In this document: piece by piece, positions 1 through 64,000 of the stretch
How the letters are laid out: each line of letters opens with the position of its first letter
Position numbering within the stretch: the first letter of the stretch is position 1
Assembly: GCF_015234135.1 (NCBI RefSeq)
Contig: NZ_JADGIK010000001.1
Location: 62,001-126,000 of the forward strand
Source: Faecalibacter rhinopitheci
GTDB taxonomy: Bacteria > Bacteroidota > Bacteroidia > Flavobacteriales > Weeksellaceae
DNA length: 64,000 bases
Reading direction: 5' to 3'
Position numbers and translations under genes: made by a program
The notes under the pieces: model-generated
What the model was told of the DNA's origin: nothing
Databases searched by the model: none
Seen by the model: the letters and a program-made list of their open reading frames with translations, nothing else

Positions 1-298
1 GGAATTTCAACAAACAAATGCTTTGATTTCGGGAGGAAATTTCTCAATAAATCCAATGGTAGGAGTAGAGTTAGGCTACGATGATATGGTTTTTATTCGT
101 GGAGGATTAAATAATATGCAACAAATTGAGCAATTCAATGGCGATAATAAAACAAGTGTTCAACCAAATATTGGGGTGGGATTTAAATATGGTGGAATAT
201 CAATAGATTATGCTTTAACTAACTTTGGTGATCAAGGATTGGGATTGTATTCGAATATTTTTTCAGTAAGGCTAGATTTCGGTCATCTAAATAAATAA
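1..298 (+). CDS. PorV/PorQ-like outer membrane beta-barrel protein, C-terminal part only
   Basis: The frame is open from base 2 through the left edge, so the gene starts upstream; the TTG at 23 is internal, not a start. About 98 residues are visible. They read as short amphipathic strands separated by polar turns (for example GISIDYALT and YSNIFSVRLDF), which is the pattern of a C-terminal outer membrane beta-barrel. The strand wording resembles PorV/PorQ-family proteins of Bacteroidota, a family that includes type IX secretion components, but the diagnostic N-terminal part is outside the window. A hairpin terminator follows directly. Seen: barrel-like end. Inferred: family and any link to secretion. 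Confidence 0.55.
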   Translation, partial: EFQQTNALISGGNFSINPMVGVELGYDDMVFIRGGLNNMQQIEQFNGDNKTSVQPNIGVGFKYGGISIDYALTNFGDQGLGLYSNIFSVRLDFGHLNK

Positions 299-303
299 TT
301 TAA

Positions 304-331
304 AAAAGCTATCTTCAACGAGTTAGCTTTT
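304..331 (+). terminator. Hairpin terminator after the barrel gene
   Basis: AAAAGCTA (304-311) pairs perfectly with TAGCTTTT (324-331) around a 12-base loop, six bases after the stop codon. The T-rich right arm supports intrinsic termination on the plus strand. Confidence 0.6.
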
Positions 332-448
332 ATTTAAATATTATACTATATATTAATAATATAGTCTATCGGAATAATATAGAATGAGATTAATTTTAAA
401 GATGTTTAAAAAGAAAAGGGGACAATGCCTAATGAAAATTTCTTCAAA

Positions 449-480
449 AAAAACGAGTAGAAGTTAATCTACTCGTTTTT
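449..480 (-). terminator. Strong hairpin terminator for the minus-strand gene pair
   Basis: A perfect 13-bp stem (449-461 with 468-480, six-base loop) has A-runs on one side and T-runs on the other, so it can work in both directions. It lies five bases past the stop of the frameshifted membrane-protein gene at 485. Confidence 0.75.
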
Positions 481-484
481 GAAA

Positions 485-1308
485 TTATAATTTTGAAATT
501 TTATAAATATGTATGTACGAATATCCGTGATATTTATCAAACCATTGAAATGGTTTTGTTTTTAGAATCTTTTTTTCATAATCGATTGGAGATATAGATA
601 TTCGAATACTATCACCTTTTTTAATCTGTTTAAGTCTAATCGAATCTGTATGAGTTTCAATTGAAAAAGGATTATGATTGAAGAGTTTAATTCTTGCTGT
701 AGTATTTCTGCCTAAAAATTCTATATCTTTTACTTTACCTTCAAAATCAACATATCCATATTTTGTAATAGCTTCTTGATGTAAACTTGACTTAATATTT
801 ACAATCTTCATATTAATTGAGAGAAATACTAAAAATGGAAATACCAAGATAGAATTTTTCAAATAATACGTCCATGATTTCTGATAATATGAATTATGCT
901 GAATATTATTCTTGATTGTATTAATCAGATTCGTTTGGCTTGTATCTTCTGAATTAATTTTTAAAAATGATGTTCCAATGTATAAATTTAAGTATTCATT
1001 ATCCTTTTCATAATACTCATCATAACAAACTTTATCAATAGATGTTTTTTCCAATTAGTTTGAAAATAATTTTTTGATAAGATATAATCGTCTTGTAATT
1101 CAAAAAGATGAGTTTTATTTAAACGATAATACATTATGATTGTTAGTGGAATAATTAACAGAATACTGTAAAATATATCCAAATTATAATCTAAATAAAG
1201 CATTAATAGAATAATGACCAAAACAACCAAAATAGAAATTAGAGTTACATAATTAATACTTTTATGTAATTGTTCACTATCTGAATTATAGTTTTTAAAA
1301 ATCAACAT
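485..1308 (-). pseudogene. Frameshifted integral membrane protein of unknown function
   Basis: Two overlapping minus-strand frames (1308-988 and 1054-485) look like one gene split by an indel. The downstream frame has only a TTG to begin with and no leader of its own. Both frames cross an A6 run on the coding strand (1050-1045); adding one A joins them into a single protein of about 274 residues reading NWKKTSIDKV across the join. The joined protein has two membrane segments near residues 18-60, a third near 130-150, and a hydrophilic C-terminal domain with a GYVDFEGKVKDI stretch. No family was recognised. The gene starts 8 bases after the sulfurtransferase, so the two are probably co-transcribed. 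It may be a real lesion, phase variation, or a homopolymer sequencing error. Confidence 0.6.
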
Positions 1309-1316
1309 CTTTAATT

Positions 1317-2147
1317 TTATTCAATTGGTAATTCTTCATCTTTTCCCCATTCAGCCCAAGAGCCATCATAAACTTTTGAGATTTGTCTTGGATGAATTTG
1401 ATGATTGGCTAAAGCTAAAATAGAAGCCGTAATTCCTGATCCACAAGTAAAAATTAATTCTTCTTTCTCGGAATTTTCACCTAATATATTTTTTAATTCT
1501 TCGTCAGATCTATAATGTGAATTTTTTAAAACTTCCTCAAATGGAACATTAAGTGCATTGGGTATATGTCCTTTACGCAAACCTGCTCGTGGTTCATCTA
1601 CTAAACCGTAAAATCTTTCGTTAGATCTTGCATCTATCACTTTGATATCCTTATTTTCTAAAGAATCCAATACATCATTTACATTGGCTAACCAATTTTC
1701 ATTTAAATTTGCTACAAAATTTCCTAAATATTCTGCTGGAGCATAGAAAGATTTAGTTGCCTTATTTTCTTCTTTCCAAGCATTTAAGCCACCATTTAAA
1801 ACATAAACATCATTAAACCCCATTGTTTTAAACATCCACCAAGCACGTGGACTTGAATAAACTCCCCAACGATCATAACATACTAATATACTTTCATTAT
1901 TTATTCCCAATAATTGTGCTTCTCGCGTAAAAAATTGCGGTGAAACCAATGTATGTGGAAATGCAGATTTATGATCTGAAAAACGATTTTCTAAATCAAA
2001 AAAACGAGAATTAGGAATCAATTCTAGCGTTTCATCTTTTAGACTTTTTCCTACTTTATCAATTGTACAATCTAATATGATCAAATTTTCATTATCTAAA
2101 ATAGATAGTAATTCTGTACTGCTAATTATAGGGGATTTAAATTTCAT
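1317..2147 (-). CDS. Sulfurtransferase, 3-mercaptopyruvate sulfurtransferase/thiosulfate sulfurtransferase type
   Basis: 276 residues forming two tandem rhodanese domains (about 1-135 and 150-276). The active-site loop CGSGIT with Cys235 is of the form typical of mercaptopyruvate sulfurtransferases rather than thiosulfate-type rhodaneses (CRKGVT). Conserved landmarks include WWMFKTMGF, VLNGGLNAW and GHIPNALNVP. The enzyme moves a sulfane sulfur from a thiol donor onto the cysteine and then to an acceptor; it is expected in the cytoplasm, as there is no signal peptide. The C-terminal SWAEWG is also usual for the family. It heads a probable two-gene unit with the frameshifted membrane protein downstream. 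Donor specificity cannot be read from sequence. Confidence 0.9.
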   Translation of the reverse strand: MKFKSPIISSTELLSILDNENLIILDCTIDKVGKSLKDETLELIPNSRFFDLENRFSDHKSAFPHTLVSPQFFTREAQLLGINNESILVCYDRWGVYSSPRAWWMFKTMGFNDVYVLNGGLNAWKEENKATKSFYAPAEYLGNFVANLNENWLANVNDVLDSLENKDIKVIDARSNERFYGLVDEPRAGLRKGHIPNALNVPFEEVLKNSHYRSDEELKNILGENSEKEELIFTCGSGITASILALANHQIHPRQISKVYDGSWAEWGKDEELPIE

Positions 2148-2212
2148 TGTGTTTTGTGTTTCATGTAAAAATATTAAAAAAAGTAAACGATTATTATTTA
2201 TATTTCAAAAAA

Positions 2213-2234
2213 AAGCAACCTCATCAGGTCGCTT
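2213..2234 (-). terminator. Hairpin terminator after msrAB
   Basis: AAGCAACCT (2213-2221) pairs with AGGTCGCTT (2226-2234) with one A/C mismatch and a four-base loop, ending seven bases from the msrAB stop. The arms closely resemble those of the pafA terminator at 3447-3468. Confidence 0.6.
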
Positions 2235-2240
2235 AATACT

Positions 2241-3332
2241 TTATTTTTTGTTATCGAGTAGATTTAGATATTTTTCATAGCCTTTCGCTTTCATTTCTTC
2301 TTTTGGAATAAACTTTAACGCAGCACTATTTATACAATAACGTAATCCACCTTTCGATTTTGGACCATCATTAAAAACATGTCCTAAATGCGCATCTCCA
2401 GTTTTACTTTTTACTTCGGTTCTTTCCATTCCTAGAGAATTATCTTCCAACTCTTTTAATATTTTTTTACTTATTGGTTTTGAGAAAGATGGCCATCCGC
2501 ATCCCGCTTCATATTTATCTGTAGAGGCAAATAAAGGTTCGCCAGTTGTAATATCTACATAAATTCCTTCTCTGAATTCTTTATCATATTCATTATCAAA
2601 TGGTTTTTCTGTTAAACCATTTTGTGTCACTTCATATTGTAAAGGCGTTAATTCATTCTTCAATGTTTTTTGATCTTTTTTTATATATTCACCATCTTTA
2701 ACAGGATTAGAATTCTTTGCTATTTCAAATAAATCTGGTGTAATATGACAATATCCACCTGGATTTTTTTCTAAATAATCTTGATGATAACCTTCGGCAG
2801 GATAAAATTTTTGAATAGGTTTAACTTCAATAACAATTTCATCTTGAAATTTTTTAGCTAATTGATTAATTTTCTGATCAATAATTAACTTTTGAGAATC
2901 ATTGGTAAAATAAATTCCTGTTCGATATTGAGTGCCAACATCATTCCCTTGTTGATTAAGAGTTGTTGGATTAATAGTTTTTAGATACAAATCAATTAAT
3001 AAATCTACGGTAACAATTTCCGGATCAAAAGTAACTTTTACAGTTTCTGAATAGCCTGATTTTCCTGTAGTAACTTGCTCGTAAGTAGGATTGTCAATAT
3101 TTCCATTCGCATAACCTGCCTCCGTACTTTCAACCCCTCTAATTTGTTTAAAGAAATGTTCAGTCCCCCAAAAACATCCTCCTGCGAAATATATAACATT
3201 ATTATCAAGAGAAAGTGATTGACCAGTTTTATTATAAAGTTGAGAATTCGATGATTGTTGAGTTGTAGAATTACAGTTTGCAAAGAGAAGTAAACTACAA
3301 AAAATAGAACCAATTTTTGATATAATATTCAT
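2241..3332 (-). CDS. msrAB: Bifunctional peptide-methionine sulfoxide reductase MsrA/MsrB, lipoprotein
   Basis: 363 residues. A short hydrophobic leader ends at Cys20 in a lipobox-like LLFANC, so the enzyme is probably a periplasm-facing lipoprotein. The MsrA domain (about 45-200) has the GGCFWG active site with Cys53. The MsrB domain (about 222-342) has GCGWPSF, HLGHVF and the nucleophile Cys333 in RYCINSAAL. The two CxxC zinc pairs found in many MsrB proteins are absent, so this is a zinc-free form. Together the domains reduce both S- and R-epimers of methionine sulfoxide in oxidised envelope proteins, a role known for the fused family. A Thr/Ser/Gln-rich linker follows the lipid-attachment site. 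Transcribed alone; a terminator follows. Confidence 0.93.
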
Positions 3333-3446
3333 AACTATTTCATTTTAAATAACATTATAAAAGTAAAGGCATAAAATCGTACCAAGATCAAAATTTGTAT
3401 AATTTAATTTATTTAGATATTATTTTTATTGATTATAAAGCAAAAA

Positions 3447-3468
3447 AAGCGACCTCATCGGGTCGCTT
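3447..3468 (-). terminator. Hairpin terminator after pafA
   Basis: AAGCGACC (3447-3454) pairs perfectly with GGTCGCTT (3461-3468), six-base loop, 23 bases past the pafA stop codon; an A-run on the plus strand gives a U-tract on the minus transcript. Confidence 0.7.
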
Positions 3469-3491
3469 ATATTTTAATGTGAAACTTGATG

Positions 3492-5132
3492 TTATTTGAA
3501 AACTTCCGTTACAGGTTTACCTATATTTCCATTTGGTTCTTCAATTTTTAATAAAGCTGAAATAGTAGGAGCAATATCTGTCATTGCCACAGGGTTATAA
3601 TTTTTCCCATGTTTTATTCCCCAACCCATTAATACGAAAGGAATATGTGCATCATAAGACCCCCAAGTTCCGTGAGTAGTTCCACCAGTATTTGGTTTTC
3701 CTCCATACCATTGTGGTTCTAAGATATAATTAACGGCACCAGAACGTTTACGGTTATATCCATTAATCATACGTTCTTTGATTAGAGCAGGTATAGATGC
3801 TTCTCCAATTTTGTCCATATCAACAGCAAAAGATACACCATCTACCTTTCTCATATATTTTACGATTTCCTCTTTTACGTCGTCTTCATCTAAATCATTA
3901 TTTTCAATAATTTGATAGTTTAAGTGAACTTGATAATTAGAAAGGGATCTTACTATATCTTTAATTTTAAATTTATTTTCTAAATTAGCATTAAGTCCTT
4001 TCTTTACATCACTTGTTGGGAAATAACCCGCATTTCCCTTTTTATCTTGAAAATACTTTGGATTATGTGCTCCTCCATGATCAGCAGTTAAGAAAACTGT
4101 ATATTGACCTTTGCCCACATTTTTATCCAAATGATTTAATAAACTTTCTAAATCTTTATCTAAACGCAAGTAGGTATCTTCAGCTTCTATAGAATTTGGA
4201 GAAAATTGATGCCCAACATAATCTGTTGAAGAAAAACTAATGGCTAAGAAATCTGTAATTCCCGCTTCATTTTGACCAAGTTTTTCATGTTCTAAAATCT
4301 CAATTGCAATATCTTTTGTTAGTGTGTTCCCAAATGGTGTTGAGCGAATAAGTCCTAAACCATTTTCTTTTTTAAGAGACTTTAAATCATACGGAAATTG
4401 CATTTTATCTAATCCCTTATAATTTTGACGATAAGCATTTCCATCTTTTTCACTTTGAATGTAAGTATCTATTGGATATAATGTTGACCATTTATCTAAA
4501 TATTTTTCAGTCAATTTTTTATCGTTGAATTTTTGTAGCCATTTTGGCAATTCATTCATATAAAATGTGCTTGTAATCCAATTACCAGATTCCCCATCAA
4601 ACCAAAAAGCTGCATTTGCAAAATGCCCTGCAGGTAATATTCCACCACGATCTTTTAAAGATACACCGTAAACTTTTGATCGAAAATTTGTTGATAAACG
4701 TAATTGGTCTGTTACGGTAGAAGTTAATAAATTTTTAGGAGACATTTTTCCAGCTTTACTAGTTGTTCCAACTCCATTTACCTCATCATCTTGTGTACAA
4801 TACATATCCTGACCTGTCGCTTGTATAATAAAGTCATTCCCGGCAATTCCATGAATAGCAGGAACAGAACCTGTATATATAGAACTATGTCCTATGGCTG
4901 TATAAGTAGGTAGATATGGAATGTATGTATTTTCATTACTAAATCCTTCATTTAATAAACGTTTAAAACCACCTTCAGAATAACGCTCTTGATAACGATA
5001 TAAATAATCCCATCGCATTTGGTCTACTACAATTCCTACAACTAGTTTAGGTTTTGCAATAGGTGCTTGTCCATATGCTGATAAGGTTGCGAATAATCCT
5101 AAAACGCCAATAAATGTTTTACTTAATCTCAT
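3492..5132 (-). CDS. pafA: PafA-type alkaline phosphatase, secreted
   Basis: 546 residues from the ATG at 5132, the same length as Elizabethkingia PafA. The frame runs further upstream, but a perfect TAnnTTTG element at 5160-5153 lies inside that extension, and the chosen start gives a clean signal peptide ending around AYGQ (residues 19-22). Catalytic landmarks of the family: metal ligand Asp37, nucleophile Thr78 in LPTYTAIGH, Asn99, and the K-x-R pair Lys160/Arg162 (Thr79, Asn100, Lys162 and Arg164 in the reference enzyme); further ligands lie in SSTDYVGHQ and TADHGGAH, and a late HGTWG. It hydrolyses phosphate monoesters in the periplasm or outside the cell, releasing phosphate. Single-gene unit with its own promoter and terminator. 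Confidence 0.93.
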   Translation of the reverse strand: MRLSKTFIGVLGLFATLSAYGQAPIAKPKLVVGIVVDQMRWDYLYRYQERYSEGGFKRLLNEGFSNENTYIPYLPTYTAIGHSSIYTGSVPAIHGIAGNDFIIQATGQDMYCTQDDEVNGVGTTSKAGKMSPKNLLTSTVTDQLRLSTNFRSKVYGVSLKDRGGILPAGHFANAAFWFDGESGNWITSTFYMNELPKWLQKFNDKKLTEKYLDKWSTLYPIDTYIQSEKDGNAYRQNYKGLDKMQFPYDLKSLKKENGLGLIRSTPFGNTLTKDIAIEILEHEKLGQNEAGITDFLAISFSSTDYVGHQFSPNSIEAEDTYLRLDKDLESLLNHLDKNVGKGQYTVFLTADHGGAHNPKYFQDKKGNAGYFPTSDVKKGLNANLENKFKIKDIVRSLSNYQVHLNYQIIENNDLDEDDVKEEIVKYMRKVDGVSFAVDMDKIGEASIPALIKERMINGYNRKRSGAVNYILEPQWYGGKPNTGGTTHGTWGSYDAHIPFVLMGWGIKHGKNYNPVAMTDIAPTISALLKIEEPNGNIGKPVTEVFK

Positions 5133-5152
5133 GTTAAATTTGTTTCTGAATT

Positions 5153-5160
5153 CAAATGTA
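5153..5160 (-). promoter_or_regulatory. -7 element of the pafA promoter
   Basis: On the minus strand this reads TACATTTG, a perfect match to the Bacteroidota TAnnTTTG element, 20 bases before the chosen pafA ATG. No convincing TTG -33 element was found. It argues against any start upstream of 5132. Confidence 0.6.
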
Positions 5161-5247
5161 CTTAAAACTTGAGCATTCATTATTAACTTATAATTTTTTT
5201 TGGAATTATAATTGCAACACACTTAATAATCAAAAAAAAATAAGGCT

Positions 5248-5670
5248 ATGTTAGGAAACCCATTAACCATTACGAAAGAGTATAAATGCAGCATTAAAGA
5301 GTTATGGAACGCAATAACAAATCCAGAAGCGTTAAAAGATTGGTATTTTGATTTAAAAGGATTTGAGTTAGTACAAGGAAATGAATTTGAATTTTATGCA
5401 GGAAAATATTTACATCATTGCGAAATAAAAGAAATATTTCTATATCATAAATTAACATATTCTTGGACTTATCCAATGTACGAAGGAGATTCTCAGGTTA
5501 CTTTCATTATAAATCCAATAAACGATGATCAGACTACGCAATTAGAGTTAGTCCATGAAGGTATTGCAAGTTTCCCACAAGATGATAGTAATTTTTCAAG
5601 AGCAAGTTTTGAAGCGGGCTGGGAAGAATTATTAGAATTGATGTTGAGACAATATGTTGAAGTAAAATAA
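5248..5670 (+). CDS. SRPBCC (AHSA1-like) domain protein
   Basis: 140 residues covering a whole START/Bet v1-like fold. The order of landmarks is that of the AHSA1 branch: an N-terminal strand and helix with LWNAITNPEALKDWY, central strands ending in LTYSWTYP, then a C-terminal helix with SFEAGWEELLELML. The family forms a hydrophobic pocket for small ligands or acts on Hsp90-like partners in eukaryotes; in bacteria most members have no assigned role. No signal peptide, so cytoplasmic. It is divergent from pafA and stands alone with a strong terminator behind it. Fold assignment is firm; biological role is unknown. Confidence 0.85.
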   Translation: MLGNPLTITKEYKCSIKELWNAITNPEALKDWYFDLKGFELVQGNEFEFYAGKYLHHCEIKEIFLYHKLTYSWTYPMYEGDSQVTFIINPINDDQTTQLELVHEGIASFPQDDSNFSRASFEAGWEELLELMLRQYVEVK

Positions 5671-5680
5671 TCATAAAATA

Positions 5681-5710
5681 AAAAAGGAATTCACGTCTGA
5701 ATTCCTTTTT
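5681..5710. terminator. Bidirectional terminator between the SRPBCC gene and the small membrane protein
   Basis: A perfect 13-bp stem (5681-5693 with 5698-5710, loop CGTC) with A and T runs at its ends; it lies between the convergent genes ending at 5670 and 5735 and can serve both. Confidence 0.8.
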
Positions 5711-5734
5711 ATTTTTTCGAAAAATTTGAAAGAA

Positions 5735-5941
5735 TTATTTTTTAAATAAAACTGAAATTCCTTCTTGATTTGGTAAAATTTGACGTGGATCTTCAGCAGT
5801 TACAATACCAGCTTTTTCTTTACGAGTATTGTTTAACCACATTGGAATCCAGATAAAAGGTACAGTTGCTAAAAAAGCAATACACCAGAAACCTGCGATT
5901 TCCATAAATAACCACGCGAAAAATCCTAAGAATTGTGCCAT
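5735..5941 (-). CDS. Small membrane protein, 68 residues, function unknown
   Basis: One long hydrophobic hairpin covers about residues 4-36, with Trp, Phe and Met enrichment and a WIPMWLNN edge, then a soluble tail of about 30 residues containing EDPRQILPNQ. This looks like two short membrane segments with a cytoplasmic tail. A perfect -7 element, TACTTTTG on the minus strand at 5967-5960, sits 18 bases before the ATG, and a terminator follows; both support this strand over the overlapping plus-strand frame. It is divergent from fumC. No family recognised. Confidence 0.75.
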   Translation of the reverse strand: MAQFLGFFAWLFMEIAGFWCIAFLATVPFIWIPMWLNNTRKEKAGIVTAEDPRQILPNQEGISVLFKK

Positions 5942-5959
5942 GACATATAATTTATCTCA

Positions 5960-5967
5960 CAAAAGTA
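5960..5967 (-). promoter_or_regulatory. -7 element for the 68-residue membrane protein
   Basis: Reads TACTTTTG on the minus strand, a perfect TAnnTTTG match, 18 bases upstream of the ATG at 5941. Confidence 0.55.
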
Positions 5968-6027
5968 ACACATTATTTTTAGTATTAAAACTAATAATTA
6001 TCACTTTTCTTTAACAATCCTATTGCT

Positions 6028-6035
6028 TAAATTTG
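6028..6035 (+). promoter_or_regulatory. -7 element of the fumC promoter
   Basis: TAAATTTG matches TAnnTTTG exactly, 38 bases before the fumC ATG. No clear TTG is present at the expected -33 position. Confidence 0.55.
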
Positions 6036-6073
6036 TAAGACAAAATTTCAATTAACGAAATAAATACAAAAAA

Positions 6074-7471
6074 ATGGAATATAGAATTGAGAAAGACACC
6101 ATGGGGGAAGTTAAAGTTCCTGCAGAAAAATACTGGGGTGCTCAAACAGAACGTTCAAGAAATAACTTCAAAATTGGTCCTTCAGCTTCAATGCCAGAAG
6201 AAATCATTGAAGGTTTTGCATACTTAAAGAAAGCTGCTGCTTATGCAAATGCTGAATTAGGTGTTTTACCAGTTGAAAAAAGAGATGCTATCGCAGCTGT
6301 TTGTGATGAAATCTTAGCTGGAAAATTAGACGGTGAATTTCCATTAGTTATTTGGCAAACAGGATCAGGTACTCAATCTAATATGAATGTAAACGAGGTT
6401 ATCGCTAACCGCGCGCAAGTATTAGCTGGAGGGAAAATTGGAGAAGGAGAGCCTGTTTTAAAAGCAAATGATGATGTTAACAAATCTCAATCATCTAACG
6501 ATACATACCCAACAGGTATGCATATTGCTGCTTACAAAGCTGTTGTAGAAGTTACGATTCCTGGTGTTGAACAATTACGTGATACTTTAGTTAAAAAATC
6601 TGAAGAATTTAAAAACGTTGTAAAAATTGGACGTACACACTTAATGGATGCAACACCATTAACGTTAGGACAAGAGATTTCTGGATATGCAGCACAATTA
6701 AACTATGGTTTAAAAGCTTTAAAAAATACTTTAGCTCACTTATCTGAATTAGCGTTAGGAGGAACTGCTGTAGGTACAGGTTTAAACACACCAGAAGGAT
6801 ATGATGTAGTTGTTGCTAAATATATTGCTGAATTTACAGGTTTACCTTTTGTAACTGCAGAAAATAAATTTGAAGCTTTAGCAGCTCACGATGCTATTGT
6901 AGAAACTCATGGAGCTTTGAAACAATTAGCAGTTTCTTTAAATAAAATTGCAAATGACATTCGTATGTTAGCTTCTGGACCTCGTTCAGGTATTGGAGAA
7001 ATCCACATCCCAGAAAACGAGCCAGGATCTTCTATCATGCCAGGTAAAGTAAACCCAACACAATGTGAAGCATTAACAATGGTTGCTGCACAAGTTATGG
7101 GTAACGATGTTGCAATTACAATTGGTGGTACTCAAGGTCACTACGAATTAAATGTTTTCAAACCATTAATGGCTGCTAATTTCTTACAATCAGCTCGTTT
7201 AATTGGAGATGCATGTGTTTCTTTTGATGAGCACTGTGCACAAGGTATTGAGCCAAACTATGCTCGTATTGAAGAATTAGTTTCTAACTCATTAATGTTA
7301 GTTACTGCTTTAAATACTAAAATTGGATATTATAAAGCTGCTGAAATTGCTCAAACAGCTCACAAAAATAACTCTACATTAAAAGAAACTGCAATTGCAT
7401 TAGGTTATGTAACTGCTGAAGAATTTGACGAATGGGTTAAACCAGAAGAAATGGTAGGAAGAATTAAATAA
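6074..7471 (+). CDS. fumC: Class II fumarate hydratase
   Basis: 465 residues, the normal length for the iron-free, oxygen-stable fumarase of the aspartase/fumarase superfamily. It interconverts fumarate and L-malate in the TCA cycle in the cytoplasm. The superfamily signature [11 protein letters not shown] spans 318-328 with the catalytic Ser319; the partner base is His189 in [10 protein letters not shown]; the substrate loop [13 protein letters not shown] begins near residue 96. Codon use is that of a highly expressed gene, with many GCT, GGT and GAA codons. It has its own promoter element and terminator. Aspartase and argininosuccinate lyase are the alternatives, but the overall match is to fumarase. 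Confidence 0.97.
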
Positions 7472-7492
7472 TTATAATTCTTAATCTAATAT

Positions 7493-7518
7493 AAAAGCCG
7501 CTCATTAGAGCGGCTTTT
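7493..7518 (+). terminator. Hairpin terminator after fumC
   Basis: AAAAGCCGCTC (7493-7503) pairs perfectly with GAGCGGCTTTT (7508-7518), loop ATTA, 22 bases after the fumC stop. It also lies downstream of the convergent gene ending at 7542 and can act on both. Confidence 0.85.
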
Positions 7519-7541
7519 TGTTTTTAAATTATATTTCTGTA

Positions 7542-7934
7542 CTATAATAATTGCTGACTTTCTTGTATATATTGAAATGATCTTACATCATAATTATGAT
7601 TTGTGAGTTGAGACATAATTACTTTACGTTCATTTTCTGCTTGATTTAATTGAAAATAATTTTTCTCATATCCGGATTGTATCTCATTTACAATCTTATT
7701 ATTAACAAGATATTGTTTTATCTCTTCGTATCTAAATTCGGTATTTTTAAATAATTCCTCACGATTAATATCAATAGAATATATCTCGCTTACATACACA
7801 TCATTTTTAAAACCATAATAGATCGTAAAGAAGTAGAAGGTTTGTTTATTTTTGTGTGAAGGCTTATTGGAAATTTGAGAATATAAAACAGTACTTAATA
7901 AAATTACCGTAAAAAAAGATAGAAACTGCTTCAT
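7542..7934 (-). CDS. Small secreted protein, function unknown
   Basis: 130 residues. A basic start and hydrophobic stretch (about 3-16) ending LYSQ look like a signal peptide cleaved near residue 19-20. The mature part is hydrophilic and helical after residue 60, with YEEIKQYL, YEKNYFQLNQAENERKVI and a Gln-rich end. There is no known motif. It lies between fumC and ffh, convergent with fumC and divergent from ffh. Composition is close to its neighbours. Prediction as a secreted protein rests only on the leader. Confidence 0.6.
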   Translation of the reverse strand: MKQFLSFFTVILLSTVLYSQISNKPSHKNKQTFYFFTIYYGFKNDVYVSEIYSIDINREELFKNTEFRYEEIKQYLVNNKIVNEIQSGYEKNYFQLNQAENERKVIMSQLTNHNYDVRSFQYIQESQQLL

Positions 7935-8028
7935 AAGCTATTTTTAAATATTTAACATTTTATTAAATATACTTATTTTTTTTTATCCTCAATCAACTAT
8001 AGAATAGAGATCAATAGAAAGAATTTAT

Positions 8029-8036
8029 TATCTTTG
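8029..8036 (+). promoter_or_regulatory. -7 element of the ffh promoter
   Basis: TATCTTTG matches TAnnTTTG exactly, 24 bases before the ffh ATG; no clear -33 TTG. Confidence 0.55.
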
Positions 8037-8060
8037 TAAACCTTAAAAAAAAATACAGAC

Positions 8061-9434
8061 ATGTTTCAAAGTCTTCAAGATAAATTAGACAAAGCTTTAC
8101 ATACCTTAAAAGGTAAGGGACAAATTACAGAAATTAACGTTGCAGAAACGATTAAGGAAGTAAGAAGAGCCTTAGTTGATGCCGATGTTAGTTATAAAGT
8201 AGCTAAAGATTTTACAGATACAGTTAAGAAAAAAGCCTTAGGATCAGATGTTTTAACATCTTTAAATCCTAGCCAATTAATGGTTAAAATCGTTCATGAC
8301 GAATTAACTGAATTAATGGGAGGTAAGCAAGAGGATATTAATATTGATGCTAATCCTTCAATCATTTTAATTGCTGGTTTACAAGGTTCTGGTAAAACAA
8401 CTTTCTCAGGTAAATTAGCTAATTTCCTTAAGACAAATAAAAACAAAAAAGTATTATTAGTAGCTGGGGATGTATACAGACCTGCAGCTATTAATCAGTT
8501 ACAAGTTTTAGGTGAGCAGATTGGAGTTGATGTCTTTGCTGATTTAGAAAATAAAAATCCAGTTGAAATTGCACAAAATGCTTTAGCTCAAGCAAAACAA
8601 AACGGTAATAATGTTGTTATTATAGATACAGCGGGTCGTTTAGCTATTGATCAAGAGATGATGGACGAGATTCGTCGAGTACATCAAACTGTTAATCCAA
8701 CAGAAACTTTATTTGTTGTAGACTCTATGACAGGTCAAGATGCTGTAAATACAGCCAAAGCGTTTAACGATGTATTAAATTATAGTGGAGTTGTATTAAC
8801 TAAGTTAGATGGTGATACACGTGGTGGAGCTGCTCTAACAATTCGTACTGTTGTAGATAAGCCAATAAAGTTTATTTCTACAGGAGAAAAGATGGAAGCT
8901 TTAGATATTTTCTATCCGGAACGTATGGCAGACCGTATCTTAGGAATGGGGGATGTTGTTTCGTTAGTAGAAAAAGCACAAGCACAATTTGATGAAGAAG
9001 AAGCTAAAAGACTTCAAAAGAAAATTGCAAAAAATAATTTTGATTTTGATGATTTCTTAAAACAAATTCAACAAATCAAACGTATGGGTAACATGAAAGA
9101 TTTAATCGGAATGATCCCAGGAGCTGGTAAAGCATTAAAAGATGTTGAGATTAGCGATGATGCTTTTAAAGGTGTTGAAGCTATTATACATTCTATGACT
9201 CCAAAAGAAAGACAGAATCCAAATATTATTGATAATTCACGTAAAAAAAGAATTGCGTCTGGTTCTGGTACAACTTTACAAGAAGTGAATCAATTATTAA
9301 AACAATTCTCTGAAATGGGTAAAATGATGAAATTCATGAACTCATCTCAAGGAAAAACCATGATGGAAAAAATGTCTAAAAATATGCCGGCTGGTGGTTT
9401 CCCTGGAATGCCAGGAGGAATGCCTAAAATGTAA
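8061..9434 (+). CDS. ffh: Signal recognition particle protein Ffh (SRP54)
   Basis: 457 residues in the usual order: N-terminal helical bundle (1-90), GTPase G domain (about 95-300) and a Met-rich M domain (about 320-450). GTPase motifs are GLQGSGKTT at 106-114, DTAGR at 189-193 and TKLD at 247-250, followed by the SRP-specific GDTRGGA. The C-terminal tail is rich in Met, Gly and Pro, as expected for the signal-sequence-binding groove. With 4.5S RNA and FtsY it targets nascent membrane proteins to SecYEG. The FtsY alternative is excluded by the M domain. Single-gene unit with promoter and terminator; the accessory patch begins just downstream. Confidence 0.98.
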   Translation: MFQSLQDKLDKALHTLKGKGQITEINVAETIKEVRRALVDADVSYKVAKDFTDTVKKKALGSDVLTSLNPSQLMVKIVHDELTELMGGKQEDINIDANPSIILIAGLQGSGKTTFSGKLANFLKTNKNKKVLLVAGDVYRPAAINQLQVLGEQIGVDVFADLENKNPVEIAQNALAQAKQNGNNVVIIDTAGRLAIDQEMMDEIRRVHQTVNPTETLFVVDSMTGQDAVNTAKAFNDVLNYSGVVLTKLDGDTRGGAALTIRTVVDKPIKFISTGEKMEALDIFYPERMADRILGMGDVVSLVEKAQAQFDEEEAKRLQKKIAKNNFDFDDFLKQIQQIKRMGNMKDLIGMIPGAGKALKDVEISDDAFKGVEAIIHSMTPKERQNPNIIDNSRKKRIASGSGTTLQEVNQLLKQFSEMGKMMKFMNSSQGKTMMEKMSKNMPAGGFPGMPGGMPKM

Positions 9435-9459
9435 TTTTAAGATTCATATAATATAAATT

Positions 9460-9485
9460 AAAACCTTCAAGTAATTGGAGGTTTT
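9460..9485 (+). terminator. Hairpin terminator after ffh
   Basis: An 11-bp stem with one G-T wobble (9460-9470 with 9475-9485, loop GTAA), followed by more T residues, 26 bases past the ffh stop. Confidence 0.75.
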
Positions 9486-9504
9486 TTTATTTAATTGCTA
9501 TATA

Positions 9505-9519
9505 TATTATGTTAAATAG
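9505..9519 (+). repeat. 15-base motif copy 1 (forward)
   Basis: TATTATGTTAAATAG, forward orientation, 20 bases after the ffh terminator. It contains GTTAAAT (9511-9517), which fits the integron core-site consensus GTTRRRY. It is the left partner of the inverted copy at 10176-10189. Confidence 0.7.
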
Positions 9520-9540
9520 AATTCTAATTTAAATAATTAA

Positions 9541-9883
9541 AACACAACAGAAGGTCGAATATTCATGTTCTTAGAATATTACAATTAACTAACAGAAGAT
9601 GAGCTTATTAAAATATATAGGCTTAATAAACACAATTTATGTATAATAAATCAAGGAAATAGAAACGAAATAAGCACCATTGATTTAAAATTGGAATTTG
9701 TTGATTCAAAGCAATTACATAATTATTTAACTAACCGCAATAGTTTTATAATGCCTTATGAAAATAACTATCAATGATAAATATATTGTTTTTTTAAATA
9801 TAGAAGCAGACTAAAAGTTTACTTTACAATCTACAGCAACTAATTATCCAGGAGGTTATTGTTTTTATGCTAGAGCTAAGTGA
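9541..9883 (+). pseudogene. Decayed gene remnant, probably cassette-borne
   Basis: A translated thread can be followed through this stretch despite lesions: a start-like ATG at 9565, an in-frame TAA at 9586, then about 60 open codons beginning LTEDELIKIYRLNKHN to a TGA at 9775, a +1 shift into NDKYIVFLNIEAD, a TAA at 9812, and an open tail ending YPGGYCFYARAK before a TGA at 9881. The pieces abut in order, which is what a decaying single gene of about 110 codons would give. No family recognised. It lies between inverted copies of the 15-base motif, like the intact SMR gene next to it. Confidence 0.55.
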
Positions 9884-10177
9884 AGTTAAAATTTATCATA
9901 TGATTCAATAAAGCCATCTTATACAAATCTTAAGACAAGATAGTGCACTTATCATTAGCTAAGGGTTTCAAATTGTAATCAATTAAAAGCTTGTAAATAA
10001 TAAACCAAAGACAATGTATTACAATCGTGATTATTTGTATTTAATTCATATTATCTTATTCTTAAATATATTCTTGAACACAAACTTTCTAAAATAATTT
10101 TCCAATTCAAACTATTACAACCATTGTATTATAATTTCCACATAAGCTTCTATTAATAGGGCCTCTTAATCTTCTTA

Positions 10178-10251
10178 TTTAACATAATAAAGATTATTAA
10201 TAATAAAATAACAAAGTTATTTTTATTATTATAATATATATTATGTTAAAT
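10178..10251 (+). repeat. 74-base imperfect palindrome, integron attC-like
   Basis: The ends ATTTAAC (10178-10184) and GTTAAAT (10245-10251) fit the attC outer boxes RYYYAAC and GTTRRRY. The outer 13 bases pair perfectly. An inner stem pairs AATAATAAAATAAC with GTTATTTTTATTATT leaving one extrahelical T. Length and single-base bulge fit attC sites. Against it, the unpaired spacer that normally adjoins the outer boxes is missing, and no integrase gene is in the window. Abutting terminal repeats of two small mobile elements would look similar. Confidence 0.45.
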
Positions 10252-10327
10252 AGTGTTTTTAGATAACCCTATTTAAAGGAATAATAATATTATTAATCTA
10301 TTTTTGTTTTCATCTTGAAAAGTATAT

Positions 10328-10663
10328 ATGAAATATTATTTATTCTTAGCTGCTGCAATAATTTGTGAAGCTATTGGGACATCGTTTTTAAAAAAGACTG
10401 AGCAATTTACTAAACCAATTCCAACAGCAATATTTGTTATAGCAATGGTATCTTCTTTCTTCTTATTAAGCAATGCACTCAAAGGTATACCTATCGGTAT
10501 TTCTTATGCTATATGGTCTGGTGTAGGAATTGTAGTAATATCACTCGTAGGATATTTTATATATAATGAAAATCTAGACCTACCTGCTATAATTGGAATT
10601 GTATGTATAATAATAGGTGTAATTATCATAAACGTCTTTTCTAGTTCTACAACCCATTCTTAG
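10328..10663 (+). CDS. Small multidrug resistance (SMR) efflux protein, EmrE/QacE subclass
   Basis: 111 residues with four membrane segments. The essential acidic residue is Glu14 in ICEAIGTS. The strongest signatures are YAIWSGVGIV and LDLPAIIG, nearly identical to those of EmrE and QacE, and the C-terminal SSSTTHS recalls the EmrE tail. These proteins work as antiparallel dimers in the inner membrane, exchanging protons for quaternary ammonium compounds, biocides and dyes. The gene stands alone, 17 bases from a downstream inverted copy of the 15-base motif and 76 bases after the palindrome. SMR genes are frequent integron cargo, which fits the context. The SugE/Gdx guanidinium branch is less likely from the signatures. 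Confidence 0.93.
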   Translation: MKYYLFLAAAIICEAIGTSFLKKTEQFTKPIPTAIFVIAMVSSFFLLSNALKGIPIGISYAIWSGVGIVVISLVGYFIYNENLDLPAIIGIVCIIIGVIIINVFSSSTTHS

Positions 10664-10676
10664 GATTAATTTATTC

Positions 10677-10691
10677 CTATTTAACATAATA
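10677..10691 (-). repeat. 15-base motif copy 4 (inverted), right border of the SMR unit
   Basis: CTATTTAACATAATA, the exact inverted partner of the copy at 10239-10253. It starts 14 bases after the SMR stop codon. Downstream an imperfect hairpin (CATGACTTTTAT with ATAAATATCATG) continues, but no GTTRRRY box was found within about 140 bases, so any attC here is incomplete. Confidence 0.65.
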
Positions 10692-10774
10692 CACATGACT
10701 TTTATATATTATATGATTTAAGATAAATATCATGCAATATTCCTATTTTGAACTTAAATTAAAACCTCCATCTA

Positions 10775-10805
10775 TTGTTATTTGGAATAATTTAAAATAA
10801 ATTTG
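10775..10805 (+). promoter_or_regulatory. Promoter of the TonB receptor operon
   Basis: TTG (10775-10777), a 20-base spacer and a perfect TAAATTTG (10798-10805) match the Bacteroidota -33/-7 consensus. The predicted transcription start is just before the ATG at 10824, so the leader is very short. This also rules out translation from the TTG at 10803. Confidence 0.7.
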
Positions 10806-10823
10806 CATTCGAATTCAGAACGT

Positions 10824-13559
10824 ATGAAAAAAGGATTATTAACATTAGGAATGCTAGTTGGATGCTTGCTATCTGTACACGCTCAGAGAACTATTTCTGG
10901 TAAAGTATTGGACGAAAATAAGAATCCGTTATCTAATGTTTTGGTACAAGATCCAATTACTAAAAAATGGACACATACTAATACTGATGGTAAATACTCC
11001 ATTGAAATTTCTAATGATAATTCGTATATCATCATTTCTCAATTAGGTAAAGATACTCAAGAAATATTTCTTTCTCCCGAAGATAAAAATATAGATGTAA
11101 TACTTTATAAACAAAGTCTTCGCTTGGATGAAGTTGTAATCACACCAAAGCGTAAAAAAGATTATTCCGAAATAACTTTAGGTAAAGAAGCGATTGAAAA
11201 TGTTCAAGCATTCTCATTAAACGAGGTTTTAGAGCAGTTACCAGGACAATTTACACCAGATTTTAATAACAATCAATTCAAAAATATAGTTTTTCGTACA
11301 GCCGATAATAACGTTAATATTTCAAAATTAGCAAATGGATCTAAAGATCGCCAAGATTATTTTGCGAATAGAGCTTATGGAACATCTGTAGTATTAAATG
11401 ATATTCCGTTGTCTAACAACGAAAATATGCAAAGCTACTCTCCCAACACTTCCGACCCATTTAGTCAGAGTACGGTAGCCAATAATATTAGTAATGGGTC
11501 TGATAACGTTTTTGCAAATAGTAATTACGGATATGATCTTAGAGATATCGGAACAAATAACATTGAGGAAATAAAAGTTATACAAGGTGTTGCTCCAGCT
11601 AAATATGGAGATATGTCTACAGGGCTTATATTGGTTACTACAAAAGCTGGTGAGACGCCTTACAGAGCTTCAATTTCATTACGAGATGCAACGACTGAGT
11701 ATAATTTGGCTAAAGGATTTAAAATAACTGATCGGAATTTTTTGAATACTAATTTCAATTTTCTTGAATCGAACGCTGATCCTAGAAATAGTTTAACAAA
11801 ATTCCATCGATTTTCAGGAAATATAGCTTGGAAAACAAATAATAAGGCTTCTAACCTTACAAATACTTTTACAGTAAATTTTTCTAAAAATTTGGATAAA
11901 GTAAAAGGCAATCCCGATGATTTCTCTGATCCTAAAGTAAAAAATGACAAGACGATTATTCGATTTTCAGATAATTTGAAATGGAACTTAAATAAATCTT
12001 GGATTGATACGTTTAATATTGATGCAAATTTTAGCTACGAAAAGACTGTTTCGTTCAAAGAAGAATGGCGAAATCAAGGTATATCAGCAGTTACAAATGC
12101 AACACAAACTGGTATTAATAATGCTATAATTATTCCTGCACAATATTTTTATAATATGAATGTAGAAGGAATTCCAATTTCTACTTATTTTAATGCTGAG
12201 GGAATAAAATCAATTACAACAAAATCTGAATGGATTCATACTCTCTCTGTTGGTATTTCCTCTAGAACAAGTTCTAATATTGGACGAGGAAGATATTCTA
12301 CTGGAAATAATGTACCTAATATTTTAACGCTAAGTGGTGCTTCTGGAGGATTAGGTTACAGAGATTATAATTTTCGTAATTCTAAGACTGTATTACAATT
12401 GGCAGCTTATGCTGAAGACCAGATCACAAAGTACTTCTCTAATGATGCTGTTTATAAATTAGACTTAGGTTTACGTTATGAAAATCAATTGGGTTATTCT
12501 TCGTTTCAACCACGTGTAAATACATCTTATGCTTTAAATAAGTTTATTCGCCTGCGTGGAGGGTTAGGTCTTACTAGTAAAACGCCTTCTCTTAGCCAGT
12601 TATATACTGGTGAGAGATACTATGATTATTTACTAGGACAAGGAATTTATTCGGTACCTAATACAGGATATGTTGGTTGGATTCAGACCTATCAATTACC
12701 AGGAGATAATCAAAATTTAAAACCTATAAAGACCATGAACACCGAAATTGGTGTAGATCTAAATTTTGGTTTTGGAAATCTAAATATTACTGGGTTTTAT
12801 AATAAGATGACGGATGGAATTACTTCTTTACAAGATCCATTTTATAAGCAAATAGCTTTAATTGAATTAAATACAGCTGGTCCTACTCCAACTTATGATG
12901 TGATAGGTAATAAAGACCAATACTTCTTTTCAAATAATTTAGTTAATGGATTGACGTCAGAAGATAAAGGTATTGAAGCTTTTATGACATTTAAGCGCAT
13001 TAAACCTTTAAATTTAGATATTCAAATCAATTCATCTTATATTCAAACAGCAAATAAATCTCAGGTTAAAGAGTACAAAATATCAAGTGTTCTTACATCT
13101 AATGAAAAATATGGTGTATACAATGGTTTAAAAACTAATACTGAACAACTTACACTAGGTTCTAATTTTAATTATCATTTAAAAAAGGTAGGATTATTAC
13201 TTTCATTAAGAACAGAACATATTCTTATTATGAATCATGACCGTAACCAAGTTCGAAACCCAATTGGATATCTAGATAAAGAATTTCTATATCATGAAAT
13301 TCCAGTTCAGGATCAAGGAAATACAGATTTGTATGGAAATTTAATTAATAGTCCTATTACTGGTTCAGAAAAATTGCAAAAATCAATTCATAATATTCAT
13401 TTTAGATTATCTAAAGATTTCTTAAATGGATTTAAGGTTTCAGTTTACACAACAAATATTTTTGGTTTAAAGCCTACTTACATAGATTCTACAAACGATC
13501 GAAAAATTTATCCAATTGCACAATTTAGTCTTGGAGGAAAACTAGAATATTCATTTTAA
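10824..13559 (+). CDS. TonB-dependent receptor with N-terminal carboxypeptidase-regulatory-like domain
   Basis: 911 residues from the ATG at 10824; the longer TTG start overlaps the -7 element. A signal peptide ends near VHAQ. Then comes a carboxypeptidase-D-regulatory-like domain (about 22-105, TISGKVLDENKNPLSN and TNTDGKYSI), a plug domain (about 115-285) closing with APAKYGDMSTGLILVTTKAG, and a 22-strand-type barrel ending in Phe (KLEYSF). Such receptors import iron chelates, haem, cobalamin or glycans through the outer membrane with TonB energy. No SusD partner follows, which argues against glycan uptake. It opens a four-gene operon ending with a di-haem peroxidase, so a metal or haem-related substrate is plausible but unproven. 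Confidence 0.92.
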   Translation: MKKGLLTLGMLVGCLLSVHAQRTISGKVLDENKNPLSNVLVQDPITKKWTHTNTDGKYSIEISNDNSYIIISQLGKDTQEIFLSPEDKNIDVILYKQSLRLDEVVITPKRKKDYSEITLGKEAIENVQAFSLNEVLEQLPGQFTPDFNNNQFKNIVFRTADNNVNISKLANGSKDRQDYFANRAYGTSVVLNDIPLSNNENMQSYSPNTSDPFSQSTVANNISNGSDNVFANSNYGYDLRDIGTNNIEEIKVIQGVAPAKYGDMSTGLILVTTKAGETPYRASISLRDATTEYNLAKGFKITDRNFLNTNFNFLESNADPRNSLTKFHRFSGNIAWKTNNKASNLTNTFTVNFSKNLDKVKGNPDDFSDPKVKNDKTIIRFSDNLKWNLNKSWIDTFNIDANFSYEKTVSFKEEWRNQGISAVTNATQTGINNAIIIPAQYFYNMNVEGIPISTYFNAEGIKSITTKSEWIHTLSVGISSRTSSNIGRGRYSTGNNVPNILTLSGASGGLGYRDYNFRNSKTVLQLAAYAEDQITKYFSNDAVYKLDLGLRYENQLGYSSFQPRVNTSYALNKFIRLRGGLGLTSKTPSLSQLYTGERYYDYLLGQGIYSVPNTGYVGWIQTYQLPGDNQNLKPIKTMNTEIGVDLNFGFGNLNITGFYNKMTDGITSLQDPFYKQIALIELNTAGPTPTYDVIGNKDQYFFSNNLVNGLTSEDKGIEAFMTFKRIKPLNLDIQINSSYIQTANKSQVKEYKISSVLTSNEKYGVYNGLKTNTEQLTLGSNFNYHLKKVGLLLSLRTEHILIMNHDRNQVRNPIGYLDKEFLYHEIPVQDQGNTDLYGNLINSPITGSEKLQKSIHNIHFRLSKDFLNGFKVSVYTTNIFGLKPTYIDSTNDRKIYPIAQFSLGGKLEYSF

Positions 13560-13577
13560 TACCATAAAATCATAGCA

Positions 13578-14906
13578 ATGATTAAAAAAATTATCATATT
13601 ATCATCGTTGATGGCAGGTTTCTTTTTACAATCTTGTAATGACGACGATTTTGTAGGAATGACACTTACACCTATTAGTATTACCACTCAGGTAAAATTT
13701 GGTGGAGACTTTGCTTCTACAGATGCTAAAGCATATAATGCAAATGTTGTTTTCAAAAATGCAGAATCTGGTATAGAATATATTTCTCAGACAGATGCAA
13801 ATGGTAATGTTATTTTTCCTACAGTTTTACCAGGTAAATACAATGTGAATGTAACGTTAAGCTTATCTCCTACTCAATTCGAAGAATATTTTGGATATGA
13901 CTCCGGATCAGAAGAAAATATAATTTTTAATGGGATGGCAGAAAATATTGCCATTACAACAAGTGGTACAACATTGTCTGTTGAACTGTTGGCCTCTAAT
14001 ACAGTTGGTGGTTTAGTTATAAAACAAATTTACTATGCTGGTTCTCATACAACTCTAGGAGCATCATTTCGCGATCAATTTGTAGAAATTTATAATAACT
14101 CGAATGAAGTTATATATGCAGATGGACTAATATTTGCTCAATTATACGGCAATAATACCGTTGGTACAGAACCTTATAACTTACCATCTGGTCAACTAAA
14201 TTGGGCTTTAGCAGAAGGAAATACCAAAGGAGAATCTGCAAATACAGATTATGTATACGCAGATTATGTATATAAAATACCAGGAAACGGAATTCAATAC
14301 CCAATACAACCAGGACAAAGTATCGTAATTGCTGCTACTGCAGTTAATCATAAATCTAATTACACCGACGAATCGGGTAATACTGTAACGATAAAAAATC
14401 CTGAACTTACTGTAGATTTATCAAATGCTGATTTCGAAGCAAATTTAACATCTTTTACAGGTAATCAATACCGTTATGATATTCAGAATCCAAATGTTCC
14501 CGATTTAGAAATTCTGCATTGGGTATCAGGTGCAGATATGATTTTAGATAATCAAGGACGTGATGCATATATAATTATGAAAGCTACTCCAGAAGAATTT
14601 GAGACTTTCAATAAAGTAAAAACTCCAAAAGGAGGTTCAAATAGTTTATATCTTCAGATTCCATCATCGTATATTATAGATGGTGTAGATACCACCAAAG
14701 ATCTTGGAAATAATGTAGTGCCTAAAAAACTAAAAGGGTCTCAAGATTCAGGACAAACTTACGTTGTTGCAGGTGCATTTACATCATACGCTGTAATTCG
14801 TAAAACTCAGAAAGTAGTAAATGGTCGAACAATTTTAAAGGATACAAATAATTCTTCAGAAGATTTTGTGAATATCATCGCAACTCCAAAAGGTTTCGCT
14901 AACTAA
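13578..14906 (+). CDS. DUF4876-like surface lipoprotein
   Basis: 442 residues. A lipoprotein signal ends at Cys20 (FLQSC) and is followed at once by NDDD, an acidic stretch resembling the Bacteroidota lipoprotein export signal for the cell surface. Residues about 30-130 look like an Ig/carboxypeptidase-regulatory-type beta-sandwich (DANGNVIFPTVLPGKYNVNV). Residues about 165-260 contain FVEIYNNSNEVIYADGL, similar to lamin-tail-domain folds. The whole matches my memory of DUF4876, a family found beside TonB receptors. It starts 18 bases after the receptor gene. It may act as a surface lid or ligand-capture partner, as SusD-like and HmuY-like proteins do for other receptors. No direct evidence for ligand. 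Confidence 0.75.
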   Translation: MIKKIIILSSLMAGFFLQSCNDDDFVGMTLTPISITTQVKFGGDFASTDAKAYNANVVFKNAESGIEYISQTDANGNVIFPTVLPGKYNVNVTLSLSPTQFEEYFGYDSGSEENIIFNGMAENIAITTSGTTLSVELLASNTVGGLVIKQIYYAGSHTTLGASFRDQFVEIYNNSNEVIYADGLIFAQLYGNNTVGTEPYNLPSGQLNWALAEGNTKGESANTDYVYADYVYKIPGNGIQYPIQPGQSIVIAATAVNHKSNYTDESGNTVTIKNPELTVDLSNADFEANLTSFTGNQYRYDIQNPNVPDLEILHWVSGADMILDNQGRDAYIIMKATPEEFETFNKVKTPKGGSNSLYLQIPSSYIIDGVDTTKDLGNNVVPKKLKGSQDSGQTYVVAGAFTSYAVIRKTQKVVNGRTILKDTNNSSEDFVNIIATPKGFAN

Positions 14907-14917
14907 AAAACACTCGG

Positions 14918-16516
14918 ATGAGATCTAAATTAGATTTAAATTCTTATGACATATCCTTATTTGCACGTAAAAATGTGAATAAGGTTTTAATTTTAATAAT
15001 GGGTAGCCTTGCTTCCATTGCTAATGCACAGGAAAACGATTCTATAATAATAGATTCAAATCCATTACATATACAAGACATAGATCAACTAAATCGTTTA
15101 CCTATTTCATTTTCTAATAGAAATGTGAATGACTTTACTCAAACTGAAGTTTATTTTAGTCATAAAAAAAATGAATTTTCGCGTAAGCAAACTGCTGCTG
15201 AAACGAATAGATATGGTTTTAAAAGTCAAGGGTTATTTAATGTCAAAAATGATATTAAAATTTTTGGGACAATAAAATTAGAAAAATACTTAGAAAAGGA
15301 TTTAGCATTTAATCTTTCTGATGATCGAACAGATGATGCTGAAGTACTTAATCCTCATTATTACTTTGTTCCTCGTTCCTCAGATTGGAATAATCAACAA
15401 TATCATATTAGCGGTGGAGCTATTAAGAGTTTTGGTGGTTTTAACCTTGCAATTAAAGCTAGTTTAGATGCCAATAAACTAGCGCGCCAAGTAGATCCAA
15501 GACCAGAAATATCTAATAGAAAATTGTACGGTGAAATATCAGCAGGTTATACTTTGAAAAATCACCAAATATTTGTGTTAGGTGGTTATGGGCAAAAAGA
15601 TAAAGATTATAATTACTACTATAGTAATGACCAATTAGACTCTCCCGCAAATCCTGATACATATATACGTTTTCAGAGTGGATTTGGTCGCGTTATAAAC
15701 AAGCCTTATTCTACTAAAAGTAATTTTTCTCGTAAAACATTTAAGCATTTAGGAGCTGGATATCAATACACTTCAGCAAATACTGTGTTAGGAGTAGATT
15801 ATGCATATGAGCATGATTTAGAGAATATTTATAATGAAGAGTTTAAGTCAGATAGTTACTTAAGGTTTCAATATCAAACAATTTCTTATCAAGGGAATTT
15901 GAGATTAAGACACCGTATTAATGATAAAGTCTTAAGAGCTAATTTATCAGGTTATAAAACAACCTCTAAAAATTTTGATAATATATCTATCGGTACCAAT
16001 TATATGAACCGCCAACGAAATGTGACCTTTGATATTAATTTTTCTAAACAAAAAGATCAACTTGTAAAGTACTATTTTGGGGCTATTGCATCATATAATC
16101 AAAATAGATACATGGATCAGTTGGCGTATGTAGATCAAAAAATAAATTCTTTAAATGTAGGAATTTATGGAAATAAAGATATTGAAACGAATAACAAATC
16201 AAAATTTAATATCGGCCTTAGTTTTAATTACTATACAGCCATAAAGAATGAGTTAGACTATATAAATATATATGGAACAACAGATAATATATTTTATAAC
16301 GAAGTAATACGTAATGATTTTGCATATAATTCTCTTGATAAATTAGATACGAGAGCTGATATACGCTACATTTTACCCATTAAAAACAATAAAAATGTTG
16401 TCATTTATACTCAATTAAGAAGTATCTTCGCATTAAATAAAAATAGAAATAACGTAGTTGAGATTAATACAAATACAACGTATCAAGCCAATTTCGGAAT
16501 TCAATTGAATTATTAA
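14918..16516 (+). CDS. DUF6850-like outer membrane beta-barrel protein
   Basis: 532 residues. A signal peptide follows a longer than usual N-terminal region: hydrophobic segment about 22-37, cleavage near ANAQ. The alternative is a later start at the Met preceding GSLASIANAQ (residue 28), which would leave too short a leader. The rest is a repetitive run of amphipathic strands with aromatic girdles (for example LRFQYQTISYQGNLRLRH) and a final NFGIQLNY typical of a barrel end. It matches my recollection of the DUF6850 family that accompanies DUF4876. It is placed 11 bases after the lipoprotein gene and 10 before the peroxidase gene. It may form a second pore or a scaffold for the system. Confidence 0.7.
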   Translation: MRSKLDLNSYDISLFARKNVNKVLILIMGSLASIANAQENDSIIIDSNPLHIQDIDQLNRLPISFSNRNVNDFTQTEVYFSHKKNEFSRKQTAAETNRYGFKSQGLFNVKNDIKIFGTIKLEKYLEKDLAFNLSDDRTDDAEVLNPHYYFVPRSSDWNNQQYHISGGAIKSFGGFNLAIKASLDANKLARQVDPRPEISNRKLYGEISAGYTLKNHQIFVLGGYGQKDKDYNYYYSNDQLDSPANPDTYIRFQSGFGRVINKPYSTKSNFSRKTFKHLGAGYQYTSANTVLGVDYAYEHDLENIYNEEFKSDSYLRFQYQTISYQGNLRLRHRINDKVLRANLSGYKTTSKNFDNISIGTNYMNRQRNVTFDINFSKQKDQLVKYYFGAIASYNQNRYMDQLAYVDQKINSLNVGIYGNKDIETNNKSKFNIGLSFNYYTAIKNELDYINIYGTTDNIFYNEVIRNDFAYNSLDKLDTRADIRYILPIKNNKNVVIYTQLRSIFALNKNRNNVVEINTNTTYQANFGIQLNY

Positions 16517-16526
16517 TTATTAGAGA

Positions 16527-17672
16527 ATGAAGAAACCAATTCCTATCATTGCATTAGGTGTTTGTTTTGCTTTATTAGCTTTAAAACCTAATAAGGTTAT
16601 TGATCAAGGCTACACGATTGATCAATTAAGAACTTTATATACGAGTGGCGACCAAACTAAATGGCCTACTCCAACGGTAGATTCTGCTGTATATGCTGAC
16701 GGATTTGAGGATATAGGCACATTGGGCGAAGTTCCATTTCCTGCTTCTAATCCCTATTCAAAAGAAAAATCAGATTTAGGAAAAGTTCTATTTTTTGATC
16801 CTCGTCTATCAAAATCAAATCAGATTTCTTGTGCTAACTGTCATGATCCTGAACAAAATTGGGGTGATAGTCGTCGTATTCCTTATGGAGAAGATCGCCA
16901 ATTAGGCGCTAGAAATAGCCCATCATTAATGAATATAGCTTATTCTAAAGCAATGTTTTGGGATGGTCGTGCAAAAGATTTAGAAGATCAAGCAACTTTC
17001 CCAATTAAAGATCCTAAGGAAATGAATTTCCATATTGATTTTGCAACAAAGAAAATTGCAGGAATCAAAGGGTATAAAGAATTATTTAAACAAGCTTTTG
17101 GAGATGATAATGTAACAAATGAGCGTATTGTAAAAGCAATTGCAACTTTTGAACGTACTATTCTTTCTCCTAAGACTCGTTTCGATAAATTTATAGCGGG
17201 AGATTCAAAACAATTAACAGATCAAGAAGTAGAAGGTTTACACCTTTTCCGTACAAAAGCAAGATGTATTAATTGTCATAATACAGCTTTATTTTCTGAT
17301 TCAAAATTTCATAATATTGGGTTAACATATTATGGACGTGAGTACGAAGATTTAGGCTTTTATAATACTACAAAACTAGCTAAAAATGTTGGTGAGTTTA
17401 AAACCCCCTCATTACGAGAAGTGCCACAAAATGCACCTTATATGCATAACGGACTTTTCCCTACTATTCGTGGAGTTTTAAACATGTACAATGCAGGAAT
17501 GTTTCATTTTCAACCTAATGAAAAACAAAAAAATGATACATTATTTCCTAAAACTTCTTCTTTGGTTAAAAAATTGGATTTAAACACATCAGAAGTCGAC
17601 GCATTAGAAGCTTTTTTAAATAGTTTAAAACAAAATCAATATAAAATGAGACCTCCAGTTTTACCAAAATAA
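16527..17672 (+). CDS. Di-haem cytochrome c peroxidase (CcpA/MauG family)
   Basis: 381 residues with an N-terminal export signal (about 1-20). Two haem c attachment sites are visible, CANCH at 102-106 and CINCH at 247-251, with the second-haem ligand region APYMHNG around residue 307. The domain order is that of bacterial cytochrome c peroxidases, which reduce hydrogen peroxide in the periplasm; MauG relatives instead modify protein residues. WDGRA and TPSLREV are usual family landmarks. It is the last gene of the TonB receptor operon. Its presence suggests that peroxide-linked or high-valent haem chemistry belongs to the function of this operon, either detoxifying peroxide near imported iron or modifying a substrate. 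That role is inference. Confidence 0.92.
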   Translation: MKKPIPIIALGVCFALLALKPNKVIDQGYTIDQLRTLYTSGDQTKWPTPTVDSAVYADGFEDIGTLGEVPFPASNPYSKEKSDLGKVLFFDPRLSKSNQISCANCHDPEQNWGDSRRIPYGEDRQLGARNSPSLMNIAYSKAMFWDGRAKDLEDQATFPIKDPKEMNFHIDFATKKIAGIKGYKELFKQAFGDDNVTNERIVKAIATFERTILSPKTRFDKFIAGDSKQLTDQEVEGLHLFRTKARCINCHNTALFSDSKFHNIGLTYYGREYEDLGFYNTTKLAKNVGEFKTPSLREVPQNAPYMHNGLFPTIRGVLNMYNAGMFHFQPNEKQKNDTLFPKTSSLVKKLDLNTSEVDALEAFLNSLKQNQYKMRPPVLPK

Positions 17673-17696
17673 AATTGGAAGATTACTAATTTATAC

Positions 17697-17727
17697 AAAA
17701 GCGACTTTAGAATTTAAAGTCGCTTTT
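17697..17727 (+). terminator. Hairpin terminator closing the TonB receptor operon
   Basis: A perfect 13-bp stem (17697-17709 with 17715-17727, five-base loop) followed by more T residues, 25 bases after the peroxidase stop. Confidence 0.85.
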
Positions 17728-17744
17728 TTTCGTAAATTTATAAG

Positions 17745-19040
17745 ATGATAAAAAAGCATAAAATAAATATATTCTGGTTTAGACGAGATTTAAGATTAGT
17801 AGATAATATTGGATTATTTCATGCGCTTAATCAAGATTTACCAACGTTACCGCTTTTTATTTTTGATTCAAATATTCTTAATGATTTAGATGATAAAAAA
17901 GATCGACGTGTTGATTATATTCATCAAGCATTAGAGGATATGAATGTAGACTTAAAGAAATTTAATTCTTCATTATTAATTCAGCAAGGAGATCCATATA
18001 AAGTATTTCATGAGTTAAAAAAACAATATGATATTCAATCTATATATTGCAATGAAGATTATGAACAATATGGAATAAATCGTGATAGAGCAATAAAAAA
18101 TGACTTTAACCTTATTCAATTTAAGGATCATGTGATTTTTAGATATGATGAAATTTTAAAGAAAGATCAAACACCATATACCGTTTTTACACCTTATAGT
18201 AAACAATGGAAAGCTAAACTAAATAATGAGAATTATAGATCTTATAAATGTAATTTTAATAATTTCATTAAATGCAATTTTGATTTTCCTTCGATTGAAC
18301 GAATAGGATTTGAATCTACTTCTCTATTGTTCAAAGTACCTTCTATCCCACTCGATTCTTTAACTAATTATTCTGAAGTCAGAGATATTCCAGGTTTAGA
18401 TGCTACAACAAAACTAAGTATAGCTCTACGATTTGGAATAATTTCTATCAGATCATGCGTTGCCACAGCAGTAAAAGAAAATTCAGAAACTTGGTTAAAT
18501 GAACTAATTTGGCGAGATTTTTTTATACAAATACTAGCACATTTCCCAAAATCTGCCTATCAAGTTTTTAAACAAAAATATGATGCCATTAATTGGCGAA
18601 ATAATGAACAAGAATTTGATCTTTGGTGTAAAGGAAAAACTGGATATCCAATTGTAGATGCTGGGATGCGAGAGCTTAATGAAACTGGTTTTATGCACAA
18701 TCGTGTACGGATGATTGTAGCGAGTTTTTTATGCAAACATTTACTAATTGATTGGCGTTGGGGCGAATCTTATTTTGCAGCAAAACTAAATGATTATGAA
18801 ATGGCTTCTAATGTCGGAAATTGGCAATGGGCATCAAGTTCAGGTTGTGATGCCACACCTTATTTTAGAGTGTTTAACCCTACACTTCAACAACAAAAAT
18901 TTGATCCTAATTTTGAATATATTAAACGTTGGATTCCTAATTTTGATCCTTCAAATTATATCGAACCAATTGTTTCACATGATTTTGCTCGTCAACGAGC
19001 AATTTCTACATACAAAGAAGGAATAAATTCATTCAAATAA
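17745..19040 (+). CDS. phrB: Deoxyribodipyrimidine photolyase (class I CPD photolyase)
   Basis: 431 residues. The N-terminal alpha/beta antenna domain (about 1-135) starts with INIFWFRRDLRLVDN. The C-terminal helical FAD domain (about 195-431) carries the family blocks ELIWRDFF, GYPIVDAGMREL, HNRVRMIVASFL, WRWGESYFA and SNVGNWQWASSSGCDATPYFR. The tryptophans of the electron-transfer chain lie within these blocks. It uses blue light to split cyclobutane pyrimidine dimers in DNA. The C-terminal half agrees well with class I CPD photolyases rather than cryptochrome-DASH. It starts 17 bases after the operon terminator and is followed by copA after 27 bases, so the two may be co-transcribed. Confidence 0.93.
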   Translation: MIKKHKINIFWFRRDLRLVDNIGLFHALNQDLPTLPLFIFDSNILNDLDDKKDRRVDYIHQALEDMNVDLKKFNSSLLIQQGDPYKVFHELKKQYDIQSIYCNEDYEQYGINRDRAIKNDFNLIQFKDHVIFRYDEILKKDQTPYTVFTPYSKQWKAKLNNENYRSYKCNFNNFIKCNFDFPSIERIGFESTSLLFKVPSIPLDSLTNYSEVRDIPGLDATTKLSIALRFGIISIRSCVATAVKENSETWLNELIWRDFFIQILAHFPKSAYQVFKQKYDAINWRNNEQEFDLWCKGKTGYPIVDAGMRELNETGFMHNRVRMIVASFLCKHLLIDWRWGESYFAAKLNDYEMASNVGNWQWASSSGCDATPYFRVFNPTLQQQKFDPNFEYIKRWIPNFDPSNYIEPIVSHDFARQRAISTYKEGINSFK

Positions 19041-19067
19041 TTAAGATTTATATATAATTATAAAAAC

Positions 19068-21473
19068 ATGCCACAACTCCATATAGAGATCATTAATTAT
19101 GATTCGAAAATAGATTATGAAACTTTTATAAATCAAATCAAAACAAATGATTTAATTGACGATGCAAATATTAATCTTGAAACTAAAACACTAGAAGTTA
19201 CAGCAAAGAAAATATTCAAGATTAAAGAATTTGTTTATCAAACAATGGACGATTTTCGCATTTCATACGATTATGAGATTGAATCCTATCCGATCCTTAA
19301 TATGACTTGTGCTTCGTGCGCATCTAGCTCTCAAGCATTTCTTCGTCGTCAAGAAGGTGTAATTACTGCAGATGTAAATTATGCCAATACGTCCGGAACT
19401 ATAAAATATATCCCTACACAAACTACTGCAGAAAAATTAAAAGAACAGTTGAGTACTATTGGGTTTGACTTAGTAATTCCAACTGAAGATGATGATATAT
19501 TGCCGTATGACGAAATGATTGCTCTACGCTTACATTTACAACAAAACAATACTATTGCAGCAACTTTATTAGGGATACCATTATTTGTTATTGGAATGTT
19601 CTTTATGGATTGGGAATGGGCAAACTTTACGATGTGGATCCTAAGTTCTATGATTCTATTTATTTTTGGTCAACGTTTTTTTGTGAATGCGTTACAACAA
19701 TTGAAGAACAGAACAGCAAATATGGATACGCTTGTAGCGTTAAGTACAGGAATTGCTTATATTTTTAGTTGTTATAACTATGTTTTTCCACATACATTTC
19801 ATCAAGACGGGAATCATCATGCACCAATATATTTTGAAGCAGCAGGGATTATTATTGTATTTATTCTTATTGGAAAATTATTAGAAGAAAAGGCTAAATT
19901 CAAAACCTCCGAAGCTATCAAAAAATTAATGGAACTTCAACCAAAGGAAGTTTCTTACATAGATGGCGATCAGTTTAAGACTAAATCTATTGATTTGGTT
20001 GAAATAAACGATATTTTAGTTGCAAATGCAGGAGAAAAAATTGCAGTTGATGGAATAATCGTGAAAGGACAATCTAGTTTTGATGAAAGCTCTCTTACAG
20101 GTGAACCACTACCAATAGATAAAGGTATGAATAAAAGAGTTTTTGCCGGAACAATTAATCAAAACCAATCTATTCATTATAAAGCTGATAAAGTTGGTGA
20201 TGATACGGTTCTTGCAAAAATAATCAATTCTGTACAACTCGCTCAGGCCTCGAAAGCACCCGTTCAACAATTAGTAGATAAAATTGCAAGTATATTTGTA
20301 CCAATTGTTCTACTGATTGCATTGCTTACATTCTTTGTTTGGTTCTTTATTAACCCATCGGAGAATATTAATCTTGCTATATTAACTTCTATCACAGTAC
20401 TTGTTATTGCTTGTCCATGCGCACTTGGTTTGGCAACGCCTACTGCATTGATGGTAGCAATGGGTAAAGGCGCAAAAAATGGAATTTTAGTAAAAGATGC
20501 TGAAAGTTTGGAACGTGCCAATAAAATAGATGCTATTATTCTTGATAAAACAGGAACAATTACAGAAGGAAAACCTAAAGTTGTTGCTTCAGAATGGTTT
20601 GGTAATTACGAAGATTATGAAATCCTTAAAACATTAGAACAAAATACAAATCATCCAATTTCTAAAGCTATTTTAGATACTATACCAGCAGCAGTTATTC
20701 CAACTTCAAATCTAGAAATTAAAGAAATTATTGGTTTTGGTCTAAAAACTATACATCTTGGTTCAACATATTTAATTGGCAAATTGGATTGGATCACCCA
20801 AGAAAATATTTTGACCGAACCTCATCAAAATAGTATAATTGAAAACTATATTAATCAGAATTATTCTATATCTGTTTTTATTAAAGATAAAAATTTGATT
20901 GGTATTTTTGGTGTTTCGGACGAAGTTAAAGTGACCTCAGCAATGGCTATTAAGGAATTACAAAATAAAGGTGTTGAGGTTTATATGCTTTCCGGAGATC
21001 AACAAAAAGCTGCGGAAGCTGTTGCTCAGAAAGTAGGAATTAATCATGTTTTCGGAAATTGTTTACCCCAACAAAAATTAGATTTCGTTAATCAATTACA
21101 AAAAGATGGGAAAGTTGTAGCAATGGTTGGCGATGGCATTAATGATGCAGCTGCATTAGCAAAGGCCGACGTTTCTATTGCAATGGGAAATGGATCTGAT
21201 ATTGCAATTGATGTTGCTCAACTTACAATTATTAATGGAGATTTAAATAAAGTTTTACAAGCTATTCATCTCTCAAGACAAACTGTAAAGACTATACGTA
21301 TTAATTTATTTTGGGCATTTATCTATAATATAATAGGTATTCCAATCGCTGCAGGAATATTATACACCTATAATGGATTTTTATTAAATCCTATGATTGC
21401 TGGAGCTGCAATGGCCTTTAGTAGTATAAGTGTAGTAACAAATAGTATTTTATTAAATTACCGTAAGATCTAA
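19068..21473 (+). CDS. copA: Copper-translocating P1B-type ATPase
   Basis: 801 residues. Residues 1-72 look like a ferredoxin-like HMA fold that has lost its CxxC, and a second HMA domain (about 73-140) keeps Cys81-x-x-Cys84 in MTCASC. The membrane metal motif is CPC at 449-451, the phosphorylated Asp493 lies in DKTGT, TGE is in SLTGEPLP, and the hinge GDGIND is at 688-693. The CPC motif places it in the Cu(I)/Ag(I) exporting group of the inner membrane. HMA, A, P and N domains follow in the normal order. It is 27 bases downstream of the photolyase gene, with a terminator behind it. No copper-responsive regulator or chaperone lies next to it. Confidence 0.95.
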
Positions 21474-21494
21474 ATACATATAATACTTAATTGT

Positions 21495-21529
21495 AAAAAA
21501 GGCTAAACTTTATACGTTTAGCCTTTTTT
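21495..21529. terminator. Bidirectional terminator between copA and the RES toxin gene
   Basis: A perfect 14-bp stem (21495-21508 with 21516-21529, seven-base loop) flanked by A and T runs, placed between convergent genes ending at 21473 and 21551. Confidence 0.85.
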
Positions 21530-21550
21530 ATGTCATGATTTAATTTAATA

Positions 21551-22003
21551 TTATAAAAGTCGTTTATCCCATTGATAATCTTCAATCTCATGGATTTTAA
21601 CTTTTTGATTAAAATCTGGATGCTTGGTATGTATTAAATAATTATATTCTTTTGGTATAACTGCGGAAGGCACTTTTAGAATTAAGTGTTTATAGCTTTG
21701 ATACCAATTAGAGCCAATTTCTTGTAGTTTTGGATAAGCTTCAACAGTTCTCCAATTTTTTGGTAAATCTTTATTCGTAACTTCTAAGACCTCATCAGTA
21801 GAACAATCAATTTCTATAACTAATAGTTTATATGAATTATCTATTGTAATACCACTACGATGAACAACGAGTTCTAATGTAGAAAGCGAACGAGAACTTC
21901 CTGTATAAATTATAAATTCGTCATTTTTATTCCAACGATTGCCTACACCAGAAGCACGTAGTGTTTTGGCATATTTTTCTTTTCGAATATTATAAACAAA
22001 CAT
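21551..22003 (-). CDS. RES-domain toxin of a RES/Xre toxin-antitoxin pair
   Basis: 150 residues, full length for a RES toxin. The conserved residues that define the NAD-degrading, ART-like active site are present: Arg23 in GNRWN, Tyr33 in FIIYTGSS, Glu44 in STLELVVH and Ser113 in VPSAVIP. Characterised RES toxins deplete cellular NAD+ by phosphorolysis or hydrolysis and so stop growth. The gene begins three bases after the antitoxin stop, the standard antitoxin-first order. No membrane segments. The assignment rests on motifs plus the partner gene. Confidence 0.9.
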   Translation of the reverse strand: MFVYNIRKEKYAKTLRASGVGNRWNKNDEFIIYTGSSRSLSTLELVVHRSGITIDNSYKLLVIEIDCSTDEVLEVTNKDLPKNWRTVEAYPKLQEIGSNWYQSYKHLILKVPSAVIPKEYNYLIHTKHPDFNQKVKIHEIEDYQWDKRLL

Positions 22004-22006
22004 ATT

Positions 22007-22441
22007 TTAAACGTTTTCACCAAATTCAATTGCAGTTAAACGATTATCTATAAATTTTAGTCCAGAAACAGTATCCAGAAAATCCATAGGTGCTTTACTA
22101 TCTAGAAGGAAATTTGGCGTTGTTAACCAAAGTTCAAATTCCTCTTTCGTATTAAAAACATCTAGTCCATGTTTATATAAAGACAATATAAGTACAATGT
22201 GCTCTTTCGTATTATCTTTTAGAGAAACATCTTTTGTTTTATAAGTACGATAAGTACGAGTCGTTATATTAAGCCATTTAGAAATAATTTCATCTTTAAG
22301 TCCAGAAAGTTCATCTAAAAATTGAATATAGCTTTGATCGATATCATAATGATTGACATAAAAATAGATATCTGTAAAATTACCCATTTCAGGTATATCA
22401 TCAATTAGTTTCTTATTACGTTTTAGTTCTAATATTGCCAT
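22007..22441 (-). CDS. Xre/MbcA/ParS-type antitoxin (DUF2384 family)
   Basis: 144 residues from the ATG at 22441. A longer frame starts with TTG at 22468, but that lies inside the direct-repeat promoter region. The N-terminal half (about 20-95) holds a helix-turn-helix-like block with LKDEIISKWLNITTRTYRTYK, and the C-terminal half has the toxin-binding domain with LSLYKHGLDVFNTKEEFELWLTTPNFLLDSKAPMDFL, the classic MbcA/ParS wording. It should bind and block the RES toxin and repress the operon. Two near-identical repeats just upstream are candidate operators. Confidence 0.88.
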   Translation of the reverse strand: MAILELKRNKKLIDDIPEMGNFTDIYFYVNHYDIDQSYIQFLDELSGLKDEIISKWLNITTRTYRTYKTKDVSLKDNTKEHIVLILSLYKHGLDVFNTKEEFELWLTTPNFLLDSKAPMDFLDTVSGLKFIDNRLTAIEFGENV

Positions 22442-22458
22442 AACCTCATCTTTGTAAT

Positions 22459-22502
22459 AAAGGTACAATATTTCCGTTAATAAAAGGTAATATTTCCGTT
22501 TA
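22459..22502 (-). promoter_or_regulatory. Tandem operator-like repeats at the toxin-antitoxin promoter
   Basis: Two direct copies of AAAGGTA(CA)ATATTTCCGTT occupy 22459-22478 and 22483-22500, the second lacking two or three bases. On the minus strand each contains TACCTTT, a near match to the TAnnTTTG -7 element. Repressor binding here would cover the promoter, as expected for autoregulated toxin-antitoxin operons. Confidence 0.55.
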
Positions 22503-22546
22503 AATTTATTTTAACCTTTCTACGCTTAACAATCTATGAAATAAAA

Positions 22547-22576
22547 AAAGCCATCCTATATAATTAGAATGGCTTT
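22547..22576 (-). terminator. Hairpin terminator after the 5'-nucleotidase pair
   Basis: AAAGCCAT (22547-22554) pairs with ATGGCTTT (22569-22576), and a partial CTA/TAG extension continues into the loop; 21 bases past the stop at 22598. Confidence 0.65.
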
Positions 22577-22597
22577 ATAATTTATAGCGTTTGAAAA

Positions 22598-23533
22598 TTA
22601 AACATATTCATTAATTTCCATTTCATGTGCTTTATATGTTGTATATCCTTTTAGTTTTCCTTTATGAAAATTAAAGTCTACACGTCCTAGATATAAACCT
22701 GCCCAACCAACTTGATTAACTAAAACAGGCTTTTGATCTGCATTAATATGTACTTCTGGTTCTGGTAATAAAGTATGAGAATGTCCTCCAATGATAAAAT
22801 CAATTTCTTTGGTTTTTTTAGCTAAGATTACATCACACATTTTATTAGGTTCAGCTTCAAAGCTATAACCAAGGTGAGATAAACAGATGACTAAATCACA
22901 TTTTTCTTCTTTACGAAGTTTATTTGCATACTGATTTGCAATTTCAACTGGATCAAGATATTTAGTCTCTTTATACATACGTGGATCTACTAATCCATGT
23001 AATTCTACACCAACTGCAAAAATTCCAATCTTAATACCGTCTTTATAAATAATTTTATACGGTTTAATCAAGCCATCTAGTATTGTATTCGAAAAATCAT
23101 AGTTAGAAGATAAAATATCAAAATTAGCATTTGGTAAGGCTTTTTTGATTCCTTCTAATCCATTATCATATTCGTGATTACCAATTGTACCAGCATCATA
23201 ACCCATTTTAGACATTAGTTTATACTCAAGTTCACCACCAAACATGTTAAAATATGGTGTACCCTGAAATACATCTCCAGCGTCTAGTAAAAGGACATTT
23301 TTTTCTTCTTGACGAATTTTATGAATCATAGTTGCACGACGAGCAAATCCACCTTTATTAGATTGTTTAAGATTCGTAGAGATCTCGAAAGGCTCTATAC
23401 GCGAATGTTGATCATTGGTATGTAAAATTGTAATCTTTCTGATGTCTTTATCACTAGCTAATAATGGAAGCGTTGGTAATAATGTTAGACCTGCTGCAAA
23501 AGATGTCTTTTTAATAAAATCTCTTCTTTCCAT
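22598..23533 (-). CDS. 5'-nucleotidase-type metallophosphatase, catalytic half
   Basis: 311 residues corresponding to only the N-terminal metallophosphoesterase domain of UshA-like 5'-nucleotidases. It starts MERRDFIKK and a hydrophobic stretch, which reads as a twin-arginine-type export signal. Metal-site motifs appear in order: HTNDQHS, LLDAGDVFQG, GNHEYDNG, VICLSHLGY and IGGHSHT. Members hydrolyse nucleoside monophosphates, UDP-sugars or similar in the periplasm. The substrate-specificity half is the separate gene directly upstream; the two overlap by one base and are probably translationally coupled. The C-terminal domain gene comes first, the reverse of the fused order. Confidence 0.9.
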   Translation of the reverse strand: MERRDFIKKTSFAAGLTLLPTLPLLASDKDIRKITILHTNDQHSRIEPFEISTNLKQSNKGGFARRATMIHKIRQEEKNVLLLDAGDVFQGTPYFNMFGGELEYKLMSKMGYDAGTIGNHEYDNGLEGIKKALPNANFDILSSNYDFSNTILDGLIKPYKIIYKDGIKIGIFAVGVELHGLVDPRMYKETKYLDPVEIANQYANKLRKEEKCDLVICLSHLGYSFEAEPNKMCDVILAKKTKEIDFIIGGHSHTLLPEPEVHINADQKPVLVNQVGWAGLYLGRVDFNFHKGKLKGYTTYKAHEMEINEYV

Positions 23534-24267
23534 TATTTTATAATTCTTGGATTAGTATTAACTTGTACAGTATCTATTTTCTCGAAATAATCAAGCAATA
23601 AGTCGCGTTGTTTGATATTTACAATATCATTCGCAATAGCTTTACTAAAGAAAAACATATTGTCCCCACCGTTGTATAGATAATCACTTGTAACAACATT
23701 ATATGTCTTTGTAAGGTCTAACGGTTGTCCTCCTATTTTAATATCATGTATAGATGTTGCTGTAATACCAGAAATTGGATGAGCAACAGATTGATTCATA
23801 TAAAATTCAACCATTTCTTTTACAGTTTCTCCATTTAGTGTAACCACATAAATTTCATTATCAAAAGGAGCTAATTCAAAGATATTACCTACCGTTAAAT
23901 TCCCTGCTGTAAAAGTACGTCTTAAACCACCGTAATTTAAAATAACAATATCTATATTACCTTTCCCTTCCTTTTGATATAACTCGCTAATACTCTCATA
24001 CGTTACATCAGCAACCAAATTACATAATGGTGCACTATTACCATTTTTATGTAAATCTATAGGAGAATAAGCTAAGACACGATCCATTTTCTTTTTCATT
24101 TCTGTTTTGTATGGAGCGATCATTTGAACGATTGTAGAATCAGATTTGATTTCTTCGTTAATAGCAGTATTTGCTTTATATTCTGGTGCTAATTGATGAT
24201 ATGTTGTACCGCATGAGGTAAGCAATATCATAGAAATAGCAAGAATATTATTTTTGAAAAGTTTCAT
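23533..24267 (-). CDS. 5'-nucleotidase C-terminal (substrate-binding) domain lipoprotein
   Basis: 244 residues. A lipoprotein signal ends at Cys19 in LLTSC. The rest is the 5_nucleotid_C domain: the substrate loop NYGGLRRTF, then GNIFELAPFDNEIYVVTLNG and the ending block YLYNGGDNMFFF, which in fused enzymes stacks the nucleobase. It has no metallophosphatase motif, so it cannot be catalytic alone. Its stop codon overlaps the start of the catalytic-half gene, implying a two-subunit enzyme, one half anchored by lipid and the other exported separately. It is divergent from dapA across a 189-base spacer. Confidence 0.9.
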   Translation of the reverse strand: MKLFKNNILAISMILLTSCGTTYHQLAPEYKANTAINEEIKSDSTIVQMIAPYKTEMKKKMDRVLAYSPIDLHKNGNSAPLCNLVADVTYESISELYQKEGKGNIDIVILNYGGLRRTFTAGNLTVGNIFELAPFDNEIYVVTLNGETVKEMVEFYMNQSVAHPISGITATSIHDIKIGGQPLDLTKTYNVVTSDYLYNGGDNMFFFSKAIANDIVNIKQRDLLLDYFEKIDTVQVNTNPRIIK

Positions 24268-24456
24268 TATTGATTACTTTTGAAAAGTGATAAACTAGTA
24301 AATATGGCTGCAAATTTGGGGCAATTTCTTTGATTTATCGCCTTATTTTAATTTTTTTTAAAACAAAATCTAAATAAAGGGAAATGTTTGAAAGTTTAAT
24401 TTTAAATCCCGAACTTTAGCCTAATATTTATATACAATAAATAACATTATAAAAGA

Positions 24457-25335
24457 ATGAAAGAATTATTCGGAACAGGTGTTGCATTGGTTACACCTTT
24501 CAATCAAGATGGTAGTGTAGATTACAATGGATTAGAAAATTTAGTTAATTATAGTATTGATGGTGGAGTTGAATACTTAGTATTATTAGGTACAACTGCA
24601 GAATCAGCTACTTTAACAAAGGATGAAAAGAAAGAAGTTGTTGCTACCATTAAGAAAGTAAACAATGGACGTGTTCCAATGATTCTAGGTATAGGTGGTA
24701 ATAATACTGCAGAAATAATTAAAGAATATGCAGAAACTGACTTGTCTGATTATGCAGCTGTTTTAACTGTTTCTCCTTATTATAATAAACCATCACAAGA
24801 AGGTATCTACCAACATTATAAAGCAATAGCTTCTGCTACAAATGCTAATATAATCTTGTATAATGTGCCGGGACGTACCGGTTCTAATATAGCACCAGAA
24901 ACTACTGTACGTTTAGCAAACGAGTTTAAAAATATTGTAGCAATTAAAGAGGCATCTCCAGATTTCTTACAATCAACAAACATTATTCGTTTAAATACTC
25001 GTGAAGATTTTATCGTTTTATCAGGAGACGATGAATATGCACTACCAATGACATTAGCAGGTGGTAAAGGAGTTATCTCAGTAATGGGACAAGGATTACC
25101 AACAATTTTCACAGATATGATTCGTAAGGGACTTCAACGTGATGTAGATAATGCATACGATTCTCATTATAAATTAGTTAAAATTACCCATGCTATTTTC
25201 GCAGAAGGGAATCCAGTGGGAATTAAAGCTGTTTTGGCACAAAAAGGAATCTGTAAGCCTTATACGCGTTTACCATTAGTACCAGCAACTGAGAAATTAA
25301 CTGCTGAAATTACTGAGTTATTAAACCAATTTTAA
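24457..25335 (+). CDS. dapA: 4-hydroxy-tetrahydrodipicolinate synthase
   Basis: 292 residues, the usual length of this TIM-barrel aldolase. It condenses pyruvate with aspartate semialdehyde, the first committed step to diaminopimelate and lysine. Active-site residues are Thr46 and Thr47 in GTTAE, Tyr135 and Arg140 in LYNVPGRTGSN, and the Schiff-base Lys164 in AIKEAS. Related N-acetylneuraminate lyases differ at these positions. It opens a cluster with ftnA, bamD, rpoZ and coaBC that is widespread in Bacteroidota. The spacing to ftnA is 19 bases with no terminator. Confidence 0.97.
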   Translation: MKELFGTGVALVTPFNQDGSVDYNGLENLVNYSIDGGVEYLVLLGTTAESATLTKDEKKEVVATIKKVNNGRVPMILGIGGNNTAEIIKEYAETDLSDYAAVLTVSPYYNKPSQEGIYQHYKAIASATNANIILYNVPGRTGSNIAPETTVRLANEFKNIVAIKEASPDFLQSTNIIRLNTREDFIVLSGDDEYALPMTLAGGKGVISVMGQGLPTIFTDMIRKGLQRDVDNAYDSHYKLVKITHAIFAEGNPVGIKAVLAQKGICKPYTRLPLVPATEKLTAEITELLNQF

Positions 25336-25354
25336 ATTTTAAAATAGTAAAACT

Positions 25355-25861
25355 ATGATTTCACAAGTCGTATTAGACGCTTTAAATAAGCAAATCAAAT
25401 TAGAAGGAGACTCATCTCAATTATATTTAGCAATGGCCTCTTGGGCAGAGACAAAAGGGTTAGAAGGAACTGCTAACTTCTTATACTCTCATGCAGACGA
25501 AGAAAGACAACATATGTTGAAATTAATTAAATTCGTGAATGAGCGTGGTGGAAAGGCTTTTGTTCCCCAAATCGAAGAGCCTAAACAAGATTTCACTACT
25601 TTAAAAGAAGTATTTACAGCAATCTTAAAACATGAGATTTTTGTATCAGAATCTATCAACGAAATTGTGTTCTTAACTTTCGAAAATAAAGATTTTCCTA
25701 CACATAATTTCTTACAATGGTTTGTATCTGAACAGATTGAAGAAGAGAAATTGGCACGCAATGTGTTAGATAAATTAGAAATGATTGGTGAAGATAAAGG
25801 TGGTTTATACTTATTTGATCGTGATATCGTAACACTTGATGTATCTGGTACCCAAGAATAA
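25355..25861 (+). CDS. ftnA: Bacterial non-haem ferritin
   Basis: 168 residues forming a four-helix bundle plus short fifth helix. Ferroxidase-site residues fall at the expected places: Glu17, Glu50 and His53 in HADEERQHM, with a further acidic pair near 94 and Gln/Glu residues near 127-130 (FVSEQIEEEK). It oxidises Fe(II) and stores it as a mineral in a 24-subunit shell. It lacks a haem-binding Met of bacterioferritins in the usual place, and its length and start agree with FtnA. It is likely co-transcribed with dapA, and a terminator hairpin separates it from bamD. Confidence 0.94.
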   Translation: MISQVVLDALNKQIKLEGDSSQLYLAMASWAETKGLEGTANFLYSHADEERQHMLKLIKFVNERGGKAFVPQIEEPKQDFTTLKEVFTAILKHEIFVSESINEIVFLTFENKDFPTHNFLQWFVSEQIEEEKLARNVLDKLEMIGEDKGGLYLFDRDIVTLDVSGTQE

Positions 25862-25889
25862 TTAAAAACTTTTTATTGATATAAGGGAA

Positions 25890-25916
25890 TCTAATGTAAA
25901 TATTTTTTACATTAGA
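25890..25916 (+). terminator. Hairpin terminator after ftnA
   Basis: A perfect 11-bp stem (25890-25900 with 25906-25916, five-base loop) followed by a T-rich run, 28 bases after the ftnA stop and just before the bamD -7 element. Confidence 0.7.
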
Positions 25917-25927
25917 CTTCTTTTTAT

Positions 25928-25935
25928 TAAATTTG
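25928..25935 (+). promoter_or_regulatory. -7 element of the bamD promoter
   Basis: TAAATTTG, a perfect match, ends only four bases before the bamD ATG at 25940. Transcripts starting at the usual distance would have almost no 5' leader. Confidence 0.55.
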
Positions 25936-25939
25936 CACA

Positions 25940-26794
25940 ATGTTAAAAAAACTAACCTTAATAGTTTTAATCGGTGTTTCACTGTCATCTTGTAATAAGA
26001 TGTATAACCAAGCAATGAAATCTACGGATAAAGACGAGATTTATACTATAGCTACTCAACTATTTAATGACGGTAAATATACTCAGTCATTAGAATTATA
26101 TGAGAAGATTTCTACGTCTTTTGTGGGAACTGAGCAAGCTGCTGATATTGCCTACAATATGGCAGACGCGAACTTCAAAGACGAAAACTATAAGTTATCT
26201 GGTCACCTATTCAAAAATTTCTCAGGAAGTTTTCCAATGGATAGCCGTGCAGAAGAAGCATTATATAAATCTGCTTTTTCTTATTACCAGGATTCACCAA
26301 AGTATAATCTAGATCAAACAAGTACTTTTACGGCGATTGATGAGCTTCAAAACTTTATCAATACCTATCCAGATTCACCAAATGTTGCGGATGCTAATAA
26401 GTATATCACAGAATTACGTCAAAAATTAGAATTAAAAGCTTTTGAAATTGCAAAGGTCTATTACAAAACGATGAAATATAAAGCAGCAGCAGTTGCTTTT
26501 GATAACATGGTAGATGAATATCCAGATTCTAAGTTTCGTGAAGAAGCAATGATGTATTCATTAAGATCTAAAACAGAATTAGCGATTAATTTTAGTAGAT
26601 TAGAAAGTAAAGATTTACGTTTACAAGAATCTAGAACACAATATCGTCAATTAATCAAACACTATCCAGAAACTTCATATAAAGTAGAAGCTGAAAAGTT
26701 ATTGAAAAATATTGAATCTGATTTAGAGAAAACAAAAGCTCAATTAGCTATCGTAGAGAAAGCTAGAAAAGAAGCTATTGCAAATAATAAATAA
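25940..26794 (+). CDS. bamD: Outer membrane protein assembly factor BamD
   Basis: 284 residues. A lipoprotein signal ends at Cys18 in SLSSC. The mature part is a run of tetratricopeptide-like helix pairs (for example YTQSLELYEKISTSF, YKLSGHLFKNFSGSFP, YKAAAVAFDNMVDEYP, ESRTQYRQLIKHYP), the pattern of BamD/YfiO. With BamA it forms the core machine that inserts beta-barrel proteins into the outer membrane from the periplasmic side. The gene is 30 bases before rpoZ in the usual Bacteroidota order. The family length is normal; the C-terminal end is a charged coiled-coil-like helix. Confidence 0.94.
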   Translation: MLKKLTLIVLIGVSLSSCNKMYNQAMKSTDKDEIYTIATQLFNDGKYTQSLELYEKISTSFVGTEQAADIAYNMADANFKDENYKLSGHLFKNFSGSFPMDSRAEEALYKSAFSYYQDSPKYNLDQTSTFTAIDELQNFINTYPDSPNVADANKYITELRQKLELKAFEIAKVYYKTMKYKAAAVAFDNMVDEYPDSKFREEAMMYSLRSKTELAINFSRLESKDLRLQESRTQYRQLIKHYPETSYKVEAEKLLKNIESDLEKTKAQLAIVEKARKEAIANNK

Positions 26795-26824
26795 AATAAG
26801 TTAATTATATAAAAATTTTTTGAT

Positions 26825-27148
26825 ATGAATTTCAAAGATATTGGTGCTGCGACGACAACACAAACTTACAACCGTAGAAAAATCGAACAAGAAACTGGAA
26901 ACATTTACGAGTCGATTGCTATTATGGGGAAAAGAGCTGAACAAATCAATCAAGAAATGAAATCTGAATTAATTCAGAAATTAGATGAATTTGCTGCTCA
27001 TACTGATTCTTTAGAAGAAGTGTTTGAAAATAGAGAGCAAATCGAAGTTTCTAAATTTTACGAAAGACTTCCTAAAGCGACTTCAATCGCTGTTAAAGAA
27101 TGGTTAGACAACGATGTTTATTACAGAAATCCAAATGAGGATAAATAA
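26825..27148 (+). CDS. rpoZ: RNA polymerase omega subunit, Bacteroidota type
   Basis: 107 residues. The landmark block is NIYESIAIMGKRAEQINQEMK (about 27-47), equivalent to the YE-hinged helix of omega from other bacteria, followed by a Bacteroidota-specific C-terminal extension with FYERLPKATSIAVKEWL. Omega binds the beta' subunit and assists polymerase assembly. It overlaps the coaBC start by one base (TAATG), so the two are coupled, and it follows bamD closely. Position and sequence agree; identification is strong even though the protein is short. Confidence 0.9.
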   Translation: MNFKDIGAATTTQTYNRRKIEQETGNIYESIAIMGKRAEQINQEMKSELIQKLDEFAAHTDSLEEVFENREQIEVSKFYERLPKATSIAVKEWLDNDVYYRNPNEDK

Positions 27149-28344
27149 TGTCTGTTTTACATAGTAAAAAAATTTTATTGGCAGTTTCTGCCGGAATAGC
27201 GGCCTATAAAGCCGCTTTTCTTGTTAGAGGATTTATCAAACACGGAGCTGAGGTCAAAGTAATTATGACACCTGATGCTCAAAATTTTGTTACACCACTT
27301 ACTTTATCTACTTTATCTAAACAACCTGTAGAATGGGAATTTTTTGGAGAAAAAGGTGATTGGAATAATCATGTAGAATATGCTCTTTGGGCAGATTATA
27401 TGGTGGTTGCTCCTTGTACAGCAAATACATTATCACATATGGCCGATGGTACTTGTGATAATTTAGTATTAGCAACCTATTTATCTGCTAAATGTCCGGT
27501 ATACTTTGCTCCTGCAATGGATTTGGACATGTATCAACATCCTTCTACAAAAGAGAACATAGAAAAACTAGTCCTTAATGGAAATATTTTAATTCCCGCG
27601 GAAAGTGGAGAATTAGCAAGTGGTCTTGTTGGAGAAGGTCGTATGGCTGAACCTGAAAATATTATAACTTTTATGGAAGAACATATTTCACAGACATTAC
27701 CACTTTTTGGTAAAAACATAGTTGTTTCTGCTGGTCCTACATACGAAAACATAGATCCTGTACGTTTTATAGGTAATTATTCTTCTGGGAAAATGGGATT
27801 TGAAATTGCTAAAGCAGCATCAAAATTAGGTGCAAAAGTTACATTAGTTTCTGGCCCTAGTCATGAATCTGTTGCTGGATACCCTATAGAACGTGTAAAT
27901 GTTGTTTCTGCACGAGATATGTATCAAGCAATGCATGATAATTTTGCAAAAGCAGATGTCGTTGTAATGTCGGCTGCTGTTGCGGATTATAGACCAAAAG
28001 ATGTAGCTGACCAAAAGATTAAAAAAAATGATGAGGATATTTCTATTACCTTAGTAAAGAATCCTGATATCCTTAAATCTTTAGGCGAAATTAAAAACCA
28101 ACAAATATTAGTCGGTTTTGCTTTAGAAACCAATAATGAAGAAGAATACGCCAAACAAAAATTGGCGAAGAAAAATCTAGATTTTATTGTCTTAAATTCA
28201 TTACAAGATAAAGAAGCTGGATTTCAAAAAAACACCAACAAAATTACAATTATTGACAAAAATCTATCAATGCAATCTTTTGAAGCTAAATCAAAAGCTG
28301 AGGTGGCAATAGATATTTTAAAAGTCATTATAAACAAACTATAA
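27148..28344 (+). CDS. coaBC: Bifunctional phosphopantothenoylcysteine decarboxylase / phosphopantothenate-cysteine ligase
   Basis: 398 residues. The N-terminal flavin-dependent CoaC domain (about 1-180) has the catalytic His in WNNHVEYALWADYMVV, a PAMDLDMY variant of the PAMN loop, and a GEGRMAEP lid. The C-terminal CoaB domain (about 188-398) has the nucleotide-binding SAGPTYENIDPVRFIGNYSSGKMG and the KIKK segment followed by LVKNPDIL. It makes 4'-phosphopantetheine from phosphopantothenate, cysteine and CTP in coenzyme A synthesis. Start overlaps rpoZ; the next gene begins two bases after the stop. Confidence 0.96.
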   Translation: MSVLHSKKILLAVSAGIAAYKAAFLVRGFIKHGAEVKVIMTPDAQNFVTPLTLSTLSKQPVEWEFFGEKGDWNNHVEYALWADYMVVAPCTANTLSHMADGTCDNLVLATYLSAKCPVYFAPAMDLDMYQHPSTKENIEKLVLNGNILIPAESGELASGLVGEGRMAEPENIITFMEEHISQTLPLFGKNIVVSAGPTYENIDPVRFIGNYSSGKMGFEIAKAASKLGAKVTLVSGPSHESVAGYPIERVNVVSARDMYQAMHDNFAKADVVVMSAAVADYRPKDVADQKIKKNDEDISITLVKNPDILKSLGEIKNQQILVGFALETNNEEEYAKQKLAKKNLDFIVLNSLQDKEAGFQKNTNKITIIDKNLSMQSFEAKSKAEVAIDILKVIINKL

Positions 28345-28346
28345 AA

Positions 28347-29249
28347 ATGAGAAAATTAGCATCTTTATTCTTTTCTGTATGTGTATCAGCAATAGCCTTT
28401 TCACAGAGCATTATGGCTGATGTAAAAGTTGATTATTCGCAAGTACAAGTTACTAATACACAAGTATATGAAACTTTACAACGTTCGTTAACAAATTTTA
28501 TAAATTCAACTAAATGGACAGAAGATCGGTTAAAACCACATGAAAGAATTGAAGCTAATTTTCTAATTTTAATTTCAAAGAAAGAATCCAACCGATACAC
28601 TGCAACATTACAAGTACAGTCGCGTCGTCCAGTTTTCAACTCTACTTATTATACGCCAATCTTAAATTTAAATGATACAAATTTTACGTTTGAGTATACA
28701 GAGTTTGAAGAATTAATCTTTAACGAAAGAAAATTTAGTGGGAAAAACTTAACAGATGTTTTCACATATTATGTATATCTAATTTTAGGTTATGATGCTG
28801 ATACTTTCGTAAAAGATGGAGGAACAGAATACTTTAAAATTGCACAACGTATTTCAAACTTCGGTCAAGGTTCTAGATTTGGTGGTTGGAGCGAAACTGA
28901 TGGATTACAATCTCGTACTTCATTGGTTAACAATATTTTAAAAGCAGATAACAAAACCCTTCGTACCCTATCTTACCAATATCACCGAAACGGATTGGAT
29001 GTAATGGCAGATAATGAGCTTAGAGGTAAAAATGCTTTAGGTAATGCATTGTTACAATTAGAATTCTATACAAGAGGAACTTATGCTCAATTCTATCCAT
29101 TAGATATTTTCATTAATGCTAAAAAAGATGAGATTAGTAAAGTTTTTGGAGGTGGTCAGGTTTCATCTGTAAACACTGAAAAACTTAAAGAAATTTTAAA
29201 TTCTATTTCTCCGAAAAATACAAGTCTTTGGTCTAACTTGAAAAAATAG
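28347..29249 (+). CDS. DUF4835 family exported protein (PorD-like)
   Basis: 300 residues with a signal peptide (about 1-20, ending AFSQ). The body matches what I know of DUF4835: VYETLQRSLTNFINSTKWT, SRRPVFNSTYYTP, YVYLILGYDADTF and FGGWSETDGLQSR. The family is found in most Bacteroidota between coaBC and recN; some annotation schemes call it PorD, a type IX secretion system protein, an assignment I cannot test here. Probably periplasmic or outer-membrane associated. It is two bases after coaBC and two before recN, so all belong to one transcript. Confidence 0.85.
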   Translation: MRKLASLFFSVCVSAIAFSQSIMADVKVDYSQVQVTNTQVYETLQRSLTNFINSTKWTEDRLKPHERIEANFLILISKKESNRYTATLQVQSRRPVFNSTYYTPILNLNDTNFTFEYTEFEELIFNERKFSGKNLTDVFTYYVYLILGYDADTFVKDGGTEYFKIAQRISNFGQGSRFGGWSETDGLQSRTSLVNNILKADNKTLRTLSYQYHRNGLDVMADNELRGKNALGNALLQLEFYTRGTYAQFYPLDIFINAKKDEISKVFGGGQVSSVNTEKLKEILNSISPKNTSLWSNLKK

Positions 29250-29251
29250 AA

Positions 29252-30907
29252 ATGCTTAAAACGCTACGTGTCAATAATTTCGCAATCATTGATCAATTAG
29301 AAATTGATTTTCATCCTGGTATGACAACCATCACTGGAGAAACAGGTGCAGGAAAATCAATACTTTTAGGTGCTTTAAAATTAGTACTTGGTGAAAGAGC
29401 TGATTTAAAAACATTAAAGAATAGTAATGAAAAATGTATTATTGAAGCTGTTTTTGATATAAAGGATTTAGATCTTCAAGATTTTTTTAAAGAATATGAT
29501 TTAGACTATGAAGATGAATCCATTCTTCGTAGAGAATTATTGCCTTCAGGAAAATCGCGTGCTTTTATAAATGATACGCCAGTAAAAATAAATGATCTAC
29601 ATTTACTTTCTGAACAGTTAATAGATATCCATTCTCAATTTAATACACCAAAAATTTTTGAACATGATTTTCAATTAAGCATGTTAGATATTTATGGTGA
29701 AAATAAAGATTTACTGAAAAAATACAAAAAAGTTTACCAATCGTACATTGAAGTAAAAAAGAAAATAAAGGAAGCTCAAAATTCACTAGAAAATCAATCG
29801 CAGGATTTAGATTATAAATTACACCTTTGGGAAGAGTTGAGTAATGCTAATTTGCGTTTACAAGAATTAGAGTTTTTGGAATCTGAAATAAAAGCACTTT
29901 CTAATGTTGAAGAAATTCTAGCAATATTAGGAGAAGCATATCAATTTTTAGATCATCCAGAAATGGGAATTGTTTCTCAACTTAATGAAGCGAGTAATAA
30001 AATCAATAAAATTACAAGTTACTCGAATGATATAGAACATTTGTATGAACGAATGATATCAGCCAAAATCGAATTAGATGATATTACAAGTGAATTACAA
30101 AATCGAATTGATTCTACTGAATTAAATCCAGAAAAATTATTAGAAATTAATCACCGTTTCGATTTACTTCACCGTTTATTGAGAAAACATAATACCAATA
30201 CAATTGAGGAGTTAATTGAAGTTCGTGATACTTTGGAAACACAAACATCAGGATTTGATAATTTAAGTGACTTAATAATTCAATTGACAAAACAGCTTAA
30301 TGGATTTGGAGATGAATTAGAAAAACTTTCTTTAAAAATCCGAAAAAATCGATTAAATTCTATTGATACGATCAAGAGAAATATTCTTGCTTCATTAGCT
30401 CAATTAGGAATGGAAAATTCTAATTTAATAATTCAGTTAGATGAAGTAAGTGAGTTTACCCCTACTGGTAAAGATCAAGTACAATTTTTGTTCAGCGCCA
30501 ACAAAGGGATGGAACCAAGAATTTTTGAGAAATCAGTTTCTGGTGGTGAACGTTCCAGATTAATGTTAGCTATTAAAAATTTATTAGCTTCGCACACTTT
30601 TTTACCAACTTTAATATTAGATGAAATTGATACTGGAATTTCTGGAAAAGTAGCAAACGATACTGGAAAAGTGATGCAATCTATGGCCGATAATATGCAA
30701 TTATTGGTAATTACTCATTTACCACAAGTTGCATCAAAAGGTAATCACCAAGTAAAAGTTTACAAAGAAGTTGTAAATGATACTACAAAAACAAATGTTG
30801 TAGAACTATCTAAAGATCAACGACTTAAGGAGATTGCTCAAATGATATCCGGTTCGGATATTACAGATGCAGCAATAGATCAAGCAAAAGAGTTATTAAA
30901 TCTATAA
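29252..30907 (+). CDS. recN: DNA repair protein RecN
   Basis: 551 residues of an SMC-like ATPase. The Walker A motif GETGAGKS is at 29-36, a coiled-coil middle section lies at about 150-370 (charged heptads such as KKIKEAQNSLENQ), and the C-terminal head carries the signature SVSGGERSRLMLAIK and Walker B LILDEIDTGISG. RecN binds broken DNA ends and helps recombination repair. It closes the bamD to recN cluster and has its own terminator. The final residues (MISGSDITDAAIDQAKELL) are typical of RecN. Confidence 0.96.
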   Translation: MLKTLRVNNFAIIDQLEIDFHPGMTTITGETGAGKSILLGALKLVLGERADLKTLKNSNEKCIIEAVFDIKDLDLQDFFKEYDLDYEDESILRRELLPSGKSRAFINDTPVKINDLHLLSEQLIDIHSQFNTPKIFEHDFQLSMLDIYGENKDLLKKYKKVYQSYIEVKKKIKEAQNSLENQSQDLDYKLHLWEELSNANLRLQELEFLESEIKALSNVEEILAILGEAYQFLDHPEMGIVSQLNEASNKINKITSYSNDIEHLYERMISAKIELDDITSELQNRIDSTELNPEKLLEINHRFDLLHRLLRKHNTNTIEELIEVRDTLETQTSGFDNLSDLIIQLTKQLNGFGDELEKLSLKIRKNRLNSIDTIKRNILASLAQLGMENSNLIIQLDEVSEFTPTGKDQVQFLFSANKGMEPRIFEKSVSGGERSRLMLAIKNLLASHTFLPTLILDEIDTGISGKVANDTGKVMQSMADNMQLLVITHLPQVASKGNHQVKVYKEVVNDTTKTNVVELSKDQRLKEIAQMISGSDITDAAIDQAKELLNL

Positions 30908-30916
30908 ATATTAAAT

Positions 30917-30938
30917 AACTGCCTTTAAAAAGGCAGTT
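30917..30938 (+). terminator. Hairpin terminator after recN
   Basis: AACTGCCTT (30917-30925) pairs with AAGGCAGTT (30930-30938) around a four-base loop, then a T-run; nine bases after the recN stop. Confidence 0.8.
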
Positions 30939-30957
30939 TTTTTGGTTATTTTCAATA

Positions 30958-30972
30958 TATTATGTTAAATAA
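30958..30972 (+). repeat. 15-base motif copy 5 (forward), downstream of recN
   Basis: TATTATGTTAAATAA, 14 of 15 identical to the copies near the SMR gene, 19 bases after the recN terminator stem. AAAACCCTAAT follows, similar to the CCCTATT seen near the other copies. Confidence 0.55.
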
Positions 30973-31102
30973 AAACCCTAATATTTAGTTCTATCACGTG
31001 CAATTACTCGATTATTGATAAATTACTGCCTTTTAAAATTTAAATATGAATTACAAAAGTTGAGCTACTTAATAAAAAAATAAGATGAATTTTTACTTTT
31101 CT

Positions 31103-31338
31103 TTAATTTTTAAGATTGAGATAATTTTCAATTGCTTTACTAATCTTCCGAGAAATAGATTTTAATAAATCAACTACCATTTTTAATTAGAGATTCAATT
31201 TTATTTGTTTCCATAAAAGTGGATGTTAGATTTTTGGCTTCATTCTATAGTAATAATTTTATAGATTTTACCTCTATTTACGATAGAAACGTGATTTTTA
31301 ATTGAATCATAAACTAATTGTATATAATTAATAATCAA
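31103..31338 (-). pseudogene. Decayed gene remnant, minus strand
   Basis: On the minus strand an open stretch from 31338 reads LIINYIQLVYDSIKNH and continues to RGKIYKIITIE, then meets a stop. A shift picks up EAKNLTSTFMETNKIES, and a second shift picks up VDLLKSISRKISKAIENYL to a TAA at 31103. The three pieces abut and keep protein-like composition, as expected of one gene with two indels, about 78 codons long. There is no ATG and no family recognised. It lies downstream of the MFS gene in the same direction. Confidence 0.45.
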
Positions 31339-31452
31339 TTATTTAAGTTATTTTAAGTATTTTAAATCTAAGAATAAATGATAAAAGATGTTTAAAAATG
31401 TTAATAGAGGCATAATTTCTTTTAAATTATTATAATTATGTTAAATCCAATT

Positions 31453-32643
31453 TTAAATATTTATCTTATGCTTATTATATGTATATCTAGAGATGAATAT
31501 GTAATAAATTAAAGCTATTAAACATAAAAAACCAGCTATTAAAAAGAGATTTGCATATCCAAATTTTATGACTAAACTTCCTGCTGCGATCATTCCTATA
31601 CCAATTCCTAAATCTATTGCAATGAAAAATGTAGAATTAGCTGACCCCCTTTTTTCTGGAAAAGTCATATTCATAAATTGAGTTTGAAAAGCTGGAATAG
31701 AAACTCCAAAACCAAGACCAACAAAATATGCACCGATAAAATAAAACAAATCATAGATTGGAAAAGCAATTAAAAAATACCCCAATCCGATAGAACTTAT
31801 ACCCAAAATATTAACTTGATTAATCCATCCTTTATCAATCAACTTACCGCTAAATATTCGTGATGTTCCTATACCAACAGCAATACTTAGAAACAAATAA
31901 CTAGCACCTTCAATATTTAGTTCTTTTCCATACATAACCCCAAAAGTGTATAGAGCTCCATAAGTAATTTCTAAAATTAAAACATTAATTGCTAAAGGTA
32001 TTGCATGAATTAAAATAAATCTATCCAAAGAAATTGGTTCTTTATTTTTCTTTTCGTCTACTACTTTTTTCTGCGGATCTTTGATTAGAAATGCACAAAG
32101 AATTCCTATTACACCAAAGAGCAATGCTGAATAAAAAATATAATTAAAATCGTAATGGTCATAAATATACATTCCGCAAATTGGTCCAATTGACATAGCA
32201 AGTGTAGACATTAAACCATAATAGCCAATTCCTTCTCCCCTTCTTTTGGAAGGTAATAAATCTATGGCTAAAGTATTACTAGAAGTTGTAATAACTCCCC
32301 ATGCCAATCCATGCATCATTCTTAATATAAACAAAAATGCAACACTGGATATAATTGTATATCCAAAAAATAATGACACAAATAAGATAAAGGAAATTAA
32401 ATAAACTTTTTTCCTAGAAAAATTATCTACTAAGTAGCCAGAAAAAAAACGGATAAACAACGCGGCTAATACGTATGAAGATAAGATGTAAGTCATTTCC
32501 GCTTTATCAATTTTAAAATGCTCTAAAATATAAAATGGTAATGTAACGCTTACTTGATAAAAAGCAATTCCTGTTAAAAGATTTGCTATGGAAGCAAAGA
32601 TGAAACTTGACGTCCAAAGTTTTGGTTGGTTGATATTATTCAT
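31453..32643 (-). CDS. MFS transporter, DHA1-like exporter
   Basis: 396 residues with twelve predicted membrane segments in two halves joined by a charged loop near residues 190-205 (KDPQKKVVDEKKNKEP). The motif-A-like loop GYLVDNFSRKK follows segment 2, and a family-typical RRGEGIGYYGL lies after segment 4. These features indicate a proton-coupled major facilitator, most like drug or metabolite exporters of the DHA1 group. Substrate cannot be told. Its -7 element lies inside the terminator hairpin of the upstream phosphorylase gene. Confidence 0.85.
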   Translation of the reverse strand: MNNINQPKLWTSSFIFASIANLLTGIAFYQVSVTLPFYILEHFKIDKAEMTYILSSYVLAALFIRFFSGYLVDNFSRKKVYLISFILFVSLFFGYTIISSVAFLFILRMMHGLAWGVITTSSNTLAIDLLPSKRRGEGIGYYGLMSTLAMSIGPICGMYIYDHYDFNYIFYSALLFGVIGILCAFLIKDPQKKVVDEKKNKEPISLDRFILIHAIPLAINVLILEITYGALYTFGVMYGKELNIEGASYLFLSIAVGIGTSRIFSGKLIDKGWINQVNILGISSIGLGYFLIAFPIYDLFYFIGAYFVGLGFGVSIPAFQTQFMNMTFPEKRGSANSTFFIAIDLGIGIGMIAAGSLVIKFGYANLFLIAGFLCLIALIYYIFISRYTYNKHKINI

Positions 32644-32652
32644 AAGCTAAAA

Positions 32653-32683
32653 AAAGCCGGTACAAATTTATTGTAACGGCTTT
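32653..32683 (-). terminator. Terminator of the phosphorylase gene, containing the MFS -7 element
   Basis: AAAGCCG and TACAA (32653-32665) pair with TTGTA and CGGCTTT (32671-32683) with one G/A mismatch and a five-base loop. On the minus strand TAAATTTG (32670-32663) is a perfect -7 element lying in the loop and upper stem, 20 bases before the MFS ATG. Termination and initiation signals therefore overlap. Confidence 0.65.
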
Positions 32684-32703
32684 ATGTATTAAATTATCTT
32701 GAA

Positions 32704-33576
32704 CTATTTTGCTAATCTATCTAATGCATAAACAATCATTTTGTCTACAGTTGCATAAGAATCAGTACTAAATTCTCCTAAAATTCGGTTGGCAACTATT
32801 GCATTTAATGACAATGCCTCATGTCCCATCATTTTAGCTAAACCATAAATTGCAGAAGTTTCCATTTCAAAATTTGTAATTCTTAAATCCTCGTATTGAA
32901 AAGAAGTTAAATAATCATTAATATCTATAGGATTGGGTGCCAAACGAAGAAAACGTCCTTGTGGACCGTAAAAACCACAAGCAGTTGCAGTTATACCTTG
33001 TTTTGTTTCATCTGAAGCTAATTTTTCCATTAAAGTAGATGAGGCTTCTACTAAATATGGACGTGCTTTTTTTGGTGACCAATTCACATGTTTGATGAAT
33101 GCATCTTCTACTTCTGCCATCATAAACTCCTCACTTCCTTGGTAATAATGTAATAATCCATCTAAGCCCAAACCATGTGAACCAATTACTAATGAATCAA
33201 CAGGTATATCAGCCTGTAATGCTCCTGAAGTTCCTAAACGAACAAAAGATAATTTTCTAAATTCAGGGTTATTCTCACCTGTTTCTAAATTAATATTTGC
33301 TAATGCATCTAATTCTGAAAAGACAATGTCGATATTATCTGTACCCATTCCAGTAGAAATCACAGTCATACGTGTCCCCTTATATGTTCCAGTATGTGTA
33401 ACGATTTCTCGTTTAGAAGATTTATGTTCAATTGTTTCAAAATGAAGAGATACTTTTTCAACACGATTAGGATCGCCAACTGTGATGACAATATCTGCTA
33501 AATGTTCTGGTCTTATGTTACAATGGTAAATACTTCCGTCTGCATTTAATATTAACTCTGATGATGCTTTACTCAT
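32704..33576 (-). CDS. Nucleoside phosphorylase, uridine phosphorylase-like
   Basis: 290 residues of the PNP/UDP family (NP-I fold). The phosphate-binding loop GDPNRVEKV starts near residue 33, a second phosphate/sugar loop is VRLGTSGALQ near 113, and the ribose/base block FEMETSAIYGLA lies near 240. It cleaves nucleosides with phosphate to a base and sugar 1-phosphate in salvage. The block wording is closest to uridine phosphorylases, but purine specificity is not excluded. It is about 40 residues longer than E. coli uridine phosphorylase, as in other Bacteroidota. Single-gene unit. Confidence 0.88.
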   Translation of the reverse strand: MSKASSELILNADGSIYHCNIRPEHLADIVITVGDPNRVEKVSLHFETIEHKSSKREIVTHTGTYKGTRMTVISTGMGTDNIDIVFSELDALANINLETGENNPEFRKLSFVRLGTSGALQADIPVDSLVIGSHGLGLDGLLHYYQGSEEFMMAEVEDAFIKHVNWSPKKARPYLVEASSTLMEKLASDETKQGITATACGFYGPQGRFLRLAPNPIDINDYLTSFQYEDLRITNFEMETSAIYGLAKMMGHEALSLNAIVANRILGEFSTDSYATVDKMIVYALDRLAK

Positions 33577-33642
33577 GGTATTTTGTAATTAAAAATAAAC
33601 AAACAATATACGATAGATAAAACTACTTTTCAAATAATTTTA

Positions 33643-33972
33643 TTAACCGCCTACACGTTTCACTTTAAAACCTTTGTCTTTCAGATAGGCCATAATTTTA
33701 TCTCGATAATCACCTTGAATTATGATTTGTTCGTCTTTAAAACTCCCTCCAACACCTAAAAACTGTTTAATTTCTTTAGCTAATAATTTAAAATCATCAT
33801 CCGCTCCGGTATATCCTTCAATAATTGTATTCACTTTTCCTTTACGCTTTTCGAATTTACAAATTAAAGGTTCTTTCTGCATCCATAATTCATGACCTTC
33901 TTCTTGAATTTCCTCTTCCGGTTGTATAACATGATCCGGAAATAAGTTTTTTAATTGATCCTGTAAATCCAT
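33643..33972 (-). CDS. SUI1/eIF1-family translation factor (YciH-like)
   Basis: 109 residues. The C-terminal 75 residues form a SUI1 domain: KRKGKVNTIIEGYTG, LAKEIKQFLGVGGSFKDEQIIIQGD and YLKDKGFKVKRVG. In eukaryotes this domain (eIF1) controls start-codon selection; E. coli YciH is a bacterial counterpart that affects initiation fidelity in vitro. The N-terminal 30 residues are acidic and probably flexible. Expected cytoplasmic and ribosome-associated. Single gene, 66 bases before the phosphorylase gene start. Confidence 0.9.
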   Translation of the reverse strand: MDLQDQLKNLFPDHVIQPEEEIQEEGHELWMQKEPLICKFEKRKGKVNTIIEGYTGADDDFKLLAKEIKQFLGVGGSFKDEQIIIQGDYRDKIMAYLKDKGFKVKRVGG

Positions 33973-34257
33973 ACTTTTTATAATGTCTTGATATTTATTT
34001 TATTATTCCAAAATCAAATTGGAAATCATGTTAAGCTTTTAAGGTAATTACAAAGATATAAAAAAGGGACACCAAAGTATCCCTTTTTTATATCTCTATG
34101 AATTAAACTATACTCATTAACAAAAAACTTAATAGATATAGTATAAAGTTTTAGTTAGACTCGAATTTACTGTATGCACAGAAAAAACAATACTAACAAA
34201 AACTTCAGATTTTAGTTGTTGGTAAAGTTTTAGCGTAACCGAATATAGTCTAATAAA
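33973..34257. other. Spacer with a long 3' untranslated stretch and terminator
   Basis: About 285 bases holding the terminator at 34055-34094 and, on its right, about 160 bases without a reading frame that would form the 3' end of the transcript carrying the 38-residue protein. The left part (33973-34054) is the promoter region of the SUI1 gene. Confidence 0.5.
34055..34094 (-). terminator. Long hairpin terminator
   Basis: A perfect 15-bp stem (34055-34069 with 34080-34094, ten-base loop) with six A and six T bases in the arms. The only minus-strand gene upstream is the 38-residue protein, 163 bases away. Confidence 0.75.
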
Positions 34258-34374
34258 TTATTTTTTTCTTTTACTTAACCAGAAGATAAGAAAGATAACA
34301 CCACCTACTAGCATAACGATGTAAGCTAATATATGTGCGCTTGAGACTAGAAATTCTTTGAATTGTGGAAACAT
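34258..34374 (-). CDS. Very small single-pass membrane protein, 38 residues
   Basis: An ATG at 34374 opens a 38-codon frame ending in TAA at 34258. It encodes a short amphipathic start (MFPQFKEFLVSS), one membrane helix of about 20 residues (AYIVMLVGGVIFLIFW) and a basic tail LSKRKK, fitting the positive-inside rule. It starts 16 bases after the stop of the DJ-1/PfpI gene, so the pair is probably one transcript. No family recognised. Similar micro-proteins often modulate membrane complexes, but nothing shows that here. Confidence 0.6.
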   Translation of the reverse strand: MFPQFKEFLVSSAHILAYIVMLVGGVIFLIFWLSKRKK

Positions 34375-34390
34375 AGATTAAGATTTTAAA

Positions 34391-34927
34391 TTAGGAACTA
34401 ATTACATCGATTAATTTTTCATTAAACGCAGGTAAATCATCTGGAGTTCTACTTGTAATTAAACCTTTATCATATACAACTTCTGAATCTTCCCATTTAC
34501 TTCCTGCATTTATCAAATCAATTTTTATCGCCTCAACTGATGTTAGCTTAATATCCTTTACTACTTCAGCATTTATCAAAACTTGTGGACCATGACAGAT
34601 TGAGGCAACAGTTTTTCCTTTTTCAAAAAAAGATTTAATAAATTTTAATACATCTTTGTTAACTCTTAATTTATCAGGATTTATTACACCACCAGGAATT
34701 ACTAATGCATCATAATTATCCACTGAAGCATTTTGTAAACTAACATTTACAGTATAATCTGTACTCCATTCATCTCCTTGCTTTGCTCTTACTTTATGAG
34801 GTTGTGGCGATACAATATCAACATTAGCTCCTTCATTTTCTAACGCTTCCTTAGGACTTGATAATTCTACTTCTTCAAATCCATCTTCAGTTAAAATTGC
34901 GATTCTTTTATTCTCTAATTTTTTCAT
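34391..34927 (-). CDS. DJ-1/PfpI family protein (YhbO/PfpI-like)
   Basis: 178 residues, the length of the PfpI/YhbO branch. The nucleophile elbow is ASICHGPQ with Cys111 and His112, and the conserved acidic residue is Glu19 in DGFEEVEL. Also typical are VSPQPHKVRAKQGDEW and ITSRTPDDLPAF. Family members are described as general-stress proteins with glyoxalase or deglycase activity, or in archaea as peptidases; the exact reaction is disputed. Cytoplasmic. A 38-residue membrane protein gene follows after 16 bases. Confidence 0.9.
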   Translation of the reverse strand: MKKLENKRIAILTEDGFEEVELSSPKEALENEGANVDIVSPQPHKVRAKQGDEWSTDYTVNVSLQNASVDNYDALVIPGGVINPDKLRVNKDVLKFIKSFFEKGKTVASICHGPQVLINAEVVKDIKLTSVEAIKIDLINAGSKWEDSEVVYDKGLITSRTPDDLPAFNEKLIDVISS

Positions 34928-35106
34928 AATAATAGTTTAGTGGTTTGTAAAAGTTTATATTATTAAATATTTTTCAAAATTCGAGCCATAACATTAAAAT
35001 TGGATATATATCTATAGATTAAATAATTATAAAATAAATCAACTATTTCTAAAATTAATTATTTTTACTTTTAATCAAAAACAGATGTCTAATCGATGAG
35101 GTTTCG

Positions 35107-35114
35107 TAGGTTTG
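35107..35114 (+). promoter_or_regulatory. -7 element upstream of the DUF2185 gene
   Basis: TAGGTTTG matches TAnnTTTG exactly, 24 bases before the ATG at 35139; no clear -33 TTG. Confidence 0.5.
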
Positions 35115-35138
35115 TAAAGAGATGAATAATTTCAAAAA

Positions 35139-35489
35139 ATGAAAGAGAAAAATTTTTTAAAATCTTTAGAGGAGATTGAGAAGAGCATAATTCCACCGAT
35201 GGGTTATGCTTTAGTTACAGATCGTATTACTGTCGATGGAAAACAGATAGGTTATATGTACAGAGAAATACCCGATAATAAACAAGATACTGGTTGGCGT
35301 TTCTTCTCTGGTGATGAAGATGAAGATTATTTGGATAATGAAATAAACTTAGAGGTAATGAGTGTAAATACAATTGCACACTATGATAAAGATATTATTC
35401 CATTTTTAGAATCACCATACGAAACAGCATTTGGAAGAAATGAAGCAAATGATTTTGTAGAAGAAGAATTTCAAAACACAGAAGATTAA
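35139..35489 (+). CDS. DUF2185 (Imm33-like) protein
   Basis: 116 residues with the DUF2185 blocks GYALVTDRI, IGYMYREIPDN, GWRFFSGDEDEDYLDN and a NTIAHYDKDIIPFLESP stretch that ends in an acidic tail. DUF2185 proteins are often grouped with immunity-protein domains of polymorphic toxin systems, but many stand alone with no toxin nearby, as here. Strongly acidic, cytoplasmic. There is no toxin gene within 5 kb. Function left open. Confidence 0.8.
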   Translation: MKEKNFLKSLEEIEKSIIPPMGYALVTDRITVDGKQIGYMYREIPDNKQDTGWRFFSGDEDEDYLDNEINLEVMSVNTIAHYDKDIIPFLESPYETAFGRNEANDFVEEEFQNTED

Positions 35490-35597
35490 GAGGTTATAAA
35501 ACTTTTTACTATTATTTAACATGACATTTTATACCACAAAAAGGATTTGGTATATACTTTGTAATACATAGTACATTAACAATTAATTTATTTGTAA

Positions 35598-35951
35598 ATG
35601 AACAAATCTAAGTTTTTTAAAGTAGCAGGTGCTGCTGCGATGAAGGCACAACAAGATAAATCTTTCTTTGATAAAGTAAAAGCTTTTTCAAGATTGATTA
35701 CTGCTTTCAGAAAAAAACAGTACAAACCAGAATTAGGTAATATGTTTATGGGAATAATTGCAGTACTTTATATTATTTCTCCTATTGATATTATTCCAGA
35801 AGCTTTATTTGGTCCATTTGGTTTAATTGACGATTTTGGAATTTTAATGTTTGGAATGAAATATTTTAATAAAGAAATCATTAATTTTTTAAATTGGGAA
35901 GCAGCTCAAGATATGTATTCAAATGTTGAAGATGCTAAAATTATTAAATAA
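35598..35951 (+). CDS. YkvA family membrane protein (DUF1232)
   Basis: 117 residues. The DUF1232 core is VLYIISPIDIIPEALFGPFGLIDD (about 52-76), a membrane-dipping hairpin shared by YkvA proteins. The N-terminal 45 residues are basic and helical. The family is of unknown function and is thought to be membrane-associated. It stands between the DUF2185 gene and miaA and ends with a clear terminator. Confidence 0.85.
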   Translation: MNKSKFFKVAGAAAMKAQQDKSFFDKVKAFSRLITAFRKKQYKPELGNMFMGIIAVLYIISPIDIIPEALFGPFGLIDDFGILMFGMKYFNKEIINFLNWEAAQDMYSNVEDAKIIK

Positions 35952-35969
35952 AAAGTAAAATTTATATTA

Positions 35970-35995
35970 AAACTCGGTTAGTAATAACCGAGTTT
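35970..35995 (+). terminator. Hairpin terminator after the YkvA gene
   Basis: AAACTCGGTTA (35970-35980) pairs perfectly with TAACCGAGTTT (35985-35995), loop GTAA, then a T-run. Confidence 0.85.
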
Positions 35996-36085
35996 TTTTT
36001 GGTAATATATTATTATAACTTCAAATTTTCACAACAAAAAATATCAAAGTATCTTGCACAACAAATACCAAGCTTGATAAATAAG

Positions 36086-37012
36086 ATGGAAAAAATATCA
36101 TCAAAAAATAAAATTTTAATAAGCATTGTTGGACCTACTGCCATAGGAAAAACCAATCTTGCAATACAAATTGCTAAATATTATAATACAGAAATAATCT
36201 CATGTGATAGTAGACAATTTTTTAAGGAAATGAAAATTGGGACTGCTGTTCCATCTGATGATGAATTGGCTGAGGTTAAACATCATTTTATCCAAAATAA
36301 ATCGATACACGAAACCTACTCGGTTGGTGATTTTGAACGTGATGGATTAGCTTTTTTAGAAGATTATTTTAAAAAAAATGATATTTGTGTAATGGTTGGA
36401 GGTTCAGGTTTATATGAAAAAGCTATTACAGTTGGTTTTGATTCTTTTCCTGATGTTGATCCTCAAATTCGTGAACAATTAAACCAAGAATTGGAAGAAT
36501 CAGGAATTGAAAAGTTACAAAATGAATTGAAAGAAGTTGATCCAATTTATTTCGAAGAAGTTGATATTCATAATAAGCAACGTGTTATTCGCTCATTAGA
36601 AATTTTTCGTGGTATAGGTAAACCGTTTTCCTCATTTAGAAATCAAAATTTAAATCCACGCCCATTTCAAATTATTAAAATTGGTTTAGAATTACCTCGT
36701 GAAGAAATGTATGATCGCATTAATCGTCGCGTTGATATTATGTTAAATGAAGGTTTAATTGAAGAAGTAAAATCTTTGTTACCATATAAAGAATTAAATG
36801 CATTGCAAACTGTTGGTTACCGAGAAATATTTGATTTTTTTGAAGAAACTTCTTCAATAGATTTTGCCATTGAGGAAATCAAAAAAAATACAAGACGTTT
36901 TGCAAAGCGACAAATGACATGGTTTAAAAAGGACGAAACTATTAATTGGTTCTTACCAGATCAATTAGAACATATAAAAAAATATATTGACCAAAAAAAA
37001 TCGAGTAATTAA
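36086..37012 (+). CDS. miaA: tRNA dimethylallyltransferase
   Basis: 308 residues from the ATG at 36086. The frame extends left to a TTG at 35999, but that lies in the T-run of the preceding terminator and adds unrelated sequence. The P-loop GPTAIGKTN is at 16-24, then SCDSRQFFKEMKIGT, the DFERDG loop and GGSGLYEKAI, all MiaA signatures; the C-terminal block is RRFAKRQMTWFKKD. It adds a dimethylallyl group to A37 of tRNAs reading codons that start with U. The stop codon lies within the loop of its own terminator. Confidence 0.96.
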   Translation: MEKISSKNKILISIVGPTAIGKTNLAIQIAKYYNTEIISCDSRQFFKEMKIGTAVPSDDELAEVKHHFIQNKSIHETYSVGDFERDGLAFLEDYFKKNDICVMVGGSGLYEKAITVGFDSFPDVDPQIREQLNQELEESGIEKLQNELKEVDPIYFEEVDIHNKQRVIRSLEIFRGIGKPFSSFRNQNLNPRPFQIIKIGLELPREEMYDRINRRVDIMLNEGLIEEVKSLLPYKELNALQTVGYREIFDFFEETSSIDFAIEEIKKNTRRFAKRQMTWFKKDETINWFLPDQLEHIKKYIDQKKSSN

Positions 37013-37027
37013 TACTCGATTTTTTTT
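36993..37027 (+). terminator. Terminator overlapping the miaA stop codon
   Basis: A perfect stem of up to 15 bp (36993-37007 with 37013-37027, five-base loop) in which the miaA TAA (37010-37012) is part of the loop. The left arm encodes the last residues of MiaA. Confidence 0.85.
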
Positions 37028-37171
37028 ATTCTTAACTGTAAAGAATCTCCCCTTTCTTTGTAATTTTCTTTATAAATTATCTTATCCCTACTATTACTAT
37101 AGACTATGTTAATTATATATAGAATTATTTTAGCACAATATTTGTACTAGTTAATAATCAAAACTATATCT

Positions 37172-37942
37172 ATGAATTATTACGAAGAATTTAAAAATTT
37201 ACATTATAATAACAACCCGTTGTTAATTGGTAATGTATGGGATGTCATTAGCAGTAAAGCAGCAGAAAAAGCAGGTTATCAAGTCATCAATGTCTCAAGT
37301 CATCCGGTAGCGGATATGTTGGGTTATAAGGATGGACAAAACATGAGCTTTGATGAAATATTCTTTATCAGTAAAAGAATTAAAGCCTCTACTCCATTGC
37401 ATATTTCCGTAGATATCGAAGCTGGATATACAGATAATTTAGATATTTTAAATCATTATGTTGAACGTTTAGTAGACATTGGTGTATGTGGAATAAATTT
37501 GGAAGATGGAATAACCAATGGTGAAGATAGAAAATTAGCAGATGTAAATGTTTTAGAAAATAAAATTAAATCAATTAAAAAATATCTTCATTCTAAGGAG
37601 AAAAATGTTTTTATAAATGCTAGGACAGATACTTACACAACTAAACATCCTGAATCATTTAATGAAACACTTAATAGAGCACAAATCTATGAAGCAGCTG
37701 GTGCTGACGGAATTTTTGTTCCATTAATTGAAGATGATCACGAGATTAAAACTTTATTAGATACTGTAGAAATTGCACTAAATGTATTTGTAACGCCAAT
37801 CTTAAATAATTTTGATCATATTAAATCGTTGGGTGTGCATCGAATAAGTAGTGGGAATAAAGTACAAGCAAAAGTAAATGAATTGACCGAAGAAATTTTT
37901 AAAGACTTATACAATAATAAAAATTTAAATAGAATATTATAA
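37172..37942 (+). CDS. Isocitrate lyase/PEP mutase superfamily protein
   Basis: 256 residues of the ICL/PEPM TIM barrel. Landmarks are LIGNVWDVISSKAAEKAGYQ, the metal-binding ISVDIEAGYTDN, NLEDG, and INARTDTY. The KKCGH loop of true isocitrate lyases is missing, so it is one of the short members that includes PEP phosphonomutases, oxaloacetate decarboxylases and methylisocitrate-lyase-like enzymes. The IEAGY block in place of the DxDxG metal loop is common in the uncharacterised ICL/PEPM subgroup. Single gene with its own terminator. Reaction unknown. Confidence 0.82.
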   Translation: MNYYEEFKNLHYNNNPLLIGNVWDVISSKAAEKAGYQVINVSSHPVADMLGYKDGQNMSFDEIFFISKRIKASTPLHISVDIEAGYTDNLDILNHYVERLVDIGVCGINLEDGITNGEDRKLADVNVLENKIKSIKKYLHSKEKNVFINARTDTYTTKHPESFNETLNRAQIYEAAGADGIFVPLIEDDHEIKTLLDTVEIALNVFVTPILNNFDHIKSLGVHRISSGNKVQAKVNELTEEIFKDLYNNKNLNRIL

Positions 37943-37944
37943 TA

Positions 37945-37974
37945 AAAAAACCACTTCGTACGAAGTGGTTTTTT
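37945..37974. terminator. Perfect palindromic bidirectional terminator
   Basis: A 30-base perfect palindrome (AAAAAACCACTTCG and its complement) follows the ICL/PEPM gene and also lies 41 bases past the end of the phenylacetate gene run on the other strand, so it probably ends both. Confidence 0.85.
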
Positions 37975-38014
37975 CTCATAATAAATAATACAATTAATAA
38001 GTGTAAACTTATTT

Positions 38015-38770
38015 TTATTTGGCTTTGAATTTGTTAATTGCGTTGATTGTAAATTCAGATAAAACTAATTCACCTGAAATTTTCGCACGCTCTATTAATA
38101 ATTCATCCCAATTTTCAGTTCCTTCCCAAGAAACACGTTTTAAGTGTTTCATGGCATCTGGATTTGATCCGGCTAATTTAGTTGCTAACGTTTCGATTGA
38201 TGCATCCATTTCTTCCACTGTAGGGAAAACTTCAGCATATAATCCTTTTTCTTTCGCCCATTGTGCTGTTTGGAATTCAGTTGCATTAATCGCCATGTGT
38301 GTAAAAGCAGAAGTTCCTACTTTACGCTCTACAGCTGGTCCAACGACGAATGGTCCAATACCAACTGCTAATTCAGATAATTTAACTGCTGCATGTTGTG
38401 TTGCGAATGTGTAGTCAGCTGCCGATGCAATTCCAACTCCACCTCCAACAGCTTTTCCTTGGATACGTGCTAAAACGAATTTAGACGCTTTACGAATCGC
38501 GTTAATTACGTGTGCAAATCCAGAGAAAAAATCTAAACCTGTTTCACGATCTTTAATTGAGATTAACTCGTCAAAAGATGCTCCAGCACAAAATGTACGC
38601 TCTCCAGCACTTTTTAAAATGATAACTTTTACCGTCTCATCATTTCCTAACTTTTCAATTTCAGCAGCCAAGTTTCTTAATTGACTTCCTGGCATTGAAT
38701 TACTTTGGTAGTGGTAAAATTCAATTGTACCAATTCCATTTTGTATATCTGACTTTACGTAAGCTTCCAT
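38015..38770 (-). CDS. Enoyl-CoA hydratase/isomerase family protein, last gene of the paa run
   Basis: 251 residues of the crotonase fold. The oxyanion-hole blocks are ERTFCAGASFDEL and IQGKAVGGGVGIASAADYTFA. At the usual catalytic Glu positions there is LAVGIGPFVVGPAVERKVG, which lacks the typical Glu pair, so the chemistry may be isomerase-like or different from hydration. In the pathway it could act as PaaF, hydrating 2,3-dehydroadipyl-CoA, since no other PaaF candidate exists in the island; sequence alone does not decide. It is 84 bases after paaZ and in the same direction. Confidence 0.8.
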   Translation of the reverse strand: MEAYVKSDIQNGIGTIEFYHYQSNSMPGSQLRNLAAEIEKLGNDETVKVIILKSAGERTFCAGASFDELISIKDRETGLDFFSGFAHVINAIRKASKFVLARIQGKAVGGGVGIASAADYTFATQHAAVKLSELAVGIGPFVVGPAVERKVGTSAFTHMAINATEFQTAQWAKEKGLYAEVFPTVEEMDASIETLATKLAGSNPDAMKHLKRVSWEGTENWDELLIERAKISGELVLSEFTINAINKFKAK

Positions 38771-38854
38771 ATGTTAATTTAAAAATTTGTTAATGTGGTA
38801 ATACGCAAAATTAAATTGGCTAATTCACAAATTACCACATTCTCTCATTAAATA

Positions 38855-40906
38855 TTAATCTTGATTTAATTTTTTAACCATTGTTAAAATCGTAGCAATA
38901 CCCACTGTTTCTCCAGTTTCATCATAAATATCTACTAACCAACGAACAATACCTTTTGCGATATCATTTTCGTCTTTTTTCTCTTGATCGATTTTCTCTT
39001 TACACGTAAAACGAACTCCGATTGTAGATCCTGGATAAACTGGTTTCACGAAACGACATTCATCTAATCCATAATTTAATAATACTGGACCTTTTTTCGC
39101 TAATACGAATAATCCTGCTGCTTTCGATAATAAGTAATACCCGTGTGCCACATTACGTTCGAAAATTGTTCCTTCTAATGAAGTTGCATCTACGTGAGCG
39201 TAGAAATTATCTCCTGATAAAGCTGCGAAAGCATTGATATCAGATTGTTGAATCGTATGTTTAGATGTGATTAATGTATCACCGATTTTTACTTCTTCGA
39301 AATGTTTTGCGAATGGATGTTTATCTTCTTCGATGTAATCTGCTCCGTATTGGTATTGTTGAGTAACTGCAGTTAATTTATTTGGCGAACCTTGGATGGC
39401 AGTACGTTGCATATAGTGCATTACACCACGCTTTCCTCCCATTTCTTCACCACCTCCAGCACGACCTGGACCACCGTGTACTAATAATGGTAATGGCGAA
39501 CCATGACCTGTTGATTCTTTGATACATTCTGCATCTAAAATCACAATACGTCCGTGTAATGAACCTGCATTTAAAACAAATTCTGTTGCAATATCGTTAT
39601 CAGCCGTTACAATCGAACAAACTAATGAACCTTTACCCATACGAACCAATTCAACCGCTTCTGCTGTTCCGTTGTAAGGAATAATTGTAGAAACTGGTCC
39701 GAATGCCTCAATGTTGTGAACATCTGTTTTATTGAATGGATCGTTGTTTAAGAATAAAATTGGAGAAATGAAAGAACCTTTGTTTTTATCAGCTCCTTTT
39801 ACTTCGAAATTATCTAAGTTTCCGAAAACAATTTCTTGCGTTTTTGCTAATTCTTCAACTTTCTCACGAACTTCTTTTACTTGCGCAGCACCTGCTAAGG
39901 CTCCCATACGCACACCTTCTACATTTGGATCTCCGATTGTAGTTGTTGCTAAACGTTGTCCTAAAGCAATTTGAACATCTTCTACTAAATGTGTTGGAAC
40001 TAACGCACGACGAACAGCTGTACATTTCTGACCAGCTTTAGTTGTCATCTCACGAGTTACCTCTTTGATGAAAATATCAAATTCTGGTGAACCAGCTTGA
40101 ACATCTTCACCTAATACACATGCATTTAATGAATCTGCTTCTAAGTTGAATGGCACACCTTCTGAAGTAATTCTTGGGTGTGATTTTAACATTTGCCCTG
40201 TTGATGCCGAACCTGTAAAAGTTACCACATCTTCAGACTCTACATATTCTAAAATTCCGTTTGCTGAACCTGTGATTAATTGTAAAGCACCTTCTGGTAA
40301 AATATTCGATTCGATGATTGCACGAACAACTGTTTCAGTTAAGAAAGATGTAATTGTAGCAGGCTTAACAATTGCAGGAACACCCGCTAAAAAGTTAACT
40401 GCAATTTTTTCTAACATTCCCCAAACCGGAAAGTTGAATGCATTGATATGGATTGCAACACCACGTTTTGGCGTTAATATATGTGTTCCTAAAAATGTCC
40501 CATTCTTAGAAAAATTATGTGTATCTCCTTCTACATAAAATGGTTGATCTCCGAATTGACGACGTAAAGATGCATTTGCAAATAAGTTTCCAATTCCACC
40601 TTCGATATCAACCCAAGAATCAGCACGTGTTGCTCCAGTTGCCCAAGAAACTGTGTAGAATTCTTCTTTTCTTTCCATTAAGTATAAGGCTAATTTCTTC
40701 AGCATTAAACCTCTTTCTTGGAAAGTCATTTTGCGTAATTTTGGTCCTCCAACCGTACGCGCATAATCCATCATCGCACCAAAATCTAATCCAGCTGATG
40801 AAGCTGTTGCGATTTCGTCACCTGTAATCGCATTATATAACATTTGCCCTTCAGACGAACCTTTTGTCCATTGTCCTAAAGCATAATTTTCTAATTGATT
40901 CGCCAT
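38855..40906 (-). CDS. paaZ: PaaZ: oxepin-CoA hydrolase / 3-oxo-5,6-dehydrosuberyl-CoA semialdehyde dehydrogenase
   Basis: 683 residues, the same size as E. coli PaaZ. The N-terminal aldehyde dehydrogenase domain (about 1-520) has catalytic Cys295 in AGQKCTAVRR and Glu256 in NLEAD, the exact E. coli numbering. The C-terminal MaoC-type hot-dog domain (about 540-680) has GDNFYAH and NVAHGYYLL. The hydratase half opens the oxepin-CoA ring and the dehydrogenase half oxidises the reactive aldehyde, using NADP. Placed between paaY and the last crotonase gene. GC and codon use are higher than in flanking genes. Confidence 0.96.
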   Translation of the reverse strand: MANQLENYALGQWTKGSSEGQMLYNAITGDEIATASSAGLDFGAMMDYARTVGGPKLRKMTFQERGLMLKKLALYLMERKEEFYTVSWATGATRADSWVDIEGGIGNLFANASLRRQFGDQPFYVEGDTHNFSKNGTFLGTHILTPKRGVAIHINAFNFPVWGMLEKIAVNFLAGVPAIVKPATITSFLTETVVRAIIESNILPEGALQLITGSANGILEYVESEDVVTFTGSASTGQMLKSHPRITSEGVPFNLEADSLNACVLGEDVQAGSPEFDIFIKEVTREMTTKAGQKCTAVRRALVPTHLVEDVQIALGQRLATTTIGDPNVEGVRMGALAGAAQVKEVREKVEELAKTQEIVFGNLDNFEVKGADKNKGSFISPILFLNNDPFNKTDVHNIEAFGPVSTIIPYNGTAEAVELVRMGKGSLVCSIVTADNDIATEFVLNAGSLHGRIVILDAECIKESTGHGSPLPLLVHGGPGRAGGGEEMGGKRGVMHYMQRTAIQGSPNKLTAVTQQYQYGADYIEEDKHPFAKHFEEVKIGDTLITSKHTIQQSDINAFAALSGDNFYAHVDATSLEGTIFERNVAHGYYLLSKAAGLFVLAKKGPVLLNYGLDECRFVKPVYPGSTIGVRFTCKEKIDQEKKDENDIAKGIVRWLVDIYDETGETVGIATILTMVKKLNQD

Positions 40907-40986
40907 TTTTTATGTTGTTTGTGTTTTTAAAGTTTTAGTTATAAGTCTAATTTTACTTAATACGTAGAACTTACAACGTAATACGT
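40907..40986. repeat. ACGT-rich spacer between paaY and paaZ
   Basis: An 80-base spacer containing TAATACGTAGAA and AACGTAATACGTTTAC, resembling the spacer at 42927-43007. Such runs of ACGT-centred words do not code and look like a dispersed intergenic repeat. Confidence 0.4.
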
Positions 40987-41580
40987 TTACTTCGTTTCAT
41001 TCCAAGTTTTGTAATTACTTGCCATTGACTCGTAATAATAATCTGGAACTTCTGTTAATGGTTCGCAAGGTTTTAAACTTTCATGACAATCACTTGGCAA
41101 TTGCATGTATTGTTGTGTTCCTTGATCTTTCCATTCGATCATTTGATCTGAAACTTGTTTTACGATTTTTGCAGGATTTCCAACCACAACACTTCGAGTA
41201 GGAATATGCGTATCTGCTTTTACAAAAGCCAAAGCTCCTACAATACATTCGTCCTCGATGATCACATTATCCATTACAACAGCATTCATTCCGACCATAC
41301 AATTACGACCAATTGTAGCTCCATGGATAATCGCCCCATGACCAATATGCGCTTTCTCTTTTAAACGAACCGTTGTTCCTGGAAACATATGAATCGTACA
41401 ATTTTCTTGCACATTGCAATTATCTTCGATAATAATTTGTCCCCAATCACCACGTAAAGCACAACCTGGTCCGATGTAAACATCTTTACCAATAATCACA
41501 TTTCCCGTAACAAATGCTTGTGGATGAATAAATGCTGTTGGATGAACAACTGGTTTATATCCTTTAAATTCGTAAATCAT
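40987..41580 (-). CDS. paaY: PaaY, gamma-carbonic-anhydrase-fold thioesterase
   Basis: 197 residues with a left-handed beta-helix of hexapeptide repeats (about 10-140, for example GNVIIGKDVYIGPGCAL). The metal-binding histidines sit in CTIHMFPGTT and AHIGHGAIIHGATIG, in the spacing of gamma-carbonic anhydrases. In the phenylacetate pathway PaaY hydrolyses dead-end 2-hydroxycyclohepta-1,4,6-triene-1-formyl-CoA, freeing CoA. It ends KPCEPLTEVP, a tail typical of PaaY and not of other family members. Between the thiolase and paaZ genes. Confidence 0.93.
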   Translation of the reverse strand: MIYEFKGYKPVVHPTAFIHPQAFVTGNVIIGKDVYIGPGCALRGDWGQIIIEDNCNVQENCTIHMFPGTTVRLKEKAHIGHGAIIHGATIGRNCMVGMNAVVMDNVIIEDECIVGALAFVKADTHIPTRSVVVGNPAKIVKQVSDQMIEWKDQGTQQYMQLPSDCHESLKPCEPLTEVPDYYYESMASNYKTWNETK

Positions 41581-41601
41581 ATTATTTAGATTTGAGAGAT
41601 T

Positions 41602-41710
41602 AGTATTGAGAGATTAGAAATTCTGAAAGTCATCCTGAATTCATTTCAGGATCACATTAAACTGAATGAGATGTTGAAACAAGTTCAACATGACCTAATT
41701 TCTCAATACT
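41602..41710. repeat. Compound inverted-repeat element between paaY and the thiolase gene
   Basis: Four nested or serial stems in 109 bases: outer AGTATTGAGAGATTAG (41602-41617) with its complement at 41695-41710 (one mismatch); GTCAT (41629-41633) with ATGAC (41690-41694); hairpin ATCCTGAA (41632-41639) with TTCAGGAT (41645-41652); hairpin ATGTTGAA (41671-41678) with TTCAACAT (41684-41691). The TCCTGAA and TTGAACAAG-like wording resembles intergenic repeats common in Flavobacteriia genomes. It lies in the middle of an operon. Confidence 0.7.
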
Positions 41711-41720
41711 AAGTTCTAAA

Positions 41721-42926
41721 TTAAGCTCTTTCAATCACTACTGCGTAACCTTGTCCTAAACCAATACACATTGTCACTAATGCATAACGTTTTCCTGTAG
41801 CTTGTAATTCGTAAGCCGCAGAATTAAGGATACGTGACCCTGACATTCCAAGTGGATGCCCTAAAGCAATTGCTCCACCATTTGGATTGATACGAGGATC
41901 GTTATCTGCTAAACCAAAAGCACGTGTACATGCTAAAGATTGAGCAGCGAAAGCTTCGTTTAATTCGATAACATCAATATCATTCATTGTTAAACCTGCT
42001 TTTGCTAATGCAATTTTAGATGCATTAACTGGTCCAATTCCCATGATACGAGGTTCAACTCCTGCAACTCCAGAAGATACGATACGTGCCATTGGTGTTA
42101 ATCCAAAATCTTTTATCGCTTGTTCTGAGGCTAAAATATTTGCTGCAGCACCGTCATTTAAACCAGAAGCATTACCCGCAGTTACAGTACCATCCGCTTT
42201 GAACGCTGGACGTAACTTTGATAAAATTTCCATTGTTGTATTGTTCTTTGGGAATTCATCCGTATCAAAAATAATGGCATCACCTTTACGTTGTGGAATA
42301 ACCACTGGAACAATCTCTTTGGCTAAACGACCATTTGCTTGAGCAGCAGCTGTTTTTTGTTGCGACCAAACTGCAAATAAATCTTGATCTTCACGTGAAA
42401 TATTATCACGTTCTGCTAAGTTTTCTGCTGTATTTCCCATTCCATCAACACCCCACATTTCTTTCATTTTAGGGTTGATAAAACGCCACCCGAATGTTGA
42501 ATCATAAATCTGCGCATCACCACCAAATGGAGAAGCTGATTTTGAAACCACTAAAGGAGCGCGAGTCATTGACTCAGCACCTCCAGAAATCATTAATTGA
42601 GCATCACCAACTTGAATAGCTCTTGATGCCGCAATTGCCGCTGATAATCCAGAAGCACATAAACGGTTGACGGTTTCACCTGGCACCGTGTAAGGTAATC
42701 CAGATAATAAAGCCGACATACGTGCGATATTTCTATTATCTTCACCAGCTTGATTTGCATTACCAAAGATGACATCGTAAAATGCAGCTGGATCGATAGA
42801 TGAATTTCTTTTTAATAATTCAGAGATTACCATTGCTCCCATATCGTCTGGGCGTACAGCTGATAATCCACCTTTTAATTTACCAATTGGAGTTCTTACT
42901 CCGTCAATAATATATGTTTGGTTCAT
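41721..42926 (-). CDS. paaJ: 3-oxoadipyl-CoA/3-oxo-5,6-dehydrosuberyl-CoA thiolase
   Basis: 401 residues, full length for a PaaJ/PcaF thiolase. The acylated Cys90 lies in ETVNRLCASGLSA, the His of the base pair in GGAIALGHPLGMSGSR, and the second Cys in TMCIGLGQGYA. It splits 3-oxoadipyl-CoA into succinyl-CoA and acetyl-CoA and also the C8 oxo-intermediate in the phenylacetate route. The N-terminal VIFGNANQAGEDNRNIARM wording is that of the PaaJ/PcaF clade rather than acetyl-CoA acetyltransferases. Located between paaI and paaY. Confidence 0.95.
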   Translation of the reverse strand: MNQTYIIDGVRTPIGKLKGGLSAVRPDDMGAMVISELLKRNSSIDPAAFYDVIFGNANQAGEDNRNIARMSALLSGLPYTVPGETVNRLCASGLSAAIAASRAIQVGDAQLMISGGAESMTRAPLVVSKSASPFGGDAQIYDSTFGWRFINPKMKEMWGVDGMGNTAENLAERDNISREDQDLFAVWSQQKTAAAQANGRLAKEIVPVVIPQRKGDAIIFDTDEFPKNNTTMEILSKLRPAFKADGTVTAGNASGLNDGAAANILASEQAIKDFGLTPMARIVSSGVAGVEPRIMGIGPVNASKIALAKAGLTMNDIDVIELNEAFAAQSLACTRAFGLADNDPRINPNGGAIALGHPLGMSGSRILNSAAYELQATGKRYALVTMCIGLGQGYAVVIERA

Positions 42927-43007
42927 TTTGTTTACGTTTTACGTGATATGTTTTACGTAGTACGTTTCTAAAACTTAAAACGTGTTACGTATAACTTAAA
43001 ACTTAAT
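42927..43007. repeat. ACGT-rich repeat spacer between paaI and the thiolase gene
   Basis: An 81-base spacer with repeated TTTACGT words (42931-42944, 42951-42967) and inverted AAAACGTGTTACGT (42977-42990), which can fold into several competing hairpins. Similar to the spacer at 40907-40986; non-coding. Confidence 0.5.
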
Positions 43008-43421
43008 TTATTCTTCAATCAAAGGTTTACCTGTTCTAAAGCAAGTTCCTTTAAATAAAGCAATTAACTCATTGTGTTGATTCGTTACTTTAATATCATA
43101 AATTCCAGTTCGTTTTGTCGAAGAGACTTCTTGAGACTCAATTGTGAAGATATCGCCTTCACGACCTGCTTTTGTAAAAGAAATATGAACGTCTAAAGCG
43201 ACTGAAATATTATTATACATATTACAAGAAAAAGCAAATGCTGAATCTGCCATGGCAAAGGTTACCCCTCCATGAACTGTTCCAACGCCATTCATCATCT
43301 CTGGACGAACAACAGCTTGTAGTTTAGCATAGCCTTCTCTAACTTCGATCACTTCTAATCCTAACCATTCACTAAATTTATCGTGGTCAAGCATTGCTTT
43401 TAATAATCTTTGAGATTCCAT
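43008..43421 (-). CDS. paaI: PaaI, hydroxyphenylacetyl-CoA thioesterase
   Basis: 137 residues of the hot-dog fold. The catalytic block is VHGGVTFAMADSAFAF, with His50-Gly-Gly and Asp59 near the position of Asp61 in E. coli PaaI. It hydrolyses ring-hydroxylated phenylacetyl-CoAs and other stalled thioesters to rescue CoA. The start is at the head of a complete fold, 29 bases after paaH. Confidence 0.93.
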   Translation of the reverse strand: MESQRLLKAMLDHDKFSEWLGLEVIEVREGYAKLQAVVRPEMMNGVGTVHGGVTFAMADSAFAFSCNMYNNISVALDVHISFTKAGREGDIFTIESQEVSSTKRTGIYDIKVTNQHNELIALFKGTCFRTGKPLIEE

Positions 43422-43450
43422 TTTTTTGTGGTTTTGTAGTGTGATAAATT

Positions 43451-44608
43451 TTAGTAAAATGTTTGATTAGCTTTCACCATATTTCGGATGATTGGGCTTA
43501 AACGGTAACGGTCTTCGTGGTAGTAGTTGTACAATTCATCTAAATCATTTTGTACATTTTCAATTCCATATTCATCCGCCCATTGTAATAAGCCTTTTGG
43601 ATAATTCACTCCTTTTGTCATGGCTGTATCCAAATCCTCTTTCGTTGCAATGTTTAAGAATAAAGCATCGGCTGCTTCATTGATTAACATCACTAATACA
43701 CGTTTGTAAATTTTTTCTAATAATGCTTGATCTTGAGATGGTGCTTTTTTTTCTGCTCCTTCTGCATAATTGTAGAAACCACGTCCAGATTTACGTCCGT
43801 AGAAGCCCGCTTCGAATAAACGTTTTTGAGAAAACGATGGTTTGAAACGTGGATCATAAAAGAATGATTCGAAAATCGATTCAGTTACACGGTAATTGAC
43901 ATCGTGACCGATAAAATCCATTAATTCGAATGGTCCCATACGGAATCCACCAACAGAAGTCATTGCATAATCGATGGTTTCAGCATCAGCCACACCTTCT
44001 TCTAATAAACGAATGGCTTCGCTGTAAAAAGGACGAGCCACACGGTTGACAATGAAACCAGGTGTATCTTTCGTAATCACTGGTAACTTTCCTACCGATT
44101 GAATTAACGCTTTAATTTCTTCTGCTAACCCTTCACGTGTTTGTACAGCTGGAATAATTTCAACCAAGGCCATTAATGGCGCTGGATTGAAAAAGTGAAT
44201 TCCGATCACTCGTTCTGGTTTTGCACACGCAGAAGCTATAGAAGCAATGGATAAAGAGGAAGTGTTCGAGGCTAAAATACAGTTCTCAGAAACGATGTCT
44301 TCTACGTTTTTAAAAACAGTTTTTTTAATCTCTAAATTTTCGATAATTGCTTCGATGATTAAGTCACAAGAGGCAAATGCATTTAAATCTGCTGCATATT
44401 CGATGTTATTTTGAATTTCTTGAGCTTTCTCTGCTGTATATTTTTCCTTCGCTACTAACTTTTCAAAAGTCTTTGCTAAATTTTGTTTTGAACGATCTAA
44501 TGCGTCTTGATTGGTGTCATATAAAACGACTGCATGACCTGATTGTGCAAATACTTGCGCGATACCAGAACCCATGGCTCCACCACCAATAATTCCTACT
44601 TTCTTCAT
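43451..44608 (-). CDS. paaH: PaaH, 3-hydroxyadipyl-CoA dehydrogenase
   Basis: 385 residues. The N-terminal Rossmann domain begins VGIIGGGAMGSGIAQVFA. HFFNPAPLMALVEII and TPGFIVNRVARPFYSEA are typical of 3-hydroxyacyl-CoA dehydrogenases, and the catalytic His is in HFFNPAP. The C-terminal domain is duplicated (about 185-285 and 290-385), which explains why it is longer than the 280-residue FadB-type paralogues and shorter than E. coli PaaH. It oxidises 3-hydroxyadipyl-CoA with NAD. It starts three bases after paaG. Confidence 0.94.
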   Translation of the reverse strand: MKKVGIIGGGAMGSGIAQVFAQSGHAVVLYDTNQDALDRSKQNLAKTFEKLVAKEKYTAEKAQEIQNNIEYAADLNAFASCDLIIEAIIENLEIKKTVFKNVEDIVSENCILASNTSSLSIASIASACAKPERVIGIHFFNPAPLMALVEIIPAVQTREGLAEEIKALIQSVGKLPVITKDTPGFIVNRVARPFYSEAIRLLEEGVADAETIDYAMTSVGGFRMGPFELMDFIGHDVNYRVTESIFESFFYDPRFKPSFSQKRLFEAGFYGRKSGRGFYNYAEGAEKKAPSQDQALLEKIYKRVLVMLINEAADALFLNIATKEDLDTAMTKGVNYPKGLLQWADEYGIENVQNDLDELYNYYHEDRYRLSPIIRNMVKANQTFY

Positions 44609-44611
44609 CGT

Positions 44612-45397
44612 TTATTCTCCTTTAAAAACTGGATTTCTTTTTTCTAAGAATGCATCAACTCCTTCTTGATAATCTGAAGTTTTTCCTGCTTTGTCTTGAT
44701 AAATTCCCTCTTGTGTTAATTGTTCTTCAATTGAATTTTGGAAAGTTTGATTCAATAACTTCTTGGTATACGCTAAACCTTTCGTTGGTAAGTTCGCTAA
44801 TTTTGAAGCTAATTTTGAAACTTCTTCTTCGAATGTCTCATCCGAAAAATAGTCGTATATCATTCCAATTTCTTTGGCTTGCGAAGCAGGAACTTTATCT
44901 GCTAATAACATCATCGCTGATGCACGTTGCATTCCAATTAATCGAGGTAAGAAATACGTTCCTCCACAATCTGGAATTAAACCAATTTTAGAAAAAGCTT
45001 GAATAAAATTAGCTGATTTTTTTGCTACCACGATATCACACGCTAAAGCTAAGTTTGCACCTGCTCCGGCAGCAACACCATTAACAGCAGCAACAACTGG
45101 TTTATCCATATTTCTGATTTTTAAAACCAATGGATTATAATTTTCTGTTACAATTTTGTTGAAGTCGATGTCTTTTTCTTCTAACACTTCACCCAAATCT
45201 TGACCAGCGCAAAATGCTTTTCCTGTAGCCGTTAAAACGACTGCACGAACAGAAGAATCTTGAGCTGCAACATCTAAATGATGTTGAAGTGAATGAATCA
45301 TTTCGTGGTTAAAACTGTTGAAGACCGAAGGACGATTCAACGTAATCGTAGCAATTCCTCCTTCTTGTGTATATAGGATTGATGTTGAATTTTCCAT
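44612..45397 (-). CDS. paaG: PaaG, ring-1,2-epoxyphenylacetyl-CoA isomerase
   Basis: 261 residues from the ATG at 45397, close to the 262 of E. coli PaaG; an earlier ATG at 45415 would overlap paaD. The blocks FCAGQDLGEV, VNGVAAGAGANLALACDIVVA, and SKIGLIPDCGGTYFLPR are characteristic, the last containing the catalytic Asp of PaaG. It isomerises the ring epoxide to oxepin-CoA. A C-terminal DYQEGVDAFLEKRNPVFKG is typical of the family. Between paaD and paaH in the run. Confidence 0.95.
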   Translation of the reverse strand: MENSTSILYTQEGGIATITLNRPSVFNSFNHEMIHSLQHHLDVAAQDSSVRAVVLTATGKAFCAGQDLGEVLEEKDIDFNKIVTENYNPLVLKIRNMDKPVVAAVNGVAAGAGANLALACDIVVAKKSANFIQAFSKIGLIPDCGGTYFLPRLIGMQRASAMMLLADKVPASQAKEIGMIYDYFSDETFEEEVSKLASKLANLPTKGLAYTKKLLNQTFQNSIEEQLTQEGIYQDKAGKTSDYQEGVDAFLEKRNPVFKGE

Positions 45398-45402
45398 AAT
45401 TT

Positions 45403-45891
45403 TTAGTGATGACATTTGAAATAATCAAACGGTTCGTGACAATCATTACATTGATACATCGCTTTGCAGGCAGTCGAACCGAATTGACTGATTAGACGCG
45501 TATCGTGTGAACCACATTGTGGACATTCGATATTTTGTTCGTCTGAAAAGAGCGCATCGCTCGAAGGATTTTTAGTTGGAGGCGCAATACCATACGCCTT
45601 CATTTTTTGTTTTCCTTCTTCTGACATCCAATCAGTTGACCACGAAGGGCTCAACTGATTGATGACATTGATATTTTTTAATCCTTTTTCTACTAATTTT
45701 AGTCGAATCGAAATTGAAATAGCGCTCATTGCAGGACAACCAGAATAAGTTGGCGTAATTGTAACATTTACAGCTTCGTCCTCCTTGATTTCTACTTTTC
45801 GAACCACACCTAAATCCAAGACGCTAATCACTGGAATTTCAGGATCTGGAACTTCCTCCAAATATTGCCAAATTTCTTTTTCTGTTACCAT
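45403..45891 (-). CDS. paaD: PaaD, accessory subunit of phenylacetyl-CoA epoxidase
   Basis: 162 residues. The N-terminal DUF59/MIP18-type domain (about 1-90) carries VPDPEIPVISVLDLGVV and YSGCPAMSAI. The C-terminal zinc-ribbon-like part has CPQCGSHDT and QCNDCH, then Cys in FKCH. PaaD is needed for maturation of the epoxidase, probably for iron-sulfur or diiron loading. Its start overlaps the paaC stop by seven bases. Confidence 0.94.
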   Translation of the reverse strand: MVTEKEIWQYLEEVPDPEIPVISVLDLGVVRKVEIKEDEAVNVTITPTYSGCPAMSAISISIRLKLVEKGLKNINVINQLSPSWSTDWMSEEGKQKMKAYGIAPPTKNPSSDALFSDEQNIECPQCGSHDTRLISQFGSTACKAMYQCNDCHEPFDYFKCHH

Positions 45892-46661
45892 TGAGAGTTA
45901 GGATAAGTTCTTTGTAAATATTGTAAGTCGGTTAAGATAAATCCTAAATGTTCCGTATGGATTCCGTCTTTTCCTCCTTTTTGTGCAAATGCATTTTCAA
46001 CATCTGCTGTGATTGTAGCTTCTTCTAAAACTTCGTTCACTTTAGCTAACCAAGCCGCTTTAAATTCATTTGGATCAGCAATTAATCCTTCAGCTACTAA
46101 TGCTTTTTGGTAAGGTGCTAAAATAAATGCTTCATTTACATAAGGTAAAATATCATTTACTGCTTGTTGAATTTTATCGTGCGATTCTTGCGTCCCATCA
46201 CCTAAACGAATCATCCATTCAGATGACCATTTTAAATGATACTTCACCTCTTTAAAAGATTTCTCCGCAATAGATTGTAATTTTAAATCTTTTACTTTTA
46301 AGAATTGCTCTAATAAGAAATAGTGGTATGAATCGTAAAAGAATTGACGTGCAACGGTATCTCCGAAGTGACCATTTGGCAATTCAACTAACAATAAGTT
46401 TTTATACTCGCGTTCTTCACGTAACATCGCTAAAGTATCTTCCGTAGCTCCGTTTCCGATCATTTCAGCAGCATAATCGTAATAGTTAGAAGTTTGTCCT
46501 AATAAATCTAAAGCCATATTAGACATTGCGATGTCTTGCTCTAAAATTGGACCGTGACCACACCATTCGCATAAACGTTGTGCCAAAATCAGATTTGTAT
46601 CTGCTAAATGCAAGATAAAATCGATGTAATTTTGATTGTTTTGATAAGCTGTTGCTGTCAT
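45885..46661 (-). CDS. paaC: PaaC, structural subunit of phenylacetyl-CoA epoxidase
   Basis: 258 residues of a ferritin-like helical fold that has lost its diiron ligands. Blocks are LADTNLILAQRLCEWCGHGP, DIAMSNMALDLLGQ, WSSEWMIRLGDGTQESHDK and LQYLQRTYPNSQW. It forms the heterodimeric core with PaaA. It overlaps paaD by seven bases and follows paaB after three, so translation is probably coupled. Confidence 0.95.
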   Translation of the reverse strand: MTATAYQNNQNYIDFILHLADTNLILAQRLCEWCGHGPILEQDIAMSNMALDLLGQTSNYYDYAAEMIGNGATEDTLAMLREEREYKNLLLVELPNGHFGDTVARQFFYDSYHYFLLEQFLKVKDLKLQSIAEKSFKEVKYHLKWSSEWMIRLGDGTQESHDKIQQAVNDILPYVNEAFILAPYQKALVAEGLIADPNEFKAAWLAKVNEVLEEATITADVENAFAQKGGKDGIHTEHLGFILTDLQYLQRTYPNSQW

Positions 46662-46664
46662 AAA

Positions 46665-46952
46665 TTACATGTTTTTAATTTCTTCTGGTACATCATAAAA
46701 AGTTGGGTGACGGTAAACTTTGTCCTCTGCAGGATCAAAGAATTGTTCCGCTTCATCTGGATTAGAAGCGTGAATGTTTTTAGATTCTACAACCCAAATA
46801 CTTACACCCTCTAAACGACGCGTATAGACATCACGAGCATTTTCTAAAGCCATCATTTCGTCTGCAGCATGTAAGCTACCAACGTGTTTATGATCTAAAC
46901 CTTGTTTACTTCTAATGAATACTTCCCATAAAGGCCAATCTCTATTTTCCAT
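46665..46952 (-). CDS. paaB: PaaB, bridging subunit of phenylacetyl-CoA epoxidase
   Basis: 95 residues matching PaaB throughout: WPLWEVFIRSKQGLDHKHVGSLHAADEMMALENARDVYTRR in several blocks, then VWVVE-like SIWVVESKNI and a C-terminal DVPEEIKNM. It is a small non-catalytic subunit that brings two PaaAC dimers together. Four bases separate it from paaA. Confidence 0.95.
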   Translation of the reverse strand: MENRDWPLWEVFIRSKQGLDHKHVGSLHAADEMMALENARDVYTRRLEGVSIWVVESKNIHASNPDEAEQFFDPAEDKVYRHPTFYDVPEEIKNM

Positions 46953-46956
46953 CTTT

Positions 46957-47922
46957 TTATGCGTTTTTGCGTTGTTCTTGTTCTAATTGTCTTTGTTTTC
47001 TTTTTTCGTGGTAAGCTGTTGCTGCATCTCTTACCCACGCTCCATTTTCATGTGCTGTACGACGGGCATCTAAACGTTGTTTGTTACATTTACCGTTTCC
47101 TTTGACAACGTTCCAGAATTCTTCCCAATCAATTTCACCGAAATCATATTGACCTTTTTCCTCGTTCCATTTTAAATCTGGATCTGGAATTGTTAATCCT
47201 AAATATTCTGCTTGAGGAACCGATATATCTACAAAACGTTGACGTAATTCATCATTTGAGAAACGTTTAATTCTCCATCTCATTGATAATTCTGAATTTG
47301 ATGATACATCATCAGCAGGTCCAAACATCATTAAAGTAGGCCACCACCAACGGTTCATTGCATCTTGTAACATCGCTTTTTGTTCAGGCGTACCTTTTGA
47401 TAAAACAACTAAAGATTCGTAACCTTGTCTTTGGTGGAATGATTCCTCTTTACAAACACGTACCATTGCACGTGCATAAGGTCCGTAAGAAGCGCGACAT
47501 AACGGCACTTGGTTTAAAATTGCTGCACCATCTACTAACCATCCAATCATTCCAATATCTGCCCACGTTAAAGTTGGGTAATTGAAGATTGATGAATATT
47601 TAGCTTTCCCAGAGTGTAAGTCATTTAAAGTCTGAATACGAGAAACACCTAAAGTTTCTGCTGCACAGTATAAGTATAAACCGTGACCAGCTTCATCTTG
47701 TACTTTCGCTAACAAAATTTTCTTTCTGTTTAACGACGGTGCTCTTGTAATCCAGTTTGCTTCTGGCAACATACCAACAATCTCTGAATGAGCATGTTGT
47801 GAAATTTGTCTAATTAATGTTTTGCGGTATGCTTCTGGCATCCAATCTTTTGGTTCGATACGAACTTCGTTATCAATCTTTTGATCAAAAATTGCTTGTA
47901 AATCGATTTCTTTTGCACTCAT
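46957..47922 (-). CDS. paaA: PaaA, catalytic diiron subunit of phenylacetyl-CoA epoxidase
   Basis: 321 residues. The diiron ligands of the ferritin-like fold are present: Glu47, Glu77 and His80 in QDEAGH, Asp131, and Glu160 with His163 in KEESFH. These agree with the E. coli enzyme after an offset of five. It activates oxygen and forms the 1,2-epoxide of phenylacetyl-CoA. [14 protein letters not shown] and NKQRLDARR are PaaA-specific blocks. It heads the ABCD subunit genes after paaE. Confidence 0.97.
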
Positions 47923-47945
47923 TTTTTTTACTTTTTAAAGAGTTA

Positions 47946-49028
47946 TTATTTGGCATCAAAATCTACTACTACATTCGCAGAACGTGGATGCGCTTGACAT
48001 GATAATACAAATCCTGCAGCTAATTCGTCTGGCTCTAATGAATAGTTGATGTCCATCTCCACTTCACCTTCCAATACTTTACACTTACAAGTGGCACACA
48101 CACCACCTTTACAAGCATAAGGTAAATCGGCTCCGTTTTCTAAAGCTGCATCTAAGATTGTAACTCCGTTGTATCCTAAATCCATTTGTAAAGAAGTCGC
48201 ATCTAATTTTACAGTTACTTTACTCATAGTATCATCAGAAACAGCCATTGTATTTTGACGTTCAGCTTTTTTAGCTTCGGCAGAAGCACTATAAAATAAT
48301 TCGAAGTGAACATTTTTCGCATCAACTCCAGCAGCAACTAATGCATCACGTCCTCCTAAAATCATTTCTTCAGGCCCGCATAAGAATACTTCTCCAATTG
48401 CTTTAGGATCTAAAATATTTTGTAAGAAGTATTCAATTTTTTCTTTGGTAATACGACCACTTAAAATCTCAGCATCAGCCGTTTCACGACTTAAAATATT
48501 GTAAACGCTGATGCGCTCCATATATTTATTTTTTAATGCTTCGATTTCTTCCTTAAAAATGATCGATCCTTTATTTTTATTCCCGTAAATCAATACAAAT
48601 TGACTATTCGGTTCTGATTGTAAGACTGTTTTAATGATTGATAATACAGGTGTAATTCCTGATCCTGCTACTATACCAACATATAATTTAGTGTTCTCAG
48701 GATTAATTTCTGTATAGAAATTTCCTTGAGGTATCATCACATCTAAAGTATCTCCAACTTTTAAATCGTTATTAATGTATGTAGAGAAAATTCCATCTGT
48801 AATTTTCTTAACTGCAACACGCAATTCACCATCTAAAGGACTTGAACAGATTGAGTAAGAACGTCTAATCTCTTCTTCGTTTTTGATATCTTTAAATGTA
48901 AGGTATTGCCCTTGTTTAAAGTTAAAATCGTTTTGTAATTCAGCAGGTACATCAAGCACAACTGAAACACATTCTGATGTTTCGCGCTTAACTTGTTTTA
49001 CTGTTAATTTATGAAAATTGATAGCCAT
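47946..49028 (-). CDS. paaE: PaaE, reductase subunit of phenylacetyl-CoA epoxidase
   Basis: 360 residues in the order FAD domain (about 1-105, RRSYSICSSP), NAD(P) domain (about 110-235, GIVAGSGITPVLSI and VFLCGPEEMI) and plant-type ferredoxin domain (about 270-360). The [2Fe-2S] ligands are Cys306, Cys311, Cys314 and Cys344. It passes electrons from NADPH to the diiron site of PaaA. It starts three bases after the TetR gene, so repressor and epoxidase genes share a transcript. Confidence 0.95.
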   Translation of the reverse strand: MAINFHKLTVKQVKRETSECVSVVLDVPAELQNDFNFKQGQYLTFKDIKNEEEIRRSYSICSSPLDGELRVAVKKITDGIFSTYINNDLKVGDTLDVMIPQGNFYTEINPENTKLYVGIVAGSGITPVLSIIKTVLQSEPNSQFVLIYGNKNKGSIIFKEEIEALKNKYMERISVYNILSRETADAEILSGRITKEKIEYFLQNILDPKAIGEVFLCGPEEMILGGRDALVAAGVDAKNVHFELFYSASAEAKKAERQNTMAVSDDTMSKVTVKLDATSLQMDLGYNGVTILDAALENGADLPYACKGGVCATCKCKVLEGEVEMDINYSLEPDELAAGFVLSCQAHPRSANVVVDFDAK

Positions 49029-49031
49029 AGC

Positions 49032-49604
49032 TTATTTTTTTAATCCATTTACTAAGAACGTGGTTAGATCGGCTTGTAATTCCTCAGGAGAAATTTCTCG
49101 GTTAGGTTTATACCACAATTCTATCCAACGTAATGATGATAATAAGGTGAAAAGAGCAACAGAAACATTGATTTGTTTGAATTCTCCCGTTTGCATTCCC
49201 TTCGTTAAGATATTTGCAATACGATTTTCATACCCTTTACGAACTTCCTTATATAATTTCTTTTTTGGTTCAGATAAATTCTTCCAATCGTTATTTGCAA
49301 CAGAAACTTCATTGGGACGTTCAATCATTAATTTAACATGCGTTTCAATTAAATGTGCCAATTTCTCAGAATGACTTTGATTTGCTTCTTCAATTTCTGT
49401 GATGAACGATAAATACTCATGAGCAACGCTGAAACAAATCTCTTCTAGAATTTCATCTTTTGAACGAATATGATTATACAAACTCGCAGCTTCAATTCCA
49501 ACCTTTTCAGCTAATTCTCGCATAGATGTTGCGGAATAACCTTTTTGTTTAAAAATGATGGCAGCTTCTCTGATGATTAGTTCTTTCCTACTCTGTTTCG
49601 CCAT
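49032..49604 (-). CDS. paaR: TetR/AcrR family regulator, probable PaaR
   Basis: 190 residues. The N-terminal helix-turn-helix is clear: EAAIIFKQKGYSATSMRELAEKVGIEAASLYNHIRSKDEIL (about 12-52 in blocks). The C-terminal ligand domain is of unknown fold detail. TetR-type PaaR proteins in other bacteria repress paa genes and release DNA on binding phenylacetyl-CoA. Its position between paaK and paaE, with palindromes ahead of paaK and the porin gene, supports the same role here; the ligand is inference. Confidence 0.85.
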   Translation of the reverse strand: MAKQSRKELIIREAAIIFKQKGYSATSMRELAEKVGIEAASLYNHIRSKDEILEEICFSVAHEYLSFITEIEEANQSHSEKLAHLIETHVKLMIERPNEVSVANNDWKNLSEPKKKLYKEVRKGYENRIANILTKGMQTGEFKQINVSVALFTLLSSLRWIELWYKPNREISPEELQADLTTFLVNGLKK

Positions 49605-49609
49605 TCGAT

Positions 49610-50947
49610 TTATGCTTCCCTTTTATCAATAATTCGATTTAATTTACCACCATCACTCATTGGTAAATCACCGTTTTGATAAAGTTTAACACTCATTCCT
49701 AGTCCGATATTATCTTTAATTTTCTTTTGAACATTAGAAATTAATTTTTTTACTTCATCTGGAGCTCCACCATTTAAATCGTTGATTGGAATACCGTAAT
49801 GATTAAAATAATTCGGATTAATTTCAATTCCAACTTCTACAGCATCCATATTTTTTGGACGAGATAAAACCACTTGGTAATTTGGAGATAATTGTGGGAA
49901 ATCTGGTAAAATATCAGCTACCTGCGTATGGAAGAAGTTCACACCTCTAATAATCATCATATCATCTGCACGACCAATTATAGGTCCCATTTTAATATGA
50001 GTTCTTTTTTCAGAATGTTCGTAAGTTAGTGTAGTAATATCACCTGTCCAGTAACGTATCATTGGCATAGCTTCTTTTGTTAGAGAAGTTAAAACTAATA
50101 CACCTGGTTCACCGTATGGTAAGGGTTCACCTGTTACTTTATCTACAATTTCCGGGAAAAAGTGATCTTCCCAAATATAACTTCCTGTACCTTTTTCTTC
50201 AAAATCTTCATTTGAAACTCCAGGTCCAATGATTTCACTTAAACCATAGATATTGGCTGCAGATAAATTTAATCCAGTTTCAACTTCTTTACGTAAAGCT
50301 TCAGACCAAGGTTCAGCACCTAAAACTCCAATTTTTAAATTAAAGTCGCGGATATCTTCTCCTCTTTTCTTTAGTTCTTCAGCAATTGTTAAGGCATATG
50401 ATGGTGTAGCGGTTAAAGCTTCTGCTTGGAAGTCTTTTAATAACATAATTTGCTTTTCGGTACCACCTCCTGAAATTGGAACAACTGTCATTCCTAATTT
50501 TTCAGCTCCATAATGGATTCCAATACCTCCTGTAAAAAGACCGTAACCATATGCATTTTGCAATTTCATACCAGGCGTACATCCAGCAGCAGCTAGTGAG
50601 CGTGCAACTACTTCTGAAAAAATCTCAATATCATTTTTCGTGTAAGCTACAACTGTAGGTTTCCCTGTTGTGCCGCTTGAACAATGTACACGCGACAATT
50701 CTGTCTGTGGTACAGCAAGCATACCAAAAGGATAATTATCACGTAAATGATTTTTCTTAGTGAAAGGTAATTTATGTAAATCATTGATAGATTTAATTTC
50801 ATTTAAATTAACCCCAGCTTGATCATATAAGTCCTTGTAAAAAGGAATGTTATTATAAGCACGTTGCAGCGTGTTTACTAATCTTTCATTTTGAATTGTA
50901 CGCAATTTATCAATTGGCATCAATTCCATATCAGTATTAAAGATCAT
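49610..50947 (-). CDS. paaK: PaaK, phenylacetate-CoA ligase
   Basis: 445 residues from the ATG at 50947; a longer frame begins upstream of the -7 element and is rejected. The ATP-binding loop is SSGTTGKPTVVAY, with AYGYGLFTGGIGIHYG and YGLSEIIGPGVS, then the GRADDMMIIRGVN hinge, all PaaK wording. It activates phenylacetate with ATP and CoA to give phenylacetyl-CoA, the first step of the pathway and the probable inducer. First gene of the long catabolic run; its ending overlaps none, with five bases to the regulator gene. Confidence 0.96.
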   Translation of the reverse strand: MIFNTDMELMPIDKLRTIQNERLVNTLQRAYNNIPFYKDLYDQAGVNLNEIKSINDLHKLPFTKKNHLRDNYPFGMLAVPQTELSRVHCSSGTTGKPTVVAYTKNDIEIFSEVVARSLAAAGCTPGMKLQNAYGYGLFTGGIGIHYGAEKLGMTVVPISGGGTEKQIMLLKDFQAEALTATPSYALTIAEELKKRGEDIRDFNLKIGVLGAEPWSEALRKEVETGLNLSAANIYGLSEIIGPGVSNEDFEEKGTGSYIWEDHFFPEIVDKVTGEPLPYGEPGVLVLTSLTKEAMPMIRYWTGDITTLTYEHSEKRTHIKMGPIIGRADDMMIIRGVNFFHTQVADILPDFPQLSPNYQVVLSRPKNMDAVEVGIEINPNYFNHYGIPINDLNGGAPDEVKKLISNVQKKIKDNIGLGMSVKLYQNGDLPMSDGGKLNRIIDKREA

Positions 50948-50979
50948 ATCTTGATTGTGGTGTTTGAAATACGTTAATC

Positions 50980-50987
50980 CAAAAATA
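50980..50987 (-). promoter_or_regulatory. -7 element of the paaK promoter
   Basis: Reads TATTTTTG on the minus strand, a perfect TAnnTTTG match, 32 bases before the paaK ATG. The palindrome at 51006-51021 lies where the -33 region would be. Confidence 0.55.
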
Positions 50988-51005
50988 GAAAAAAATATTA
51001 AACAA

Positions 51006-51021
51006 ACTAACATTTGTTAGT
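51006..51021. promoter_or_regulatory. Candidate TetR/PaaR operator ahead of paaK
   Basis: ACTAACATTTGTTAGT is a perfect 7-2-7 palindrome 18 bases upstream of the -7 element. It shares ACnAACAnnTGTTnGT with the palindrome ahead of the porin gene at 57265-57280. Confidence 0.6.
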
Positions 51022-51064
51022 AAAATTATTGTGTTTTTTTTTACACCAAACACCACATCCAGAT

Positions 51065-53122
51065 TTAATAACTTAGCAATGAATTAATTAATTCATGAAG
51101 TTTTTTTGCATTTGGAAGCATTTCTTGCTCTAAATTACTGTTCAAAGGTATTGCTGGCATATCTTTAGCACCTAAAATTCGAACAGGAGCATCTAAATAC
51201 TCAAAACAATTTTCAGAAATTAGACCACCTATTGCTTGTGCAAATGAATTTGAAACTTGTTCTTCTGTTAAAACAATGCATCTTCCATGTTTCTTAACCG
51301 ATTCGAAAATAGCATTTTCATCGAGAGGAACTAAAGTTCTAAGATCAATTATCTCCACTTGGTTATCGAAATTTTTTGCAGCTTCCTTAGCCCAATACAC
51401 TCCCATACCATATGTAACAATAGTAATCGTATTTTTATTGGATGAAATTGGTGCATCTTGTACAATACGTGCCTTACCAAATGGAAGAACATAATCTTCG
51501 TCTGGCTCAATAGTAGCAGCATCTTCTGTACCTTTCATTTTTGACCAATATAATCCTTTATGTTCTAACATAACTACGGGATTCGGATCGTAATAAGCAG
51601 CTTTCATTAGACCCTTTAAATCTGCACCTGTAGAAGGATATGCAATTTTAATTCCTTTGATTGAAGTTAAGACACTTTCCACAGAACTAGAATGATAAGG
51701 TCCTCCACTACCGTAAGCACCAATTGGTACACGAAGTATCATTGATATTGGCCATTTTCCATTTGATAAATAATTAGAACGCGCAACTTCAGTAAATAAT
51801 TGATTAAGTCCTGGCCAAATATAATCTGCAAACTGAACCTCAACAATAGGCTTAAGACCAACTACTGACATACCTACAGTAGAACCAATAATAAATGCTT
51901 CTTGTATAGGCGTATTAAATACACGATGTTGTCCAAATTGACTTGCTAATGTAGCTGCTTCACGAAAGACTCCTCCTAAACGTATCCCAACATCTTGTCC
52001 ATACAACAAAGATTCAGGATGTTTATCCATGATTTCACGAATTGCAAATAAAGCAGAATCCACCATTACTGTTTTATGCTTACCTATTGGCTCTCGATTT
52101 CCCTTCTCCTCTGTAATTGGAGTTGGTGCAAACACATGATCATATAAATCTTCAGAGCGAGGATCCTCTGCAACTTTAGCTTTTTGGTAATCTGAATAAA
52201 CTAATTCACGAATTTCAGATTCTATATTTTCTACCTCATCTGCAGAAAAATCATTTTGATACAATTCTTCTTTTAAACGATCATAAGGGTCGCGTGCTTG
52301 TGCTTCTACTAAATCATCTCTGTACCATTCTTTACGAACACCTGAAGTATGGTGATTCAATAAAGGAACTTTTGCGTGAACTAACACAGGACGATTTTCT
52401 TTACGAATGATTGAAATTGCCTTTTCAATCGTTTCATAAGATTCAAGGAAGTTAGTTCCATCAATAGAAAAGACTTCTAATCCTTTAAACCCTTTAGCAA
52501 AATGCGCCATATCTTGGGCACGAATTTCATCAGCAGAAGCAGAGATATCCCATTCATTATCCTGAACTAAATATAAAATTGGTAAACTTTTCAAAACAGC
52601 CATTTGTAAAGCCTCTGAAACTTCACCTTCTGTACAACATGCATCACCTAACGAACAAACTGCAATTGGTTTTTCATCCTTAATGATTCCCATCTTTTGT
52701 GCATATTGAATTCCCATTGCAACTCCAGTTGTAGGAATAGCTTGCATACCTGTTGCACTACTTTGATGAGGAATTTTAGGATAATTTGGATGATTAAGAC
52801 TTGGGTGAGAATAATATGTACGCCCACCAGAAAAAATATCATCTCGCTTAGCTAATAATTGAAGCATTAACTCATAAGGGGTAATTCCAATTGCTAAAAG
52901 CATAGCATCATCACGATAATATGCACTTAGATAATCTTGAGGTGTTAACTGAAGACCAGTTGCAATTTGAATTGCTTCATGCCCACGAGAAGTAGCATGA
53001 ACATATTTTCCTGTTGTCGCTTTTTCATCTTCATAAAGTTCAGCCAATGATTTAGCGGTAACTAAGAGACGAAAAGCTTTTTTTAATAAATCTATATTGG
53101 TTTGATTATTTTGAATTTCCAT
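51065..53122 (-). CDS. 2-oxoacid dehydrogenase E1, fused alpha and beta subunits
   Basis: 685 residues. The alpha half (about 1-330) has the thiamine-diphosphate region GDACCTEGEVSEALQMA with QDNEWDIS and the loop YYRDDAMLLAIG. The beta half (about 345-685) has GQDVGIRLGGVFREA, TPIQEAFIIGSTVGM and VEVQFADYIWPGLNQL. This fused arrangement is common in Bacteroidota for branched-chain 2-oxoacid dehydrogenases. It decarboxylates a 2-oxo acid and passes the acyl group to the E2 lipoyl arm. Its position inside a phenylacetate island raises phenylpyruvate as a possible substrate, which would give phenylacetyl-CoA directly. The E3 gene is not in the window. Confidence 0.9.
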   Translation of the reverse strand: MEIQNNQTNIDLLKKAFRLLVTAKSLAELYEDEKATTGKYVHATSRGHEAIQIATGLQLTPQDYLSAYYRDDAMLLAIGITPYELMLQLLAKRDDIFSGGRTYYSHPSLNHPNYPKIPHQSSATGMQAIPTTGVAMGIQYAQKMGIIKDEKPIAVCSLGDACCTEGEVSEALQMAVLKSLPILYLVQDNEWDISASADEIRAQDMAHFAKGFKGLEVFSIDGTNFLESYETIEKAISIIRKENRPVLVHAKVPLLNHHTSGVRKEWYRDDLVEAQARDPYDRLKEELYQNDFSADEVENIESEIRELVYSDYQKAKVAEDPRSEDLYDHVFAPTPITEEKGNREPIGKHKTVMVDSALFAIREIMDKHPESLLYGQDVGIRLGGVFREAATLASQFGQHRVFNTPIQEAFIIGSTVGMSVVGLKPIVEVQFADYIWPGLNQLFTEVARSNYLSNGKWPISMILRVPIGAYGSGGPYHSSSVESVLTSIKGIKIAYPSTGADLKGLMKAAYYDPNPVVMLEHKGLYWSKMKGTEDAATIEPDEDYVLPFGKARIVQDAPISSNKNTITIVTYGMGVYWAKEAAKNFDNQVEIIDLRTLVPLDENAIFESVKKHGRCIVLTEEQVSNSFAQAIGGLISENCFEYLDAPVRILGAKDMPAIPLNSNLEQEMLPNAKKLHELINSLLSY

Positions 53123-53143
53123 TGAATTGTGATTTTGTAATTA

Positions 53144-54373
53144 TTAAATGGATTGATTGATATCCCAATTTTCCATATAATCAGAAATACGTTTTAAGAA
53201 AACACCACCTAATGAACCGTCAATTACACGATGATCAAAAGAAAGTGATAGATACATAAATTGGCGAACAACAACTAAATCTCCGTACTCAGATTCTAGA
53301 ACTGCTGGTTTCTTTTTGATTACACCTGTGGCAAGTATAGCAACTTCAGGTTGATTAATAATAGGAGTGCCCATTAAATTCCCAAAAGTTCCGACATTGG
53401 AAATTGTAAATGTACCACCAGAAATATCATCGGGAGACAATTTATTATTTCGCGCTTTATCCACAATAGAATTTACACCTTTAGCTAGACCTTCTAGATT
53501 TAATGTATTAGCAGATTTAATTACAGGTACAATTAAATTGTTATTTGGTAAAGCTGTTGCAATCCCAATATTAATATCATGATGTTTTATAATCTTAGTT
53601 TCCGTTTCATCGACAGAAACATTTATCATAGGAAAATCTTTTATTGCTCTTACTACACAATCTACAATTATAGGTGTATACGTTAGCTTTTGATTATACT
53701 TAGCTTCAAAGGCTTTTTTATTTGCCTCACGCCACTTCACTAAATTTGTAACATCAGGCTCTACATACGCTGTAACATGAGGAGAAGTTTGTTTACTTTT
53801 CTTCATGTGTTTCGAGATTAATTGACGCATTTTATCCATCTCAATAATCTCGCTATTTCCCGTAGAAGAACTTGTACTAACTACTTTCACTTCTTCTATC
53901 TTTTGTTGTGATGGATTTTTGATGTAATTAAGAACATCATTTTTAGAAATACGGCCATTATGCCCAGAACCGTCAATTTTTAAGATTTCATCAACAGCTA
54001 GATTTTCTTCTTTGATAATTTTCTTAACCAAAGGCGAAAGAAATTTAGAAGGTTTTGAGATTTTATCTTCTGGAATAATTTCTGATGATTGCAGAGAAAC
54101 ATCTTCAGCAGAAGTTTCAGTCTTTGGATCCTCAGCAAATTCAAGAATAGCGAACACTTCACCAACAGGAATTATATCACCTTCCTCAAATTTTAATTCT
54201 TTAATAATTCCGGAATGAGTTGAAGGAACTTCAGAATCTACTTTATCAGTGGATACCTCAGCAATTGTCTCATCAAGTGCGACAACATCACCAACCTTCA
54301 CATTCCATTTTGATAATGTAACTTCAGTAACACTTTCCCCTAACCTAGGGATCGTTAATTCAATTTTATTCAT
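53144..54373 (-). CDS. 2-oxoacid dehydrogenase E2 (dihydrolipoamide acyltransferase)
   Basis: 409 residues: one lipoyl domain (about 1-78) with the modified Lys44 in STDKVDSEVP, an acidic linker, a peripheral subunit-binding domain (about 110-148, FLSPLVKKIIKEEN and GRISKNDVLNYI), and a catalytic domain (about 180-409) with SFDHRVIDGSLGG where His381 and Asp385 act. It transfers the acyl group to CoA. It lies 21 bases before the E1 gene. The acyl specificity (branched-chain, 2-oxoglutarate or aryl) is open; E1 context favours branched or aromatic oxo acids. Confidence 0.92.
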   Translation of the reverse strand: MNKIELTIPRLGESVTEVTLSKWNVKVGDVVALDETIAEVSTDKVDSEVPSTHSGIIKELKFEEGDIIPVGEVFAILEFAEDPKTETSAEDVSLQSSEIIPEDKISKPSKFLSPLVKKIIKEENLAVDEILKIDGSGHNGRISKNDVLNYIKNPSQQKIEEVKVVSTSSSTGNSEIIEMDKMRQLISKHMKKSKQTSPHVTAYVEPDVTNLVKWREANKKAFEAKYNQKLTYTPIIVDCVVRAIKDFPMINVSVDETETKIIKHHDINIGIATALPNNNLIVPVIKSANTLNLEGLAKGVNSIVDKARNNKLSPDDISGGTFTISNVGTFGNLMGTPIINQPEVAILATGVIKKKPAVLESEYGDLVVVRQFMYLSLSFDHRVIDGSLGGVFLKRISDYMENWDINQSI

Positions 54374-54446
54374 TTTGTTGTTTGCAGTTTGAAAATTGAA
54401 GATATTAATAAATTTTATTTTAAACAGCTATATTTTAAAATATTAA

Positions 54447-54474
54447 AAAAAGGCTCATTAACATGAGCCTTTTT
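54447..54474 (-). terminator. Hairpin terminator after the MHS permease gene
   Basis: A perfect 12-bp stem (54447-54458 with 54463-54474, loop TAAC), 24 bases past the permease stop. It separates the porin-permease pair from the E2-E1 pair. Confidence 0.8.
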
Positions 54475-54498
54475 AACAATAATGATATATCAATAATA

Positions 54499-55872
54499 TT
54501 AATCCTCTGTTAAATCTGTTTTGTATGTTTCTGGAATTGTAAAATAGTTAACACAAATTGCTATAAATATTAAAATTAATGGATATGTTAACCCAACATA
54601 TGGAGACATAGCTGCTGAAACAATTAATGTACTCTTTATTAATTCAGTAACAAATGTAGTTCCTCCACCAATAAATCCGTTACCCATATTTTGTGCAAAT
54701 CCCATACTTGTATAACGAATTTTAGTTGGGAAAATTTCTAACATAAATGCACCAAGTGGTCCATATGTAGCAGCACCAGCAATAGAAGTGATTAAACTAA
54801 CAGCTGCAATTCCTAATATTGCAGGATTACCTATGGAGTGAATTTCTTTTAACCCTTCTGGGTTACCAATTGTCATATATAAGTAGAATGAAATTGGGAT
54901 TAAAAAGAAAGAACAAATCATCCCTCCTAACATGATAGGTTTACGCCCTATACGATCTGATAACGATCCGAAATACTGATAAAAAATTGAACTAAACAAA
55001 GTTGAAATTAATACAATAATTAAAACTGTTTCGTAAGGCAACATTACTGCACGCTGTAAGAAAAACAATGTTACAAATAATGTAGTTTGCATAATTGTAG
55101 ATTGAGCAGCATTTCCTCCGAAAATTGCTTTCAACATAATTTTAATATTTCCAGGAGTAGTGAAAGCTTCTTTAACTGGAGATTTAGAAGTTTTTCCGTC
55201 TTTCTTTAATTGTTCAAAAACTGGAGATTCGTGTAGTTTTTTACGGATAAAGTAACTCATTATTACCAATAATCCACTGAATAAGAAAGGAATTCTCCAC
55301 CCAAATGAATTGAATTGATCTTCTGTTAAGAAAGATTGCGTTAAAAATACAACTAATAAACATATTAATAATCCAATCGGTACAGTTGCTTGGATAAATC
55401 CTGTATAGTGACCTCTTTTGTGTGCCGGAGCATGTTCTGCTACATAAATAACAGCACCTGCATACTCACCTGATATTGCTAAACCTTGCATTATACGACA
55501 TATTAATAATAATACAGGAGCAAACCAACCTACACTTTCAAATGTTGGAATACAACCAATTAAAAATGTTGCAGATCCCATTAAGATTAACGAAATAAGA
55601 AATGAATACTTCCTTCCTACACGGTCCCCTATACTACCAAAAATTAAAGAACCGATAGGTCTAAACATAAATGATGATACAACCACAGCTAAAGTTTCTA
55701 AGAAGTGAGAAGATCCATCGTTAGGAAATAATTGTGTAGATAATACTCCCGCTAATATAATAGCTAAGAACATATCATACCATTCGATCAACGTCCCGAC
55801 TGATGACGCGATAATAACCTGAAGAATGCTATTCTCCTTTTTTCCTGTTGTAGAATTAATTGCAGATTCCAT
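54499..55872 (-). CDS. MFS permease, metabolite:H+ symporter (MHS) type
   Basis: 457 residues, twelve membrane segments. The MHS-type motif follows segment 2-3: RPIGSLIFGSIGDRVGRKYSF, repeated in the second half as YFGSLSDRIGRKPIM. SSVGTLIEWYDMFL at the start is typical of the family that takes up alpha-ketoglutarate, shikimate, proline or aromatic acids. Coupled with the outer membrane porin upstream and the paa genes downstream, uptake of phenylacetate or a related acid is the simplest reading. Direct proof is missing. Confidence 0.88.
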   Translation of the reverse strand: MESAINSTTGKKENSILQVIIASSVGTLIEWYDMFLAIILAGVLSTQLFPNDGSSHFLETLAVVVSSFMFRPIGSLIFGSIGDRVGRKYSFLISLILMGSATFLIGCIPTFESVGWFAPVLLLICRIMQGLAISGEYAGAVIYVAEHAPAHKRGHYTGFIQATVPIGLLICLLVVFLTQSFLTEDQFNSFGWRIPFLFSGLLVIMSYFIRKKLHESPVFEQLKKDGKTSKSPVKEAFTTPGNIKIMLKAIFGGNAAQSTIMQTTLFVTLFFLQRAVMLPYETVLIIVLISTLFSSIFYQYFGSLSDRIGRKPIMLGGMICSFFLIPISFYLYMTIGNPEGLKEIHSIGNPAILGIAAVSLITSIAGAATYGPLGAFMLEIFPTKIRYTSMGFAQNMGNGFIGGGTTFVTELIKSTLIVSAAMSPYVGLTYPLILIFIAICVNYFTIPETYKTDLTED

Positions 55873-55906
55873 AACTTAAATTTTATTAGTAATTAAAATG
55901 TGGTGA

Positions 55907-57223
55907 TTAAAAATTGAATAATGATGTTAAATGAAAGCGATAGTTGGTAGCTAAGAATTTATTTTCAAAACCTGTTGCATCGTTTGTTGCATCTGCCCAA
56001 CGTGCAGAACTTCTTTCCATTTCAAAACGAAACTTTAAAGCTTTACTTGCAGTAAAATCTATTCTAGGAACTACTTTGTATAAATAGTTTACAGTACGTC
56101 CATCCGGAGAAGCAGATAAAGCTCCCCAATTAGTTGTTACTCCATAAGATGTAGAAAAAGCACCTTCTACCGGATCTTTAACACCACGGTTATAAACTAC
56201 TCCTGTGAATGCACCTAAAGACCACCTTCCTTTTGAGTTTTGCTGAATGTCCATCCATACACTTTGTGTATTTATTGGTTTATAAGTTTCAACTTCTCCT
56301 GGTTTTTGATATCCTACATATCCACCTAACATTACAAATGTTGCAGCATCTTGCATAAGATACGCTGATGCAGTAATAGAAAGCGGTTTAGTGATAAGTT
56401 TTGCATATGCCATAGCAGAGAAACTTTCTACTCTTTCATTAGATTTATAACCTTCTGAAACTAGTTTTGGCTTTAAGTTTTCATATTGTCCTGCTAATCC
56501 AGCTACGAACTTATCTGATTTATACTGAAATTGTAAATGAGCTGCAGGTGTTACACTATTGCGATAAGGCTCTGTATTAGGTGTAAAGTCTCTCTGAGAA
56601 TGTAAAGCAGCAATTACTTTGAATTTATCGCTAATTTTGTGAGTTACTCTTATCTGAGGATTTCTGTTAAGTCCATATACAGGAGCTCCTGTTCCATAGT
56701 TTACCATATTTGGTAATGCCTCAGTCACTACAAATGGGTGCCAAAATTGACCAAACCCAACTTGTGTTTTCTCCCAATCTAACATTACATAAGCATGTCT
56801 TAATCGAAACTCATTAATACCGCCTTCTGTAGCACCAAAAAATTCACCTTCTAAAATCCCCGAAGTTTTAGCTCCTAAGATTTCAGGTCCTTTTAAATTA
56901 ACTCCAGCTCTAGATATAATAGAAAGCATATGAAATTTACCGACAGCATTAATATCATTACCATCTAAATCTAATTGCCGATCCTTTGGATAAAGCATTA
57001 CAGCATTTTCACCAGCTCCAATATTTTGTCTCGTATCTACAAAAGCATCATTACGGATAAATCCATAAAAATCAACTTTTACTTTTTGATTATTTAATGA
57101 TTCTAATGCAATTTGATTAACAAGTATAGAATCATTTTGTACAGTTGTTAAATTTTGAGCATACGCTTCTAGCCCACTGAATAACGCAGTTATCAGTGAA
57201 AGATTTATTAGTGTTCTCCTCAT
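55907..57223 (-). CDS. DcaP-like outer membrane porin
   Basis: 438 residues. A signal peptide (about 1-22, ending AYAQ) is followed by FYGFIRNDAFVDTRQ, GEFFGATEGGINEFRLRHAYVML and GFGQFWHPF, the block pattern of DcaP-type porins, and ends in Phe. These trimeric barrels admit dicarboxylic or aromatic acids in other bacteria. The gene is 34 bases ahead of the permease gene and carries a palindrome in front that matches the paaK operator, so the pair looks like the import arm of the phenylacetate system. Confidence 0.85.
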   Translation of the reverse strand: MRRTLINLSLITALFSGLEAYAQNLTTVQNDSILVNQIALESLNNQKVKVDFYGFIRNDAFVDTRQNIGAGENAVMLYPKDRQLDLDGNDINAVGKFHMLSIISRAGVNLKGPEILGAKTSGILEGEFFGATEGGINEFRLRHAYVMLDWEKTQVGFGQFWHPFVVTEALPNMVNYGTGAPVYGLNRNPQIRVTHKISDKFKVIAALHSQRDFTPNTEPYRNSVTPAAHLQFQYKSDKFVAGLAGQYENLKPKLVSEGYKSNERVESFSAMAYAKLITKPLSITASAYLMQDAATFVMLGGYVGYQKPGEVETYKPINTQSVWMDIQQNSKGRWSLGAFTGVVYNRGVKDPVEGAFSTSYGVTTNWGALSASPDGRTVNYLYKVVPRIDFTASKALKFRFEMERSSARWADATNDATGFENKFLATNYRFHLTSLFNF

Positions 57224-57264
57224 TATATTTGTGATAATGTGTTAAAATTATACAAATATTTTAC

Positions 57265-57280
57265 ACGAACAACTGTTTGT
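57265..57280. promoter_or_regulatory. Candidate TetR/PaaR operator ahead of the porin gene
   Basis: ACGAACAACTGTTTGT is a 7-2-7 palindrome with one mismatch, 42 bases before the porin ATG. Its conserved bases equal those of the palindrome at 51006-51021. Confidence 0.55.
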
Positions 57281-57433
57281 AAGTGTTTTTTTTACACTAA
57301 TAATAAATAAGTAGATTATTATTTAGATGAGTATAATATGAAGCAGATTTCTACCTTTAAAAACCTATTTTTGTTAGTTTATTAAATATAGACAATAATT
57401 TATATGAATGTTTTTAGTGCATTATTTAAGCAC
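57281..57433. other. Spacer upstream of the porin gene
   Basis: About 150 bases between the candidate operator and the end of the DUF3748 gene. It holds GTGT-T7-ACAC (57283-57297), a copy of an element also found near the paaK operator, and is otherwise AT-rich with nothing recognised. Confidence 0.4.
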
Positions 57434-58681
57434 TTATTTAAGATTTACAGAGAAAATTTGTAGATACTTTCCTCCTTTTTCATCTTTCGTGTACTTATTG
57501 TATATTATTATATTTCCTGTTTTATCCCAGTTAGGAATACCATATATGTCCATATCATTAGATATTAAAACATTATAAGAAAACGTAGATATATCACATA
57601 CAATCAAAGAATTATTAGATAAGAAAACCACTTTATCTCCACACGGTGAAAGATTAAAAGGAGATTGAATAGACGATTCAAGAAAAGTAACTTGATTCAT
57701 TATATTTTTTGAAAAATCATGACAAAATAGTTGAGTAATTCCTTTTTCATCTTCCATTAGAAAAAACACTCTGTTTCCATCAGGAGAAGATCTCAACCAA
57801 TGCCTCAACTCTGATACGCCTTTTGGTGTATAAGTAACCCTATTAACTTTAATCGAAATTGGTACAGTTGGCAAAGAGAATTCTGATCCACATAATCCTT
57901 GAGACATATATAATTCTTCATTGGAAGGAATAATTGCTCTGAAAATTTCAGTTTTCCTTCTCCCTTCTTTATCTCTCACCCAGCATTGAAAAACTAATTG
58001 TCTTTTATCTCCTAACCAACATTCGTCAAAAGCTTTTTCAATTTCGTTTGTGCCTGGTGTTGCATTCTCTACAATTTCAGAAACTATAACAGAAAACATT
58101 TTACCGGAAATATTATCCTTGGTATTGCAATTTGGAACCTCAACCATTTTTGGAAACATTATCCCTACAACTCTTTCTGTTTTGATATTGTTTTGAGCAA
58201 GTATTTCATCATTGTATGTAAAACTAATAAGTTCTTGTGTTGGATGCCAACAATGTGAATGAGTTCCTCCACGAAGTGCTCCTTTAGTATATGGCGCTAT
58301 AATATTACGTGCATCCATATATTCTTTCATATGTGGTGTATTAGTATTTACACTAACACCCGTTCTTCGCGACATACTATAAGGTTTTTCCTTAGAAGCA
58401 TTTTCGATCCCATGAATAAACATAACCTTTTCTTCAGAAGGAGAATATGTTACTGCACCAACTCCTGGCCCATATATTGTTGAATTATCCACTTCATACA
58501 AAACCTGTATTTCTTTGGTATTTATATTAACTCTTTCTATACGAGTTGTAGTAGCTATAGCAGTATCTTCATTTCGTGTATCATAAACTATCCAATTATT
58601 ATCAGGAGATGTTACTTGACAATGATGTAAAGTGTGACCATAACTTCCGAAAGTTAATTGTCGAGAATTATAAGAATTCAT
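57434..58681 (-). CDS. DUF3748 family beta-propeller-like protein
   Basis: 415 residues from the ATG at 58681; a longer frame upstream passes through the promoter and is rejected. The DUF3748 blocks are RQLTFGSYGHTLHHCQV, WIVYDTRNEDTAI, YGPGVGAVTYSP and KVMFIHGIENASKEKPYSMSRRTGV. TolB-like repeats are visible (SPDGNRVFF, SPCGDKVVFL, NWDKTGNIIIY), so a propeller fold is likely. No signal peptide is seen. The family is often found near sugar or oligogalacturonide metabolism but no function is established. Single gene, divergent from the 41-residue basic protein. Confidence 0.85.
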   Translation of the reverse strand: MNSYNSRQLTFGSYGHTLHHCQVTSPDNNWIVYDTRNEDTAIATTTRIERVNINTKEIQVLYEVDNSTIYGPGVGAVTYSPSEEKVMFIHGIENASKEKPYSMSRRTGVSVNTNTPHMKEYMDARNIIAPYTKGALRGGTHSHCWHPTQELISFTYNDEILAQNNIKTERVVGIMFPKMVEVPNCNTKDNISGKMFSVIVSEIVENATPGTNEIEKAFDECWLGDKRQLVFQCWVRDKEGRRKTEIFRAIIPSNEELYMSQGLCGSEFSLPTVPISIKVNRVTYTPKGVSELRHWLRSSPDGNRVFFLMEDEKGITQLFCHDFSKNIMNQVTFLESSIQSPFNLSPCGDKVVFLSNNSLIVCDISTFSYNVLISNDMDIYGIPNWDKTGNIIIYNKYTKDEKGGKYLQIFSVNLK

Positions 58682-58695
58682 GTATTGTTTTATTA

Positions 58696-58703
58696 CAAAT
58701 TTA
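58696..58703 (-). promoter_or_regulatory. -7 element of the DUF3748 promoter
   Basis: Reads TAAATTTG on the minus strand, a perfect match, 14 bases before the ATG at 58681. Confidence 0.55.
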
Positions 58704-58710
58704 TAATGCT

Positions 58711-58725
58711 TGGTAAAAATTACCA
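58711..58725. promoter_or_regulatory. Palindrome in the DUF3748 promoter, possible operator
   Basis: TGGTAAAAATTACCA is a perfect 6-3-6 palindrome lying between the -7 element and the -33 region. A repressor bound here would block initiation; no candidate regulator is adjacent. Confidence 0.4.
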
Positions 58726-58805
58726 GAATAACTTTAACAAACTTTTGAGGGAAATATATTTCGAATTGAGTAAATTTAAGTATATAAACCAAAAAAAATA
58801 AATTT

Positions 58806-58931
58806 ATGTCTCAAAAAGCTCAAGAAACAAATGTTTCAGAATTAGTAGAAAAATTAAAAGATCCAAAACATATTCTTCTAAGAAGAAATAACCGATTAAA
58901 GAAGAAAAGAAGAAATAATGCAAAATCGTAA
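58806..58931 (+). CDS. Small basic protein, 41 residues
   Basis: An ATG at 58806 opens 41 codons ending in TAA. The N-terminal half is acidic and helical (ETNVSELVEKLKD) and the C-terminal half is strongly basic (HILLRRNNRLKKKRRNN), a composition seen in small nucleic-acid or ribosome-associated proteins. The minus-strand frame here is low-complexity and rejected. Divergent from the DUF3748 gene, with a terminator about 145 bases downstream. No family recognised. Confidence 0.55.
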   Translation: MSQKAQETNVSELVEKLKDPKHILLRRNNRLKKKRRNNAKS

Positions 58932-59075
58932 TTACATATCTTTTTATACTTGTATATAATAAATAGATATGTTTGTCATTAAATAAGCTATGACATAACG
59001 TCAGCTTAATTTTACAGACAAGTATAATCAATCAAAAATTAAAATAATTTTATATTCATTTTTCCAATGCATATA

Positions 59076-59115
59076 AAAAAATAAAAGAGTTCAGTTATGA
59101 ACTCTTTTATTTTTT
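59076..59115. terminator. Bidirectional terminator between the 41-residue protein gene and the DUF493 gene
   Basis: A perfect 18-bp stem (59076-59093 with 59098-59115, loop GTTA). Its right end touches the DUF493 stop codon, and A and T runs allow termination in both directions. Confidence 0.8.
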
Positions 59116-59441
59116 TATAACATAATTACTCCATTAATTTTAGATACTTCATTATAAAATTTAATAACTTGATCTGAATCTAGTGCATAAATTTGTACTG
59201 AAATAGACGTATATTTTCTATTTTTTGAAGCTTTATAGTCATATTTAGGATTAGCTTTCACAAAAATACCTTTTATTGCATTCATTGTTTCTTCGCTAGT
59301 AGGATAAATAAATTTAAATGTATAATCCGCAGGAAAAGATGTAACATCATCTAATCTCTCTTTAAATTTTACATAAAAATCATCTTTATTTAAATTATCT
59401 CCATCATTTAGATTTTGGAAATTAACATTCATATCACTCAT
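59115..59441 (-). CDS. DUF493 family protein (YbeD-like)
   Basis: 108 residues matching the small alpha/beta DUF493 fold: FPADYTFKFIYPTSEETMNAI, SKNRKYTSISVQIYALDSDQVIKFYNEV and a C-terminal INGVIML. In E. coli the family member is YbeD, structurally like an ACT/regulatory domain, with no firm function. The N-terminal 20 residues are acidic and probably disordered. Divergent from asnB across a 205-base spacer. Confidence 0.88.
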   Translation of the reverse strand: MSDMNVNFQNLNDGDNLNKDDFYVKFKERLDDVTSFPADYTFKFIYPTSEETMNAIKGIFVKANPKYDYKASKNRKYTSISVQIYALDSDQVIKFYNEVSKINGVIML

Positions 59442-59646
59442 TATTCCTATTTTATCTCATTAAAGCATAATCTATGCCAACCGAATAATTAACAAAATAA
59501 ACCTAAATAGAATGTAAACATGTCAGTTAGTTTATATATTAATCAATTATACTTTATAAAAATTATATTATAAACTATTATAGCTATTCTACTTTATATT
59601 AAATACTTTTTATCAATATTTGATTTACAAAATAAATAAAAACATT

Positions 59647-61266
59647 ATGTGTGGGATTTTAGGAGTATTCGAAAAAGGCGAATTAGATATACAAAAAATA
59701 CAACAATTAAGTAAACGTATGAGACATCGTGGTCCAGATATGCAAGATTTTCAAGTCAATGCTTCTAGAACAGGAATAATTACTCATGAACGTTTAGCTA
59801 TTATCGATTTAGAGAATGGTAAACAACCTATTCAAGGTTCATCAACTGCATACGTAGTTCATAATGGGGAAATATATAATCATATGCTATTGAAACAAAA
59901 TGAACTTAAGGATGTTGAATTCAGAACAAATTGTGACAGCGAAGTTATTGTCAAACTATATGAAAAATTTGGTCATGACATTTGTAATAAGTTAGATGGC
60001 GTTTTTGGATTTATAATAATGGATGAAGACAAATATATGGTAGCGCGTGATCCTATAGGCATAAAGCCATTATATTATGGTAAAGATCAATCGGGTGCTT
60101 ACTATTTTGCTTCAGAAATGAAAGTAATTGAAGATCAGGTTGAAGATTTATTAGCTTTTCCTCCAGGTCATTACTTTACAGTAGAAACGGGATTTGTAAA
60201 ATATTATCAACCTGATTGGGAAGACTATACCGTTTGCAATGATAAATTAGAATTAGATAAGCTTAAAGATGCATTAATTGAAGCAACAAGGAAAAGATTG
60301 ATGAGCGATGTACCTTTAGGTGTTTTATTTTCAGGTGGATTAGACAGTTCATTAATTTCATCAATTACTGCACGAATGTTAAAAGAACAAGGAAAAAAAC
60401 TCCATTCTTTTTCTGTGGGAATAGACGAAAATGCTCCTGACGTTATTGCCGCTAAAAAAGTTGCTAAATTTATAGGAACAGAACATCACACAATTAATTT
60501 CACATTTGAAGAAGGATTAAAAATTATCAATAAATTAATTTGGCATTTAGAAACATATGATATCACATCAATTAGAGCTTCCACTCCTATGTACATTATG
60601 TCAAAATATATTACAGAGATAGGCATTAAGGTTGTTTTATCAGGAGAAGGTTCTGATGAAATTTTTGGCGGATATTTATACTTCCATAATGCACCTAGTG
60701 ATGTAGAATTTCAAAAAGAAACTATTCGACGTGTGCAATTATTAAGTACTGCAGATTGCTTAAGGGCGGACAAATCCACAATGGCTTGGGCTTTAGAAGC
60801 TAGAGTACCATTTTTGGATCGTCATTTCTTAGATGTTGCAATGAAAATAGATCCAACATACAAAAGACCAGATCTACATTCTGGAAAAATGGAAAAATAT
60901 ATTATTCGTAAAGCGTTCGATGATTTAGAAAATCCTTGGCTACCTAATGATATATTATGGCGCCAAAAAGAACAATTTTCTGATGGTGTTGGATACTCAT
61001 GGATAGATCAGTTAGTAGAATATTGTGCGAAACAAGTTACGGATGAAGAAATGAACAAAGCCGAATCGTTATTTCCTATTAATACGCCAACCACGAAAGA
61101 AGCTATGTATATGAGAAAAATTTTCCATAGCCATTTCCCAACTGTTGCCGCTGCAGAAACTGTAAAAAAATGGGTTCCGAAATGGCAAGAAAATGAAGAT
61201 CCATCAGGTCGAGCTTCCAACATTCATGAAAAAACTGTAGAAATAAATGAATTAACCATTTCATAA
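59647..61266 (+). CDS. asnB: Asparagine synthetase, glutamine-hydrolysing
   Basis: 539 residues from the ATG at 59647, chosen so that the catalytic Cys2 follows the start Met, as required for class II glutaminases; the longer frame is untenable. Glutaminase residues are Cys2, Arg49, Asn74 and Asp98, as in E. coli AsnB. The synthetase domain has the ATP-pyrophosphatase loop SGGLDSS at 229-235 and SGEGSDEIFGGY. It makes asparagine from aspartate, ATP and glutamine. Single gene with its own terminator. Confidence 0.96.
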   Translation: MCGILGVFEKGELDIQKIQQLSKRMRHRGPDMQDFQVNASRTGIITHERLAIIDLENGKQPIQGSSTAYVVHNGEIYNHMLLKQNELKDVEFRTNCDSEVIVKLYEKFGHDICNKLDGVFGFIIMDEDKYMVARDPIGIKPLYYGKDQSGAYYFASEMKVIEDQVEDLLAFPPGHYFTVETGFVKYYQPDWEDYTVCNDKLELDKLKDALIEATRKRLMSDVPLGVLFSGGLDSSLISSITARMLKEQGKKLHSFSVGIDENAPDVIAAKKVAKFIGTEHHTINFTFEEGLKIINKLIWHLETYDITSIRASTPMYIMSKYITEIGIKVVLSGEGSDEIFGGYLYFHNAPSDVEFQKETIRRVQLLSTADCLRADKSTMAWALEARVPFLDRHFLDVAMKIDPTYKRPDLHSGKMEKYIIRKAFDDLENPWLPNDILWRQKEQFSDGVGYSWIDQLVEYCAKQVTDEEMNKAESLFPINTPTTKEAMYMRKIFHSHFPTVAAAETVKKWVPKWQENEDPSGRASNIHEKTVEINELTIS

Positions 61267-61321
61267 TCTATTCTTTAAATATTATAAACAACCCTAAGTA
61301 TTGTTGATTTTTTTTTAAAAC

Positions 61322-61333
61322 TTATGTTAAATA
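61322..61333 (+). repeat. 15-base motif, partial copy near asnB
   Basis: TTATGTTAAATA shares 12 bases with the core of the motif found near the SMR gene and downstream of recN; it lies 55 bases after the asnB stop and abuts the terminator. Confidence 0.4.
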
Positions 61334-61366
61334 AAAAGACACTTATAATGTTATAAGTGTCTTTTT
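61333..61366. terminator. Bidirectional terminator between asnB and the Asp-box gene
   Basis: A perfect 16-bp stem (61333-61348 with 61351-61366, two-base nominal loop) with A5 and T6 ends. Confidence 0.85.
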
Positions 61367-61369
61367 TAT

Positions 61370-61729
61370 CTATCGTGGATTTTTCTCCCATCTTCTACCT
61401 TCATCTGGAGAATAACGAATACCTTTCGTAGTTTCAGCAGATAACTGTTGTCCATTAAAACTAAATTTAATGAATTCACCTGTAAAAGCAGTAGGTTTAA
61501 AACGTCTTTCCCAACTTGTTCCATTATCTCGAGAAAAAAATAGTCCCTTTTCAGCAATTGCTAAAACAATTGGACCTAAATCAATAATATCTTTAAATTC
61601 TCCAACCTGATAATCGCCTTTAAAACGCATCTTCCAAGTTTTACCTTTATTTATAGAATACTCGATTTGTCCGTATACTTTTTGACTTATTCGGATATGT
61701 TCTTCTCCTAAATTTAATATGTCTGCCAT
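61370..61729 (-). CDS. Asp-box (BNR-like) repeat protein
   Basis: 119 residues with three Asp-box-like turns spaced along the chain: SINKGKTWKMRF, SRDNGTSWERRF and SPDEGRRWEKN. Such turns lie in beta-propellers of sialidases and related proteins, but this protein is too short for a whole propeller and probably forms a small beta sheet or an oligomeric one. No signal peptide. It is convergent with asnB and 41 bases after the next gene. Function unknown. Confidence 0.7.
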   Translation of the reverse strand: MADILNLGEEHIRISQKVYGQIEYSINKGKTWKMRFKGDYQVGEFKDIIDLGPIVLAIAEKGLFFSRDNGTSWERRFKPTAFTGEFIKFSFNGQQLSAETTKGIRYSPDEGRRWEKNPR

Positions 61730-61770
61730 TTTATTCTTTAAAGTGCCAAAGATAATGAATAAAAAATGAC

Positions 61771-62373
61771 TTAATGATTTCTTAAAGCTTCTATATTTAA
61801 ATTAGCCAAATTAATTTCAGTTCTTAAAGAATTAAACACATACATTTCTAAATCGTCTACATAGTTTAACACAAAATCATATTTTAAATCTTCATGTTGT
61901 TTCTCCAACAGTTTTAGGATAGTTTTCAACTTTGTAACTTGATATACACGCGCTTTGAAAGCAAAAATTGTATCCTCGTTTTGGATGGTTTTAAAAAACT
62001 CTGATGATTTCACCAATAAGAATGTTCTAAGCTCCAATTCGTAAGAAGTGCTTTTAGTTACTTTTGCGAAATGATTAATTTTTCCGGATAAATTTCTTAT
62101 TAAACTGAGATATAACTTACCTCTCAAATAAACACTTGCAGCAGAAATTAGATGTCGGTTGGCATCAAGCTGCTCATTAATCTCATTTTTTAAATCCTCA
62201 AATCGCTTTATTAAATCAAATTCATCTTCTAAAAGCTTAAAATGAAGTTGTTCTATTAAGATTTGATCTTTATTGATTAATCGAACCAACATTTGATCTT
62301 TCTCTTTGGTTGTTAAATCAAGTATTGCTTGTTTAAGTTCTGGTATTTGATTAACGTTTAACTTCTCTTTCAT
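61771..62373 (-). CDS. Conserved helical protein, function unknown
   Basis: 200 residues, mainly helical with a long charged central region (FDLIKRFEDLKNEINEQLDANRHLIS) and heptad-like hydrophobics, so coiled-coil formation is likely. No catalytic motif, signal peptide or membrane segment. It is 41 bases upstream of the Asp-box gene on the same strand, so they may be one unit. I do not recognise the family. Confidence 0.65.
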   Translation of the reverse strand: MKEKLNVNQIPELKQAILDLTTKEKDQMLVRLINKDQILIEQLHFKLLEDEFDLIKRFEDLKNEINEQLDANRHLISAASVYLRGKLYLSLIRNLSGKINHFAKVTKSTSYELELRTFLLVKSSEFFKTIQNEDTIFAFKARVYQVTKLKTILKLLEKQHEDLKYDFVLNYVDDLEMYVFNSLRTEINLANLNIEALRNH

Positions 62374-62467
62374 ACAAATAAAATGTATTCATAAAACATC
62401 CTTAAAGTTCCGAAAAAATAAATTAGATTCAGTAAATTCTTTTAACAATCCTATAAACATCATAAAA

Positions 62468-62493
62468 AAAGCGGCCACTAATGTAACCGCTTT
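62468..62493 (-). terminator. Hairpin terminator after the deoxyhypusine-synthase-like gene
   Basis: AAAGCGG (62468-62474) pairs with CCGCTTT (62487-62493), 12-base loop, 25 bases past the stop. Confidence 0.6.
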
Positions 62494-62518
62494 AAAATAT
62501 TTTAAATAGAATTTTCTA

Positions 62519-63493
62519 TTATTGTCCTAAAATGTAAGCAAATACTAATGGCGCTACGATAGTTGCATCAGATTCGATCATAAATTTAGGTGTATCAATA
62601 TCTAATTTACCCCAAGTGATTTTTTCATTTGGAACTGCTCCTGAGTAAGAACCGTAAGAAGTCGTAGAGTCAGAAATTTGACAGAAGTAAGACCAGAAAG
62701 GTACATCTTCCCACTCTAAATCTTGATACATCATTGGAACTACACAGATTGGGAAATCTCCAGAGATACCTCCTGCAATTTGGAAGAATCCAACTCCTTT
62801 ACCTGCTGAATTTGCACGGTACCATTCTGTTAAATAAATCATGTACTCAATACCAGATTTTACAGTATGTACATTTAAGTTTCCTTTGATAACATTCGCT
62901 GTAAAAATATTCCCTGTTGTAGAATCTTCCCATCCTGGACAAACAATTGGTAAATTTTTCTCCGCTGCAGCTACAATCCAAGAATCTTTAGGGTCAATTT
63001 CATAGTATTGCTCTAATACTCCTGAATTAACAACTTGGTATAAAAATTCGTGTGGTAAATATCTTTCCCCTTTAGCTTCTGCAGCATGCCAAACATCCTC
63101 TAAATGTTGTTGTAAACGACGGAATGCCTCCTCTTCAGGAATACAAGTATCAGTAACACGGTTAAAATGTTGATCTAATAATTCACGCTCTTGCTCAGGC
63201 GTTAAATCTCTATAATTAGGGATACGCTTGTAGTGAGAATGCGCAACTAAGTTCATTACATCTTCTTCTAAGTTTGCACCCGTACAAGAAATAATATGAA
63301 CTTTATCTTGACGAATCATTTCAGCTAAAGAAACACCTAATTCGGCAGTAGACATTGCACCTCCTAAAGAGATTAACATCTTTCCTCCTTCTAATAAATG
63401 TTGTTCATAACCTTTAGCAGCATCTACTAATGCCGCAGCATTAAAGTGACGGTAATTATGCTCAATAAATTGACTGATTGGACCCTTGCTCAT
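62519..63493 (-). CDS. Deoxyhypusine synthase family protein
   Basis: 324 residues of the DHS fold. The NAD-binding start MLISLGGAMSTAELG and CTGANLEEDV are present, and the active-site lysine is Lys296 in TWGKL, matching Lys329 of the human WGK motif. In eukaryotes and archaea DHS transfers an aminobutyl group from spermidine to eIF5A; bacteria lack eIF5A, and family members there are thought to act in polyamine metabolism, for example as homospermidine synthase relatives. It follows an arginine decarboxylase gene by 12 bases, which supports a polyamine role. Exact reaction unknown. Confidence 0.9.
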   Translation of the reverse strand: MSKGPISQFIEHNYRHFNAAALVDAAKGYEQHLLEGGKMLISLGGAMSTAELGVSLAEMIRQDKVHIISCTGANLEEDVMNLVAHSHYKRIPNYRDLTPEQERELLDQHFNRVTDTCIPEEEAFRRLQQHLEDVWHAAEAKGERYLPHEFLYQVVNSGVLEQYYEIDPKDSWIVAAAEKNLPIVCPGWEDSTTGNIFTANVIKGNLNVHTVKSGIEYMIYLTEWYRANSAGKGVGFFQIAGGISGDFPICVVPMMYQDLEWEDVPFWSYFCQISDSTTSYGSYSGAVPNEKITWGKLDIDTPKFMIESDATIVAPLVFAYILGQ

Positions 63494-63505
63494 TTTATGT
63501 ATAAT

Positions 63506-64000
63506 TTATTTTTTTATTGTATAACCTAATGTGTTTAATATTCCTTCATGACCTTGTTCATCTGAATACACAGTTGTTTCATAATTTTCATCAATCAACA
63601 CATATTTAGGCTGAGGAATTAAACAGTGATGTACTCCACCAAAACCACCAATATTATCTTGATAAGCTCCTGTATTAAAGAAACCAATGTATAAAGGTTT
63701 TGCCGAATCATATTTTGGTAAATAGATGGCATTTGTATGTTGTTCAGAATTGTAATAATCATCTGAATCACAAGTTAATCCACCTAAAAGAACACGTTCA
63801 TATTTATCATACCAACGGTTTACTGGCAACATCACAAAACGTTTAGAAATTGCCCACGCATCTGGTAATGTTGTCATGAAAGATGAATCAATCATATCCC
63901 AATACTCACGATCATTTTGTTTCTTTTGGTATAAGATTTTATAAACTACACCTCCAGATTCTCCAACTGTAAAAGATCCAAACTCTGTAAAGATATTTGG
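63506..64000 (-). CDS. speA: Arginine decarboxylase (alanine-racemase-fold), C-terminal part
   Basis: The frame is open through the right edge, so only about 164 C-terminal residues are visible; the internal ATG at 63895 is not the start. Blocks typical of PLP-dependent, fold-III basic amino acid decarboxylases are seen: EFGSFTVGESGGVVYKI, GLTCDSDDYY with the CDSxD motif, and FFNTGAYQDNIGGFGGVHHCLIP. It would make agmatine from arginine for polyamines. Ornithine and diaminopimelate decarboxylases are alternatives, but the C-terminal wording and the neighbour favour arginine. It is 12 bases ahead of the DHS-like gene. Confidence 0.8.
   Translation of the reverse strand, partial: PNIFTEFGSFTVGESGGVVYKILYQKKQNDREYWDMIDSSFMTTLPDAWAISKRFVMLPVNRWYDKYERVLLGGLTCDSDDYYNSEQHTNAIYLPKYDSAKPLYIGFFNTGAYQDNIGGFGGVHHCLIPQPKYVLIDENYETTVYSDEQGHEGILNTLGYTIKK

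Follow-up and report, generated by a model that had tools for sequence, protein, structure and literature searches.

A probable chromosomal dif site doubled into an invertible hairpin, with putative Xer-type gene modules beside it, in Faecalibacter-like Weeksellaceae

Genes and repeats between ffh and a TonB-dependent receptor-like gene

The window, as we call the whole stretch of 64,000 nt from Faecalibacter rhinopitheci that was analysed, carries between ffh and a TonB-dependent receptor-like gene two gene-sized units, a hairpin lying between them and four copies of a 15-base motif (Table 1). The 15-mer was found exactly at 9505-9519 (+), 10239-10253 (+) and 10677-10691 (-), and with one mismatch at 10175-10189 (-); the copies run right-left-right-left, as a preliminary description of this DNA had claimed. 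When the motif was searched in the 2.89-Mb genome, the 14-mer TATTATGTTAAATA occurred exactly six times, four of them inside this 1.2-kb interval, and the 11-bp core TTATGTTAA[AG]T was observed four times in the interval against 0.026 expected in an interval of the same composition. A further exact copy of the 14-mer (TATTATGTTAAATAA) lies at 30958-30972 of the window, after a terminator-like hairpin and without a XerC arm, near the peak of the window's cumulative GC skew.

Table 1. Features of the interval, in positions of the window
Feature	Position	Strand	Remarks
ffh (signal recognition particle protein)	8061-9434	+	named from sequence; left neighbour in most relatives
Outer-left XerD half-site TTATGTTAAAT	9507-9517	+	no recognisable XerC arm; just after ffh terminator
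Unit 1, decayed gene for a lipoprotein of ~270 aa	9518-10176	+	tblastn pieces with stops; intact in the same place in G001, G006, G007
Proposed chromosomal dif locus: head-to-head pair of dif-like sites in an imperfect hairpin of 77 bases	10176-10252	.	fold, conservation, skew, covariation
Site A, inverted partner: ATTATTAATAA-TCTTTA-TTATGTTAAAT	10177-10204	-
Site B: XerC arm TATTATTATAA, centre TATATA, XerD arm TTATGTTAAAT	10224-10251	+	matches single-site dif of related genera
Unit 2, module with SMR gene	10252-10678	+
SMR (EmrE/Qac-like) efflux protein, 111 aa	10328-10663	+	PF00893, 5.3e-27
Outer-right XerD half-site TTATGTTAAAT	10679-10689	-	no recognisable XerC arm
TonB-dependent receptor-like gene	10803-13559	+	right neighbour in most relatives

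The core of the 15-mer, TTATGTTAAAT, matches at every base the XerD arm of Escherichia coli dif (GGTGCGCATAATGTATATTATGTTAAAT, as printed in PMC3025954, which also holds dif predictions for Bacteroidota) and is likewise identical to the XerD arm of Vibrio cholerae dif1 (as printed in PMC3089051). Judged by this identity of sequence, the host XerC/XerD recombinases would land on the repeated motif, whose core is the XerD arm of dif. Genes for such recombinases lie on contigs C12 (XerD-like) and C40 (XerC-like) of the genome; their best models score 329 bits (equivalog cut-off 329.6) and 294 bits (equivalog cut-off 335), respectively, both under the cut-off.

The gene content proposed earlier for the two units was borne out. 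The decayed gene of unit 1 consists of pieces, with stops and frame changes, of a lipoprotein gene that is intact in G006, and the transporter gene of unit 2 is intact, with a clear Pfam match to the SMR family (Table 1; the protein stays below the exact cut-offs of the NCBIfam EmrE/Qac subfamily models).

The head-to-head pair and its place on the chromosome

Sites A and B point away from each other, each in the 11-6-11 frame of dif, an arrangement that agrees with the earlier suggestion that the palindrome is a tyrosine-recombinase site. Site B is the best match on its own chromosome to a dif-like query, and the XerC arm of the pair only loosely resembles the CCTATAA of related genera. The hairpin proved real: folded as DNA, it reaches -17.5 kcal/mol against a mean of -6.9 for shuffled sequences (z -5.2). 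The two sites share one palindromic core, and on folding each arm would be matched with its own kind, XerD with XerD and XerC with XerC, leaving a 6-base centre that pairs imperfectly. In an alignment of 14 species, the arms of the stem covary (25 double-sided pair changes versus 10 in shuffles; covariation score 0.156 versus 0.066), and two central mismatches and one extra, bulged T on the A side stand at constant places in all 14. The covarying stem can reflect selection for the folded or cruciform form, or a palindrome perfected by template switching; the lasting central mismatches and the bulge argue that the imperfections matter.

Every one of the 14 species sampled from the genus carries the pair, at one locus per chromosome, and in most of these relatives it adjoins ffh, the TonB-receptor gene or both. 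A loose head-to-head pattern matched exactly in 13 of the 14 genus genomes and in one of 285 other genomes of the family, where the inner sequence is unrelated; a stricter pattern, which asks for the XerC-side ATAA in A as well as in B, found the own genome alone among 396 Bacteroidota and none of the 395 others. Three other genera of the family (five genomes) carry a single-site dif, CCTATAA-TATATA-TTATGTTAAATA, and no second XerD arm was found within about 1.5 kb of it in any of the five. Because these single sites share the centre of site B, the family's dif most probably corresponds to B, to which A was added as an inverted partner.

GC skew, which resolves the terminus only to tens of kb, places the pair beside the switch of sign expected for dif in three complete genomes: in G001 and G008 the change from plus to minus is no more than about 20 kb away, and in G011 it is 40-120 kb away. 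In the window itself, which comes from a draft assembly, the cumulative skew has its maximum 20-28 kb to the right of the pair. The position of dnaA was considered as a guide to the origin as well (it lies 0.36-0.83 Mb from the pair in genomes with both on one contig) and was rejected, because in G001, G008 and G011 the skew origin lies far from it (near 1.1 Mb, 1.0 Mb and 2.2 Mb, respectively, with dnaA at 0.4 kb in these chromosomes).

A chromosomal dif is taken to be a single 28-bp site. The locus of the 14 species shares with the dif of E. coli, V. cholerae and Bacillus subtilis the 11-6-11 frame, the same XerD arm, the position at the terminus and the presence of host XerC- and XerD-like recombinases, but differs in having two head-to-head sites with different centres (TATATA and TCTTTA) in a conserved hairpin, and XerC arms that are AT-rich and covarying. 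We consider it highly probable that the locus is the chromosome dimer resolution site; the host XerC and XerD would bind and recombine at this doubled dif, and chromosome dimers would thus be resolved.

The core of the pair occurs in both orientations relative to the flanking genes, one way in the window, G006, G008, G011 and G013, and the opposite way in G001, G005, G007, G010 and G012. One inversion is recent: between G010 and G011 the flanks are collinear and 98.6-99.3% identical, and 70 bp at the pair are 100% identical but inverted; the AAAT/AAGT variants at the arm ends were not carried along but remained with the flanks, and therefore the ends of the inversion lie inside the XerD arms. 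This core of ~70 bp may occasionally be flipped, by recombination of one XerD arm with the other or by template switching between them. Replication template switching of a quasi-palindrome can account for both the flipping and the covariation without XerCD; for the inversion as such, XerC/XerD recombination and replication switching within the hairpin would do equally. A doubled, flipping form of the chromosomal dif is likely.

Gene units beside the pair

The preliminary description had called for a comparison of relatives at this interval, and the presence of the units does differ among them, an outer half-site appearing exactly when extra DNA is present. On the left, half-site and extra DNA occur together in 7 species and are both missing from 5 (Fisher p 0.001), and on the right they occur together in 6 and are both missing from 6 (Fisher p 0.002), neither value being corrected for kinship. 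This count covers 12 related genomes per side, with extra DNA sorted by eye on the intervals; G004, which is split over two contigs, was counted on the left only and G002 on the right only, and G003 ends at a contig edge.

The contents of the two slots vary. On the left, G001, G006 and G007 have an intact lipoprotein gene of ~270 aa, which is in decay in the window, G004 and G008; the gene seems to have been inherited within the genus rather than exchanged. On the right, the SMR gene occurs in the window and G006, a NUDIX gene in G005 (with a trace in G004), and a gene for a 130-aa lipoprotein in G007; G001 and G009 have DNA there that holds no intact gene. Half-site and extra DNA are both missing from this slot in G008, G010, G011, G012, G013 and G002. 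Elsewhere in the genus (G002, G003, G009, G012), no XerD site was found near SMR homologues. The SMR gene was also considered as a dif passenger in its own right; its homologues in 80 genomes, drawn from many genera, are not consistently accompanied by a XerD motif, and therefore the gene as such is no dif passenger. In a comparison with plasmids, the DNA of the units gave only distant SMR matches, in Acinetobacter, and no plasmid relatives of the lipoprotein.

The motif copies bound the units, and the units are cassette-like, as had been proposed. Both enclose a gene between inverted Xer sites, the arrangement of dif modules. In no species is a XerC arm recognisable beside the outer copies, so that they fall short of a full dif site and are doubtful substrates for the standard XerCD reaction. 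We therefore file the units as dif-module-like and not as members of that class, since a dif module is defined by complete ends and the outer sites here consist of the XerD arm only, with no full XerC-centre-XerD sequence at both bounding sites.

Each unit may be described, with less certainty than the pair, as a Xer-type gene module bounded by two inward-pointing XerD arms. One of these would belong to dif; the other, at the distal end of the module, would have come in from outside or stayed as a remnant. Genes appear to come and go in both slots while dif stays, and modules would arrive beside it; the inverted sites flanking each unit allow inversion, with no simple excision. That Xer-type gene modules lie beside dif is plausible, and we hold the question to be about evenly balanced.

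A bolder possibility is that XerC and XerD recognise the extruded A/B hairpin as a folded, strand-asymmetric dif and capture single-gene modules beside it, in the way that the IntI of integrons acts on attC. The central mismatches and the bulge, kept in a stem that otherwise covaries, fit such capture. We regard it as unlikely.

Competing readings and related Xer systems

The first proposal of the preliminary description was that of integron cassettes lacking an integrase (CALIN), the hairpin being an attC site. The fit of the ends to the consensus RYYYAAC/GTTRRRY is literally true, one base is bulged as in attC, and the single-gene units and the imperfect hairpin are shared features; SMR genes are, moreover, typical integron cargo. 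The consensus boxes are, however, the outer 7 bases of the 11-base XerD arm. An attC site requires an unpaired spacer, and the absence of the spacer near the boxes, which had been conceded from the start, was confirmed: 13 bp are paired without a break from the outer end, straight through the region where attC would be open. The hairpin occurs once per genome, at the terminus and in the 11-6-11 arrangement of dif, in 14 of 14 members of the genus, including those without units. An Rfam search of the interval gave nothing above the gathering score, and the three recombinases scored with the integron-integrase model reached 132, 101 and 191 bits against a cut-off of 265, four weaker PF00589 matches having been left out of this scoring. 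The 191 bits belong to a XerA/IntI-like tyrosine recombinase of 364 aa (G000:C3:30138-30620). Integron cassettes are for these reasons very improbable, and of the earlier interpretation the observation itself, the unit boundaries and the recombinase-type palindrome stand, and the integron does not. The other explanation offered at the time, a pair of miniature transposons whose terminal inverted repeats are the 15-mer, would likewise account for units bounded by inverted repeats. No copy of a unit was found elsewhere in the genome, the gene content after the outer copy varies between species, and two of the four ends belong to the central hairpin that the units share and that is conserved alone in all relatives, which makes this a poor fit as well and very improbable.

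The locus may also be compared with phages that integrate at dif, a site used by ssDNA phages of Bacteroidota (PMC9719478, PMC3091885). In CTXphi, two dif-like sites in opposite orientation, about 90 bp apart, fold into the attachment hairpin (PMC3089051), and the inverted pair could be a domesticated attP(+) hairpin of this kind, left by a dif-integrating phage or element. Like attP1/attP2 (PMC3089051), A and B are close inverted dif-like sites that are predicted to fold into one with an imperfectly paired centre; they differ in being chromosomal, genus-wide and next to ffh, with no phage carrier. There is no phage gene in the interval, site B is the family's canonical dif and no variant of it, and no viral contig was found to have the same pair with the XerC-like ATAA on both sides: head-to-head XerD arms do occur on viral contigs, but none are like A/B. 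On seven viral contigs, XerD-arm-like copies (TTATGTTAAA) of either orientation are clustered within 60-75 bp. A phage remnant seems improbable to us. XerD is also reported to unload SMC in Bacillus subtilis, and the outer copies might be extra places beside dif where XerD alone binds, with a role in organising the chromosome, for instance in SMC unloading, the neighbouring genes being incidental. They do have the XerD arm alone and do lie at the terminus beside dif, but on each side five or six species lack them, and their presence follows that of the extra DNA; we give this explanation little chance.

The closest likeness to the units is found in the dif/pdif modules of Acinetobacter (PMC6449649, PMC13141974), which have also been reported on chromosomes (PMC12907356) and among which the D modules of plasmids are units with inward-pointing XerD arms (PMC13141974). 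Shared are the alternating inverted Xer sites around small genes, the D polarity with XerD arms inside, and SMR cargo; on the Acinetobacter plasmid pACI-35f6, a SMR gene and its TetR neighbour lie between inverted pdif sites with the XerD arms inside, the polarity of unit 2. The present units differ in lying at the primary chromosomal dif, in Bacteroidota, and in having XerD half-sites only at their outer ends, and the would-be C module between A and B is nothing but the hairpin core. The own genome also includes two circular plasmids (G000:C7 and G000:C5; 127-bp end overlap) with several complete dif-like sites, CTATAA-N6-TTATGTTAAGT, which surround single small genes and a Xre/RES toxin-antitoxin pair (C7 84-1063), and similar dif-like sites occur on small contigs of G007, G011 and G013. 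In the literature searched, which was covered in part, we found no description of a head-to-head dif, or of dif modules or pdif in Flavobacterium or other Bacteroidota.

Taken as a whole, the locus is probably a chromosomal dif of Faecalibacter-like Weeksellaceae that has been doubled into an invertible hairpin, with putative Xer-type modules beside it. Gene traffic by dif modules is known mainly from Acinetobacter plasmids, and the present units, one of them carrying an efflux gene, would extend dif-module-like traffic to the primary dif of a chromosome in Bacteroidota. A conserved, flipping, inverted dif pair with two centres would test how far the Xer/FtsK system tolerates, or uses, a second site. 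Differing from attC/CALIN in the paired ends, in the want of an integron integrase and in its single terminus copy per genome, the pair is a natural case to compare when asking how attC-like hairpins might have developed from dif; and capture by a folded dif, if true, would amount to a cassette system run by housekeeping recombinases.

Follow-up and report, generated by a model that had tools for sequence, protein, structure and literature searches.

A candidate iron-uptake operon of Faecalibacter rhinopitheci couples a TonB-dependent receptor to a predicted MauG-type di-haem enzyme

We describe a four-gene operon encoding a TonB-dependent receptor, a DUF4876 lipoprotein, a DUF6850 barrel and a CCP_MauG di-haem enzyme, found in a 64,000-nt stretch of F. 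rhinopitheci DNA (hereafter the window). Our preferred reading, to which we give a probability of roughly 45%, is that the operon is repressed by Fur and imports an iron chelate, whose ligand the MauG-type enzyme would oxidise to release the iron. The new part is the coupled enzyme; the uptake half is already of a known kind, because DUF4876-receptor genes of Porphyromonas and Bacteroides have been published as induced by iron starvation.

Results

All four reading frames are present (Table 1), and the coordinates leave gaps of only 18, 11 and 10 bases between them. Translation of the first gene is assigned to ATG 10824, giving a signal-peptide-like N-terminus (MKKGLLTLGMLVGCLLSVHA), rather than to TTG 10803, the start given in the open reading frame list, since this codon falls within the -7 element. 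The terminator hairpin was not listed by a consensus terminator scan. Frames, coordinates and hairpin fold thus confirm the preliminary description, which had proposed four genes with one promoter, these spacings and one terminator, and the recurrence of the arrangement across Bacteroidota indicates that it is not due to chance.

Table 1. Features of the operon, in window coordinates
Feature	Coordinates	Strand	Basis	Remarks
-33 promoter element TTG	10775..10777	+	by eye	20-base spacer to TAAATTTG
Fur-box-like palindrome TATTTGGAATAATTTAAAATA	10779..10799	+	pattern match	occupies promoter spacer between -33 and -7 elements
-7 promoter element TAAATTTG	10798..10805	+	by eye	
TonB-dependent outer-membrane receptor	10824..13559	+	ORF, Pfam	911 aa; CarbopepD_reg-like N-domain, plug, barrel
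DUF4876 lipoprotein	13578..14906	+	Pfam	442 aa
DUF6850 outer-membrane barrel	14918..16516	+	Pfam, AlphaFold2	532 aa
MauG-type di-haem c enzyme	16527..17672	+	Pfam, alignments, conservation	381 aa
Intrinsic terminator hairpin and T run	17697..17727	+	fold	-15.3 kcal/mol, z -5.75

The promoter elements were assigned against what we take to be the Bacteroidota consensus. The -7/-33 naming is also used in the available part of PMC5609570. The palindrome between them deviates from the orthologue consensus at 3 of 20 fixed positions and is the only site with at most three mismatches within the 64-kb window. In orthologous promoters, the core of the box is identical to the published Riemerella Fur box ATTTAGAATTATTCTAAAT, for which the accessible portion of the source reports EMSA on selected promoters. 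Among 94 orthologous promoters (those with under 150 bases upstream or no receptor frame above 800 aa being excluded), a box with at most four mismatches occurs in 68, against 0.7 expected from shuffles, and one with at most three in 52, against 0.02 expected; 14 promoters, including those of the three enzyme-less loci, have none with up to five mismatches. Across 1.63 Mb comprising the named loci and the window, 72 sites have at most three mismatches versus 1 for the reversed pattern. The organism's own genome holds 14 such sites versus 7 for the backward control, so that about half of them may be chance matches. Neighbours of these sites, judged by eye from first residues, include an esterase, a ferredoxin reductase-like gene, hemA/AraC, receptors and an ankyrin-like gene. 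The search for Fur sites that had been recommended earlier has therefore yielded a recurrent Fur-type box at the promoter, from which membership of the Fur regulon is predicted.

The receptor matches TonB_dep_Rec (PF00593; 8e-20, 72.5 bits, cut-off 27), the plug PF07715 (28.3 bits, cut-off 23.9) and CarbopepD_reg_2. It scores far below the SusC/RagA cut-off (TIGR04056; 56.5 versus 368.25 bits), and Pfam found no SusD match among the operon proteins. In the lipoprotein (PF16215; 3e-32, 112.7 bits, cut-off 27.9), SCNDDD follows the signal; lipid Cys 20 is succeeded by NDDD, which we take to be a surface-export-type signal, so that the protein is probably located on the cell surface, as had been supposed. 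A homologue has been solved (4q1z, BT_1938), and the model of the window protein (pLDDT 89) finds strong Foldseek matches only within its own family. The barrel (PF21012; 6e-62, 210.7 bits, cut-off 27) is predicted by AlphaFold2 to have 18 long strands (pLDDT 90.1). Its best matches are TonB receptors with Foldseek (TM about 0.4) and mixed porins with VIA-align (CymA Z 18.4, rmsd 5.1, 285 aligned), which suggests a barrel and nothing further; DUF6850 is not named in the open-access papers searched (PMC). For folding, the window barrel was aligned with 68 of 78 relatives and the window lipoprotein with 56 of 78.

The fourth protein belongs to the CCP_MauG family (PF03150; 4e-55, 187 bits, cut-off 25.6), with CXXCH motifs at 102-106 and 247-251 and two such motifs in 76/76 relatives. 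Its Tyr321 aligns with Tyr294 of MauG (3l4m; counted from the alignment), presumably the axial ligand of the second haem, and with the corresponding Tyr of BthA, and all 76 clade members have Tyr at this position. MacA (3hq8) instead has Met, which we assume ligates the second haem as in classical bacterial cytochrome c peroxidases. Trp145 is also present. The enzyme falls below the equivalog cut-off for MauG of TTQ biosynthesis (TIGR03791; 236.6 versus 443.85 bits) and below that for MbnH (TIGR04039; 222.7 versus 362.85 bits), and no MbnP model matched the proteins neighbouring it. Judged by its residues, it is of the tyrosine-ligated MauG/BthA kind and not a classical bacterial cytochrome c peroxidase; the earlier label di-haem peroxidase is modified to that extent. 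From L080 onward, the enzyme tree was built on every second named locus.

Receptor, lipoprotein and barrel are consecutive in 79 of the 80 closest named loci, and the enzyme is the fourth gene in 69; it lies divergently beside the receptor in five and elsewhere in the genome in three (family-level scores, 535–573 bits). Chosen as those that match the window best, these loci form a biased sample. In 296 genomes of the order, an enzyme above 570 bits occurs in 24 of the 26 with DUF4876 and in 4 of the other 270. The expectation that the four genes would be co-conserved is thus borne out, and the enzyme appears functionally linked to the uptake genes. Phylum-wide, an enzyme of the window kind is found in only 12 of 39 DUF4876 genomes; in four Chryseobacterium-like genomes the enzyme is present although the uptake genes are missing, and enzymes encoded in trans have their own box in only one of five cases. 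Equating the lack of a downstream enzyme with its absence proved wrong for eight of nine window-type loci searched genome-wide (found for L123, L125, L126, L131, L132, L143, L146 and L154; not for L157), and G205 and G281 likewise have an enzyme that is not downstream. The Tannerella locus is enzyme-less. Among the loci with the operon is one from Flavobacterium johnsoniae (L085).

Among 46 DUF4876 genomes, 17 have the enzyme, 13 have an ABC/DUF4857/PepSY module and none has both, a non-overlap that tracks taxonomy and is not significant in the 33 unselected genomes by themselves (p 0.077; p 0.0007 when 13 hand-chosen genomes are added). The enzyme clade of the window is also found at SusC-SusD loci that have neither DUF4876 nor DUF6850. 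A box with at most two mismatches precedes the sigma-factor gene fecI in three of five of these loci, and in a fourth it precedes the gene before SusC.

Discussion

How might such an operon work? Under iron starvation, Fur would dissociate from its box between the promoter elements, allowing transcription of the whole operon. By analogy with their families, the surface lipoprotein would capture the chelate beside the receptor, which would move it into the periplasm, and the DUF6850 barrel could perhaps form a third outer-membrane part of the complex, or an exit or entry channel. The di-haem enzyme would then use peroxide or oxygen to oxidise the ligand that has been imported, releasing iron in the periplasm; in relatives without the enzyme, the ABC/DUF4857/PepSY module may stand in for it. 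The imported chelate is the most likely substrate, peroxide or a partner protein being possible ones. Since one enzyme accompanies two unrelated capture modules, both with an iron box, cargo is favoured over a partner protein as its substrate. We propose, tentatively and with less confidence, that the enzyme is an oxidative iron-release tool with which aerobic Bacteroidota open ferric chelates by high-valent ligand oxidation, portable between TonB capture systems of at least two unrelated kinds, each under Fur control, relatives that share the capture module using ABC/PepSY instead.

The same Fur-controlled iron-uptake operon might instead carry a protective peroxidase that clears periplasmic H2O2 as iron enters, which we consider rather unlikely. 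Its family membership fits, the N-terminal half being closest to true bacterial peroxidases, and shielding is also compatible with recruitment by two uptake modules. The enzyme is missing from the Tannerella locus and the DUF4857-module genomes, several of them perhaps anaerobes. Against this stand the invariant Tyr in place of the classical Met and the lack of the loop His in the window enzyme (Glu122 instead), although 55/76 relatives have it. Moreover, in the available part of an A. pleuropneumoniae study mauG/CCP drops under iron restriction (-1.95), which would make it odd for a starving cell to invest haem iron in a simple scavenger.

MauG matures methylamine dehydrogenase by residue oxidation, and MbnH is held to do so with its partner MbnP; in a similar way, the enzyme might create a metal or ligand site by oxidising a residue of the lipoprotein, the barrel or the receptor. 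We hold this improbable, in spite of the MauG-type ligand set and of two known gene pairs, MbnP/MbnH, which lies near TonB receptors, and MopE/SACCP (PMC3621798, accessible part). No Trp is conserved across all enzyme partners in receptor, lipoprotein or barrel (alignments of 90–92 rows, excluding L079 and the fragments or cut contigs L133, L135, L139, L091 and L092), yet DUF4876 has subfamily-specific ones, Trp209 in 57/57 of the window-like alignment and two others in 16/17 of a second subfamily, whose sole exception, L017, is enzyme-less; Trp maturation is thus weakened, not closed. However, Trp209 is retained in the Tannerella locus and the second pair in the enzyme-less L003, and the SusC-SusD loci have the enzyme without DUF4876 or DUF6850. 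That the cargo is haem or copper rather than an iron chelate seems quite improbable. A gene 1.4 kb downstream, which we take from its sequence to be heavy-metal P-type ATPase-like, would suit this, but the terminator and, beyond it, a photolyase-like gene separate it from the operon; of the loci inspected, only those of Algoriella and Empedobacter have genes with these lengths and in this order beside the operon. The haemin-dependent expression of a P. gingivalis DUF4876-receptor relative (PMC10470040) and the copper-linked TonB receptors that MauG-like enzymes adjoin (PMC3621798, in part) also favour it, whereas an iron-type box at the promoter speaks against it, as does the count of conserved His, zero for the receptor and one for the lipoprotein.

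Returning to import of an iron chelate, its uptake half has published counterparts. PG1019-22, BT3625-33 and BT1938-39 of the Bacteroidota iron stimulon place, like the window, a receptor beside a DUF4876 lipoprotein, and iron or haemin starvation induces PG1019-22 20.8–214.5 fold and BT3625-33 38–128 fold (PMC10434189, portion available), in line with the haemin-dependent expression described in PMC10470040, all measured induction figures coming from relatives without the di-haem enzyme. Unlike the window, BT3625-33 has DUF4857, ABC ATPase and PepSY genes, and that portion names no di-haem enzyme there. The preliminary description had inferred a dedicated uptake unit, and its link with iron is upheld by the Fur-type box and the induction of relatives; it had seen here a candidate for an undescribed system, knowing of no assigned substrate, which needs modifying for the uptake half, since the stimulon of Bacteroides and Porphyromonas, as far as that source goes, contains such pairs. 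A search of the open-access literature (PMC; subscription papers outside its scope) found no description of the four-gene operon, nor are the four genes named in the accessible part of an Elizabethkingia iron RNA-seq paper.

Other systems share features with it. The peroxidase of EfeUOB/YwbLMN has a different fold (DyP), and this system has no TonB receptor and a different lipoprotein. It likewise joins Fur-linked iron uptake to a haem peroxidase-type protein, as the available excerpt states for YwbLMN. The lipoprotein of XusABC presumably belongs to a family other than DUF4876. This Bacteroides thetaiotaomicron system, like the window, combines a TonB receptor with a surface lipoprotein for iron chelates, whereas XusC is a reductase candidate and the window encodes instead a di-haem enzyme of oxidising type, with one barrel more (PMC12150765, part available). 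MbnT/MbnP/MbnH of methanobactin loci, near TonB receptors as in the window, MopE/SACCP and CorA/CorB pair a MauG-like di-haem enzyme with a partner under metal starvation (PMC3621798, same part), but they answer to copper, not Fur, and the window operon has no MbnP-like partner.

MauG-type enzymes are known so far for modifying proteins by oxidation and from copper settings, and here one may help to free iron from its carrier. If this is true, a large conserved MauG branch works in iron-starvation uptake, a new job for such enzymes, which would explain periplasmic iron release in aerobic Bacteroidota and would give a testable label to two families of unknown function, DUF4876 and DUF6850.

Organisation and distribution of the operon

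Re-reading the sequence and folding the hairpin bore out the four genes, their spacings and the single hairpin terminator of the preliminary description, and Pfam named all four products with scores above cut-off. A promoter and a terminator of its own set the operon apart from the flanking genes, presumably an SMR-type transporter and a photolyase. Downstream of the latter lies what we take to be a heavy-metal P-type ATPase gene; Algoriella (L079) and Empedobacter (L080) also have genes close to the operon that agree in length and order.

Positions of the operon, its promoter and neighbouring genes in the window
Feature	Position	Strand
SMR-type transporter-like gene (presumed)	10328-10663	
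-33 promoter element	10775-10777	
Fur-box-like palindrome	10779-10799	
-7 promoter element	10798-10805	
TonB receptor (start ATG 10824)	10824-13559	+
DUF4876 lipoprotein	13578-14906	+
DUF6850 barrel	14918-16516	+
MauG-type di-haem enzyme	16527-17672	+
Photolyase-like gene (presumed)	from 17745	
Heavy-metal P-type ATPase-like gene (presumed)	19068-21473	

Within the order Flavobacteriales, DUF4876 scored over cut-off in 26 of 296 genomes, all included among the 27 with DUF6850; in the extra genome (G213) the barrel is a remnant. In a phylum-wide draw of 392 genomes each family passed the cut-off in 39, and comparing the lists places both in 37. The two families therefore travel together, and the pair is present in about one tenth of the Bacteroidota sampled. 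Receptor, DUF4876 and DUF6850 occurred in 20/20 loci read out from the order, with the enzyme as next gene in 16; in two of the four exceptions ABC, DUF4857 and PepSY genes lie close by. One locus (L042) carries an additional 436-aa gene with a C-terminal sorting-type tail between receptor and DUF4876 (9063-10373 of that locus).

From 294 confirmed relatives in named genomes a single scan retained the best 80, a set biased by its ranking on likeness to the window; they come from Flavobacteriaceae, Weeksellaceae, Sphingobacteriaceae, Chitinophagaceae, Cyclobacteriaceae, Balneolales, Tannerella and others. Among these best 80, receptor, lipoprotein and barrel are consecutive in 79, the enzyme follows in 69, and median gaps are 15, 8 and 3 bases. 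The 80th locus (L135) stops at a contig end, and its enzyme status cannot be judged; it is one of the 11 loci in which the enzyme does not follow. As for the other ten, the enzyme is divergent and adjoins the receptor in five (L125, L126, L131, L146, L154), a high-scoring copy lies elsewhere in the genome in three (L123, L132, L143), L139 shows fragments only, and Tannerella (L157) has no copy.

A Fur-type box at the promoter

A palindrome search upstream of receptor genes, by a script given no motif beforehand, revealed the recurrent TATTTAGAATnATTCTAAATA. It matches 68 of 94 receptor promoters with up to four mismatches (0.7 expected from shuffles) and 52 with up to three (0.02 expected), counts that are partly circular because the consensus derives from the same promoters. 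Two outside checks are available: at up to three mismatches the motif occurs 72 times in the named loci plus the window (1.63 Mb) vs once for the reversed pattern, and it equals the Riemerella anatipestifer Fur box, ATTTAGAATTATTCTAAAT, for which the published excerpt reports EMSA support. The copy in the window departs from the motif at three positions, and no other site in the 64 kb comes as close; it occupies the whole spacer from -33 to -7, so that bound Fur would block the promoter. Elsewhere in the same genome, Fur-like sites precede a hemA/AraC-like pair, an esterase-like gene and an ankyrin-like gene (L165, L170, L160; named by eye).

Earlier work already ties the uptake half to iron. 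According to published excerpts, induction under iron starvation is 20.8-214.5 fold for PG1019-22 (DUF4876, receptor and hypotheticals), 38.1-128.1 fold for BT3625-33 and 3.5-7.4 fold for BT1933-39, a group that contains the protein of structure 4q1z (PMC10434189); other excerpts place a DUF4876 gene among strongly haemin-responsive genes (PMC10470040) and PG_1019 and PG_1020 among altered genes (PMC10101095). This connection is thus not new. No mention of DUF6850 by name was found in the PMC papers searched.

The di-haem enzyme and its clade

The N-terminal part of the enzyme is most like bacterial peroxidases and the C-terminal part most like BthA and MauG, with Tyr321 corresponding to MauG Tyr294 by a count of alignment positions. 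All 76 of 76 clade members have Tyr321, Trp145 and both CXXCH sites, and only 4/9 outgroup paralogues have Tyr321. In a tree of 85 rows, uptake-linked enzymes form one clade (support 98/98; 78 rows, including two paralogue rows on long branches), within which orphan and SusCD-type copies are nested.

Enzyme scores in the order fall into bands of >570 bits, 458-520 bits and, for the rest listed, <290. The first band comprises 28 genomes, namely 24 of the 26 with DUF4876 and four others, three of which have lost the uptake genes while the fourth keeps the barrel remnant; no box was found upstream of these orphan enzymes (L220, L221, L222, L223 in G028, G115, G253, G213). Five second-band loci (L225, L226, L227, L239, L224) are receptor-SusD-lipoprotein-enzyme operons, gene names resting on Pfam for L225 (receptor and SusD); the lipoprotein had no Pfam match in two tested. 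Genes we take to be fecI and fecR (sigma, anti-sigma) precede three of the five, with a box of up to two mismatches about 90 bases before fecI. A like box stands before the gene preceding SusC in L239 and none was found upstream of L224, giving 4/5. The second-band Chryseobacterium-like loci L228-L231 showed neither such an operon nor a box within three mismatches.

Phylum-wide, the enzyme occurs in only 12 of 39 DUF4876 genomes, and a DUF4857 module may take its place in some. Among 46 DUF4876 genomes (33 drawn across the phylum plus 13 chosen from the order), 17 have the clade enzyme, 13 DUF4857, none both and 16 neither. Fisher's test gives p 0.0007 for all 46, the 13 hand-picked genomes of partly known content included, and p 0.077 for the 33 alone. 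In 11 of the 13 genomes with DUF4857, this gene has DUF4876 or DUF6850 within ~12 kb on the same contig. In two order members (L040, L047) DUF4876/DUF6850 are accompanied by ABC ATPase, permease, DUF4857 and PepSY genes, and a small protein bearing a Cys-Ser-His motif occurs in both; L047 adds a flavodoxin-like gene.

Cargo and function

The predicted DUF6850 model (pLDDT 90, 18 long strands) resembles barrels generally; that of DUF4876 (pLDDT 89) is nearest to BT_1938. Conserved lipoprotein residues are chiefly Gly, Asp, Asn and Arg/Lys, plus one His, and no conserved His was found in the receptor alignment, which speaks mildly against haem. The enzyme may act as a shield or mature a partner protein, but the reaction we favour is oxidative release. 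What the comparisons show is an uptake operon that recurs across the phylum and combines a Fur-type box with a MauG-type enzyme; its cargo would be an iron chelate.
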